DNA from: Datnioides undecimradiatus
Taxonomy: Eukaryota > Chordata > Actinopteri > Lobotiformes > Datnioididae
Assembly (NCBI GenBank): GCA_008933995.1
Contig: WARS01000046.1
Coordinates: 248,001-312,000 of the forward strand
DNA: 64,000 nucleotides
Reading direction: 5' to 3'
Shown: positions 1 to 64,000 of the stretch, piece after piece
Layout of the letters: each line of letters starts with the position of its first letter
Position numbering within the stretch: position 1 is the first letter of the stretch
The notes under the pieces: generated by a model
The model's database searches: none
What the model was told of the DNA's origin: nothing
Seen by the model: the letters and a program-made list of their open reading frames with translations, nothing else
Position numbers and translations under genes: made by a program

Positions 1-136
1 GCGCAGTAAAGGCTAGAGATGCTGTCAAACATAGACGATCCCAGTCACAGTGTAATAATAGGCATCGTTTCTGTGTCGTGAGTCCACATTAGACACTTCT
101 GTAGCCTCTCTGACCAGCAGGTCCTTGTTTTCTCAG

Positions 137-403
137 GGCGTACAACCCCAGAGGGCTGTTAGAGGTCCGCCAGGCTCTCGAAAATGTGAATAAAGTGGAA
201 GATCTGCTTCCCATAATGAAGGTAAGGAAGAGGAAAACAGGAAGCGCAGCCGAGAAGACACTCAGCAGACAGACAGAGATGATGTAAACCATTACAGGAG
301 ACAGAAAGGCCCGCTTCCTTATGTCTCCTGCAGAGCTGCATGTCTCCAGGCAGCGTGTTTAATGTCTCGCGCCCCTTCAGCTGCAGAAACCCAGGATGTT
401 TCA

Positions 404-454
<51 letters not shown>

Positions 455-3400
455 ATTTCCTGAAGCAGTTCAACAGTAAAACCAGAGATGGCTTCACGGT
501 CAACTCCAAGGTGCCGAGCATGAAGGATCCTGGGAAAGAGTACGACGGTTTTACCATCACCATCACTGGAGACAGGTGCGGCATCTGCAGGATGTTATAG
601 GGCCCAACCAGCACCCTGGGGTGATTACCTACAGTAGATGGCAGTGAGCGTGCTCAGTTCAGCGTAACAGCTACAGTCCTGGTGTCGGTAGCCAAGCGAT
701 GCATGTGCATTGCTGCACATGGTGTACTTCACCTCGCCGTCAGTCAGCCTTTTCCAACAGGACACTGAAGCTGCTAAACCCATCTACGCCCTCTTCCAAC
801 ACACCAGACTCCTTTGACAAAAACGGTCATTTTAAGCCGCAGGTCACAGGAATCGCTGCCTCGGTCGGTTAGCCTGTAGCTGCCACTGTGTGACTTCAGT
901 GAATCTGGGTTAACCCTTTACAACGCCGAATGTCACGCAATAACACACATCAGCTAATCAATCATCAGTCGAGGCAGCGGTAGGCCAACGGTGTTCAAAG
1001 ATGGAAAATTACTGTTTTTGTCAAGGGAGTCTGGTGGAGAGCGGCGAAACAGCTTCAGTTTCCTCTTAGAAAGCAAAAGTTTGAAATTATTCTAAATGTA
1101 GCAGAGATTTAAACTGTTATGGAAGTTTGTTTATAGGCTGCTGCCCCACGTTAACAGCAGCGCAGCGGTGCAGCCATCTGCTGTGGTTAATACACTGATT
1201 CTGGACAAGAACCCCACATAACCCCTCTTTAAGAAACCCACACTGTCCCTTTAAAATAAAAAAAAAATCACCATATATATAAATAAATATTATAAATGAG
1301 AAGATTAAGTTCAGGAGTAATATAAATGTTTATTTAGGGTGGGCAACATGTTGTTCTCCGTGGAGACTCAGACGACGGAGGAGCGGACGCAGCAGTACCA
1401 GTCAGAGGTGGAGTCCATCTACAAAGACCTCACCGCCAAAGGAAAGGCGCTGATGCTGTCCACCGAACTCGGGGTAGGATTCAGCACAGGCTCAAGCGTG
1501 TTCGTTCCAAATGTTTCTGAGATGACGTTAAACACGGCTCCTCCAAACCCCTGCGAAGTGGAGATAATCAGAATATAATCGACAGAAAGTTAACGGCTAC
1601 TGTTTTTGGTTATTAAGCAAATATGAAATGTGTCTTCTGGTATCAGCTTCTCAAATCTGGTGCCTTTGAATTACTGTAAATTCGGTATCTTTTGGGTTTT
1701 TGGTTGGATAAAAACAAGATATCTGAAGACGATGTGAGTATGTTTCAGTATTTTAAGACGTTTTATTGATTAATAAGGAAAATAAATCTTTTTTGTAGCC
1801 AGTGCTGCTGTTATGTTGATCACAGACATGAGGAACAGTGATTTGGGATCAGCAGCCAACAGTTTTAATGAACCCTTTATGTCATTTTAAGTTCATTAGC
1901 AGCCGTTCCCTCTCAGCATCAGTTCAGTTTTATTTATATAGCCCCAGTTCACAACACAAGTCATCTCAGGCCACTTTGCAGTCGGAGCGGGTCTAGCAGA
2001 GTGTGCGTTCCAGGCGGTCGCTGGAATGTGAAAAAGACTCAAAAGCATGAAAACCCATCTGCTCGGCCTCGGTTCAGTCTCACCCACTGCTTCCGTATTG
2101 TTGCTTCGTTCACACTGTCGGCTGCGGCCCGACAGCGTGAGACAAACGTCAATAAACCCTTTTGTGTTTCGACTCCCGTCTGCCGCCTTCTCTGCTTTCA
2201 CCTGGCCTTGAAATCTCTTGTCTTTCCAGGACGCAGACGCCGTGTGTAACCTGATCCTCTCCCTGGTTTATTACTTCTGCAACCTCATGCCGCTCTCCAG
2301 AGGTTCCAGGTAAACTGAAACACCACGTCGGACACGGCGTGCGTCATAACTGCGGTGTGAACAGTCGTTACAGCAGAAACGATATGGCGATATAGTCTAC
2401 CCTGGCCAATACAGCATCTGATTGTAGCCAGATGTTAGCAGGTGTTAGAGGGGCTCAAGTGTCAGCTATAACTGTAACTCTGATGTGCTTTCCCTGGTAG
2501 TGTGGTGGCCTACTCCGTGGTGATGGGGGCCCTGATGGCCAGCGGGAAGGAGGTCATCGGCAGGATCCCGAAGGGAAAGGTAAACACAAGCCCGTGAGCT
2601 CCGGGGTCAGAGTGGTAACTGGAAAGTCTGAGAAGAAGGAAACAACATGAACGACAGGAAGCACGTCGTCCTTTCGAGCGGCGTTGATGAATATATAAAT
2701 ACTGAGTTTGAATTAAACATCTGGAAGGGTTCAGTTATATTATGAGCCTTTCAACGTGCTGCAGTTCTCCAGCATCAACATAAACTCATAGACACGAGGG
2801 ACTCGGCCGGCAGCCGCGCCTGTTTGGCGCCTGCCAGGCGGACGCATTGTTCCTGTAACTAAGTCGCAACACGGCAGCGGAGAAACCCGATCGGGCTGTC
2901 TGCTCAGCTGAGGAATATCTGGTGATGCCTGGAGATCTCGCCGAAACGAATGAATGGCTCGAAACGAGAGAACGCAGACAAAGACGACGAGGTGGGAAAC
3001 CCGGCTGTCCAGACGGTTACGCAGACGGTCACTGGCAGCGTCTGAAACGTGAATTCCTGGATATCACACGTTTGTCCGCGGTGTCCTCAGTAATGTGTGG
3101 TCTTAACGTGCTGAAATAGCTGATCACATGACATTTTGATTGCTGTACCAACCGCTGGGCATCACTGGTTACATCACTTCCTGTCAGAGGTGTGAACGCA
3201 AACCGGAAAACAGCCGACTGTCATCACCAATAAACAGAGTTGGCTCCTTTAGCGTTTTGCTGCACACAGGGTTTGTTTGTACATGTGTTCACTGCACAAC
3301 AACAATAGGATTCAGGAAACAACGCCAAGAGTGAGATGTAAACGTGTTTTCTTGTTCTTGTGTTGTTTCAGCTGGTGGACTTCGAGGCCATGACCACGCC

Positions 3401-3644
3401 CAGCCCGGACAGCTTCAGTAAAACAACAAAGTCCTGGATGAATCTGAAAAGGTGGGAGGATGAAACCCCGTTGTTTCCTCGTTCTTCCTCTCCTCAGCCT
3501 GTTACTGAAACGCGTTTCTTCCTCGACAGTTTGCCGAGCTGGTACCAGAGTCTTCCGTCAGTAGCAGAGACTTTCCCGTCCACCAGAACGATGATCGAGG
3601 TTCTCAACACAGACTCGTCGTCACACTGTCCAAAGAAGTCCTAA
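137..3644 (+). CDS. ttc13: TTC13 (tetratricopeptide repeat protein 13), C-terminal part
   Basis: Seven coding exons, 3' end of the gene: 137-221, 466-575, 1338-1473, 2230-2309, 2501-2579, 3372-3451 and 3530-3644 (stop TAA 3642-3644). All have AG/GT borders and the phases join without a break, giving 227 C-terminal residues plus one base of a split codon. The translation begins AYNPRGLLEVRQALE and includes KQFNSKTRDGFTV, LLIL-type hydrophobic stretches (LILSLVYYFCNLMPLSRG) and an ending VLNTDSSSHCPKKS. This is the region downstream of the TPR repeats in vertebrate TTC13; the TPRs themselves lie upstream of the window. The function of TTC13 is poorly known. Two tandem polyadenylation hexamers follow the stop. 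The identification rests on recalled similarity to the human protein and is strong because every exon matches in order. Confidence 0.9.
406..452 (+). repeat. (TG)n microsatellite
   Basis: About 23 uninterrupted TG units in a ttc13 intron, ending only 13 bases before the exon at 466. It replaces much of the usual polypyrimidine tract, so its length could affect splicing of that exon. Confidence 0.95.
620..1254 (+). mobile_element. Diverged copy of an interspersed element (same family as 14183-14795)
   Basis: Within a ttc13 intron. The stretch from about 767 to 990 (CACCAGACTCCTTTG, then a TGTGTGACTT-GTGAATCTG core, then GAGGCAG-GGTAG) aligns along its length with 14408-14630 in the same orientation. 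The right end CTGTCCCTTTAA near 1254 resembles the right terminus of the better preserved copy. The left end is too diverged to place exactly. No coding capacity is seen. Confidence 0.6.
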
Positions 3645-3681
3645 CGCGACTGTGGCGCGGGAGAGGAGTCAAAGGAGGTTT

Positions 3682-3698
3682 AATAAAGTCTTAATAAA
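3682..3698 (+). terminator. Tandem polyadenylation signals of ttc13
   Basis: Two AATAAA hexamers, at 3682-3687 and 3693-3698, lie about 40 and 50 bases after the ttc13 stop codon. The 3' UTR would therefore be very short. No other coding evidence follows nearby. Confidence 0.65.
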
Positions 3699-3699
3699 G

Positions 3700-6600
3700 T
3701 CTCGAGCTCCGTCAGGAGCTCCTACACTGGGCAGAACAAAGGGGCGGTCTCTTCTGCAGCCACAACGGAACCTCACAGACCTTAAAGTTCTCTGAACGCG
3801 CCGTCATTTCAATTCTTAAGATGGAAAATCAGTTTGTCACGTGACATATTTAGGAATCAGGACTCAGATGATGTTCCTCTACATTCAAATCCGTGAGATC
3901 ATGTCTCTGTTGTCCGTCATCTTCCCCTCAGATGTTTGACCTCGAGCTGCAGCAGCGACACGCTTAGTGAACGTACGCGGTGATCGGTCTTTGCGCGCTC
4001 CAGCTGTTCGGGGGCGAGATGACGGAGAACATCGGCGTCGCAGGTTGGGGTGCAGAAGAGACCCGGCCCCTCCCTCTTCTTCTCTGCTGTATAGGCCTCG
4101 CGCCGACTCACACTGAAAGCACAAAGTCCACCCCATGAGCCGCCAGCATGAGCAGTCTTCTGTTGAATATTCATGGTTGAAATTGGACGTTTGATTTATT
4201 AATTGTTTGTTAGCTTTTGGGTTGACAGGAAAACTGTTTTATTTACTGTAGTCGGCCTCTAAAATCGGCCTCCTCCACCAGATGCTCTTTCGATAACTGG
4301 CTGCATCGTCTCTCTCTGCAGAGGTCTGTCGTACGCATTTAATGCAATTTGGCGTGTCACTCGTCTGCAGATTGAAGAGACTGCGCTGCGCACACAGTCC
4401 GGCCTATCAGCAGAGAAGGAGTTTGGGGGATTTGTACAAAAGAATATGAATTTAAAAACCTTCAGGGCTATTGAATTCCACTCGGGATACTTGAAGCAGT
4501 CTCTTTTATTTAGTTTCCCTGGACACTCGCGAGGAGTGTCACCTCTCTTATCGGGCGTGGAAGCCCGCTTTCTTCTAATGACCAATAAAGGGTTGGAGGG
4601 TTAACGACAGGCGGGCTGCTGAACTGGTGTGAGGGCGTGAACAGGCGGAGACGTTGGACGCTTGTCAGAGAGTTTGTGTGACATAAAGTCTCATTAAGGG
4701 ATAAAAAGTCGATCGATAAGTTAAACACAGGAGCAAAAATGCCCATTTATTCCGTTTTATGTCATCATGGATCAATGAAATCTTGGTTTTCGAGCTAGAT
4801 TTTGCAGCTTGACGTGGCAGAGAGCAGCAGCTCATCAGTGCAAAGTCAGTATTTGTTTACAACAATGCAACTGTTGCATCGGGCGGAAGGAAAAAATAGA
4901 TGAACGTGCAGAAAATCTCTGCACAGTTGACATTTTGTCCCGCCTGCTCATCATCAAGTCAGGTTTATTTAAAGTGAAGTAAAAACCCAAACCTGAGCAG
5001 CAGAAACCCAGTTTGGGAGAAAAGAGCTCACGTCCCACCAAAATGTCTTAACCGCCACATAACGTCTGTATGTTGTGTTCTCTGCAGAGCATCCGTCAGG
5101 TTGAGCTCACAGGCGTCTGGTGATCTGTGTTGGTTCCGCTGGTTTTCTCTGAAGTGAATGTTTATTGGTCTGAAACAAGCCGCCGGGCGTCTTAATGAGA
5201 CTGAACTCTGCCCGTTTACATAATGTTTAAGATGTCACATGGTTCGTGGTCTGCAGGAAATGACGTTTACATGCAGCAACCGTACGAAACGCAACACCTG
5301 AGCGCGTGGCGTGGAGGTTGCTTCGGCGTGCGTGCAGCTGCTGCTGCCTCCGCGTGCGTGTGTTTTAACGACCCGCCGGTGTTGGATCAAGCACAAGGAG
5401 GGAGCGCGCGGGTGCTCACCTGGCAGGTAGTCCACCCGGAGCGATCACCCGGACTTCGGTGAATCTGAGGCCTTTGATGCTCGAGCTCGTCATCAGATCT
5501 CATTGAATGTCCAGCTTCCTGATGTCCACAACGTGAGAACAAACATCTGTCCAACCACGCGCCTGCTTTGTGTCCTGCCGACAGTCAGAGTCCTGCGCTC
5601 GGTGGACTTCACAGCTCAAAACTTGAAGGAGGGGATGTTTTATTGAATGAATGTTCAGCGGTCAATAAAACTGGGTGACCATTTTGAAAAGCCTCTGCGT
5701 TGCTTTTTATTGGAAACCTTTAATTTCCCAATGGAAATCTTAATTAAACTTAATTAAACTTAAGTAGGAGGCGATAAAATGGTTGCATTTACCTGTTTTT
5801 TCAGAATTGGGCAGAAAAATATCAAAATTTGATTAAGTCAAAATTATTAGTTATTAAATACAATTGTAGCTGTATTAATTAGATTAATTGATGAATTAAT
5901 AATTGATTTTAAATGATAAAATACTAAAATGGTTCTCACCAGATTAAAATTATGACACTAAATCAACATTCTAACAATTAAAATCACACTAAAGAGAAAC
6001 GCGTTGATTAACAACACACGCTGCATTTAGCGCACACAGCTTAAATACACCGAGGCTGGACTGTGCGGAAGATGATGCGTTTGGGGTCCCTGCTGTTGAG
6101 CGCCATCTTTTACTTCTTCCTTGGCGTCAGGGAGGGTCCTCCGTACGTATGCCAAAGTTTTACGACACGGAAGATTAGGCAGTGACGAACAGGAGGTGTC
6201 CAGTGAAGGCTAAATGCATGAACTGAATTGAAACTGTTTCTGTTTTGAAGTCCAGTTAATTTAAAGCAGTCAGCAGTTTGTCACAAAATAAGTAAAAATC
6301 CAAACCCGGGAATTTTTTTTTGTCAGCAATAGGCTTCCATACACACTGGACTGACATTACATTTGCTTTTTGAGAGTACTTTGATGTAACCACACATACG
6401 TTTACTGAGTAATGATTAAGAATAATCATGATACGACGCTTGTAGTCACTCTGAAACAGCAGATTCAGTGTCTGGGATCAAAGTATCAGACGCCTCTCCC
6501 ATGTTATCCAGGACAAAATGACATCCTCAGTTACATTTTACTGCTGAGGAGACAAGTTGGGAGGTCCGACTAGGGTTCAAACAGACACACAAACACACAA

Positions 6601-7139
6601 ACCTCCCAAAAAAACACAGAAATGTACAAATCAAAACAGATTTTCTGGACATTTAATTAGTATCATTGCTCAAAAAAACAAAAGAAACTGACCCCAGTTT
6701 TTCTGAAAATGTACCCACAGACTTTATTTAACACAAACACATCTTTAAAATCATCAAGACTGTCCAAAAACAGGTGTGTAAATGCTGTTTAAGTGTATTT
6801 TATACTCATATTTCCTACTTATATTTAATAAACGATTAAAAAATGCAGGTGCTTGCACTTTAATAGAGTAATTGTCATGTTTTGTGCTACATTTTAGAAG
6901 TAAATCTTGTAGCGTGTGACTTTAAAATGTAAGATTTTACTTGTTCAACGCTTAAAAGACGCAGTTTTGTGGTATATCATATTAAAATGTTTGCAAATAT
7001 AAACCATAACAGTTTGTCGCATCCGCTGCGAGGCTTTAAGCGCCACATGATTTGGTCACGTGGTCAGGGTGCATTTAGGCGCCCATGGCTGTCGGATCAC
7101 CAGCAGTCGCCGGTGCAGCTGAGAGCGGAGCCGGCGGTC
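3700..7139. other. Intergenic region between ttc13 and selenol
   Basis: About 3.4 kb with no exon I can support on either strand. Short open frames here lack flanking splice sites, family motifs or codon continuity. AT-rich stretches occur around 5740-6000. A CACGTG E-box lies about 80 bases upstream of the selenol start. Tetrapod TTC13 neighbours such as ARV1 and FAM89A are not recognisable here. Confidence 0.6.
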
Positions 7140-10100
7140 ATGGCTGAGGACGTGGCCGTGTCGGAGGAGACCGTAACAAGTGGTCTGACTCTGCTGGTCG
7201 ACGTGAGCAAGGTCCTCCTCGAGAAAGCCAAGCAGGAAGCAGAAGGTAGGACTGATTGGGAAGAAGGGCGCACGTGTCGTGTCAGACTTCATTGAGAATT
7301 TGAAAGTTTTAATGTTTTTAGTCGCAAAGAAAAGTAAACACCACGTTGGAAATTCATTTTAAGTTGAGTGAACTGTTTTGTCCCCATGAGTACTTCGGCA
7401 CACAGAAGATACAAACATCACTTCCTGTTATGCTTTAATAATGATGTGCTTTGCTGCCATAAACGTGTGTTTACACGGGATCGAGGCGACTGTAAGAAAA
7501 ACGTAAACCAGTCATAAAAGTCAAATATTTACCCTAAAACGTTTTCCTAAATAGATTATATCCACGCCGAATTTAAGAAGAGACCATACTAATTCAGTGT
7601 TAATGTTTATTTTAGTTTTATAACATAAGTATTGACCCCAGTAAGCACAGAAACATAAAAATGCATGTAATTCAAGAGAAGTCCGTCGTTGCGCTTTCAA
7701 TACTTAAGGTAAAAATTTAAAATCTTTAAAATCAAATTGAAAAATATTCTTTAAAGCAGCGGATGCAGGTATTATCACTCTGTTAACCCATTTCAGTGAG
7801 GCTGTGTGTTAAGGCGAACCACATGTAACACAGTTATCATGACATATAATAATAATAATTCACAAATCAACTTTTGAGTGTTTCACAAATTGGCCACAGC
7901 ACGTGCTTCTTGTGAACCGTTAAAACACATCGAGCCCCTGGATTAAACGGCCCTCTGGCATGAAGGTGGTGTAATGTAATCCCTGTCACGCCTCTTGCCG
8001 ACACACTGACACTGCACAAATCAGCTTAATCTCTAACTATGCTCCTTTGTTCTCGCACAGACTCCCTGGAGAGTTTTGTCCCGCATAAAATCACCACTCT
8101 GTTCGGCCTGATCACGGCCGGAGCGCAGTTCTACAAAAGGTGAGGTGCTCCCAACACCTGCGGGATCACGGCATCGTTTGTCTGTTTCAGTGGCTGAAGC
8201 TCCTCTGGGTCAAACGTCTTGTCTCTCAGTGTTTCTGTATTTTTATACTGTGACGTGGTCGCGTTTTGTCACTGTTGTGCAGCCTTGGAGTGAAGAAGAA
8301 GAGTGAAGCAGAGGCCACCTGGCAGAAGTTTTATCAGTAAGTGTATAATTGTACATATTTCCCATGTCTGTCCATCCATCTTTTCCTAAATCATTAAACT
8401 TGGCTCATAAACCCTCCTCTCTGCTTCACAGAGACAGCTCCAGTCACTGTTTCATTATAATAAATCCACATTTTGATGACATTTGATCATTATTTATGAC
8501 TTGTGTGTGTCTTTCCAGCCACGCGGCAGTGAGAGAGCAGGTAGAGGAGCTTCTGCAGCTGGAGGTCTGTATGTGTGAAACCTTTCATTTTGAGGTTTTG
8601 CACGTTATGAATTAAATTCAGCTCCTGTGTGTTTACACAATTAATCAGATTCATACACACACTGACAAAATCCTGCAAGAGTCACACAATCACATCTCTT
8701 AGTGAGTAAAAGCAGCAATACCACAGTGCAGAGAGTCTGTTACTAGGTAACCACGGTAAAAGTATTAGTAATTATTCCATTATCAAGAGTAAAAGTACTT
8801 ATTATGCATTATTATTATCCTGTTATTCAACTGTAATTATCATATGCAATAACACGTGCATCACTTTTATGCAGCAGCTGCTACAGGCGCTCAAAACCCT
8901 TTATCCTAATCTGTAACAATGCATTATTGATTTTTATTTTTAATCCAAATCTGCAAAGTAACTAAAGTTACCAAGTAATTGTAATGGAGTAAAAAGTACT
9001 ATAAGTAATATTTCTCTCTGAATTATGGTTGAGTTTAAGCGTAAAGTAGCAGAAAATGTACTTTAACATTGTACTGAGGTACAGTACATGAGTTAATGCG
9101 ATGTGATACGATGAAACCCACTTGCAGTGATGAAATGCAGTGTGATAAATAAATAAATGCAACAAACATAAACGAGTTTACATGGAAACGTGTAGTAAAA
9201 CTAGGCTGAATGTTGGTGCATGAGACATTCGAGGGTCTGTGTCATTAAAACATCTGACCAAAGTGACTTAAAAGACTAAAGCTGAGCTAAACGTTGACGC
9301 TTTCTGATCTCTGTAGCTCACGTTTTGACATTTAATCATACATCACTGTTGTTTTGTTAATGTGTGTCCCCGCGTTTGTGTGCGCAGGGCGAGTGGGACG
9401 CCTTCCTGGAGAGTGTGGACGAGGGTCTTCAGACCACGGACGGGCAGCTGCGTGGAGGAAAAGTGGCGGACAGCCTGAGCCCCGAGGCTGCGTTCACTGA
9501 CGGACGCAGTGGGAAGTGAGTTCACCGCCCGAGCTGTAATGTTTGTGTGTGAGGGGAAACACTAAACGTCTCATCGTTTTATTGTGTCGTTGTGGTTTCT
9601 GTGTGTGTTTTTACAGGAGCGTGACTCTGGGTCACTTCCTGGATCAGGGTCCGAAGCTGCTGCTGGTTCTCATCCGACATTTCGGATGACTGCCGTGACG
9701 AGACCACGTGGCCGAGCTGGAGGCCAGCCGGGTCAGTTTAGCGCCAGTCTGCGCTTCACTCTGTCCCTGCTCCGTCACTGCAAAACTGCATTCGATTAGG
9801 AAAACGTGTTACTGAAACCCTAAACCTAACCTCAAGAACTGACCGTGAGTTAAACCCCTCCCCCAAAAACCACGATCGTCCAATCACAGCGTAGCAACCG
9901 CTGTCTGGTACTTACACTCACTTGAGTATTTCCATTACAGGCGTCTTTATACTCGACATTTCAGAATTAAACTTTTTATTCCTTGAAATTTAAATTACTA
10001 GTTACTTTGAAAATCAAGATTTTTGCATAAATTAAAACAAATTATTAGCTCATTAACTGATGAGTTCATATAAACTCTTAGAAACCCACCACTGGTGAAG

Positions 10101-11183
10101 CTACTAAAGCATTTAAATGTTGCAAACATGCAGTATTATTAACTATAATAATGACTTAACAGATTGAAAGTGGCTGTTTGGAGCGTGGGATACTTTCACT
10201 TTTGATCATTTAAGGGCTTTTTGTTGATTATTATTTGTTTTATTTTATTTTAATGAACCATGAACTCAACAGCTAAATGCTAACGCTCGCTAGTTAGAGC
10301 ACACACACACACACAGAAGTGTAAAACAAGTGACGCCGTTTTGGTTTTGTGCCAGATTCGTTCTCCGCCAGGGGCAGCGACGTGCTAAGCTAAGCTAACT
10401 AGCTGCTGGATGTAGCCTCATTCCTTCTGCGCAGACACGAGAGATGCGTTAATCTCTAACTTTCAGGAAAACGCGGTCATGAAGTTTCTCCAAAACCTTC
10501 ATGTATTCCTTTGATGCTGTGACTCCTACGTCTCGGTTCTGTGGCTGCAGATGGCGCCAACGTTTCCTCTCCAGCCTTCACTCAGCCTCGCTGCCACGTC
10601 TCATTTCCTTTAATACGAAATGGATTAAAGGGAGTCAAGAGGCCGGAATTCTTCTCGTAAACAGTGTTGGTATTTAACCTTCTGCAGTTTTGTCTCCGCG
10701 CAGGCTGACCTCAAGGCTCGGTCGGTGCAGGTCTTGGTGGTCTCCTTCGGCGGCGTGGAGGGAGCCAGGCTGTGGCTGGAGCAGACTGGATGTACCTTCG
10801 ACATCGTGCTGGATCCAGAGAGGAAGGTCGGGATGTGTGAATTCACCTTAATCCTAAATGACTAAAACCCTGAGCTCTTAAATCATTCTTAAGGGAATTC
10901 CATTCATTTCCAATTAAACCGCATTGTCTTCATATTTATAATCAGCGTTGGGGCACAGGTGCATGGAAATGAAAGAGGTGATCTGTGGAAACACAGATGC
11001 GCTGCAGGAAGCAGGGGATGCAGCAGCTGTTTGATGATGTGTCATTAAAGCTCGCGAGCCTCCGAACGAGTCGCTCTGCAAAGTCGAGCTCCAGATGTTA
11101 GCAGCTGTGAGATGGAAACGAGGGCAGCCAACCAAATATGGAGACAGAGGATTTTCCACATGCCACAGGAGCAATCGTCAATC

Positions 11184-11218
<35 letters not shown>

Positions 11219-12425
11219 CTGAGTCGTACCGGCGAATGCGTCTTTACGTCTGAGTCCGAAGTGGACGCTTTGCTCCTCCGTGTGCTTTTCGATGATCGCG
11301 TCTCCGTTGTCTCGCCCCCCGCCGCAGACGTACCGCAGCTTCGGCCTCGGCTCGTCCTACGCCAAGGTGATGAGGTTCGGCTGCCTGCTGCAGTACTCGG
11401 AGTACGGGGCTGTGGACAGAGACTTCCCGGACGTCCCGCCTCACCTGCTGGAAGACATCTACCAGGTACACGTGGATGGACCCATTCAGTGCTGAAATAT
11501 GAGCATTTTCCTTGTTGCCCCACTTTTCCGTGCCGGTCACTGGGTTTTTTAGTCGTTTTGTGTCCCATTATTTAGTTTTATGTCTCCTTGTAGCCTTTTT
11601 TGTGTCCTTTCTAGTAATTAAATGTCTCTCCGTGGTACTTTTGTGTCTCCTTTGAGCACTTTTGTCTCCTTTTTTAGTAATTCATTGTCTATTTGTGGTA
11701 CTTTTGCGTCACTGTGAGGTGTTTTTCTGACTCTTTGTGGTAATTTTGTGTTTCCTTTTCATCATTTTTTGTCTTCTTTTAAGTACTTAACTGTTTCTTT
11801 GTGGTAGTTTTGTGTCTTCTTATAGTAACCCCATGAAACTTGAGTTAAGTGAAAATCCAAGAATCTAGTGAACACAACAATTAAAAGTCGATTTAAAGAG
11901 TCGTAATGTTAGTTTTAGTTACCTTCTGATTAATTGTCCTACCCTAACTGATTTAGGAACATGCAACATTTCAGATTAATTAGTTAAATGAATGAAATAA
12001 TGGTCCTGGGTCTCAGCATCAGATGGTAATGCAGCAAATGTGTTCTGTCGTGTAAAATTAGCATTGCAACGGTGTGAATTCACATATTTCCAGAGTTAGG
12101 AGCCAGCCGGTGGTCCTGCCGTTTTAAATAAAAGTGACTTTGGCTCCTAAATGCCTGGTTGCAATGTGTTTGGCCTGCAAAGCAAAACACAATTAGCAAG
12201 TCGGCTAAAACGTTAAACAGAGCTGCAGAATCTGGTAATAATGATCTGAGTGCATGTAAAGGGACGCTCAGTCACGTGATGCAGCTTCACTGTGTTTTCC
12301 AGATGGGAGGTGACTTTTTGCTGGACGACGCAGGGAAGGTGCTTCTCTCCCACCCGTGTAAAACCCCTCTGGACAGGCCGACGGTGAAGGACATCCTGCA
12401 GGCCGCTGACCCAACGACGCCGTGA
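7140..12425 (+). CDS. selenol: Selenoprotein L, two selenocysteines in a U-x-x-U motif
   Basis: Nine coding exons: 7140-7245, 8061-8139, 8283-8336, 8519-8564, 9388-9515, 9617-9731, 10704-10826, 11328-11465 and 12303-12425 (stop TGA 12423-12425). All borders are GT/AG and all phases join, giving 303 residues if TGA at 9687-9689 and 9696-9698 are read as selenocysteine (residues 162 and 165). The local sequence is RHFG-U-LP-U-RDHVAELE, the U-x-x-U counterpart of the C-x-x-C of peroxiredoxin-like (PRXL2/AhpC-TSA-2) thioredoxin-fold proteins. Both reading frame and similarity to that fold (VQVLVVSFGG, TYRSFGLGSSY) continue for three exons past the TGAs, so these are not gene-ending stops. Residues 1-150 form a helical N-terminal region. 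SelL is known from fish and aquatic invertebrates and is thought to form a diselenide; its substrate is unknown. The start has a good context (gtcATGGCTG). Confidence 0.94.
9687..9698 (+). other. selenol: Two selenocysteine TGA codons (U-x-x-U)
   Basis: In-frame TGA codons at 9687-9689 and 9696-9698, separated by CTG CCG (Leu-Pro), in exon 6. Upstream residues are HFG and downstream residues are RDHVAEL. The same frame continues to a normal donor after 9731 and into exon 7. An automatic gene finder would truncate the protein here or skip the exon. Confidence 0.93.
11186..11215 (+). repeat. (TG)n microsatellite
   Basis: About 14 TG units in selenol intron 7. Confidence 0.9.
11540..11835 (+). 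repeat. Degenerate minisatellite in selenol intron 8
   Basis: Recurring T-rich phrase of the form TTTGTGGTA-TTTTGTGTC-TCCTT-TAGTAATT, repeated about five to six times with many changes and a loose period of roughly 50-60 bases. No coding potential. Confidence 0.7.
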
Positions 12426-12504
12426 AAGAGAGACCGAGCGCCGCTGATTGTTGGGTTGAAATGCTTTTAACGCACCACTGACACCACAGAGGAAGAGCAG
12501 CTCT

Positions 12505-12575
12505 TTGATTCACGTTTATGAGGTCACGTCTCGCACTCGTGGCGCCATGAAGAGGCGTGACTGATGCCGAACTGT
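12505..12575 (+). promoter_or_regulatory. Candidate SECIS element in the selenol 3' UTR
   Basis: Starts about 80 bases after the stop codon. Core quartet strands are ATGA at 12518-12521 and TGAT at 12562-12565. Between them a 10-bp helix pairs 12523-12532 (GTCACGTCTC) with 12552-12561 (GAGGCGTGAC), with one G-U pair. The apical loop 12533-12551 begins GCAC, so the usual AA (or CC) on the 5' side of the loop is missing; the loop contains an AA only on its 3' side. Below the core, pairing is weak (GTT with AAC). Position, core and helix fit a SECIS; the apical motif does not. Confidence 0.55.
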
Positions 12576-12652
12576 AAAGCAAAGACAGATGATCTTCTTT
12601 GGGGTGTCAATGCGCTGTGCAATGACTGTTTTTAAATTAAAGGTACCATATG

Positions 12653-12658
12653 AATAAA
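12653..12658 (+). terminator. Polyadenylation signal of selenol
   Basis: AATAAA about 230 bases after the stop and about 90 bases after the candidate SECIS hairpin, so the hairpin would be inside the mature 3' UTR. Confidence 0.6.
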
Positions 12659-12659
12659 A

Positions 12660-14182
12660 TTATACATATAAATCTAAATGTAGTTTAACTTTAAAGATAA
12701 ACACTGACAATGTTATCCAGATCTGTACTGTGAGACACTTTGGCACTTCTCTAGGTTTGACCTTAAAGGTGCTCTGAGCTGGTTTTGTCGCCCTCTAGAG
12801 GCCCTGATTTAAGATTTCACCCAGAAGTCCTGCAACACGATGCTGCCACTGCCAACTTCATGAAGCTTATTACCGGGGTAGAGATGAAGAGAAACCTCTG
12901 CTGCTGCATCATCTTTCCCTTCCAATCTCACCTTTTTACTGCAGATTCATTTTATATTAAACCGCACTTTGACATATTGAGAATTTATACGATCGCTGCT
13001 ACAGATCTGATTTTTCATGTCTGTCGATAACGCGAGGATTTACTGTAATTTAAAAACGGCGTGGTGAATGTTAAAATGATGAGCATCAGACCTTAATGCC
13101 TGGGATGTGTTTAAAGTGTCATGTACCAAGTGCCACCATTAAATACCTGGTCAGATTTGTAATCTTGTTCTCTTATTATTCAACAGATCGCTCCTGATTT
13201 TAAAGAAAAACTGCTAATTGAAGGTTTTAAGCTTTTGATTTTTCCTCTTTTGTTAAATAAAAACAGGCTTAAATGAAACAAAAATCTATATTTGTCTAGT
13301 AAAGGAACAAAAAGGTATAATTTTGGTATCAGATGTTGTATAATTGCTGTACTGCCGTGCTGATGAGGCTAATCATAAAGTAACGCTGCAAACCATGTCA
13401 CCTTTTCATAAGGAAAAACATTTATATTCAACGTTTTATGCACAACTTTCTCCTTTTACACTCTGCAGGGCTCTCAGGAGACATTTACACACACAGTGAT
13501 GGGGAGTCATTTTGTGGGGTTTAGAGAGGGATTCGGGCAGATTTGAGGCTGCAGCTTTTAAAAACGTCAGATCATGTTGAAGTGTCAGTTAATCACACCG
13601 CCGGTGCCAGACTGTGAGAAAATATCCTCAGATCAACAGAGAAGTGCGGCCTAATTCCTCTCAAACCACAATCCACTCTGATTCAGACCTTCAAGAGGTC
13701 CAGCATGTGCTGATGGCGAAGAAAGGGCCTCCAGCTTTTCAGATTTCTTGTAAACTTTGAACAAATATTTGAATTCCAGGCGTGAAATCACCGCAGAGTC
13801 CTGACTGGTTTACATTCATATCACTGCAGCTGCATGAATAATATAATATTTATAGTACTAATAGAATCTGATAAACGTCTTATTCAGTACTTTGTGGAAT
13901 TAAATAGCAGTACATGGATTTGTGCGCATTTGAAACTTATGCTTCACCTTAAAAATCTACCATACTGTGTACTCTGTGCAACAATACTATGCTAATCACA
14001 CACACACACACATATATATATATAGAAATTACATTAAATTGCATTTATACATTTCTGATCCAGAATTCAAGACCTCCTCACGTTTGAGTACAACTAATCC
14101 AGGTTCGTTTAAAACGTCTTTCAAAGGGAAATAAGTTATTTGATGGTATGATGGACTTGTCATGTTTTCTACTGAGAACACA
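12660..14182. other. Intergenic region between convergent selenol and clec11a
   Basis: About 1.5 kb without a supportable gene. It contains a short (CA)n(TA)n tract near 13999-14025. The two flanking genes point toward each other, so both 3' UTRs end in or near this interval. Confidence 0.6.
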
Positions 14183-14795
14183 TTTAAAGGGATAATTCGA
14201 GTTTTTCTTAAACAGTGGGGCTGTTTGAGGTACTTATGCATAGTCAGTGTCAGCAGCGGGGCGAGTATCGGTGTAGGAAGCAAAGCAATGTACTGCTCAA
14301 TGTGCCTTAGATACTTTAAAAAAACAACATCAGTTTAAGTGTACACTGCGTTTTGAATATTTAAAACACATCATCTTGATGTCAGACAGTCATTTCTGAT
14401 GGGAAACTGAAGCTGTTACACTCAAATTCAAATCCACCAGACTCCTTTGGCGAAAACAGCTATTCTACCGTGCAGAGCGCAGGAGTTGCTGATCTACTTC
14501 TGCCTCAATCGGTTAAGATTTTTTTTTTAATGTGTGACTTTGGTGAATCTGAATGAACTTTGTACAACACTGATGTCACACGATATCATCAAACTAACCA
14601 ATCGAGGCAGTGGTAGACCAGCAACTCCTGTATCCCATATCATGCTAAGGTAAAGCAGTAACATACGTTTTGCTGCTGACCCATCACAGCAGTGCGTTGC
14701 TTAGCTTCCTGCACCAGCACTCCTGCTGCTTCTCCAAACCGGGAGATAAGTACCTTGTACACTCCAACTTTAAAAAACAGGAACTATCCCTTTAA
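14183..14795. mobile_element. MITE-like element with ~50-bp terminal inverted repeats
   Basis: About 613 bp. The left end reads TTTAAAGGGATAATTCGAG and continues to GAGGTACTTATGC. The reverse complement of the right end reads TTAAAGGGATAGTTCCTG and continues to AAGGTACTTATC. The inverted ends therefore match with mismatches over about 50 bases and finish in TTAA, the target of several cut-and-paste superfamilies. There is no internal open frame of note. A diverged relative lies in a ttc13 intron, and a short fragment resembling the left end (GGGTTTTTTGAAGTGGG) lies near 45077-45115. Confidence 0.75.
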
Positions 14796-14827
14796 GATGA
14801 GCGAGTAAAGCTTTAAAAGAGTTCATT

Positions 14828-17544
14828 TTAAAGTGCCACCCTGTCATCAAACTCGCACAGATAGTTCATGGTCCGATCGCAGTAGTGGTCCCACCAGTCC
14901 CCATCGTCCGACGACATTGCCACACAGTTCTCCCGCCGCCCCCCGTCCGGCTGGCTGGACAGGAAGTGTTTGCGCCACTGGAAGTATGAGACTCGGGTCC
15001 CATCGTCGAAAAGATACATGCCCTCGGATCGCAGGTCGTTGATGCCCAGCCAGACGGGCCAGTTCCCCGGGTGGAAGAACGACTTGACGTAGTCGGCGAG
15101 GGCCTCCTGCTCCTTGCGGTCTCGGGGCATCGCCATGCGGCCGCCACGTTCCAGGCACTTCCTGGATGCTCCAGCATAGTCCTCGTAGCTGTTGTACACA
15201 AGGTAGCATTTATATCCCAATCTGCGTCCCTTCTGGCAACCTAGGAAGCAGAGAAGAAGAAGACAGATGCTCTTTAGTGGCCAAACGCTCAGCTATGTTC
15301 ATTAGCATGTCGCTAACTCTGCCAGCTTTTCCAATGAAAACAGCCGTCTCCTGCACCCAGAGCTGTGGACACCAACCCAGGAATGCTCTAAATAAAACCA
15401 AAACAATGAGCTGAAAGACCCTAAAAGGCACCAGAGGACTGAGGGGAGCTGCAGACCTGGATTATAATTTAAGCCCAGATGTGATGAGCCTCCACAGATG
15501 AACTGCACAGGGAGAGTAAAACCAGGCCAAACAGAGTCGGAGCAGGAGTGGCCACACCTCGTAATCACTGTTGTCTTTAATCTCAAGGGCTCTAACGTGC
15601 TACCGGTCAAACATAGACTGGAGGCAGAGGTGGAGTTGACAAAAGATTGCGTGTCCTTTGTTTTTCTCTGTCATCATGCTTGAAGATGGGAGATCCAAGG
15701 TAAATAACCCTGATACCTTCCAGTCTTCCTGTCTCCTTGCGGTTGTCCTTGCTGTGCTGGTAAACCTCCCGAATGCTGTCCTCCAGCTCCCCGACTTTAG
15801 CTGCCGACAACAAGGAAACGTGAAAAGTCAGTGCATCTTTCTCATTTTACCATTTTTAAACAGTTTTTGGGGTTGTGGTGGAAAAGCGAGCGTCTCACCA
15901 TCCATCCTGGTCAGACGGTCCATCAGCTGGCTGACTTTCACATCCAGAGTGTAGTGACCGACATTCAGCTTGTGGATGGCCTGGTCCATGCTGGCCAGCC
16001 TGGACACTGAGGAAGAGAACATGGTGAATCCAGCAGGATATGATGGAGGATAAAAAGGAGGAGAGCAGGAAAGAAAAAGCAGATGTGTTGCATTAATGAA
16101 ATATAATACTGTGTGACGTTAAAGCACACAGATAAGTCTCGTAGTTATTGGGTTTATATGCGATGCAGGTATTTTCTGCAGCATCGCAATAACATCTGTC
16201 CATTTTAAACCTGGATTGGAGACGAACGTGGCGACTCACAGACATAGTTGTATGAGTTTTCAAAGTCTGACACGATGCTGGTTGGCTCCGGTTCAGGCTC
16301 TGGAAGAATGTCAGGGACGTCCCCCCTTGCCTTCTTCACCTCTGGCACTGATGCCTGAAACAGAGAGAGAGAGAGATCCTGATGTCACCATTTCTCAGAT
16401 GCTTTCTCCACCACATTTAAGTTCTGTTAGCTTCTCTGCTCCCCCCCCCCCACTACTAATAAAACACAAACCTCAGATGCACAAAACCAGCTCATTAGGC
16501 TCGTACACATGTACACATCTGGACCTGGCTCCTTCTGAAAACCTCAATTAAGTCATTTTGTGTCATTTCTGTTCTCGTTTACTGCACAAAGTCTGTGAGA
16601 AGAGTCTCCCAGGAGCTGCAGCAAACGGCCCTGCTAATGAAACGGCTGTTAAATCCTCAGCCTTATGTGTTTTTCCTGACATGACTGTGATGTAACGCCT
16701 CTCTAACAAGGAACACAAAGCAAACACACACTTAGACTTGTCGCGTCGTCCTCAACGATGTGAACTGCACACACGGACAGCTTGTTTGCAGTCGTGCACA
16801 GTATTTACCTCTGGTATTCAGCCCGCTTACTGAAGTAAAAGTGCTAATATCACACTGTTAAAACGCTGCCATGCAAGTAAAAGTAAAATAATAAAATAAA
16901 AGTACTTCCTGCAGACATGACTGTTATATACATTGTTACAGTGAATTGTTATGACTTGTGTATTAATGTAAAAGCAAGATTTAAACTGAAATTAAGCCTA
17001 TTTTGAACTATTTTGCATAAAACTCCATTTACTGATTATTTTTATTATTTATATTAATATATTGATATCATATTATTTTATTATTAAAAGTTAAAGCAGC
17101 AAATTAAATGGTCACGTTTGAAAAGCTGCACCCACTGGATGCTTTTGCATAAAAACTGACTCGGTCGATCACCGTTTCTGCCGCTCGACTGCTTTATTAA
17201 TCACCTCAGCTGGACTTGTACATACCTTTGGGCACTTCAAATGATAACAAAGCATCATATTTTATGTATTATCTTTGTAAAGTGATTAGTAACTGAAGTT
17301 GAGCTGCAGGAGGAGTGAAAAGAACAGAGGTGTGTGGAAAGTGTCCTGAAAAGAGAGTATTCAAGTACTGCAGACTCTGATACACACCGTGGTCCTCACA
17401 CTGTTTGTATCAACATGTTCCCTCAGTGGAAGAACCTGCTCCTCTGGGTGCATCATCACTAACACCAGTCCTACCAGTTACACCATTATTATTTCGTCTG
17501 GTGTGTGTCATGATTCACACTTTCTGCTCGGACAGACTCTCCCG

Positions 17545-17598
<54 letters not shown>

Positions 17599-17772
17599 GT
17601 GAATGGCTGCAGTGTTTTACCCCAGACAAACAGCAACGGCACAGCATCCACTGCTAAATAGCGCACACGCAGTCCTGACCTGTGTTGGTGAAGCGTCGGG
17701 CGTCCCCGTGGGAACACACAGACCCACGGAGCATAAACACAGGAGGGCGAGCGAGGTGGCAGCTGGTCCCAT
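14828..17772 (-). CDS. clec11a: C-type lectin of the CLEC11A (stem cell growth factor/osteolectin) type
   Basis: Five coding exons on the minus strand: 17772-17680 (signal peptide), 16354-16240, 16006-15899, 15800-15717 and 15240-14828, all GT/AG with matching phases; 270 residues. Residues 1-20 form a hydrophobic signal peptide (TSLALLCLCSVGLCV). Residues 41-43 are RGD, followed by an acidic proline-rich stretch (PDILPEPEPEPT). Residues ~72-130 look like a coiled-coil stalk with heptad hydrophobics. Residues ~134-270 are one C-type lectin domain: first Cys in CQKGRRLGYKC, WPVWLGINDLRSEG, QPDGGRRENC and DGDWWDHYC. The WPVWLG...EGxYLF segment and one-exon lectin domain match CLEC11A best; tetranectin/CLEC3 are weaker alternatives. 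In mammals this is a secreted, heparin-binding growth factor for bone and blood progenitors. Confidence 0.85.
16250..16450 (-). repeat. Short (GA)n and poly-C tracts beside clec11a exon 2
   Basis: A (GA)n run (about 16362-16374) directly precedes the exon 2 acceptor on the minus strand, acting as its pyrimidine tract. A poly-C run lies at 16441-16450. Exon 2 itself occupies 16240-16354. Confidence 0.6.
17547..17595 (+). repeat. (CA)n microsatellite
   Basis: About 24 CA units in clec11a intron 1, 85 bases downstream of the signal-peptide exon in the direction of transcription. Confidence 0.95.
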
Positions 17773-18060
17773 TTTCTGCGTCCTAATAACTTCTGCTTCA
17801 GCGGCACGACTCCCTCTGAGCGCGTCCGTCCGCCTGTCGCTCTCTCTCCCCTCTCTCTCTCTCCCTCTCTGCCTGCGCTCTCTCTCCCCCTCCGAACCCT
17901 CGCTCGTGCTTCCCTCAGAGATGTGATCCAGGACCCGGTGCAGGAGGAGCATCAGCGGGAACCTCTCATTTGAAATGTGACTGAGAGCTGGTGTGTGTAA
18001 CCCTTTAAAAACACACACACACACACGCACGCAGACGCACACAGAGGCTGAGATCCCAGG
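17773..18060 (-). promoter_or_regulatory. Likely 5' UTR/promoter of clec11a with a GA-rich tract
   Basis: Upstream of the clec11a start on the minus strand. A long CT/GA-rich simple tract (about 17835-17890) reads GAGAGA on the coding strand. A (CA)n tract lies at about 18009-18027. No TATA box is evident. The assignment rests mainly on position. Confidence 0.4.
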
Positions 18061-18636
18061 TGTTTAAAAAAACAAACCCTGAATCACATCCCAGCTGTCT
18101 CTCTCTGCCTGCTGCCTCTCCTCTGTCTCCTCTCTCTTGCCAAACAACAGGAAAGCCCTTTGTTTTTGCTCCCACCTCCCATTTCCACTCTTTGTGTAAA
18201 CAGTTTAACACAGGAGGAGGGGGCAGCATCACAGGTCCGGTGGAAACCACGTATCTCTTAAGGGCTTGGTAAAAACAAAAGCACTTTTCAGCTCATCCAG
18301 CGTATGCAGCCGTGGTTGTTACTCAATCAGCTCAAGAGGAAGGAGAGTCGAAGCAACAGCTTCGCCCTTAACGCGTCGAACCCTTAACGCTGCTGCGCAG
18401 CATCTCGAAATCTAACCTGGAGATACGAGGTTTTCACACGGCTCGAGATGATTGAACTGGAGCTTTGGACTGAATGAGACGGCCGCCATCACCCGGTGGA
18501 GTTTGCCTCGGTTGCCGTGGCGACGGATGTGTTGACACCAGAGCTCGGCCGCCGTTATGGAACATTTAGGACTTCTTATCTGCGTTGCCTTACGTGTGCA
18601 TGTCTGTACGTGTGAGTGCACTGTGGCCATAAGCTC

Positions 18637-18642
18637 GCACAC

Positions 18643-18675
<33 letters not shown>
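18637..18675 (+). repeat. (CA)n microsatellite
   Basis: Near-perfect CA repeat with one CG interruption, upstream of clec11a. Confidence 0.92.
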
Positions 18676-18677
<2 letters not shown>

Positions 18678-18796
18678 TTTGGCTTAATATGAAGCCGGCT
18701 TGCCAAGTCTAATTAAATAAATCAGTGGTAAGAGAAATATGGGGTGGTGAATCTGTTTGAGGGAACTGATGACATAAAAAGAAAAGAGAAAGACCT

Positions 18797-18807
18797 TGTG
18801 TGTGTGC

Positions 18808-18848
<41 letters not shown>
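18797..18848 (+). repeat. (TG)n microsatellite
   Basis: About 25 TG units with one CATA interruption, only 120 bases from the preceding CA tract and of opposite phase. The pair could form a long imperfect inverted repeat. Confidence 0.93.
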
Positions 18849-18849
<1 letters not shown>

Positions 18850-18852
<3 letters not shown>

Positions 18853-21800
18853 TTACAGGAGGTATGCCAGTTAAATGCACAGAATCCAGCAGGTTTCCAG
18901 AAGCGACGCTCTGGGATCTGGAGACTGGGGAGGAGCTCCGGCAGCGACTGGGACTGCAGCTTCTCAGGCGAAGCCCGGGACAGATGTTCGAGCCTGGGGA
19001 CGTCTGCACACACGCAGCTGTTCTTTGGTGCGCGTCCAGGTCAACGCTCCAAGAAAGCTTTTTCCAGACTTCGGTTTTTGGATTCAAAATAGCGGCTGGA
19101 AAAAAATCTGTGACCCGATGCAGAAAAAAAGTGTTGTATCCTTGATTTTTACTGACCTTAGCGGCTGCTGATTCCCCCACCGTGAGCAGCCAAAAGCTAC
19201 GTTTTCATTTTTATGAATTGTGTTTTGTGATATGAAATCCACAAATACTGAGTCTAACAACTCATCAGTGGTCAGCTCAACCCTTAGGCTTCAAAAAAGA
19301 ACTCACAGAGGTTAATAAACTCAGTTCAGTGAAAGAGCAGATGTTAATAAAAGATTCTAGGCTGCAACCTTAAATCACCTATTGCCTTTTGTTTACTTTA
19401 CTGCATTGAAAAGCAGCCTCAGCATTGCCTGCCTGCGAGGCCTACGGTGTACGACATGAAATGACAATGAGTCTGCGTTTGTGCGTGCAAATGGTTCTGA
19501 AGTGCAGATTTTTCCATACCCATCACATCAGCGCAAAAACATGTGGGCAACTCCAGCCGACTTTCAGCTAACTGCAGGCCACCTCAGACCTGCACGATGC
19601 GCTGCGATGTCTGGGACGTGACTAATGCATCATCCGTCGCTATCAGAATCAGTTGCTTCCCTAAAGATTTGCTGCCAGACAGAAGGTAACACACCGTTGC
19701 ACAATAACAGCCCTGCCTCTGTTGCCGCTGTGAGTTCAATGCCGTGCAATGATTTTCACCCACCCGAACATTTGTTGCAGAGAGTAGATGAGAGGGAACA
19801 CAAAGCAGCCATTCACGGGGTGGAGGTGTTGGGTGGTGCTGCTGCAGGGAGGCGGCCGGAGCGGACAGAGGTGCCTCAGTTCAGCGAGGGATGATGAACA
19901 CAAACATACAGTACCTTAAGGACCAGCGCTGACACATGATATATTTAGATTTAATCTGTTTGAGTGTATTTTGCTCTGATGTGAAATATCTTCTGTAACC
20001 AGTCATAAGCCCCCCAAATTATTAATATTTAGTGCCTTGGCCAGACTGTAAAACAATGTTCAGACTGAGAGGGATCTCCACTCAAGTCTTTTCACAGGTT
20101 TTGGGCAGAGCTGCTGCAAAAGTGCAAACTGTAAAAAGTGTTTTTTGGCTCCGAGAGGTGCTGCGTGAGATCTGACATATTGCTTCAAATGATGTGTTGT
20201 GCAGGCTAATAGCGTTACGCAACTGAAATGCGGAAGGAGCTGTCAGCTGTAGAGCATTGGGGGTGATGTAGGCTCAGATGCAGACGCTGGCTTTGATGAG
20301 AAAGAACATATAAGGAACAAATGCTGTTCAACACAGTTCCCCTGCTTCCTTAACACCAAGGTTTTGACTTGTTATGATATGTAAAACTAAATAAACTGCA
20401 TTAATACAGTTAATTTGCTCTCTTGATAAGATGTCTGCTAACACAAAGCTAGCTTAGCATATCACAAACCTAATATAACCAGTACAAAGTGTTATACCTA
20501 TACCTATACCAAGTATAAATGGCAGAGGAGGAAACTTAGTGGTAGCAGGAGGAGTAATAATATTTCAAACATGACTCTGTGACTTCCTGGAGTCTCCACT
20601 GGTTGCATAGCAACCTCACTGCAACAACAACACTCCAGGAAGCATTTCAAGCACCTTTCAAGGTGCTTTGAGGACAGCTTTTGTTCCCTTTAGATAGAGT
20701 CAGGCTAGCTGTTCCCTCTGCTCCCGGTCTTTATGCTAAGCTCGACTAATCTGCAGCTGGCTGCTGCCAGGAAACTAAACATGTCACCTGACATGTTGAA
20801 CAGATCCTTTACATTAACTGAACTTGATAAAAACAGGTCAAGTCACACTGACAAACACCTCTTATTCAAACTGGGAGTTCAATCAGCCGTGCAGGCACTT
20901 GAAGCCCATGGCGATCATAACAAAACATCATAACAGTGGAGGTGGACATCATCAGGTCTTCAGTAAATCATCACCATCTGCTTCGTGTGCTGGTCTGACT
21001 CAGGTAGCCCTGGCCTCCCCAGCTAATGTTAGCCTTCACAACATGCATTATGCATGAAACACAGTAATGCTCTCCCTTCCTTAAATACACACTGTCGAGC
21101 GGCTGCTTTGCGCCCGGGGGAGACGGTGGAACAAGGTCTGCTGATTCTAAACTGGGCCAACGTGTTGTTTAACTGAACAGCGCAAAGTTTCCTCTGAGCG
21201 CCGGACATCCTTCCCTCCTCCTTTCCTAAATGCCATTTTGGATCTGGTAGAAATTACAGCTGGAGGAATTGATGTCATGGAGCTGCGAGGGAGGTCAACG
21301 AGAACGCAAACAAGCAGGCAAACAATCCTAATGTCAACCATGAAAAGGAAACCCTCGGCCGCTCTGGAGCCCGATCCCGGGAGAAATTAAGGGAGGGCTA
21401 TATTAACGTTTTATTAAATTATAACAATATGATTTGTGGATCTGATCAAAGGCCAAAGAGGGAAGAAACTGGAAACCAGCGCTCAACATTACAAAGGAAT
21501 GTGTTTTAGTGTCCAAAAAAACTACAAAAATCATTTTGCATGCAACAGAAAAAGACAAGAAACACGTTTGACCTTTAATTTATTCACTTTCTCCCAGTCT
21601 GTGATCTCAAAACACGAGTGCAATATACACGTATAGCATAAGATACAATCAGCAGATAAATACAAAATTCAGTAAAATATTACTCTAGTCATGAAAACTG
21701 GATTTTAAATCTATGACACAAGTGGTACAAATCACTACATGCCTGCCTGTTTACCTAAAACGACACGTCTGGGTGCGTCTTACTCTTCATCGTAAATGCA

Positions 21801-22354
21801 CGCTAGCTTTGCTCAGCACTAGTTTGAGGTCAAAGGTGACATCTGGGAAGGGTGAGGTGGTGAGGAAGTGTCGGCAAGAAGCTAAATCCCGCACAGGTCA
21901 TCAGTAACAGGTTCACACGGCAACCCGGACATACGGTCCATGAGTTTTCCATGGCTACGGTCGAGCGCTTCTGTGGGGGTCGGGGGGGGGGGCGACGACC
22001 TGGTTTCCACTAAAATCCATCAAATTCAATGAATGCGTGAAAGCTGGGAAATACATTCGGCTCTAGATTACTGTGAAGTGATGAAATGGTAAACTTCCAT
22101 GATATTCCAGGAATTCCATAACCAGGAGGAATACCGTCGGTATAACTGCACTACGTGGGCCGGGACTGCAGCACTGAGCACTACGTTAGCTCTAAAACGC
22201 TTAGACTTGTAGGAATATATAGGTACGTATAAATAAAAGCACATTTCAGAGCTGAACCTTCAGAACAAAAGATAAAACATTAAAGAAAGAGTGAGTGTTT
22301 TGCATGGACGGACGTCGGACATGCTTGATTAGTGTCTAAAGCAACTCGCAACCA
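18850..22354. other. Gene-poor interval between clec11a and C1orf198
   Basis: About 3.5 kb with no supportable exon. A fragment at about 20690-20770 (CAGGCTAGCTGTTCCCTCTGC then TCTTTATGCTAAGCT) resembles a common dispersed fish repeat, and a short inverted repeat AGCACCTT-TC-AAGGTGCT lies near 20650. Part of 21.4-23.4 kb may be the 3' UTR of C1orf198, which is transcribed toward it, but I cannot define its end. Confidence 0.5.
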
Positions 22355-23145
22355 TGACTGCGCATTCACACTACGAGCGCGTTACCAAGGGTGTTCGCTG
22401 TAAACCAGTTAACAAATGCGCCCACAGCTGAACTTTATATCGGCCCTGGCCAATAAATACCACTGGGGTTCGACGCTTGTTTATCTCCAGGTCCATTAAA
22501 ATGTGTTTTTATTTACCGTTGCTCTTAAGAACAAGTGTAAAAGGCTTCAGTGCATCGTAACAGGCATTTTAACCTTCCCATAACCTTCGTAAACGTTGAC
22601 TCGAACGACTGCGGGGTGAAAAGGATGGCACAACTACCCCTGGACAGCGGCTGCAGCTGGAGCTAGCCTTGCCGGTTAGCTCTCGAATTGTTTTATTTGG
22701 TGTCTACTACATGATCGTGGCTAGCGAGCTAGCTACGGTAACAAGATACTGCATCATTATGAAAGGCAACGGCACGGCAGCTGTCCATGGCATTTTACCA
22801 AATCAGGTAAGAGTAAACAAACAACACGTGACCCACTTTAACCGATCGCCTTGAGTGTCTTATATCCCACTCGGGTCAGAGGGTAATGTTTATGCTGTGT
22901 CTAAATCTCTGTGTTTTAGCTACAATGATATCAGCTTAGCTAGCAGGCTAACAGCTATCCAACATGTGGCTGAGTGCATCTCATACAGCAATCAATCATT
23001 TCACGGTTGCATTTACATTTAGCTAAATATTTAATAGCTTCCTGTTAACGACACAAACAGCGAGTGAGCGTGAACGGGATCATTGGTTGGATTAAGAAGT
23101 GGGTAACATGTCTACCAAGCTGATCGCAGTGTGAATGCGCAGTCA
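22355..23145. mobile_element. 791-bp segment bounded by a perfect 18-bp inverted repeat
   Basis: Left arm 22355-22372 reads TGACTGCGCATTCACACT; 23128-23145 is its exact reverse complement, and similarity continues a few bases inward (ACGA against GCGA). The interior has no convincing coding frame. The arrangement suggests a non-autonomous DNA transposon or an inverted duplication. No clear target-site duplication is visible at the outer edges. Confidence 0.55.
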
Positions 23146-23480
23146 AGAGAGGGCACATGCGTTCTGTGGGGTTCAATCCCCGCCCCACTCTGCATTTAGT
23201 GGGCAGGGGGTGTTTGGCAAAACATTAAAGAGATCCAACCCTAATCAGAGGGGAGAGGGGGGCTTTTCTAGTGGGGGGGAGAAAACGCCAGCACGCAGGC
23301 GGTGAGATAATGTCTTAACAAGCCACTGGAGATAATTACAAGGACATGATGTGGTCATTTTTAAAGGCGGGGGTTTGGTAAATGTAGACGGTGCATGTCT
23401 GTCGTCATGGCAGTGTGGTCCTTCTTCAGAGCGATGATGAGAATGATTCATTCAGAGCGGCGACTGCTCCCGGCCGCGGT

Positions 23481-26400
23481 TTACCAGTTGTCCAGGAAGT
23501 CGAATCCAGTCTTCAGGATGCTGCTGCTCGTGTTGAACTGAGGGGTGGGAGGGGCAGAGGATGGAAGAGAGACTGTGTTAGACACTGTCAAGGCCTAAAG
23601 AGAGATCAGTGCATCATGATTAGCCGTTAGATACAAACAAATTCATTTCTGATTTCTGATTTTGCTGCCGTTAAAGTGATGAAACCTCTCGAGGTTTCGC
23701 CCGTGCCCTTGTTAGCACGCCTTCACGCCTAACCTGCTTGGTTTGGTGTGTTTAGACTGGTGTAAGAGCCGTAAATCACACAGCCGGGCGGAGACTTTAA
23801 GTGGCTGGTTTGGTCCGGTTCCAGCTGGTTTCAGTCAATGTCTTCCTCACATTACTGATACAAAGAGCTACAGCCTACATTTATTTTTCTTCATCTGGGC
23901 TAAATGAGATTGGACGGGGTTATCTAGAATGATGGCAGCTTTGAAGCCCATCGATTCTGAGGTTGGGAGCTCACCTGAGCAAAAGTAGGGCTCGTAGGTG
24001 AAGCCTCTTCCTCTTTCTCCGCACTGACGGGGTTGCTGGAGGGTTTGGACAGGATGCTGGAGGAGAACACTTCATCCACGGTGTTGCTGACCGACGGCAG
24101 GGTGCTCTGAGATCGCTCCCAGCCTGCAACTGACGAGGACACGCTGACAGGCGGCGGTGGGTTTGGCGAAATGGAGATGGATGCCGGCGTTGCACTAACA
24201 GCTGTGGGGACAGGCGGAGGGGGAGCAGGGGGTTTGGGTGCTCGCTGCTTGGTGGACCTGGTGTGAGCCGGAGGGTGGGGGTCTGCAGCCTCGGGCTCCT
24301 TGGGGGTGACAGAGGTCTCCTGGAGAAAAACGATCATGTTCACTGTTCCTCAGAACACAAAGAGCAGACGCTGAGGTTTTAAAACTGTCTGGAAACTGCT
24401 TTTCACAAAGAGGGATTGTTGTTGTTTACGACAGGCGATGTAGGCGGTTGATGAGGCCGTACAATTTAAAAATCACAGCGACACAAACACCTAGAAAAAG
24501 CAGAAACGGAAGAACAGCAAAGACGAACAATCACTGTGTTTTTTGTGGCTGCATCCACCATCTGCTTCTCCAACACTTGTGGGGGCTTCACAGGCGCCAG
24601 TCATCTGAGCTTCGGGCTAGATCCTATTTCAGGACGCGTGGCTCGATAAGACGAGCGACGAGTGTTGGGGAAGGAACTTGCTTTCAATCTGTTGTTTGTT
24701 CGCAACTATACGGACCAGAAATGCGACGCTTGTGCCAAAACACAAACAAAACTATTTTGGGCAGCTGTAACCTGGGCTGAGGCGCCACCGGAGAGCAAAG
24801 AGCACGGGTAGACTTCAGGGCTTACCTGTCGGAGGTAGGAGGGGAGGGATTTCTCTCCTTTCTCTAGGGATTTGATCTGGCTGGGGGTTAGGGACTGGAA
24901 GTCGGCCTGCTCTCCCTCAAGCCTGGACCTCTCGGCGCTGATCTTCCAGAAAGACGACTCTTCCTCTGGCTTCCGACCCTCGCTGGCAGATACCTTCGCA
25001 ATCACACGACAACACGTTCACTTTACAGCTCCTTCCCTCGTTTTTTAAATCCAAAATACACCAGTGAAGACAGCTGCAGCATACGTCTCATCGTACCTTG
25101 GCTCCTGGTGCACTCTTGCCAAGCTGGCTGGCATGAGGAACCTTCGCAGCCTTTGACTCAGCCTGTGAGGCTGAGACTCCCTGGTCGGCCGCGCCTGATG
25201 TCAAACTAAACTCCAACTGACTCTGAAAGACGAAGGCAAAGTCAAAACTTAACGGAGCCCCGCTCTACAGGCAGGTGGAAAGGTGTCAGTGGAAAATTAG
25301 ACCACAGGATGGATTTCTGAAAACGTAGCCGGTGACAAAAGTTGCTGTTCAATACGATATGTCGATATGTCAAATGTCTTCCCAGGTGTCGGTGTCAATC
25401 TTTCATACCTTTGTTTCCCAAGAGAAGGGGGCAGAGTGCTCATCTTGCCAGGTGATATCCTAAACAGGAACACACAGTTTAGTTACAGTGTCACCAAATA
25501 CGTAATGACAAGTGAATCTAGATCTAGCCATAAATTCTATTATATATTAAAACACGTTAGCATAATTAGGCAGATGACATACAAACTGACACGACCATAT
25601 CGTCAGGGGACTGTAATTTAGTTTAGTAAATGCACTGAACATTAAAAGCACTGCTGCCTCAGGCCAAGCGAGTAGATCACATCACTCCAGCTCACAATTC
25701 TTAAGTGTTGCTACATCTCAGGCCCTCAGATCGCCTGCTTTCTGCTCCCTGAGTCAAAACTAAACATGGAGATGCAGTGCTCAATTTTTAATGCACCTTC
25801 TGAAACAAGCTCTCTGAAATCTGATGTGCTGCTGCTCTGGGCTCTTCTCTTAAATCAAGTCTGTAGAGTTCACTGTTTGCCAGAACTGAGGGGTTTTTGA
25901 TTCATGTCTTATGCTGTACTATAAATCTGTCGTACTCAATTCAACTCTTTCCAGTTTCTTTTAAAATACAGACTTTGATAAACTTGTCATGCTTAATGTA
26001 GCTTGTACTGTACGAGAACGGCTACAGGACTATTGTTTATAACACTATTAATAACAAGTCAGCTAGCCAAAACCAAATATTTTCTCAGATAACCCATATC
26101 CAATAAATTATCATAACTTTTAATGGGGGTAAACAGAGGCCTAGTTTTGTTGTTATGGTTACAGCTGAATTCTATTGCAGCTACAGACGTATCAGGTAGC
26201 CGGTGACGCTGGTGACGTTTACCTACGTATTTCAACGGCTACGTGGCTAGTTAGCAACCATGACAACACAGGATTTTCTGACCTCTTACGACAACCACGA
26301 AACTATTTAATACAAAATAAATTCTAAACGAATGAATAAAAAACGAGTATTGAGTACCTCTTCCCCAAAATGAACTATCTTCTGTCCCGTCTGAATGAGC

Positions 26401-26663
26401 AGTTTCGGGTAACAGACCACTTCTTCACGCTCGACTCTGTGCATAGCGTATCGGGCTCGGATATGGGGATCCATCATCCAGTTGTCGATGGCGTTATCTT
26501 GTTCCTGTGGCGTCATTTTCTCCCAGGTCGAGCCGTGCTTGGCTTTGATTTTCTCCCTCTCCTGCATTATTTTCTTCGCCATGGAGTTGATGGAAGAAAA
26601 GTACTCGAGCTTCTTTTCCTCCATCCTATGAGCGTCGAGCCCCGCCATGGTTGCGGCGGCCAT
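23481..26663 (-). CDS. C1orf198: C1orf198 homologue (uncharacterised conserved protein)
   Basis: Six coding exons on the minus strand: 26663-26358, 25459-25409, 25222-25097, 24993-24826, 24319-23975 and 23537-23481 (stop TAA). Every intron lies between whole codons with GT/AG borders; 350 residues (the human protein is about 327). Conserved blocks are [20 protein letters not shown] near the N-terminus, [20 protein letters not shown] across the first junction, [12 protein letters not shown] followed by [18 protein letters not shown], and the C-terminal [12 protein letters not shown]. The fifth exon encodes a low-complexity Pro/Ser-rich stretch ([14 protein letters not shown]), the main length difference. 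No signal peptide, membrane span or catalytic motif is visible, and the function is unknown. The upstream ATG of two (26663 and 26648) is taken because it has the stronger context (AAGATGGCC). Confidence 0.93.
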
Positions 26664-26785
26664 CTTTAACTGCTAACCAGCTGTTGTTGTTGTGAGGAAA
26701 TAGCGGAAGTTGCTCGCCGCTGTGTGGGGAGGTGGGCGGGACTTCTGTCAAAATGACATGAATGTGTGTCAGTGGCGCCATCTTG
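26655..26785 (-). promoter_or_regulatory. Candidate YY1/ETS-type promoter motifs of C1orf198
   Basis: On the coding strand the start codon is embedded in AAAGATGGCCGCCGC, close to the YY1 consensus that often overlaps start codons of TATA-less genes. A second YY1-like motif (CAAGATGGCGCC, minus strand) lies about 115 bases upstream, and GCGGAAGT, an ETS-like motif, lies at about 26703 on the plus strand. Confidence 0.4.
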
Positions 26786-26982
26786 TGTCCTAGATCGTGG
26801 CTGCTGCATATCAAAAAACATCATCAGGGGAACACTGACTACCCATTTCAGTATTTATTAAACATGATATGTTTTTTGCCACTAGGGGGCAGCAGGAACA
26901 AGTTGTGGGCACACCGCTGACATATTCAGTTTTTGTAGGTATATATGTGACTTTTACAAATTGATGAATGTCTATTGCCTTC

Positions 26983-27021
26983 CATTGTGCATACATGTTG
27001 GCCAAACATGTATGCACAATG
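26983..27021. repeat. Perfect 17-bp hairpin with 5-base loop
   Basis: 26983-26999 (CATTGTGCATACATGTT) and 27005-27021 are exact reverse complements around the loop GGCCA. Flanks do not extend the stem. It lies between the 5' end of C1orf198 and the 3' end of the intact connexin. Confidence 0.85.
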
Positions 27022-27512
27022 CTAAACAAGCCTATCACCACCAGATAAATATACATAAATCTAAATAATTATCTAAATATTTATAAATCTGGCTGATACT
27101 TGGACTGTTTCAAATGTTTTGGACTAAACTGCAAAGATATTTTGATAACTCGATGTGTTTTAATAATTTATTATTATTAATTTTTTTTACAATCAATAAA
27201 AGTACATGTAGTCACGTTAAAATACAAAAGATGACAAAACAAATTATTCTTATTTGAAATATTTACAGTCTGAAAAAAATCATGCCTGCAAATTGTTGTC
27301 AACAAAATAGAGTAAACAGAAACAACATATTTAAATAGTAAAGTACCACAACAGGCCACTGAGTTGACCCAAAGTAAAGGGTCACAGTCCACAGCAGAGT
27401 GACTACTGCCAAACATAATCACAATTACAAAATGTCAAAACTGGCTCATGTTATAAGTAGAAAAAAAGGAAGCAAGAAACAAAATAAAACCATAAAAACA
27501 AGGTTTTATTCT

Positions 27513-28928
27513 TCAGGCTGTGCTGTGACCGGCATCATGAAGGCCAACCTTCTCATTCTTTACCAGACTGTCACTATTTAAACGTGGGTAAATGGCAATA
27601 GCAGTAGACGGCAGTGTTTTAGACTTCCTCCTGGAGAAGCGAGAGCAAACCAGGTAGAAGATCTCTGCCACATTGAGCAGAAGAGAGATGCAGGACACTG
27701 CGAGCATGAAGAGGATGAAGATGGTCTTCTCCGTGGGTCGAGACATGTAGCACTCCACAGTGAAGGGACAAGGGGCTCGGGAACAGACAATTCTTGGGTC
27801 CATGACAAACCCATACAGATAATACTGCCCCACAATGAACGCTACCTCCAGAATGATTCTGAACAATATGGAGGTCATGTACGTTCCCAGAAGGTTGCCT
27901 TTGATCTTGACATGCCCTTTCTCGTCAGTGTACTTTGGAAATTTGACGATCTCACTCCTGGAGTGGGACTGCATATACGCCCTCATCTTATTTTCTTTGT
28001 GGATAACATGGAGGGCGTGACCCAGGTAGATCAGCGTTGGTGTCGAGACGAAGATAATCTGCAGGACCCAGAATCGAATGTGCGAGATAGGGAAGGCGTG
28101 GTCGTAGCAGACGTTCTTGCAACCGGGCTGTTTTGTGTTACAGATCATGTTCGACTGTTCATCACCCCACACCTGCGATGTTCAGAGTAGACATTAATAT
28201 CAATATATATTAAATACAACAAAAGAACTGAGCACTGACTTATTTATTTGAAAATACAGGCATTTTATTTAGCTGAATTAGCCAAATTAGCCATCAGTGG
28301 TGTCAACATGGAGGTCTGTTATAAAATAAGCAGGGAAATTCTGTAAACAGAACAAGACAAGACTAAACAAGCAGAATGTCTCTTGCACAATGCATGCTGG
28401 GATAGCCTCCAGCTGCCGTGACTCTTTAGGATACCCATAAGGAGGATATCCACTTTATCCATTTTAGGATAGATAGAAGATGGATGGGCAGACCATTTCA
28501 AAAGATTAAGAAAAGATTTTTCATCTAATAAATTTTGATAGTGATATAAAATTATAATATTTATATTTATACAATGATCTAAGGTCTTATTACAGATATA
28601 AAACCCAGTAATTTGTTATGAAGCTGAATCCAGGTGTCACAGCTGATGTTGCTCAGGAGCTGTAGACCTCCATCTTGTCCACCAGAGGCTGTTATTTAGC
28701 TCAGAAGACTTTAACGGCTCGGGAAAAGGATTCAGAGATTCATCAGCTGGGTAAAATGCTGCAAAAAACCCTAAAGTAAGTGAAGTAAGAGAAAGAGACC
28801 TTATCTGCTCCAGCTCCGAGGATCATTATCCTGAAGATGAAAAGCACACTGAGCCAGACCTTCCCGATGACAGACGAGTGGGACTGGACCTTGTCCAGCA
28901 GAGACGACAGAAAACCCCATTCTCCCAT
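27513..28928 (-). CDS. Connexin (gap-junction channel), teleost Cx32.2/Cx28-like, intact
   Basis: Two coding exons on the minus strand: 28928-28800 (43 codons) and 28172-27513 (219 residues plus stop), joined in phase; 262 residues, about 30 kDa. It begins [18 protein letters not shown] as connexins do. Four membrane segments are visible. The first extracellular loop has C-x6-C-x3-C ([12 protein letters not shown]) and the second has C-x4-C-x5-C ([12 protein letters not shown]), both canonical. [13 protein letters not shown] leads into TM4 and the C-terminal tail is short. Six such proteins form a hemichannel that docks with a neighbouring cell. The coding intron falls between GAGADK and VWGDEQ, just before loop 1. 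It is the only intact member of three tandem minus-strand copies. The exact orthologue is not certain. Confidence 0.92.
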
Positions 28929-29018
28929 GGTCTGTGATCGAATGAGGAAAAGCACAAGACATGTATTTATTATTTATCACCATTTAGGCTGATATTCCAG
29001 GCTGCAGACTCCAGACAG

Positions 29019-29048
29019 ATCTATCTATCTATCTATCTATCTATCTAT
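29019..29048 (+). repeat. (ATCT)n microsatellite
   Basis: About seven tetranucleotide units just upstream of the first coding exon of the intact connexin. Confidence 0.9.
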
Positions 29049-29162
29049 TTGTTATATATAATGTTACTGTACAACAACAGTTTTAAACACAGCAACTATT
29101 CATTTAACTTGAGATGCAGTAGAGGAGAAATTATGAAAACTTATTCAACTACTATTAATTTA

Positions 29163-29163
29163 C

Positions 29164-29210
<47 letters not shown>
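29163..29210 (+). repeat. (ATT)n microsatellite
   Basis: About sixteen ATT units, followed to about 29310 by degenerate AT-rich trinucleotide sequence. The leucine/isoleucine-rich open frame across it is an artefact of the repeat. Confidence 0.92.
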
Positions 29211-29211
<1 letters not shown>

Positions 29212-29309
29212 GATATTATTATTATTACATTATAATAACAATATTATTATTATTGTCTATAATAATAATAGCAGTAATAATTATATTACTTCTATTACTA
29301 TTACTTCAT

Positions 29310-31750
29310 ATACTATTACTTCTTCTCATTACTTAGTCCGGTTTGGATCTGTTTGTTAGGTAAAATGTCATCAATAACAGCAGAGAGTCTGTTTTGTTTT
29401 GGAGACACTATCACATGTTGTAAAAACCCTAATCTATAGTATAGTATGTAGTATAGTATGGAGGGGGGCTGTAATGTGAGTTATATAACAAAGACTTATC
29501 TCAAGCTATCTTACAACATGTGATTTGATGTTGGATGATGATGAATTCATATCCCACAGAGTTTTCTATGCTCCTTTGAACTGCTGCATCTATAAATCTA
29601 AATATTTTATAAGGAGAGAGGAGCTTCAGTGTGTTTACAGGCATTTCTGCATACACACACCATGACCCCAGTTCAAGGTTAGAAGAACATTTGAGTATGA
29701 GAGAGTTCATCTTTCCTAATGTTATTCTGAAATTCAAGAAAAGTGAAATATCTTTGTAATGCTTATTTTTTCCCCTCATGGTCTGGAGTGTTCAGATTAT
29801 TTATACACTAACAAACATGCATACAAATAATTCTGTCAACAATATACTAATAATTATAAATGCCAACATTCGTCTTAATATTCCCTTGTGATGTATCTCC
29901 AAAATTAATATAATCAAATTCAAGTTTAAATTCATGACATTTTGTATATTGAGCAGCAAAAATCATCATTTTTAAAAATAGCAGTTATTTATGGACTACC
30001 TTGAATTTAAAAGGCCTCCGCGGCAGATAAACAGACCTTAGTCACCAACCGCGCAGCTGAATGAGAGAGAGCCCAGTGCACCGAATCAAACCTGTCTACG
30101 GTACCTTGAACTTTAGATCAGATGAGAATTGCGCAACAGTGTGAGCTGTCACGTTGTCACAACATCTAGAAATGATAAATCTCAAGTGGACAATTTTGGG
30201 CAGAGCACAGAAAAGATTGTGCAGGTTAATGATTGGCAGTGCCATAAACCAAATTCTTGTGCTCACGGTTCTGCCACAGCTCTTTTATGTCATAGTGCAC
30301 TATTATCACTGTGTTGCCTTTATACTGATGTCTCTTTACAGTTAAATCGTGTTGAAAACCCACAGTGCCTAGTGAAACAATATCCCCCCCGCCGCTTCCT
30401 AGACTTGTCAGCATTTACTCGTATATTTGTAACAGAAAGACAAAGTCTGCGACTAAAAGGACACGTGTGCGACAACATGAACACTCAAAATTTACTCAAT
30501 GCAATAACCCTGCACTGAATACTACGTGTGAGTTACTCGAACAGTCATGTGTCAAAGATCAGGCCAATAAAGTAAAGTTTTTTTTTTGTTCAGTCTGTGT
30601 GATTTGAACAAACGGAGCAGATCTAATATTATAAGCTTCACAAAGATGCTTTTGTTGTAGGGATTTTTCTATTGACTTGAAAAATGTTGAGCAGGTCCTC
30701 GTGACTTTTTTTGAGCAGGTTGTATTTGATCCCCTTAACGCGTCTGACTCTCTTCGGGTTTTGTCTTGAAATTGTTTATCTGTTGTGTCTTTTTTCAGTA
30801 AAAACACACTCACATTGACTTTGTGAATCAACGTTGGCGGCTGACGTGCATATAAGTCATTTATCAGACAATACAGAGGCAACTATAGTGATTAATCTTT
30901 TAAGCAGAAAGAGGAAAACTGTTCACTTATATCAGCTTTTTAAATGTGAATTGTATCTGTGCTATTGAACTGAATGTTTTGGAGTGACAGTGGGATTTAA
31001 AAGTCTCTGGGAAGCCACTATTTGCTGAAACCTTACACACCAAACACTGAATTATTTGAGAAAACTGCTTGAAGACAAATGGAGAATTAATAATAGTCAA
31101 TAACTGTGGACCTACAGTGTTACCGAACAAGTGTATAAATCATAAAAAATCAAACCTATCGTCTAAAAAAATGAATATAGTCATGAAAGTGTTGTTTTTT
31201 TATCCAAATTTAATCATTTATTAAAAACAGTACAGCATACAAAAAGACTCTTTACCACAATCATCAGCATCAGCATAATCATAATCATCATTTGACAGGT
31301 GAATTATTTCAAGTCCCAAGTACTGAACATGGCAATAACTTAAAGGACACATTCAATAACCGGCCACAGACACAGATCAACAAGCTTAATTACTGAAGAA
31401 CAAATACATTATCAATATTGCACGTTTTCCATCATTAGATTTGCAGTGAAAGAATAAAAAAAGATTTCAAACACATGGCCTCAACAACACTTTTCTGCAG
31501 TAGGAGTATCCCTTATTACATAAATACGATAAAGTTCTCCACGTGCTCTGTCACGACTTGTACAATCGCACTGTAAGAACTCTACACGTCAGTCTCTTCT
31601 ATGTGTCTGAACAAGGCACCGTTATGGAGAGATATGCTTTTAATGGCGACTCAGTAGTTGTTTGTCCCCTTTGGCTCCATCCAGGCTTCCACCAATACTG
31701 CTGTTCTCCAGCTCCATGTTCAACTTGTTCTGCTTGAGCGCATCTCGGCG
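29310..31750. other. Intergenic region between connexin copies 1 and 2
   Basis: About 2.4 kb, AT-rich, no exon supported on either strand. It should contain the untranslated upstream exon or promoter of copy 1 and the 3' UTR of copy 2. Several TTTATT words (minus-strand AATAAA) occur, e.g. near 31220, but cannot be assigned. Confidence 0.5.
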
Positions 31751-31751
31751 G

Positions 31752-32489
31752 TCACACAGCTGGGAGCCAACAGACTGCAGGGTTTTCTTCCGCTGAGGTG
31801 AGTTTATGAAGTGGACGCCTGGACCCGCATCTGACCCTGGTACAAATCAGGTAGAACATCTCAATGACGTTGAGAAGCAGAGAGACCGCAGCCACCACCA
31901 GCATAAAGATGATGAAGATGGTCTTCTCTGTGGGTCGGGACACGTAGCACTCCACAGTGAAGGGACAGGGCTTCTTAGAGCAGGGGAACATGGGGACCAT
32001 GATGAAGCCATACAGGTAGTACTGGCCCACGATGAACGCACCTTCGATGATGATCTTGAAAATGAGCTGGGTCAGGTAACTGCCCAGCAGGTTCCCCTTG
32101 ATCGTCACCTTTCCCTTTTCGTCGGTGTATTTGGGCAGTTTGACTAGCCGAGCCCCACCGGGCTGGACAGCTGCCCCCATCTTGTTCTTGTGGATGATGT
32201 AGGCGGCGTGGCCCAGGCAGACTCCAGCGCCGGGCGTGACAAAGATGATCTGGAGGACCCAGAGGCGACAGAGAGATGGGGAAGGTCCAGTCAGAGTGAC
32301 GCTCACAACCAGGTTGAGGTTACAGATGAAACCCGATCGCCTGTTTCCAGCCCCAGACTTCCTGCCAGCACCCGCACTCCAGAACCATGATCCTGAACAG
32401 GAACAGGACGCTCATCCAGATCTTCCTAATGATCAGGAGTGGGGACTGACCTTGTCCAGCAAGCTTGACAGGAATCCCCAGCTCCCCAT
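31752..32489 (-). pseudogene. Connexin copy 2, intronless and frameshifted
   Basis: ATG at 32487-32489 opens with [14 protein letters not shown] and then meets a stop after a small indel. TM1 (IWMSVLFLFRIMVL) continues in another frame. The first extracellular loop is badly damaged: several small deletions, and the three-cysteine pattern is lost. From about 32260 down to about 31780 one frame is clean: [43 protein letters not shown], the loop 2 cysteines [12 protein letters not shown] and [13 protein letters not shown]. Near 31795 another one-base shift in GAAGAAAACC moves the apparent native tail (LKQNKLNMELENS, ending at a TAA near 31645) out of frame. No intron interrupts the position where copies 1 and 3 have one. 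Either a decayed retrocopy or a real gene with assembly indels. Confidence 0.8.
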
Positions 32490-34316
32490 CTTTATTTGTA
32501 GATGTTCAGTTAAGAACGGCACTAAAAAAAACCCATAAAACACTTACAAGTCAATTAACAGTTGATAACAGTTTGCCATAGAATCGAGAGAAACATTAAC
32601 TTAGTCCTCAATCAATACGCTTCTGTTTGAAGAAAGGTGCCCATTGTTCTTTTTAATTTGGATGAATCACTTTTTTGTTCGGGAATCTTACTACTTGTGA
32701 AGTATAAGCATATCAGAGCACTATGAACCCTGGGCTAGTCTGTCAGTATTTCCCTAGAACAATAATTAATCAGAATTTTGAATGGAAAGACGGACAAATC
32801 AATAGCAATATATTCTTCAGACATAGCAGAAGCAGAACTACAAACTGTGAGAAAGAAAACAGAAAAAGTGCTTTCCCCAGGAATATACTCCTGAAAAAGT
32901 GTTTGTGTAAAGCGATTCAGAAGCATTAGTCATATTTAACAGTCCAGTGCCATAATTAGTTTCATGCTCAAAGAGAAAACTAATGCCATTAACAGTCAAA
33001 AGTATAATAAAGTTTAAAAAAAAATACATAAAAAGAGAGAAATTACTCCACATTTCCTTTCAGCGTAGTTATCCTCACAAATGTTGACAACCGCTATTGT
33101 TTAAATTTGTCAAGTGATCAATTATCTGTGTCAGAGAACAACGGTGCATCTTACCTGCTGACCTGGTCAGAAAGGACTGTCTCTGGCTCGGACAGATCAT
33201 TAAACATAGAAGCTGGACCTGAAAGTTTTAGGTGGGTGAGGACAACGGGACGTGTATCACATTACGCAACGCACATCTGGCTTCAAAGTCACGTTGTACC
33301 CGTCAGCAAACGAGGGGAGAAGAAGCCGAAGACCAAGACCAGGAGGAACGGTGTGTAATGATTGACAGGCGTTCAGTGTCACACCTTTCTGTCAAAATGC
33401 CCAGATGGTTTAAAAAATAAACAGACACACACTTAAAGGCTGTGAATATAGCAGTTTATTTGAACTGTTCAAGAACGCTCCACTGGGTTATCGAGCTGCA
33501 TGGTTATAAACAGTCAAGTTCTTTCATCCCGGGGCCACATTGAAGCATTTTAGTGTCACTTTTAAGTTTAAATCCATACTTTTGAATTTGAAGCTGTGTT
33601 AGTTGTTTCACTTTGACTTTGTCATAAATCCATATTCTCCTAGTCAAAACCAAACTAATTTTAAAACCGGCGATTTTTACTTTTTAGGTAATTACTATAA
33701 AATGGATAAAACAAATAAAACCCACATAATTTGTCATGATGTGTTTTTATTTTATTTAAAATCTATAACCAGTGTATTTAAATGCTATACCTCATTACTT
33801 TGTCACTTATGGTAGAAGAAAAAGCTAATTAGCTTAGCTTGTCTTAGTAGAAAGATCCATTCCCAGCAAAAAATAAAATAAAAGGGAATAAAAACATATA
33901 TATAACAATATGACTCGGTGTGTACCATGTATCATTGTCAACAGAACAGCACAGACATATTGCATTTTGTATCATTTCAAGAAAATGTTGGCTTACTGTG
34001 CAAACATGACAGCAAGGTGAGAAAATGGCACATGTAACTCAGAATATCAGAAGTTTATTCGATCAAAAATGCAACAACGTCGTTTAAAACCACTTCTAGA
34101 AAGCACCCCCGGAAAAATGCATTAAAGATAATCTCTAGGATGAAGGGTCTGACAACTCTAAGCAAGCGTGGTTTGTTATTTTGGTCATTTTGCATGTGAC
34201 CGGGTTGTATTTACAGAAGCTGGTTACCCCACTCTTCCTCCTTTATTTACTGCACACACACCCACCCACCCACCACTTTCCTCACTCAAAGCCAAAGTAA
34301 TAATAAAATGCTGAGC
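32490..34316. other. Intergenic region between connexin copies 2 and 3
   Basis: About 1.8 kb with no supportable coding exon. A GTAAGA donor-like word on the minus strand near 33150 could end an untranslated first exon of copy 2, which if real would argue against simple retroposition. Confidence 0.45.
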
Positions 34317-36330
34317 TCAGGGAAAGTGGACATCAGTACAACCTAACAGTGCTCCTTGCGTCAGATGTGGATCTCCCATGTTGTTGCTCTTCCCAGGTGG
34401 TTGATCACTCTTACCGGCCTCGCTGACTCCGCCCGTGACCCCGTTCGCCCCTAGCTTTCGACCTAAGAGCTCAAACTCCAGGTTGACACAGTTTTGGATC
34501 ACCATCTGCCCTAAAAGCTTCTTCCTAAAAGTGGTGGTGACCGTCACGTGTAGTCCTGCCTCCGAGCCATGCACTCTTTCACAGCTTTCGAGCACAGATA
34601 CAACAGCTCAACGATGCTGAGGATGAGAGAGACAAACGCTGCAACCAGCATGAACCAAATGATGACCGACTTCTCTGTAGGCCTGGACAGGAAGCAGTCC
34701 ACCATGTGAGGGCAAGGGAAGCGGGTGCAGACGTAGCGGGTCTGGAGGGTGAAACCGTAAAGAAAGTATCGACCTTATCGGCGAACAAGGGGCTTCCAGG
34801 GCAATCTTTGGACCGCGAGATGGAGGACGTAGCTGTGAAGGAGACGGCCGCGGATGCTGATCTTGCCAGAGATCTTGGTGTACTTGGGGACTTTGTAGGC
34901 CCTCCTGAGGAACAGACTGGCCTGGTCATCCAACTCAGCCTGCGTCTTCAACTTCTCCTTCACCTTGATTTGGAAAAGGAAACTCCAGTTAAACTCCAGT
35001 AGTCTGAAAATTACTTGGAGATTGACAAGCTAAAATATAAGGTGTGCTATAAGGTGAAACTTCAAAGTGCCAGAAGTTGTGTTTTTAGCCAAAAAATAAG
35101 AAAACTAGCTTCTGAGCAATATACAAAATAAATTGAGAATACAGAAAAGACAGACTTGGCGCTTTTGGTTTTAAAAGCAGCTAATCAATCCTTGGCCAGT
35201 AGGGGGCAATCTGACAGATACATACAGCCACAATGGTTGTGATAATCCAAGTAGGCAAACTACTGCACGCTTTTAAATACAGCAAATGCATGAGATCATT
35301 AGCTTTAGTTTAGCCTCCATTAATCTTTTTTAAAGTATCTGTGTCTTTAGTTGCTGGGCGCTCCATTCTTCTTCAGTTAATTGCCAGCGTTTGCACGGAT
35401 AGGTAGCCTATAGTGGGTCACGTTAGCTGAAAAGCACCTGCTTTAAGGGATCGTATTACGATATGCAGTCTACTCAGACTCCAAGCATTTTGTAAGTGTA
35501 TAATAGTTAAAATAAGATAATAATCTAATTCAGGCTGCAGAGAATGTGACATACGTTTGGTAGTATGTGCGCCCACTTTGAGTATAAGAAAAGCTTTATT
35601 GGTCCTGAAATGGGAACATTCAGGTGTCGCAGCTGCACAAGGATTGAAATAAGAAGGGGAATTAAAAATAAAAATATATACAAGAGCAATCAAACATTGC
35701 ATGCCACACTTCAGTAGTAGGTTGGTTACAGGCGTGTCTGCCTGATCATCAATGCCGCCATACCATTACTAATTCCCCAGAGAATGCACCTATTAATAAT
35801 TTCTTCTCAATGTGGATCACATGAAGGACGTGACCAAGGTATAGCAGCCTGGTGCCACGGCGATAATCTGAAGGAACCAAAAGAACATGAGATGGAAGGC
35901 GGTCGTAGGCACATGCTTCCCAGGCCGGGCTGCTGCGTGGTTATATGTCGATTGCTCATCGCCCCACACCTAGAAGGAGACGACAGAGGAAGTGATACAC
36001 ACTAATATGATACTTCAGAGAGTTTTAGGTGGACAAGGTCATGTGCTGACCTTTCAGCCTTTTCATGCAACACACCAAAAAACAAAGACCTGTTGATATC
36101 GCTCCAGCTCTTATGCCCTTTTAATCCCTGCACAACTCCCCCTCCCTCGACATTTCGCCTACTCCCGCGCCCTGTGAAGTGCGTTGAATATAAATGAACA
36201 GACCAGCCACCAAAAGGGAGGACCAGGATGCGGAAGACTAAGAGCACGTGAGCCAGGACCTTTCCGACACTGCAGGAGTGGCTCTACACTTTATCCATAG
36301 CAGGCGCTCCAGCAGATCCCATTCGCCCAT
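34317..36330 (-). pseudogene. Connexin copy 3, broken by frameshifts, a nonsense codon and an interruption
   Basis: Exon 1 starts at 36330 (MGEWDLLERLL), then has a two-base insertion and a CAG-to-TAG type change in the conserved KVQSHS motif. TM1 (VLAHVLLVFRILVL) is recognisable. Exon 2 starts at 35969 (VWGDEQS) after an AG acceptor, as in copy 1, but loop 1 has lost its cysteine spacing through deletions. Sequence matching LQIIAVA...LGHVLHVIHIEKK ends near 35790. The cytoplasmic loop resumes near 34970 (KEKLKTQAELDDQ, then RRAYKVPKYTKISGKISIRG), followed by a frameshift, FTLQTRYVCTRFPCPHMVDC, SRPTEKSVIIWFML and TM4. A further shift near 34548 separates the tail (FRKKLLGQMVIQNCVNLEFE). It is a different connexin subtype from copies 1 and 2. 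Confidence 0.8.
34985..35785 (-). other. ~0.8-kb interruption inside connexin copy 3
   Basis: Separates two parts of the cytoplasmic loop that are adjacent in other connexins. It holds a repeat fragment near 35590-35650 (GCTTTATTGGTCCTGAAATGGG), related to one at 63851-63885 (GCTTTATTGATCCTAGAGTGGG). The minus-strand end reads CCAAATCAAG before GTGAAGGAG, which could be a weak splice acceptor, so an intron is possible instead of an insertion. Confidence 0.5.
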
Positions 36331-36359
36331 TTCAGTCGCCAGCTGTCCTGCTTTCTACG

Positions 36360-39300
36360 TGCGGAGATTAATATGGAAAATAATCCATTAATACAATAAT
36401 CTCTGGAGGTATTCCTGGAGAAGTATATGCGCTAATAATTGTTGATCAAAAGTCGTCCAATCCGATGACTCCGTTTCATTAGGTTATTTGTATTTTATAT
36501 GAAAAAGGTGACATAGGAAATGACTGCAGGTGTAAAAGTCAGAGCAGACGGACTCTTTAACAAGACCAAACTTTAGAATATCTGCCTTGAGAGTTTGCTG
36601 ATAGAAGCCACAGCTGCTGGACTCCAAGTCTCCAAACATATTTATCTGTTGAAACCAAGACTACCTGAAGATTTGGGCAGCGCAGGAGCTCAACCACCCC
36701 ATAGGTAGGCATAGGTATAACCATCCACAAGGCAAGTACATTTGTAGGTTTCTTTTGAATAATGACTCATATTTATTCAGAACGATTGATATTTCCTCTT
36801 TATATTTAATACAATATTTCAAAACCATAAAGTCTCTATACTTTTACACCATCGGGCTGTTTGGATGTTTGGCACTTTTGATTTAATTTTTATAAACATA
36901 TTTATCATGCATTATTTATTTATTCTTATTTGTTCTTTTGCGTAATCTCTTCCTCCTTAAGGTTACTGCTACACGGCGCCACTTTTGTCAGCTCAGAAGT
37001 TGCAGCGCACTCACACGCTCATGAACAAACTGTATGCATATAACATTTTCACAAGTGTGCATGGTAAATAATAAAAACAATAACGCCAACTTCCACCACT
37101 CAATACAACATGATAAAAATCGATCACCGGTTAGATAAACCCACAGAAAAGAGGTGGCTGAGGGGAGCGACCTCTCAGGAGGACGACGAGGAGAGAAAGT
37201 GAAGACGGAACTGCCCTTTCATTTTCGCTTGGCTCCCATCTGAAGGACACCATCCTAACTACAACAAAAAACTCCAACCCTAACTCTCAATGAGGGGACT
37301 GCTTTGTCCTGTTACTTGTGTTCAATATCTGCAGTGATTCTGCTTTGAAAGGTGGACGGAGAACGGGACAGGGGAGAGAAGCATGACAGCGGGTGGTGGG
37401 TGGGGGGGATTCAAACCCATGACTTGCAGTTACGCGGATCTGTACTCTGTTACATGTATAGATAGTTCACAGTGGTGGGGGAAGTGCTGAATAAAATGAG
37501 CGCCGGGAAACAAAAGCAGGTGCTTCTAATGCAGAGGATAAGTTGTAAGCCATGCTGACAGTCACCAGATCTCAACCCAGTGTGATCATCAACCAGACCA
37601 CGTCTCAGATGTTCCAATATCCCATTTTTCATGTCCGCTGGCGGAATGAAATTGGGCCTCTCATTTTTTCCTCCAGCATTTTCGTGCGTACAAATAAGTA
37701 ATGTATTTTGTGTTTCGTGCTTCATGTGGCTTACTCATCCACCTTAGAAAAACATTTGTTGGACGTTAATGTAACTTGTAAGCCCTCTGCGTACTCCATC
37801 GTAGTGTTTTCTATATGCTCCCAAACGGTGGGGAGGCTTTGATTCCCAATGATGTTCGAAAGGCATCCGCAGCATCTCATCACATCCTGTCTTTATGAAA
37901 CTTAGCCTTTAGTCCTGTCCTTCAATTTAAAGTGCTTTCTGTATCTTTACCACTATTTATAACATTATGTTAGTCCGTATTTTCCTACTGGTGCTTTCGC
38001 GTCTGTGTGATTTTCCTTATTTTTATGGCTCATTGTTTGCGTGGAAAAGAGTCACTATGCAAATTGATCGTGACTTCTACCATATTTCCTTTATCCTTTA
38101 TTAATTTGAACCTTTTCTGATAAACAGAACGCCTTCAGCTCAAACATTTAGCCGTTCCGTCCGAAAACAGCAGACCTGATTTTGCTGTTTTACATCGTAT
38201 ACGCGCTTTCCATTGACACATGTAGCGTATTCACAGATTCTGCACCACCACCACCACCGTGTATTTACGGCAGACTGCGCCTCACGTGTGTTTATCAGGT
38301 TTACAAACAGTTTATGACCTGGCTGATCTGAGGTGGGGGGGGGGCGGTCACAGGGTAAACTCTGGCAGCCGGTGTGGTGTCTCTTCTCGGACGTAAATGA
38401 TTTACACCAGCTTGATGTTTTAAGAGAAAAACAGAGCCCCCAGGCCTTCAGCTTGATCAGTCACCATTTCACAAACACATACACATCCTGGAAACCCAAC
38501 GCCCCCCTCATAGCAGCAGATAAATGACTGATCTTCAAATATACACACACAAACATAAAAGAATGGAGAAAAGAGGTTTATTTGTGTTTTATCCCATCAT
38601 GACACATCATACAGTCTCTCCACACAATATATCCAATCACCCGTTCACATTTCAAATATAAATACCTAAATATGCTAAAAGCAGCTCAAACAGTTTCTCA
38701 AGGAAACAGAAACATCAGACTCTCACTCTTCAGTGCATTTTAAATTCACTCCTGGAGATGCTCGAATCTTGTACGAAGCTCGTCAGCAATGACGCCACGT
38801 CCGCCTACAGCTACCGTCTCCCGATCACCGCCACGCGCTCATTTGCCGGAATACGCTTTTCTTTTCAGGAAGGATGACACGCTGCACTGGCACATCATAC
38901 TTTTAGATGAACTCCGTCTTTGATCGGGCAACGAAGACTAAACTAAAGGCTAAATATTCAGATTCATACCTGCGTTTGGTCACAATGTAGAGTTTAGGTT
39001 AAAATGTGCCCTTTTCACCTTCAGGGAACATGTTTCTTAGATTTGGATTGAGATATTATTGCAAAATTACACTTTATTTTGCAGCTGCTGCAGACTGAAA
39101 TATGAAGACACTGAGAAGAGTCATTTTAAATCATGATATCCGCCTGTCTCTTTGGCTTCGAATGACGACGGGTTGGGTTTTTTGGCTCAGATGCCGTTCG
39201 CTCTTTGCGTCACACAGGTGCGGTCACTCTGCGCCGGTTAAAAAGCAGGTGCAACCAGAGGGAACTGGAAAATCAAACGTCAGCACGCAGAAAGCAGCGT

Positions 39301-40001
39301 TAACGCCAGAGCCAGGGAGCTGCTGGAGGTCAAATTAATGCTACTGAATGTCCGAACATAATGTTTATTTATTGAATTCCATATTGTTCCATATTCATTC
39401 CTTATTATTCCTTATTATTATTTTTCACTCTTCATGATGTTTGTGCAGAAGGCGGGAGCATTTCAATGTGCAACTTCTTTTGAACACACAGAAAAATAGA
39501 TGAGTTGTACATTCAGATTTTAGATCTAATGAACCAGGCCTTCGTGGTTTTCTGCTGGCTGCCAACTGATTCCAAGTAATTTCTCACCCAACGGTTCAAA
39601 GGGATGGAACAGCGCTGTGTTATAAATGTCCGGGCACCAGATCAAATTATGACAATTAACCAGTTTGCACTCGAGGTCAAACCCGGTTCGCAAACTCATG
39701 TGCCGCCATTACGACCAGTGCCAGCAGGTTGTCTGGTTTCTACAGTTAATCTAGGCCACAGACCGTTGTCCTGTCAAACAGGGGTCATATATGTATGTGT
39801 ATTCATTGTGTCAGGTGAGTTTCACTACGGCGTTATTTGAAATTCAGGCTAAATCGATAATTTAACTACTAACCTCAACAGAGCCTGAGAGATTAAACTT
39901 AAACTGATGGCAGAGGAAATGAAACTCTACACGGCTCCAGTAACACGAAGATCCAGTAACGGGTTTATGTCTTGAATGGTGCATGGAGAAGATGCGAGAT
40001 C
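36360..40001. other. Gene-poor interval between connexin copy 3 and hsdl1
   Basis: About 3.6 kb. Open frames here are short, repeat-free but without splice signals or family motifs. Minus-strand AATAAA words (plus TTTATT) occur, e.g. near 38578; any could end the hsdl1 3' UTR. I see no gene. Confidence 0.5.
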
Positions 40002-42094
40002 TTAGCTTGAAGCGACGAGCACGCGTGATCCCAGAAGCCAAATCCTCTCTGGAATGAGTCTCATCAGGCCGTACTGTGAAGACAAACAGCAAATACAGAG
40101 CGATCATCATACGGAGATGTGCTCCACCCTCAAACTGACTTATTTTGTGCCAACCTGCAGCGTATGGGGCCAGTAGCCGGTGGTCCTGTTAGAGACGCCC
40201 AGGGTGGAGATGGCGTGGCGAGCATAGACCTCCGGCTTCGGTGCCAACCAGCCCCCTCTTGGTGATGATGTCGAGGATGATGGATGTTGCCCACCTGAGG
40301 CTATCTGCTCACACATACACACATATTGTACATCAAAGCACTGATATAAACGAAGCTACATATAATCACACTATCTAGTGACTCCACATATCACATGATA
40401 ATGTTGTTTAACTATATGAAACAAAGTTTAAGCAGTTTTAATCATTTAGTCCGCCCTGTTCATGTCACTGCTGGCAGCCAGGATAACAGAAAGAGCTTTT
40501 ATAACCTTCCTGAAAGCAGATTTACTGCAGGTCTGGCTGTGACTGATAACTCAAAGTTATATTGCTGTGAGGATTTGGTATTAGCATTAGGTATTGGATA
40601 TAAGGCCGAAAACCCCTGACACAACACTCGAGTTTCAGTAACGACAGAAAAATGATTTTCATCACTCATTTCTCCCAAAACATTTTCTCTGACGTCTAAA
40701 TACGATCAGTCGAATACAAGAGACTGAAATGGCTGAAAGTTCTGTTTAAATCAGGAACTATGTTGTCAAAGATCAAGATTATGAATCTGTCTGAGCTGGC
40801 TTTCAGTGTTAAGCCGATTTTTGGTTCGGCACTACAAATGCACTTGAGTTTAAAAACCCCAGCCCCGCTCGCTAATGGATATCTACCTGGAAGGGAATCA
40901 GACTTTGGACAAAGATCCCTTTGCTGCTGTACTCGTGGTGTAGAGCTCTTGAGAAGTGATCCAGATATCCCTGAAACGTCAGAAGAAGAAAAGAGAGAGA
41001 GCGTTACAGTCAGGATAGAAAAATGCATTTCACTGCTTGGAGATATTTGAATTAATATCTATAATATTTATTTAAAAAGATGTTTTTTTAAGACTACAGA
41101 TCTTAGAGCGTGTGCATGCGCAGGAGGTACTGAGAATCGGTGTTTTGTCTCACAGCGGAGGCAGTGAGTGTCACTCTTCCAGGCAGGGGTCTGCAACAAG
41201 TGCCCGATGATATATTGACCACCGCTCCCCGGCTGCGCTCCACCATCCCAGGCAGCACCAGCCGGGTCATCAGGGTAGCAACCGCGACGTTCTTATTCAC
41301 CAAATCCAAAAGGCCCTGCTCGGGCATTTCAATCAGGCTGTGAGGAGAAGCCAAAGACTCGTCCACGCAGTTCACCAGGAAGCCGATATCTTTGCCCCTC
41401 ATGGCCTCTTTGACGGGCTTGCTTGCGGCCTGGTCCAAGGAGAAGTCAGCGAGGACGACGACGGTTTCCACTCCGTAGCTCTGGGCGAGGGAGGCAGCGG
41501 TGTCTCTGACAGAGGTGTGGTCCTGAGTGACAAAGATGATGCTGATCCCGTGTCTGGCCAGCTCCTCTGCATAGGCCTTGGCCACAGGCTCTGATGCACC
41601 TGAAAGGCCAATATTTATCAAAGTCATGCCATGAAGAACAACAATGACAATATGGAACAAAGAACTACAACACCCTAACCTCATCTCAGGTTATCCTCAT
41701 CCTCAACCTCATTTTATGCTAGATACATAGTTTAGATCTGATTATAATTATAAGTGATGAATAAACTGAATTTGCTGAAATAAAACTGCTTGGGACCGGC
41801 TCTCCTCTGCCACCCATATCTACAGCATGAAACTCTCCCACTGTCTCTGCTGTGATCACCTGATGCGTCCTTACCATAAATAACAGCCCAGTCACCAAAT
41901 CTTTGGGTCAGCCTCTTACTCGGGATCATTCTTGGCAGGAAATGCACCCTGACCAGCGAGCAGCAGTCCTTAAGCAGGATTACCGCCCTGCTCGCTGTGT
42001 AAAGAGCACCGACCACGGCCAGGGCTTCAAAATAAAAACTGCACGATCGAGAAATTTCCCTGTACAAAAACTGAAAGCTGTCAACCGCCGCCAT
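40002..42094 (-). CDS. hsdl1: HSDL1, inactive hydroxysteroid dehydrogenase-like protein 1
   Basis: Five coding exons on the minus strand: 42094-41875, 41599-41154, 40970-40887, 40304-40155 and 40073-40002 (stop TAA); phases agree and borders are GT/AG; 323 residues (human about 330). It starts [18 protein letters not shown] as in human HSDL1; an ATG three codons upstream is possible. Family blocks: [76 protein letters not shown]. It is a short-chain dehydrogenase fold. Human HSDL1 is mitochondrial and considered inactive because the catalytic Tyr is Phe. Here the site is more eroded: the glycine-rich cofactor motif is GASEPVA (74-80), NNVG is NCVD (150-153), and the YxxxK positions are L218 and A222. 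Exon 4's first ~18 residues are poorly conserved, so its start is the least certain part. Confidence 0.9.
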
Positions 42095-42606
42095 AGTCGA
42101 CACTGCTGGCGCTGATGCTAACTGTCGGCTAAGAGTTATTAAGCAGACGTAACGCTCTTATTTCTAAAGAGGACGTCAAATAGAAGGTCGGGCGTGTGAA
42201 GAAAGTATTTCGTCGAGCCTACATCGCAAATTTCAAACAAAATGACCAGCTCTGACAGGCGCGTGAGCAGGCAGAGACGTCTCCTGTACAGCACCCGGAA
42301 AAAAGGAGCAAAACATTGGGTCACGTGACAGCGTCGTTCAGCCGTGCCGCGTTCAATAACATTGAGGAAAAAACTGTCGTCAATGTTTTAAATACTTTAC
42401 AAAAACAGTGATACTGATTATGAATACATCTTGGTTGTAGTGATCGGATGTAAGATTTGATAGCTTCACTTTCCCTGTGATATATAACATTTAGTTGCTC
42501 TCATATTTTTTTAATAGCAAATTAAAACCACTGTTTCCCAGCTTTGAAAGGCAGCGTGAAGTTCCTTGGACATCCCACAATGCATCGGAGCTCACGCGAA
42601 GTGGAC

Positions 42607-42620
42607 GTTTCCATAGAGAC
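42607..42620 (+). promoter_or_regulatory. Near-consensus RFX X-box upstream of tbc1d32
   Basis: GTTTCCATAGAGAC fits the X-box GTHNYY-AT-RRNAAC at every position but one (GAC for AAC). It lies about 620 bases before the tbc1d32 start, just upstream of a candidate untranslated exon, in the region shared with hsdl1. RFX factors drive cilia genes, and tbc1d32 is one. Confidence 0.5.
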
Positions 42621-42694
42621 GCAGCAGTCGCTGGCAAGTGCAACCAAAATGCTACCTGGATGAAAAGCTTTCCAGAAACAAGTCCAGAAACAAG
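42621..42694 (+). other. Candidate 5' untranslated exon of tbc1d32
   Basis: A donor (CAAG then GTGACT) at 42695 follows a stretch without a useful start codon in frame. The first coding exon has its own acceptor (TAAACAG, 43221-43227) nine bases before the ATG at 43236, implying at least one upstream non-coding exon. The 5' limit is unknown. Confidence 0.35.
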
Positions 42695-43235
42695 GTGACT
42701 GTTTTAAAAACGGACTTAATATCGCGTCTTAGCGTTTGGGTGTTTTGGTTTTCGTTCGGCGACGGGTTCCACTTAAAATGAGCCAGATTTGCTTTTAGCT
42801 TACTGTGTTACAATGGTTCATTTAGCATTTAGCATCGTGTGGCTAACCCAGAGACAAGCAAATTAATGGTGTTGGCTTCCAAGTCAAAACGTAAATACTA
42901 TATAGTTGCAAAGCGGAGACAGAATAATTGTGGCTGTTTGATTTTCCTATTTTACGTATCTAATGGTTATCATAGCATGATGGACTGTTTGACACCTACT
43001 GACAAAAAAGCAAAGCCAGACCTGAAGCACACCTCACGCTGGTATGCACAACATAGAAACTGATATCAAACGAATGGAGCCTGATAGATTAGGATGTGTA
43101 AACTCTCAGTTTTCTGTACTTGCTTGGTTGATTCTGATTATGTACTCCAGCTGATGTCTGTCAAACCTTGGGTATCGCAACACAGGGAACTGACCACTCA
43201 CCACACACGTCCCGTCTCCATAAACAGCCGTAGAC

Positions 43236-46200
43236 ATGTCTCAGTTGTCCGCTGAAGACGAGGTGGAGTTGCAGTCCCTTCTCAAGCAGCTGCTGAGAAG
43301 CATCAGCGACAGGATCTCCGGAGCTCCGTCGACCGAATGTGCTGAAGAGATCCTCCTTCACCTGGAGGAGACTGACAAGAACTTCCACAAGTGAGCCTGA
43401 AAGACTTGAATATTGTGGCAGTTTGCAGTTGACTTATTTGTTTTGGTTCACCTGTGAATTGTGTCAAACCTAGTGTTTACTTGTATGCGCCGGCTTGCAG
43501 ATATATATACAGACGTAATTGACAGTAGGTTTTACTCTGCCAACGCTTTGCAGTTATGAGTTCGTCAAGTATCTCCGTCAGTATGTGGAGAGTTCGCTGG
43601 GGACTGTGGTGGAAGAAGAGACCAAGAACTTGACCAGAGGTGACGGGCAGCATGCGATAGGCTCAGGTCACGACACCTTGATCCACGCTGTCACCCGGAG
43701 GACCAGAGACTCAGCTGAGTGGGTGCAGCTCAAACGAATCTCCAAGTTCATGAAATCTTTGTTTACATCCGTCACACCTTTTTTGTGAATTGTGAATTAA
43801 GATGTATTAAACTTAGACCAATTCTGAGTATAGTCTGAAACAGTTTCACGCACTGTTCCTTAATATTCTGTCATAAGAATCTCACAAATACTGTCTGATG
43901 TTGATATAACATGCCGGCTGTTTGTTTGGTTTGGGGAAAGATAATGTCATTTGCAAGATGCTACTTGCCTGTATTTCCTGGCTGTGAAACTGCTAAAAAG
44001 ACATTATGGACCATTTGTGTGGAGATTCATCTTTTATATTAGTGGGTGGACTTTGCAGTAAGAAACCAAACAAATAAAAGAATGGACACCCACTGCAGGC
44101 AATCACTGAGATACAACACATCAGCTATGAAAGGATTTAGTTCAGCTCGTCAATACACTGATGTACTCCTTCTTGTGACAGGTACCAGCAGATGATGCGG
44201 ACCCTGAAAAACACCATGATCATGGTGGTGGAGTCTTTAATCAACAAGTTTGAGGAGGACCAGATGAGGAAGGAGGAGATGCACAGGGAGAAGCAGCACA
44301 GTCAGTCCAACAGCCAGTACGCTGACAACTGCTCTGACAGCGACTCCTCCTTCAACCAGGTCAGAGGCGCAGTGGAAAGTCTCAGATGGCTATAAATGGT
44401 TGCATTTTATGAATTCACTGCTTTCTAAGATCCTATAACAGGTCAAGATTGTATCTTAGCTCCAGTCTCTGGCTGGCAGGGCTTGCGACTGCAATTCCTT
44501 TCCATGGTAGAATAGATATAGATAAACTCCCTGAACCTTGAAGCACATGGCGTGGTGCCAGCAGACAGTGAGAGCTCTGTGGTTTATGGTGGTGATTTGG
44601 TTTGTGGTGGATCATTATGTCCCCTGTTTATATCTCCACTTTCCCTTCCAGAGTTATGCATTCATCAGACAGGAGCAGCTGCAAGCTTTGGCCGAAAAGC
44701 TTGATTCCAGCAGACCCAAAGAGGTAGACGGGCACACTCGCGCGCAGATGTTACGATGTCGTACATTGCAAAATAAGATCAATATTTAGTTGAACATGTT
44801 GTTACCAGTGAACATCAGCCTGCTAGTCAAACTGAAACTTATCTATCCTCTTGTTTGGAAGGGAGACAGTAATTTTGTTTGGCTGAGCCCAAACCAATCG
44901 ATAGTGAGTGAAATATCTGTTTTGCCAAAGTCATTCTCAATTGCTGTGCTATCTCAGAAAAGCTCTGATTGGTCGATGGATTAAATCAGCAAAACTCAGA
45001 TTCAGGGGTGTGGAACCAACTAGAGAAACCAAACCACAAAGTTTGGGAATCGCTGTCACGCACGTTGAAGAGATAGTCTGGGTTTTTTGAAGTGGGCTTG
45101 TGTGAGGTACCCATCCACACGCCATGTTGTCCAGCTGAAGTGACGTACCTCTGTGTGCAGGTGCGCTGGGAGGCTCTCCAGGCCCTCTGCTGCGCCCCCC
45201 CGTCTGACGTGCTCAGCTGCGAGAGCTGGAGCAGCCTGCGCAGGAACCTGTGCGCAGCTCTGACCGACCCCGACCTCAGCGTCAGTCCTGAAGCCGCTTC
45301 CTCCTCTCAGTAGTGTAGCAATCAGGGTCCTTCACCTTTAATTTATCCGCAGATAAATAAGTAACAGTCATGAGCGATTTTCCGCTTTGTAATCCATCAT
45401 CACACGCAACTCTGCCACACCGGCTTAAATGAGGAGAAAACAAGATAACGTGGTTCTTCATAACTGAGAGCTAATTGGTGGAAACCACGCGGGCCGCTCA
45501 CTCACTCACTGTGATAATCTCGTTAAATTTCCTCAATTATATTTTCTCATAATTTAACATCTACATATAATTGCTAGATTACACCTAAATTATATTATTG
45601 CGTGTGTGTGTGTGTGTGTGTGTAGGTGGGCTAGTAACTCACTCCTGTCCCCCTCTGCTCTGTCAGGATAACGTACTGCAGTTCTTTGCTAAAAGCTTCT
45701 CCTCGTCTCCACTGAATGTGACGCGAGAGATCTACACCAGCTTGGGTGAGGCTTTCCCAAAGAGCGACTGCATGTGCGGCACCTTTATATAAACTTCTAT
45801 CGACTTTACGACCTATATATTGTAATAATTCACGTTGTTGCATTAAAAATTGAATTATAATCTAGCTGTTTTCTTTTCTATTATCTGGCATGTTATGTTT
45901 GTAATATGCAGCCAAAAGTGTGGAGTCCAGTTTTCTGTCTCACAAGCCGAGCTTCCCAACTGGCTCAGCCGCCATCGACATCAACAGACCCGAGATCAGC
46001 CGTCTTCTCAAACAGGTACGGCGTCTTTGACAGTGTTCTCGCAGGCTTTAAAGAACAACACAGTGCAAGCACATTCGAGCTCCCTGCCTCTCTCTCGGTC
46101 TCTCTTGACTCAGATTCGATTGATGAACGACTTTCAGAAGGAGGTGACAACCTTTTGGATCCGCCACCCTGAGAAGTGAGCTTTTACCCCAGCGTGTAGT

Positions 46201-49200
46201 TCACTGTCTCGGATGTTTTGTCCACGACCGATGTGATGCAACGCAAGGTGGAATTTAATGAGCACGTCGAGCTTTTTATGCTCTTTCCCTCTCTGCTTTG
46301 CTTCAGATACATGGAGGAAGTGATAGAGAGCACCTTCTCCTTGCTGTCCTTCCATCATGAACATCTCTCAGCCTCAGCAGGCGCAGAGAAAGCCCTGGAG
46401 CCCATTCACCTGCTGGCCTTGCTGGATGTTAAAGCCACCTGGTTTAAAAAGTGGATGGTGTGCATCGCAGAGTGCATCTTTGTATACATTACTGTGTTCA
46501 TGCCTCTATTGTACTCTGCCTCGTATATTCTACACTGTGTTGTCTCTCTTCTGTTCTGTCAGCACGGATACTACAGTCGGACTGTGGTTCTCAGACTCCT
46601 GGAGAGAAAATACAAGTCTCTGGTGAGTGATTCACTCAGTAATCAATATCTCTCACTAGCTCCTTTGTACTTCTGAGAAGTCTGGGACCATAAAGAAACC
46701 AAACAAGCATGAAAAGCCTCTCCAGAAGGTGTGCAAGCCCAGAATCTCATTTAAGTGCCTGGAACCATTTGCGCTGTTGAGTGCATTGAGTGCAAGAAAG
46801 ACAAAACTCCCCACGAACTGGGGAAAAGCAGGAATATGGAGCAAACTCAGTTACGCTCACAGGCCCTGCAGAACTGCAAAAGCACAGATTCAGCTGCTCT
46901 TTGAGTCACACGACGGCTCGTTTCCGCCCAGAAACGCTTTTGCTTTCTCCGTTTTTCTTGGTTTTCACCTTTGAGCCTCAGAGCAAAGATGAATCTTTGA
47001 ACTTTGAACATTAATCAAGGAGCTGTTAAATATTAAATCTATCACCAGCGCCTTTAATCGATTAGTTGGTTTGGGGTATAAATCCAAATTCCAGCTTCCT
47101 CAGTCTGATGCCTTCAGTGGAGCTCGTACCCATGACTATGTACTTGTGGGATATGTGTCATTCACACAGGTCAGCGCAGGAGTCTATGAGACAAGGGGGC
47201 GCGGGGTCTGAGTGTCACTTCGACATTCAAGAATCGATTGTTTAATCCTAAACCTCCCTCTCACCTCTTGCTGCCTTCAGAGAGGATTACCGCCGAATCA
47301 CCCCAGAAACTTTCTCTAAAGTAAATGTCAATAAGTCCCAAACACTGCAAGACTAAACTACTCCTGAACAGAAGTGCACTGAAACTCCCTGAAGAGAACG
47401 GATTTAGATTGAAACGCACGGCTCTAGGTTTAAAACTCGGCTCGATGAGAGGAGTTTGCGCTGACACTCGGAGTAAATTCCTCAGTAAGCCTGTTGTTTC
47501 TGGCTCGTTCGTAGCAGTTTAGCGTTTGTCATTTCATTCATCCGATTGGCCGTTTGAACGCGCGCCGCTTTAATCTGTTCACCTCCTCAGGTTGTAGCGG
47601 CCCTGCAGCAGTGTATCCACTACAGCGACTCCTGCGAGCGCTTCACGAACGAGACGGCTGATCCCGGCTCAGCGGAGAAGCACGACACTGGTAGGTAAAA
47701 CAGTCCATAAAGTCGCGGTTTCCTCAACAAATTTATGTATTCTCTCAGGCACGTCTTCACTCCGAGCCTCACTCTGTGCGGTAAACATCAGCACATTTGC
47801 AGTAATGCTGATTTAATGTGTCCTGTGAAACAAACCAAAAAATAATACACTCAGGCTGAGCTACTGTGAAAGCCTAATGAGAAAGTAATGCTTCATTTGG
47901 AGCCTGTGGGTGTTAAATGTATTTGCACCTAGACTTTACAGTCATCACTTATTCAGTTTCCTTAATGCGCGCATGGTGTTCCTGGTGTCATTAAAGCGTA
48001 ATGCGGTGAAAAGCAGAGTAATGGAAAAAAAAGAAGTGATGGACGGTTGGAAAAAGAACAGTCAGTGTAAGATGAGACTAAATAAATCATTAAGCTAAAA
48101 CTAAAGCAGCGAAGGCGGTGTCACGTCAGGTCTAATAAAGAAGAAACATCTGAAACCAACTACCACACGGAACAAGCACAAACTAGGTTCCTGCTACTCA
48201 GCACAAACTGTGTTGCTGAGACTCTCTCTGTATCCGTCCGCACTGTTGTTCATGCACAAAACGTTTGGGGGGCAGGAATCTCAGTTGATCACCTCAGAGG
48301 TTCTGCAATAGTGGACAGTGTTGCTTCAGTTTCAGCCAGCCAACGGTGGTCACAGCTCTCGTCCTTGCATTTTAGTTATTTATTTATAGCTGAGGCTACT
48401 TGCAGATGTTGAAAACGGAAGGTGCCATTATAGACCTGCATGCTTTGGATCAGGCCTTGTCTTAGTCCGACCCAGTTTGGGTTGCACAGCTTGCACGAAA
48501 GCCGTCAGATTCACGCTATTACACAGGTCACCAGTTGGGGGCGGTAACACAAGAGAGTGTGGGAAAGGACAGAGAAGAAGAAGAAGAACACAAGCTAGCT
48601 GTACACGTGTTATTTTAAAATACACCAAATCAGCTTTGTAGACGCTGAACATCTCAATCTGAAAAATAAGTTTTGTTGATTAACGCTGATCGAAATATTA
48701 AATATATGGATTTGATGGAGTACTGACAGTCCATGAAAGTCCTGAAACAATCAGCAGCACAAGACCGTTAGCATCTGATCTCCAGGGTTCAGTGTTTTTC
48801 TTTGCTTTCAGTATTTGGGCTAATTTAGCAAAATGAGCTACGGCGATTTAAAATGCCGTCGCGCATCCAGCTGCACATTCAGTCGTGAAAATTCAATAAA
48901 TGGGAGTGAATACAGTGGGAGGGAGTTTCAGCGCGTTATCTCCTGTAAGCCAGCTGCCTCGGCGAGACTGAACATCTTGACCTTGTCTTGGATGAGCGGA
49001 GATACGCCGACTCCCCCGTCACCGATACGCTCCTCCGTGAAAGAAGAGTTTTTCCAGCCTGTGCTTCTTTTTTTTTTTTTATTCAGTGCACCCCAGAGGC
49101 GCTGAAAGGCTGCCGCAGACATTTCTGTATTTATTTGTTAGTCTTATTCTGTCACATAAGCTTTCACATTAGAAGCGTCTGTCCACCGCAGCGCCGCGAC

Positions 49201-52200
49201 GAGGGAATTCATCACATTTCGTGCATATCAGCGTATAAATGCATTAAAATGTAGCACAAGTCTCTTTATTTTTCATATTCACTTGTAATCATATCAATCT
49301 TTTCAAGTAATCAGCTGTTTTTTGATATATCTTCTGGCCTTGCAAGTGGAAAATGCATTCATTTTAACTTCTTCCCTCCGTTTTTCCGTATTTTTATTAC
49401 TTTTAGCGTCTGCTTTTGACGCCAGCAACCTTTGCGCCGCGCAGATCGCAGCGAAGGGGCCGGAGAGTTCAAGTTCTTTTCCGTGACTGTTTCAGGTTCA
49501 GCCCGGTGGAGTGTTTACGCCGGGAGAGAGCTCGATTACGCCTTCTTTGTCCATTCGCTGTGCGTCCTGGGTAAACTCCTCATCTACACCAATGGGAGAA
49601 AGCTCTTTCCTGTCAAAGTGAGGAAGCGCAAAGGTACAACACGAGAGTTCTGCTGCAAAGCTCTTGTCAAAAGCAGCTGGTGTACATTTAATTTCTTGCT
49701 TCACTAAAGTGGTACGAGCTTTGACTGTTTTCAAAGTAATAGTTACTGAAGAGCTCTGACTGTAGGCATTTGATCTGTTTGTGGGTATTTTGGTCCCTCA
49801 GCTGTTAATAACATCTCTTGGAAACCGAACAAGAGGTTCCAGGCTGCTGTGCATGTGGAAATAAGTCTGTCAGTGCCAGGCTGAGGAATAGTTTGAGTGT
49901 TTGGGATGTACACATAGTCACTTTCTGGTTAGTTAAGCTTAGCACAGACACCGTAACACTGTTCACCACTAATTAACTGAACTGTAGAAACATAATAAGC
50001 GAGGGGGGATAAGCGATAAGGTGACTGTGGTTTATTGCCCCGTGTGGATCACTGTTTCTCCCTCAGTGACCCTACAACAAAATAATCTTTACAGCAGATA
50101 ATCTCCCGCAAGAATGTGTCCGAGCGCCACGCACGGCACCACTCCCTCCCATCCTCCTGCGCAGCGAGTTCGTCTTAATCACTGCTAAAGTTATGTAACT
50201 GGGCCAGTGATACATACGCAGGCCATTTAAACAGACTCATTGTCTGCTGCTGTGCACTAAAACGCTGTTTTATTGAACCATTACTCACTCCTCTTCCAAG
50301 CAAGTCTGGAGGTAATCACATCCATGACATGAGAGTGGTTGATATTGATCATAAGGCCCACTCTTTGGGAGGAGGCCTGCTGATGAGACTCTGCACACCT
50401 TGGAGATTAGTTCCTCAACAGTACGGTTCATAATCTGAGTCAGATCTACTTTGACTGAAATGTTTTTAAGATTTTCTCTGTTTTTATTTGATGAATTGTT
50501 TGCTTCAGGCCTTGCTTCCTGATTTTTGCCCCGGTGTCAGCTGATTTTAATGATATTTGATCGCCCTCTTGTCTCCGAGAGAGTCGGTGCTTTCTCACAC
50601 ACCCAGAGCCAGCTATAAGTAATTGAAATGTGATTTATTGTCCTATTTTTTACATTTAGAGCACCATTTAGACTCTGCGCCAAGGGCTTCCAGTCACTGC
50701 GCACACTTTTTAATGTCTCCAGCTCAAACAGTTCAGACATTTGTTTTCAGTAACGTCACAGCTGGAGTGTGAAGGCGACCCATCCTGGACAGTAGTTTCA
50801 CCCCCATACCTTAGCAGTGTCGGGGTGGTAGGTAAACAGCTGTCCTCACGCTACATATGGGAAATGTTTCTGGTGCTGAAAACACAGATAATGGCAATGA
50901 ATCTGTCCTGAGCCAAAGATCTGTCCTGAGCCAATCAATCGTCTAAAACCCAAACGATAAAAGTTCGAAAAGCAGTAAATCTTCACATTTGTTTACTTTA
51001 TTACCAAAATCTAAACATGCAGTGGAATACGGTATGGTATATAAAGCTCCTTGAGACATGCTAATGATACACAGCTGGTATTTATTTGAATCGCTGTGTG
51101 TTTAAAATGTTTCGATCCCACTAAGTTGAAGCAGAAAATGTGATCTGACGCATTCATCCTGACATCAGGCGTTTTGGAAACACACCACAGAACAAAAACT
51201 CATCCCGGACGTAAAGCCTGAGCTCTGAGCCAAGACGATCCTTTTCCTCAAAGTTAATAAACCATCAGACTAACTCTGTTTCCTTCTCGGCAGCACTCAC
51301 TATTTTCATGCGCAGACACTGAGTAGTAGCCCGGCTGATTTAGTCATTAATCGCGTCTGTGTTTCAGATCCAGTCAGCCTGACAGACGTGGTTGTCATCC
51401 TGATCAACATCATGTACCAACACCCCAGACCTCCGCACGGTGACCCCTCACACACAGGTGGGGCACAGCACACACTCACGCAAGGACATAAACTACCTAA
51501 TCGGGTTTCGGCCCAGATTACGAATCTGGACTCGGGGCCTGGAGGAACATCGTGACCCTCCCTATGAGGCACAACAGCATTGCTCAGACCATATCTTTTA
51601 TCTCTTAACCTTGTACTGAGTCATGCGGTGGTAGGGCTGTCTCCTGGAAGACCTTGCTTTATTGCACCATTCATTCTCATGAATTACACTGCAGCAACTT
51701 TCCTGCCAGTGATCAATAGTGTCCCCCACCTTGACTTGACTCATCTCGTTTGGCTGCTGCAGGGCGTCATGCCGAGCAAGTCGCAGATTTATATTAATAC
51801 TTCACCTGCACCACTCGTGAGATTGTATTGTGAACAGCATCGCGCTGCTGCAGAATGCAGTGTCAGAGGGTGAGAGGGGTTTTTCCTGTCTGGGGGCTAT
51901 GATCATTTAAAGCTCAATTAGGCGATGTTTAAGTACAGATTCAGCAATGTGGTGTGCTCAAGTAAAAGCAGAAATGCAGCAGTGCAGAAAATCTAAGTCC
52001 TGCACTCCAAATGATTCAAACCAAATCGCTGGTGATCGTTCAATTGTGTCAAACTGCAGACATATTATTAGCTAAATGTTCTTTAAAGTTTAAAAAACAT
52101 CATTATAATCCCATGTTTTTTATGCTTAAGTGGCTAAGATGGACAGTGACGTACAAAACTGGTCCAGTACTGAGAGACAGTGCTGCAGCCGGCTACAGTA

Positions 52201-52711
52201 TAATGCTCGTTCGCAACTTCGCCATCAAACCGCTCGTTTCTCCACCTGACGGGCTCAGATTGTTACTGAGTGTCTGAAGAGAGACAGACCGTCGCGTCAG
52301 AGAGGGAGACCCTTTTTATTTTAAACCAGAGGCAGCTGTTATATGGCTCCATTCAAGCCCACCAGGCTCCAGTCAAAATAAAAGTTATCTTATCACTGTG
52401 CGACGCGCTTCATTCAAACTAAATAGAACGCACCAAAACCATCTTGCCTGGTCTTTTCACTGTTCGGGTAAACACCATCTGTAGTTTAGGTGATCGAAAC
52501 TCACTGTTGGTTTACTGGTTTAAATTTGCTGTGTGTGTGTGTGTGCGTGCGTGTGTGTGCGTTCAGACTCCCTGTCGCCCAGCGGTCTGGCCATGGAGGT
52601 GCTGTGGATGCTGTGTGAGAGGACAGAGTGCGCCGCGGACTGTCTCCACCAGGCCCCTGTCATAGAGACGCTGCTGGCTCCTGTTATAGCCCTGCTCAGT
52701 GGACAGCAGGT

Positions 52712-52742
<31 letters not shown>

Positions 52743-52898
52743 CAAAGCCACTGGTTGTAATACGGTTGTGAGTGGAGTGGAGATATTTAATGTAGCTTGT
52801 ATCCATTACACCAAAACATCATAAAGAGTCTGATTATATTACACAGTGACAAAGAAAAACACATTACTGTAACAGTCAGCTGTGTTTATACAGTTTTT

Positions 52899-52933
<35 letters not shown>

Positions 52934-55900
52934 AATATCTGTAATATTTATATTTTTTTATTACAATAGTTTCTACTGTTGGTTATTGTACTGTTGCTGC
53001 TCTTAAAAGGCGCAAACTATTAAAATATGGAAACTTTAGTTATGACATAAAGATAATTGTAATGCTGGACTCTAGCCCGTACCCAACAAGGTGCTTTACA
53101 TCAAACATAGAAGGCATCAGGATAGAGCAAAACATTTAAAATGTATAGAAAATGAAAATAAGATGAAGTAGATTAAGGCTGAGTGGGTGGATGTTAGAGT
53201 GCAGCCCTGCAGTTTTCATCTGTGGTGCAGAGAAACACACCATAATATACATCTAATCCCAACCTTCATCACAAATACAAAGTCTTTAGCCACAAACCTA
53301 AACTTTAATCCTCACAGTCACACCAAAAGTAGGTTTTAAACCTTGATTCCAGCATCTGAATCAGAAAGCCACAGTCCTGTTAGAAGGACGCAGAGGAGCA
53401 GCTGTTTGTTTCTGTGGTCTGAAGCTGAGGAAGCGTCACTTAGACGAGACATAATGGCTCTTTCTTGGTTCCATCATTGTCAGAGTTAATGTTGTTTCAG
53501 CATTCAGTGTCTGTTCACTCCTCCTGGGATTCCGGTTGTTTCTGAATCAGCTGGGTAATCTCTGTCTGTTTTCCATTCTCTACGGTTTGCAGGCTAAATT
53601 AAAATCTCCCGCAGCAACGCTCACGCTCATCGCCGATGTTCTGGCTCGCATCGCAAACACCGACAGAGGATTAGCGCTCTTCTTATACGAGAGGAATCTA
53701 GTTGTACCCCACAGTGGGAGGTGAGGCAGCGCGATCGAATCATGATTAAACACACAGCGTCATTCTGTATATTTCATGGTAATGAATAAATTACATTTTT
53801 CTGACTTAGCAAGGCGACTTTAATATGATGCTAAGTTTGCAGAGCAAATCCTCCCGGTTCTGCACTGAGAGCAGATTAGACCCGAGGACGTTGCGGCTTT
53901 GTCGGTGGCAGCGTTTCCATCTTTGATCTACTGGAAGTTACCAAAAAAAAAAAAAAAAAGTATGTTTTATTAAAGAAACTCAGGGTCGCTCAGAGTTCCC
54001 GGGTTAGTTTTGTATTCTGGTTTAATTGGCTGACCCAGGCTTGCCTGTAACCCGGGTCAACCCCTGACTACAGTCTGTTGTGAAATAGCACTAACGCATT
54101 CATCAAGGCTGATGCTGCCGCTGGGTAAAACCTTTTATTTGGACCGTGTGCTTTAGTTTGGCATTGATTCATACCTGTTCACCTCTGCACGAAGGATAAA
54201 TCACTGTTTTTCAGGAACTAAATAACAATAATATAACTTATTTATAAAGAAATATTGAAAAAAGACAGAACGCACAGGTTGAGATCAGGTTTATAGTTAC
54301 CTTGGTGCACTGTGCACTTTCTACTGTTTCCTATATATCTCATATTATTCAGAAATGACTTGATCTCTCTCTCTCCGTCTCTGCAGGACCTTTGCCGCTC
54401 ACGTCATTGTACAGTTCACCCTCAGGCTGCTGGACAAGGGGCTGTCGTCGCTGAGTGAACCCGACATGTCCCATGCGCTGTGCGGAGCCTTCATCTTCGT
54501 CTGTAGGCAGATATACAACACCTGCGAGGGTCTGCAGGTCCTGCGACCGTACGGCCTGCACAAAGCCGTGGCCGCTGCCTGGAAAAAGGTACACGCACTT
54601 CATTTCTCAACGTCAAACCTTCTTTTTGCCAGTGATTCACAGACATGGTAAAAGTAAACCACTAAATTGCACCCCTAAATGTTCTGCTAAGCACACAGCA
54701 TCTTGGTGCATAGGTGCTTTTCTTATATCTATCTAAATTATGCAATATGCATACAACTGACGTAAAGCTGCCGAAACATGTTGTGCTAATGATATAAAGT
54801 TAATCAGACCCTGAGGCGGCGCATTTGAGGTTTCCTTCCTCAGGGTTTTCTAGGGGGCATTAAAATCTTCTGACGCAGAGCTAAATAAATAAACAGATAA
54901 ATCAATAAATAAAGCCAGCAGTTAACACTTTGCCAGTTTGTTTTGTAAAAAGCGCCCAATGACCTGCCTCGACAGCGATATGGCCTGGCTGACTAAGAAT
55001 TAAAAGTCTTCGTACGTCATAGAGATATAAAAAACTGAATTATTAAACGTGTTAGACAGCGAGTTAGCATCACGTTATGGGTGCTGCCGTTTTATTGCAG
55101 GGAGACTCTTTAAATGCAAGAAGGGGGGCCTTTAATTCTGAAGCGCCGCTTGAGTAATCCGCCCGTAAAAACGTTGTAAGAGACGGGGGCATAAAGTTTG
55201 TATCTGATGGCGGGGCGTCCGTGTCTAATGATCAGTTTCGCCCGGCTAGAATACTCCTGTCATGTTTCATTTGCCTGATGAATGTGGTGTTCTCTCTTTA
55301 TTCATTCACCGCAGCGACAACCTCCGCTGCTTGCAAATTTCACTTTTTAAAAAAAAATAATATTCCACCTTTTTGTCACAACGGAGCATCGGCATCAGAG
55401 CACCTACGGCGACGTAGTCTTAACTGAAAAGCAAAACTGGGAAAAGAAAACCGAAAACAAACAAACAAGCGTGCGACCGAAAACCGAAAACGACCCCGGG
55501 AAGGGAGGGAATTGAGAACAGATAAGTAGTGTGAAGCTGCTCCTGAGACGTTATCGCTGTCTCAACAGTAGATACCTGTAAATACACCTTTCACGTCTCA
55601 CCTGGTTCTTATCTAAAACACCCCAGTAAAAAATTGACTTGCATGAGACAGCGCGGCATCGGCCTGGGAACGTTTCACTGCTCCCTTCCTCCCGACTTCA
55701 CCCAGGAAGTGTTAAACATTAATTAGCATTCTGCACGTACTGCACCGTCGGGACAGCGCGTACTGTGTGATGTCTCGAAAATGTTGTGTTAGTACATGGC
55801 GTAACTGCGACGTTAACCCCCGTCCACAAACACTGAACCCAACTGAAGGTTTGATTGACTGGAAGGACCCTAATGTTCACGATGCTACACGCTACATGCT

Positions 55901-58900
55901 AATATAATGCGGCCTGTCAGGGTAGGTTTATTCCAACAAGATTTAGAGTCCCGTCTGGGGTTTGTAATTGAATTTTGACTAAAGAAAACAGGCAGCAGCT
56001 TTTAAGTCTCTTCACGTGTCAGAAGCTTCACGTGTCCACACTCTCACACACTCGGAGCGATCAGAAGATAATACTGCTTCTTCTCTATGTCCAGACGAGC
56101 TCCTTGTCAGAACGGGTACCGACCCCGGTACCTGGAGCCACGGCTGGAGCGTCCGCCCAGGAGCTGCAGAACATGTGAGGCCACACACAGACAAACATAC
56201 ACACCTGCAGGTCCTTAAGACGTCTCTTTAAGAATTCAGATATATGAATATTAGAAAAGTCATGAAATAGTCCTAAATCTGAATTTGTGAGGTTTTAATT
56301 GCTACACACGCACTTCTGATCTGACCTCTGAACCTGAACCTCAGCCTAAATGTACATCAACCTAAATCACTCTAACAACCCTCTGCTCTCTGTGATCGTG
56401 GAGAGCAGAGTAAATACACAGACCGCCGTACTGCACTGTATTTGCTTTGGTAACACCTTTGTGACAGCCGCTGTAAACAAATCAACACTGGAGAAATTAC
56501 GTGTGGCGACAGCACCCTTTGTATCCATTACAGCCACTTACACCACGTGCAGCACTGGAGGTGCTGACCTGAATAAGGGTTCAGATGCTGTGCGGTCGAT
56601 GACTGCCACAGGAGACCATAAAATCTGGTTGTATATGGTTGGCAACAGCATTAATCTCGCCTCTGACACTAACACGTGGAGTTGCCTCTCATAGGTAGGT
56701 GGTGTAGCTCATGGGACACAGTATAAACTGGTGGTGGAAACATCTCCACTGATGCTACAGCAGCGTGTATGCTAGCCTCGTCTGGAGTTGCCATTAGTGT
56801 TTTCAAATAAACACTTGATTCTTGCCGTAGCCACCGTCACACCTAAACAATGCCGCCAGCCTCCAGTGGTTCCTTACTGGATGCTGATTGGTCCAAAACA
56901 CCAACGCCTGGCATGATGGCTAGAGAAGCTGAAAAGCCACGTTAGGACCTGACAGTCAGACCTTTTCTCTACCGTCAGTGAAAAACTTGTGAAGGACGGT
57001 TCATAAGGACTTAGGAAAAGACGGCCACGGTGCCTTGTTGTGATGAATTAATCTGATTTCAAACAAAAATGCTGCAAGGAGCTCATCAGGCTGAACTTTT
57101 GTGGGGCAAAGAACCCTCATAACCTTAAAGCTGCTAACCTTCTGTGAGACCCAGTGGCTGCAAGACCGTGCTTACCCTACCTCTGTCTTCAACTCTGGAA
57201 CAGGCTCATCTGGGAGGAGACGCTGTTGGACAGCCTGCTGAACTTTGCTGCCACTCCCAAAGGCCTGCTGCTGCTCCAGCAGACAGGAGCCATCAACGAG
57301 TGCGTCTCCTACATGTTCTCTCGCTTTACCAAAAAACTGCAGGTAATCACAAACGCTGCCTTTCGCCAAACACGGCGCGGTGTATAACCGGGTATTTTCA
57401 CTTTAGTCCATCTTATAAGAAGCCAAAACATCTGCATTTTAGGTCAGAAGCCCCGCCCCCTTCGTGTTAGCAGATTGGCCAAACTAAATAATCAAAGTAC
57501 ATGATTTTTCCAAAAGATGCTTTCTCGTGCTTATCGTTTATGCTTTTTGATTGAGTCACGTGGGCATGTGGGCGGGACCTTCATGGCCCGATCACTTCTG
57601 GCTTCATATGTCACCGGGGCGACATGGCTCTGCCCACATTGGGACACATTTCTGCACAGTGGGAGGTTTTTATACTCTGTTTGCCAGATGTGCGTGCGCT
57701 CTTCTTGTCCAGCGACGCTCTGCTCCACACATACACACCTACACCTCCACACCTGGAAGCTGCCCAATCGAACAGCAGTTAGTCACTGAAGGGGCCCCAG
57801 TGGAGCAGTTGGGGGATTAAATGACTTGCTCAAGGGCACCCCAGCTGTCTTTCTCATGCGGGAGCAGCACTGCTCATTCCCTTCCCCGCGTAGCTTCCGA
57901 TCCTGCAGTGCAACAAGTGCTGACTTTGCACCGGCTGATGTAAAGATCCCCACCGCTCAGGAGCTTCAGACGCTGCCACAATGATTTGCTTGTAAAAGCA
58001 GTGGTAGCAGTTTTAGAGTTATGTAAGACAGTCAGATAAGTGTATCGCAGAACCTTCATATTAATCAAACCCTGTGACTCTTACAAAGCGCTGGACTTCA
58101 GCGCTGATAAGCGCCGACGCTGAACTGTTTCATCACCTTTATGGAGGCCCTGGAAGAATTAAGTTTGGCAGCGTCTCGGCTTTTAATCCCTCTCGATAGC
58201 ATCGCTGCCAAAGTGATATTACGCTGTTCGAGTGATTCTTTGTCGCACTGACTCGAGTCGCAGGCGGCCAACGCCGAAGAAGGATTAGGAGAAAACCCAT
58301 TACGCACAGACTGTTGCATCAAGTACACTTATTTACATTGAATTAAAATGTAAAGTTTCCATTAGTCTCGGAGAAACAGATCAATATGGTTTCATTTGTC
58401 AACATGCTGTATGTATATTACAGCTGTAGAGTTATAGAGTGTAATCACTGATGGTGAGACAATAAAAAAGGGTTTAAAGCCATTAGATCCGACAAAAGCT
58501 GAACGTTTGTTATGCGTGGTAAAATATGCATGCTGTTTATTCAGTGTTTCTGGGTTTTGCCCCGTGCTGCAGAACATAATCTATCTTATGGCCGCTGTCG
58601 TCGGCATCCATAATTTGCTCCGCGGAGGATGTCGCCCCTCCTCGAGGCCGCGGCCGTGTTGCCTCAGACCTGCTCAGCATTCACCACTAACCTGGAGGCT
58701 GTTGCGTGCCGCTGCACCCAACCTGAATTTAATTTACTAATCCACAGATTCTGCATATGCTTTACATACATAGCATTGTCCGCGATTCGTATTGTAGACG
58801 GCGCACACACACACACACACACACACACACTCAGGCAAACCTTAGCTTAATCCCCCGCGGGCTTAATTTACTTCCATTGTTTACACACTGTTGTAATTGC

Positions 58901-60168
58901 TTCTCTCGTCTGGCATTTCACTTTAATTACGGAATGTAATTATATTTCGTCTAATTTTAGTTGTGACATTGTGTTGTAATTAATGAAGGACCTGCACACT
59001 CCAAAATCCATTTGCTGTTTGATTTCTCCTCAGTGTACTTAACTGCGTTACGCACTGCCTTTTCAGGATTCTGCCGGTGTCATAGCAGGGTCTGCACGCT
59101 GAATCGCAAACGCCAAATTTACATTCCTCATTTCTTACTTCGCAAAATAAAGTCCTGTGTGCTTAAAATTCAAGTCCTCCTCCATCCTGCGTTTATTGTT
59201 AATCCTTTGTTTGCTTCACATTCATTTTTGACTCAGGGGAGAATAAAACTGAGCAGACGACGCGCTGAAACATCGCCTGTTACGTCTGCGTTTGTCGTCC
59301 GCAGGTGAGCCGCTGTGAGAAGTTTGGATACGGGGTGATGGTGACCCAGGTGGCAGCGACCGCCCCAGGCGTTGTGGCTCTGCGCGGTTCAGGTACTAAA
59401 GCACTCGCTCTGGCAAACAAACACACCCCAGCTGTGGTGCTTAAGGCTGCGTTTTCCAAGTTGTTGCAGTCGACGTAAAGCAGACCGCGGAGCAGCACAT
59501 TTGTTTGCGACGGGATAAATGGATGAAGGAAGAGCGGGATGAGGTGTTAACTGTCGAGTTTTCCTGAGGATTAAGACTAATGTGATTTCCGCAGCTGTCT
59601 GTCGGAAACATTTACAGCTTTCATAGTAAATCGCATCTGAATACGAGGTGATAGACAGTGAAATACAACCAAAGTGTTAATTTGCACCGGCGGTGTGGAT
59701 TTGCAGCTGTCGTTTTAATATTTTGGGGCATCAGAGTGGATGAATGTTGAAGATTTGTACCGTGTAAATCGCAGTTTCCACACTCTGAATCCGGCAGGGG
59801 ACCGTTCTTCCGTGTTATTCCCTGTTTCCACTGTCTCAAGCTTCAAGCCGCTGTGCCACTGACTCCTTGTTGTGTCGCAGGATTTGTCCGGGCGCTGGTG
59901 GTCGAGCTGTGGTCCGGCCTCGAGTGCGGCAGTGAGGATGTCAGGGTGGTCCGGCCCAAGCCCACACCCATGGACCCCATAGACAGGAGCTGCCTCAAGG
60001 TGCCGACTGATTAAAAACAATTCTCCTCATCAGTCAGAGCAATGACAAAGCACAGAGTTTTGTGGAAACCTTAAGTTGTTTGGGATGACGCCAGTTTTGT
60101 GCAGAGTTTCCAGGTTCAGTCCAGGGCAGACTCAAACTTTGATTTGAAGCTCGAGTGTGTGTCGCCGT

Positions 60169-60200
<32 letters not shown>

Positions 60201-61250
60201 TACGCTGGCCTCTGACAGGAGCCAAGTCGTCTCTCTCAGTGAAACTAGCCAAGTGAGTACGGACGGCCAGCGAAGTGTGAACTGCGCCCTGCCTCTGGTG
60301 ACTCCAAAGCCCGCCTTATCAGCGGGTCAGCTGGCGGGTTACATACATACAGTCAGACCTTCAAGTCCGTCCCAGCCGGCGCAGAGGCAGCACGGCCCCA
60401 CATCTGAGACTCTGCTCAAAACACGATAAAACAAATCAAAAACGTATTACGCCAGCATTGTAGCCCTGATATACACCATAGCATTTTGACTTCTATGCAC
60501 TGTGAAGACGGACGTGAAGATAAAAGAACCAAACCGCTGCAGTCGTTAAATACTTCACTCTTCCTGACTTTCATGTGCCGTGCATCATCGCTTTTCTTCT
60601 GATGAGAGCGGGAGGACTTTGATGCTTCCGGCCGCTGCTCTTCTGTTCACACGCTCGGTGTAATTTCACGGCGTCCACGCATCGTTTTAGCGTCGGTTTA
60701 AATTTTAACGTGGACGGAGCACGCGGTGTATTTCTGGCCAGCCGAGCCGGCTATGATCAATTTTTAAATTTAGTTTTATGTCTGCTTCTTCTGACCCTCT
60801 AATTACCCGTCCTCTCTCTGCCCAGTCCTTCCTGTCCCTGGTCAACCTGCTCTCATCCTCCCAGTCGGTGTGGGAGCTCCTGTGTCGGAGGCCCCTCGCC
60901 AACAAGACCGAATACACCCTGAGAGAGATGCCAACCTCCATCCCTGTGAGTGTTCCTCCCGCTCCACTTCGTGCAGTGCCTCCTGCAGCCATTTGAGGGC
61001 ATGTTTGCACTTTTCATTTCGCCCTCAGCCGCCACCTACACGTTTGCTTTACCTCGCAAACTCCCAAAACGCCGAGGCCGATGCGCAGTTTTCACCTTGC
61101 GCCGTAAATACCCACCAGAGCTGCTGCATTCGTTTTCACAGCCTCTCATTTCACTCCGCAGGATCTGATTGACAGGCTGATTGCTGCGAATTCAGATGCG
61201 AAGATTAATTCCCTGTTCCACTATGAGCAGTCTCACACGTTCGGCCTGAG
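43236..61250 (+). CDS. tbc1d32: TBC1D32 (broad-minded, BROMI), N-terminal two thirds
   Basis: Twenty-two coding exons, all GT/AG and in phase: 43236-43390, 43554-43718, 44182-44359, 44652-44723, 45161-45280, 45667-45745, 45912-46015, 46114-46175, 46307-46457, 46563-46622, 47591-47690, 49496-49633, 51368-51457, 52567-52709, 53593-53720, 54387-54588, 56095-56174, 57204-57342, 59305-59392, 59881-59999, 60826-60945 and 61162-61250. They encode 860 residues plus two bases; the human protein is about 1257. It starts [20 protein letters not shown]. Landmarks: [32 protein letters not shown] (to residue 166), [52 protein letters not shown]. The helical N-terminal region is ARM-like; the TBC domain lies beyond the window. 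It is a ciliary protein required for high-level Hedgehog signalling and ciliogenesis, working with the kinase CCRK/CDK20. No frameshift or stop is seen in any exon. Confidence 0.95.
45602..45624 (+). repeat. (GT)n microsatellite
   Basis: Short GT tract in tbc1d32 intron 5, close before exon 6. Confidence 0.85.
46623..51367 (+). other. Large tbc1d32 introns 10-12
   Basis: Apart from exons 11 (47591-47690) and 12 (49496-49633), this stretch shows no further coding evidence. It contains a direct duplication of ATCTGTCCTGAGCCAA at 50901-50916 and 50919-50934, and a fragment near 49890-49985 resembling a dispersed fish repeat. Confidence 0.5.
52528..52562 (+). repeat. (GT)n microsatellite before tbc1d32 exon 14
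   Basis: GT/GC-containing tract ending at 52562, only four bases before the exon 14 acceptor at 52567; it occupies the place of the polypyrimidine tract. Confidence 0.85.
52711..52740 (+). repeat. (CA)n microsatellite after tbc1d32 exon 14
   Basis: CA tract beginning inside the donor sequence (GTCACACA) of exon 14, which ends at 52709. The exon is thus flanked by TG and CA repeats that could pair in the pre-mRNA. Confidence 0.9.
52909..52933 (+). repeat. (TG)n microsatellite
   Basis: TG tract preceded by a short (TA)n run in tbc1d32 intron 14. Confidence 0.85.
54589..59304 (+). other. tbc1d32 introns 16-18
   Basis: Besides exons 17 (56095-56174) and 18 (57204-57342) no coding evidence is seen. 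A segment at about 57790-57870 (GGGGGATTAAATGACTTGCTC then AAGGGCACC) resembles a dispersed fish repeat. A (CA)n tract lies at 58803-58830. Confidence 0.5.
60166..60200 (+). repeat. (TG)n microsatellite
   Basis: TG tract in tbc1d32 intron 20. Confidence 0.9.
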
Positions 61251-61492
61251 GTGAGATTTGACTTTTTTTTTTTTTTTCCCATATTACTTAACGTCGGCGA
61301 TGGGGAAGCACATGGTAGCGGATTAGCACCTGGTGACTGCACACGTGTACGCATACATACATACATTCACCACACACACTTGCACTTTAGCCTCTGGCAA
61401 TAGCAGACTGACGTGGTTCTTTATACTTTGATTACCAAGCAGTGAAAGGCTGATGAAAGGATTTCTCTGGATAAGAGAGAAATAAGCTAGGC

Positions 61493-61525
<33 letters not shown>

Positions 61526-62489
61526 GTGTTTCTATATTTATGAAGAACAGACCTCATAAGTGTGAAGGGTGGTTAAGGGCATGAAGCAACTCCCCTTAAG
61601 TGAAAAGCTATCTTCAGTTTTGAGTATAGAGATGCAATATGGCATGTTCAGCTGTGAAACTGTCTAAAAACAATTAGATTCTGTTTCCAACGATGTTCAA
61701 ACACAGAGAAATGTATGATTTTCATCAAGGTAACGGTCAGTTGTATCTGGGTGTCCAGCAGTGGCATCATATGCTCCTCTTTTCCTGCCTTTAAACACCT
61801 TTTTCTGATATACATTTTATATATTTGTCATTTTAAACTCTATGTTTCAACCAGAGGAAGGATTTTGGTCTGGAACTTAAATTAACTAAGCTTCAGGACA
61901 TCACGTGTCCGGCCAACAGCATCAGAGAAACACAGACTTTTAATATAAAACTGCTTTATTGAGTGTTTCAATCGCCTGATCTGTTTGTTTAGGAGAGGAC
62001 GAGACCTCTGCATGTAATGTAAAGTGTGAAGTGTCATAAGTGATCGATGAGTGAATCCTGGCGGGGAGAGTCTGTTAGAACGATAGCAGTGGTGGTGGAA
62101 AACAACAACTCCCATGATCCCTGGCAGCAGAAAATGACATGTTGTGCATTTGAGGCTCAGATTTGATGTGGCATTGCAGTACAAGGTAAGATCAATACTC
62201 CAGTAATGCGCTATATAAAAGCTATAATTACGTCTCTTTGAGGAAAGTTGCACCCTGTAGGTTAAAGATTAAGTCTAGTGTTAAAAAATAACATTTATGG
62301 TCGATATGAAGGAGTCTGTGCGAGAAAATGTTTTTACACTGCATGTGTGTCTTAGTCGTGCGTTCAGCGCTCTGGTGGCTGCTGTGCATTGCTTTGCCAT
62401 TTTAAGGGCTTTCTGAATCACAATAGCCGTGACTCGTTCGGAGCCTTGCTGACTCACTCGCTCTGAGCCTGTCAGTCAGCCCACTCCTA
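61251..62489 (+). other. tbc1d32 intron 22 (start)
   Basis: No further tbc1d32 exon is recognisable from 61251 to the end of the window, so the intron is at least 2.7 kb. This first part holds a poly-T run at about 61264-61277 and otherwise unremarkable AT-rich sequence. Confidence 0.5.
61493..61529 (+). repeat. (TG)n microsatellite
   Basis: TG tract in the tbc1d32 intron after exon 22. Confidence 0.9.
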
Positions 62490-62853
62490 TTAACATCCAG
62501 AAACCAAGTGAAAAGAACAAAATGCTCTTATTCCTTCACCGCCCAGACCGGTGGATTTAACCAGCAAACTCGGTGACTCGGTCACTCTGGGCCACCAACT
62601 GTAGTGCTTTACTCTCAAAAGTTCATCTGAGGTATTATTGAGGGTTTGTTGGTTCTGCACAGGAAATTGGGCTAACCCAACATAAATCCACCCATAGTGA
62701 CACGATATGATTTTGAACGATGTAGCGGAGTGGAAGCAAATAGATGGAGAAGAAGACTGGACCAAGGATGGAGCCCTGTGGGACACCACAGGGGAGCATG
62801 TTGATAACAGAGTCACTGAAAGATCTTTGGGATGAATATTTAAAGAGCGACAT
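62490..62853 (-). mobile_element. LINE reverse-transcriptase fragment (L2/CR1-like)
   Basis: On the minus strand the translation contains [20 protein letters not shown], the GVPQGS-LGP motif of non-LTR reverse transcriptases, followed by LLPL. The next block, where YADDTQ would be expected, is frameshifted and degenerate. It is a dead fragment of a few hundred bases in tbc1d32 intron 22. Confidence 0.75.
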
Positions 62854-63044
62854 CTAAATTAGAACAAAGTGTCTCAAATGTGGATATTGAGATCTCCATT
62901 TACTTCCACTTTATTTCCATCATGTTCAGTGACTGTGTTAAAGACCTCACAGTAGAGCTTCATGTACCTTTATGTTGCTGTGTTGTACGCCATTATCAAC
63001 ATGGACTCTCAGCATTTTAACCAAAAACACGTTCAATACATGCA

Positions 63045-63777
63045 GGGGACATATTATGGCAGCTGAAAGCTGTTTTAAACAGGTCCTGGGTGTCTTAAAA
63101 ACAAGCTTTTGTTATTTTTTGCAACAAAACTCTGAAGTCCAGCCTCTGAGGAGGGTCTGCAGTCTCTACCTTCATTATCTATGCTGAGTTCTGATTGGGC
63201 GGGGAGGCTATGATAATGAGGGGCTGCGCTGATTGGCTGCCTGAATGACGTATGGAGGGGGAGGGTGCAGAGCGGTGCAGGACCGGTATCCAACATGGCT
63301 ACCACTCCCGACGAACAGCCCGCGGCTGTACGCTATAGCTACGACCCAGAGTCTGACGGCGAACAGCGGAGGAAACGGTTGGAAAGAGTAAAAGAATGAA
63401 ACGCAGCCACGGTCTCCTGTGGTCTTCTGGGGCTGGGACAGAATATCGGCATTTGTGTTGGTGTTTACAACCAACAACAGAGCAGTCTGCATGTCCGGCT
63501 CTGACCGACGACATTGCCACACACCGCTAGCTTACCGCCGGAAACAGCGGTAAGCTAGCGAAACGCCCCCTCTCAGCGGTTTCACTCAGAGGAGGACGGC
63601 CTCTGTAAATCACTCCTGTGGTTACGTAACGACAGGAGCTGGATCTGAACGGCCTGTAGGAGCCCCATGTTACCAGAGGGTGGGCTGTAGAGACGATGCA
63701 GGACCTGTCTGCCTTCCTCACTCTCAGTTGGTTCAGCTGAGGGGGGACTGAAAACGTGTTTTTCATAATATGTCCCC
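63045..63777. mobile_element. 733-bp element with perfect 14-bp terminal inverted repeats
   Basis: Left end GGGGACATATTATG (63045-63058) is the exact reverse complement of the right end 63764-63777. The interior is GC-richer than its surroundings. From 63295 on the plus strand a 34-codon frame begins MATTPDEQPAAVRYSYDPES and ends in TGA at about 63399. An internal palindrome near 63530-63560 (CGCTAGCTTACCGC ... GCGGTAAGCTAGCG) also stands out. No transposase is present, so it is non-autonomous. A TTTAA follows the right end, but no matching target duplication is seen at the left. Confidence 0.75.
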
Positions 63778-63844
63778 TTTAACACAGCCATCACCCACGA
63801 TACAGGAAAACCTACTCTCTGAGTAGGTCTCTGAAGGGGATATG

Positions 63845-63900
63845 GCAGCTTTATTGATCCTAGAGTGGGAAATTACATCAGTGAAGCATCTGATTCACAA
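63845..63900 (+). repeat. Dispersed repeat fragment
   Basis: GCTTTATTGATCCTAGAGTGGG and following bases resemble the fragment at 35590-35650; this phrase is typical of the 3' region of fish retroelements. Confidence 0.45.
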
Positions 63901-64000
63901 AAGGACGTTGCAGTGATGTGTCTAAACAAATACAAGAATTAAAAAAAACATTAATAGATACATAAGAGTGCTAAAAACAGGCCAAGATAGAATTGGTTGT

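Follow-up and report, generated by a model that had tools for sequence, protein, structure and literature searches.

The window, by which we mean the whole 64-kb stretch of DNA analysed here, contains what we believe, with a probability of roughly 0.94, to be a functional selenoprotein L (SelL, SELENOL) gene of a fish: both UGA codons of its sixth exon would be read as selenocysteine (Sec), with one SECIS hairpin in the 3' untranslated region (UTR) and a diselenide redox centre in the product. In the mechanism that we propose, UGA codons 162 and 165 would be decoded by the genome's own tRNA-Sec, with a single hairpin about 500 nt downstream directing both insertions. The resulting protein of 303 residues would consist of an N-terminal extension and a peroxiredoxin-like (Prx-like) C-terminal domain, in which the U-x-x-U motif would form a diselenide/diselenol redox centre. 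By analogy with the published family, Sec insertion, the diselenide and an enzymatic role most likely apply here, and the hairpin is probably the SECIS element.

The gene lies on the forward strand at 7140–12425, and its nine exons, with every splice site (AG/GT) and the frame intact, join into a spliced reading frame of 912 nt. Its coding sequence begins with the ATG of exon 1 (7140–7245, codons 1–35, donor gtagga) and runs through exons 2 (8061–8139), 3 (8283–8336), 4 (8519–8564), 5 (9388–9515), 6 (9617–9731), 7 (10704–10826), 8 (11328–11465) and 9 (12303–12425), ending at the true stop, a TGA at 12423–12425; further along the same strand, an AATAAA at 12653–12658 is, by its pattern, a possible polyadenylation signal. 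The only stops inside this frame are the TGAs at codons 162 (9687–9689) and 165 (9696–9698), which yield the motif U-L-P-U. The initial annotation had described TGA-CTG-CCG-TGA in an exon with good splice sites whose frame continues for three more exons, and this description is borne out, the exon coordinates being exact: the four codons occupy 9687–9698, and their exon is bordered by AG (...tttttacag) and GT (gtcagttt). Its U-x-x-U motif also stands, although the second TGA comes three codons after the first rather than four, the pair marking the ends of a four-residue motif; likewise, the frame does close at a TGA in the last exon, but the in-frame TGAs then number three, where the annotation had counted four.

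Finding the 12-mer TGACTGCCGTGA is not in itself evidence, since it occurs at chance level genome-wide, with 45 copies on both strands of the 581 Mb genome against 41 for the reversed control. What goes beyond chance, to judge from sequence comparison, is where the TGAs fall: on the CxxC of a paralogue, and on TGA or Cys followed by Cys in bacterial relatives, with coding conservation downstream.

The founding description of selenoprotein L is reportedly that of Shchedrina et al. (PNAS, 2007). Among NCBIfam profiles (E up to 1), the window protein has a sole match, NF040769, "SelL-related redox protein", at 148.4 bits against a curated cut-off of 120, with about 135 residues lying ahead of the matched domain. 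Two Pfam profiles score over cut-off, PF13911 (AhpC-TSA_2; 53.6 bits) and PF00578 (AhpC-TSA; 29.6 bits), while solved structures yield weak thioredoxin-like matches only (best E 0.01). The U-x-x-U motif, the family profile and relatives carrying Cys or Sec at the motif together support the identification as selenoprotein L, an assignment drawn from the profile match and published descriptions of the family. Those descriptions give SelL as a Prx-like protein (PMC2398784) with two Sec two residues apart and a single SECIS, found among vertebrates in fish only (PMC3316567), and its Sec pair as forming a diselenide (PMC2397514, PMC12822975); the protein is also treated in PMC3473315. In sea bream, a transcript has been matched to a protein bearing the name selenoprotein L (PMC3418159), an indication that genes of this type are transcribed in fish.

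The genome also contains an intact paralogue, likewise of nine exons and 303 residues, in which C-L-L-C lies exactly opposite U-L-P-U, so that a Cys faces each TGA (contig C466, 3889–7291 of segment 12233500–12243400). This Cys paralogue passes the NF040769 profile at 138.6 bits. A genome search with the C-terminal part of the protein gave nine matches, four of them from the window gene, four from the one gene on C466 and one a chance segment; this last, a weak match on contig C328 (E 1.31), was dropped, being a single segment with no CxxC. The window protein and the paralogue are identical at 134 of 297 aligned residues; beyond the second TGA, the count is 64 of 133. Exons 6, 7 and 8 are of equal length in the two genes (115, 123 and 138 nt), exon 5 has a similar counterpart, and the GGDFLLDD block of exon 9 is kept in the paralogue and in bacteria. 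Intron phases agree at all nine exons, an agreement to be read with the support for each paralogue exon: exons 2 and 5–9 are backed by tblastn (exon 2 weakly), and visual inspection gave the positions of exons 1, 3 and 4, for the latter two with the aid of the lengths and phases of the window gene, so that the correspondence at exons 3 and 4 counts for little.

Over gap-free exons 6–8 after the second TGA, the window gene and the paralogue share 63/98, 66/98 and 32/98 bases at codon positions 1, 2 and 3, respectively (64, 67 and 33%), a pattern indicating that coding continues in this frame beyond the two TGAs, under selection at the protein level. We used these counts in place of dN/dS because dS against the paralogue is saturated or undefined (NG86: dN 0.45 and dS 5.6, saturated, after the UGAs; dN 0.55 and dS undefined before them). 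The initial annotation had named, as an outcome that would speak against a selenoprotein, a frame closed at the first TGA with unconserved exons beyond it; what we find instead is a downstream frame conserved relative to the paralogue.

We also scanned bacterial and archaeal genomes, as a sample rather than a census, with two peptide patterns derived from the proteins of the window gene and the paralogue, obtaining 115 pattern matches, nine of which encode a relative. In seven of these nine genes, a single in-frame stop, in each case TGA, occupies the first position of the motif (UxxC), and the other two encode CxxC; the second motif position is Cys in all nine. The three bacterial relatives that were scanned with NF040769 all pass it (164.8, 147.5 and 120.6 bits). 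The best tRNA-Sec match reaches 54 to 72.5 bits in the seven genomes with a TGA; in the two with Cys it is 49.2 bits, which barely exceeds the cut-off of 47, and 41.7 bits, which falls short of it. It should be borne in mind that the model matches all 14 control genomes, five of them over cut-off, so that scores near the cut-off mean little. The UxxC SelL-related genes (L030, L031, L033, L034, L036, L037 and L038) occur in planctomycete, deltaproteobacterial and gemmatimonadete MAGs. Among viral contigs, the 386 pattern matches included no relative. The earlier proposal of a SelL with U-x-x-U where related proteins have C-x-x-C thus finds agreement in the NF040769 match, in the C-L-L-C of the paralogue, in the bacterial UxxC and CxxC forms and in a SECIS-like, if atypical, hairpin in the 3' flank.

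That hairpin, our SECIS candidate, occupies 12518–12565 on the forward strand, starting 92 nt past the stop codon, and was characterized by its fold, a descriptor and a covariance model. It folds into helix I, an ATGA/TGAT core, a helix of 10–11 bp (10 bp perfect), a four-base bulge, 5 bp and a four-base loop; in SECIS elements, the helix between core and apex measures about 9–12 bp. The GA/GA core of a SECIS (ATGA / TGA) is present around the helix, but the unpaired AA (or mammalian CC) expected apically is absent from the hairpin, which has GCAC there. The folding z-score is modest (−1.87), with 9 of 200 shuffled sequences equally stable. Rfam at gathering scores finds nothing across the whole window and, at E up to 10, no SECIS over 12400–14500 and 12426–12760. 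A strict descriptor (ATGA or GTGA, nine perfect pairs, TGA), composed after the hairpin had been seen, matches a single place on both strands of the window, namely the hairpin, and 3 of 3000 dinucleotide-shuffled UTRs (12426–12680). Only 1 of 11 other SECIS candidates of the genome passes this descriptor; allowing one mismatch raises the number to 8 of 11, but at the price of six places in the window.

Less biased than the descriptor is a covariance model, R1, that we built from these 11 other candidates of the same genome. With filters off, R1 ranks the hairpin best in the window at 18.9 bits (window-wide E 0.015, R1 E-values being rough), followed by a next best score of 12.7; with default filters over the window, it misses the hairpin. 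At the paralogue locus, the best R1 score is only 13.1 bits, at a site upstream of the paralogue gene, and the strict descriptor has no match in the paralogue's 3' flank. All 11 of the other candidates carry AAA, which is favoured by the Rfam model used to select them. L021, of the same genome, is similar in shape to the hairpin (8 bp, then a bulge of four bases, 4 bp and a loop of four bases), its bulge reading AAAA where that of the hairpin reads GCAC. An apical AA is described for nearly all vertebrate SECIS elements, CC taking its place in some SelM and SelO genes of mammals (PMC3316567). In the spliced mRNA model, 509 nt separate the second TGA from the hairpin, above the published minimum UGA–SECIS distance of 51–111 nt (PMC3316567). 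We conclude that this hairpin probably serves as the SECIS, albeit in an odd form. For the fuller proposition, that a single SECIS with GCAC in place of AA, neither AA nor CC, directs both Sec insertions beside a persisting nine-exon C-x-x-C paralogue of SelL, we see an even chance.

The genome of the window also encodes candidates for the wider selenocysteine machinery. Its best tRNA-Sec match scores 78.1 bits and is accompanied by twelve weaker ones, two of them over cut-off. Matches to the SECIS_1 model number at least six over cut-off and at least eleven at E up to 10 (five of these under cut-off), counts that are lower bounds, since scoring covered 150 of the 13,428 candidates from the first look.

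The GCAC of the hairpin is also what might be seen in a SelL gene starting to decay, in which the frame is still good, the apical AA has disappeared from the SECIS and translation now halts at codon 162. Such a history would fit with the failure of Rfam SECIS models to match at the hairpin, and the intact Cys paralogue could have replaced the function of SelL. Against this, nothing in the nine exons, their splice sites or their frame has degenerated, and the hairpin has retained both its ATGA/TGAT core and a perfect helix of 10 bp; moreover, the two apical bases may vary, as illustrated by the CC of some mammalian SelM and SelO elements (PMC3316567). We therefore regard incipient decay as improbable. 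More doubtful still is a conventional gene in which the TGAs are bypassed at the transcript level, through loss of exon 6 in splicing or through use of a different frame in it: exon 6 does have one other stop-free frame, but this would run into an exon 7 frame holding a stop, and skipping the exon, whose 115 nt are not a multiple of three, shifts the frame in silico to a stop after 192 residues. It is, besides, the frame with the TGAs that is conserved in the paralogue and in bacteria, and we consider avoidance of this kind very unlikely.

The existence of a Cys paralogue might also suggest that the gene really encodes a Cys protein and that its TGAs arose through faulty sequencing or assembly. 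That explanation, however, needs two independent errors three codons apart, precisely at the redox positions, in a gene that has a SECIS-like hairpin downstream and belongs to a family described in the literature as carrying two Sec with the same spacing; we give it almost no weight. A functional selenoprotein L gene with both UGAs read as Sec remains our preferred explanation.

Several other features were noted in the window, all on the reverse strand. Downstream of the SelL gene, and thus on the strand opposite to it, lies a C-type lectin domain (14828–15292; PF00059), followed by a DUF4706 domain (26307–26672; PF15797) and two connexin reading frames (27513–28181 and 31752–32411; Pfam PF00029). 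A short-chain dehydrogenase frame (41103–41690; PF00106) presumably resembles HSDL1.

As a new orthologue of the published SelL family, a status that is well supported, the gene is a real but expected find; its mildly novel points are the hairpin loop and the Cys paralogue. In their passages on SelL, published accounts (PMC3316567, PMC2397514, PMC3473315, PMC2874816, PMC3418159, PMC12822975, PMC2398784 and PMC7539508) make no mention of a Cys paralogue in fish, which may nonetheless have been described elsewhere; PMC8881744 has nothing on SelL, and PMC13188914 does not name it. Ordinary gene annotation tends to break selenoprotein genes of this kind, and for SELENOE, SELENOL and SELENOJ taken as a group, the share of Ensembl cases with a good annotation is reported as under 1% (PMC12822975), which makes such gene models useful corrections. 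Here, a SelL gene is added with its complete coding intron–exon structure, and the departure from the apical AA, together with the Cys paralogue, may help in asking which bases are important in a SECIS and what advantage two Sec offer over two Cys.

Placed beside known systems, the window gene resembles selenoprotein L in encoding a Prx-like protein with two predicted Sec two residues apart, and differs from it in a SECIS candidate without the apical AA. With the NF040769 family it shares the same domain, but the nine bacterial members that we found are UxxC or CxxC, none of them UxxU, and their frames span 179–277 codons from stop to stop, whereas the window protein has an N-terminal stretch before the domain. 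The Pfam families PF13911 and PF00578, which are peroxiredoxin-like, match the window protein as well, but they are broad and not specific for SelL.
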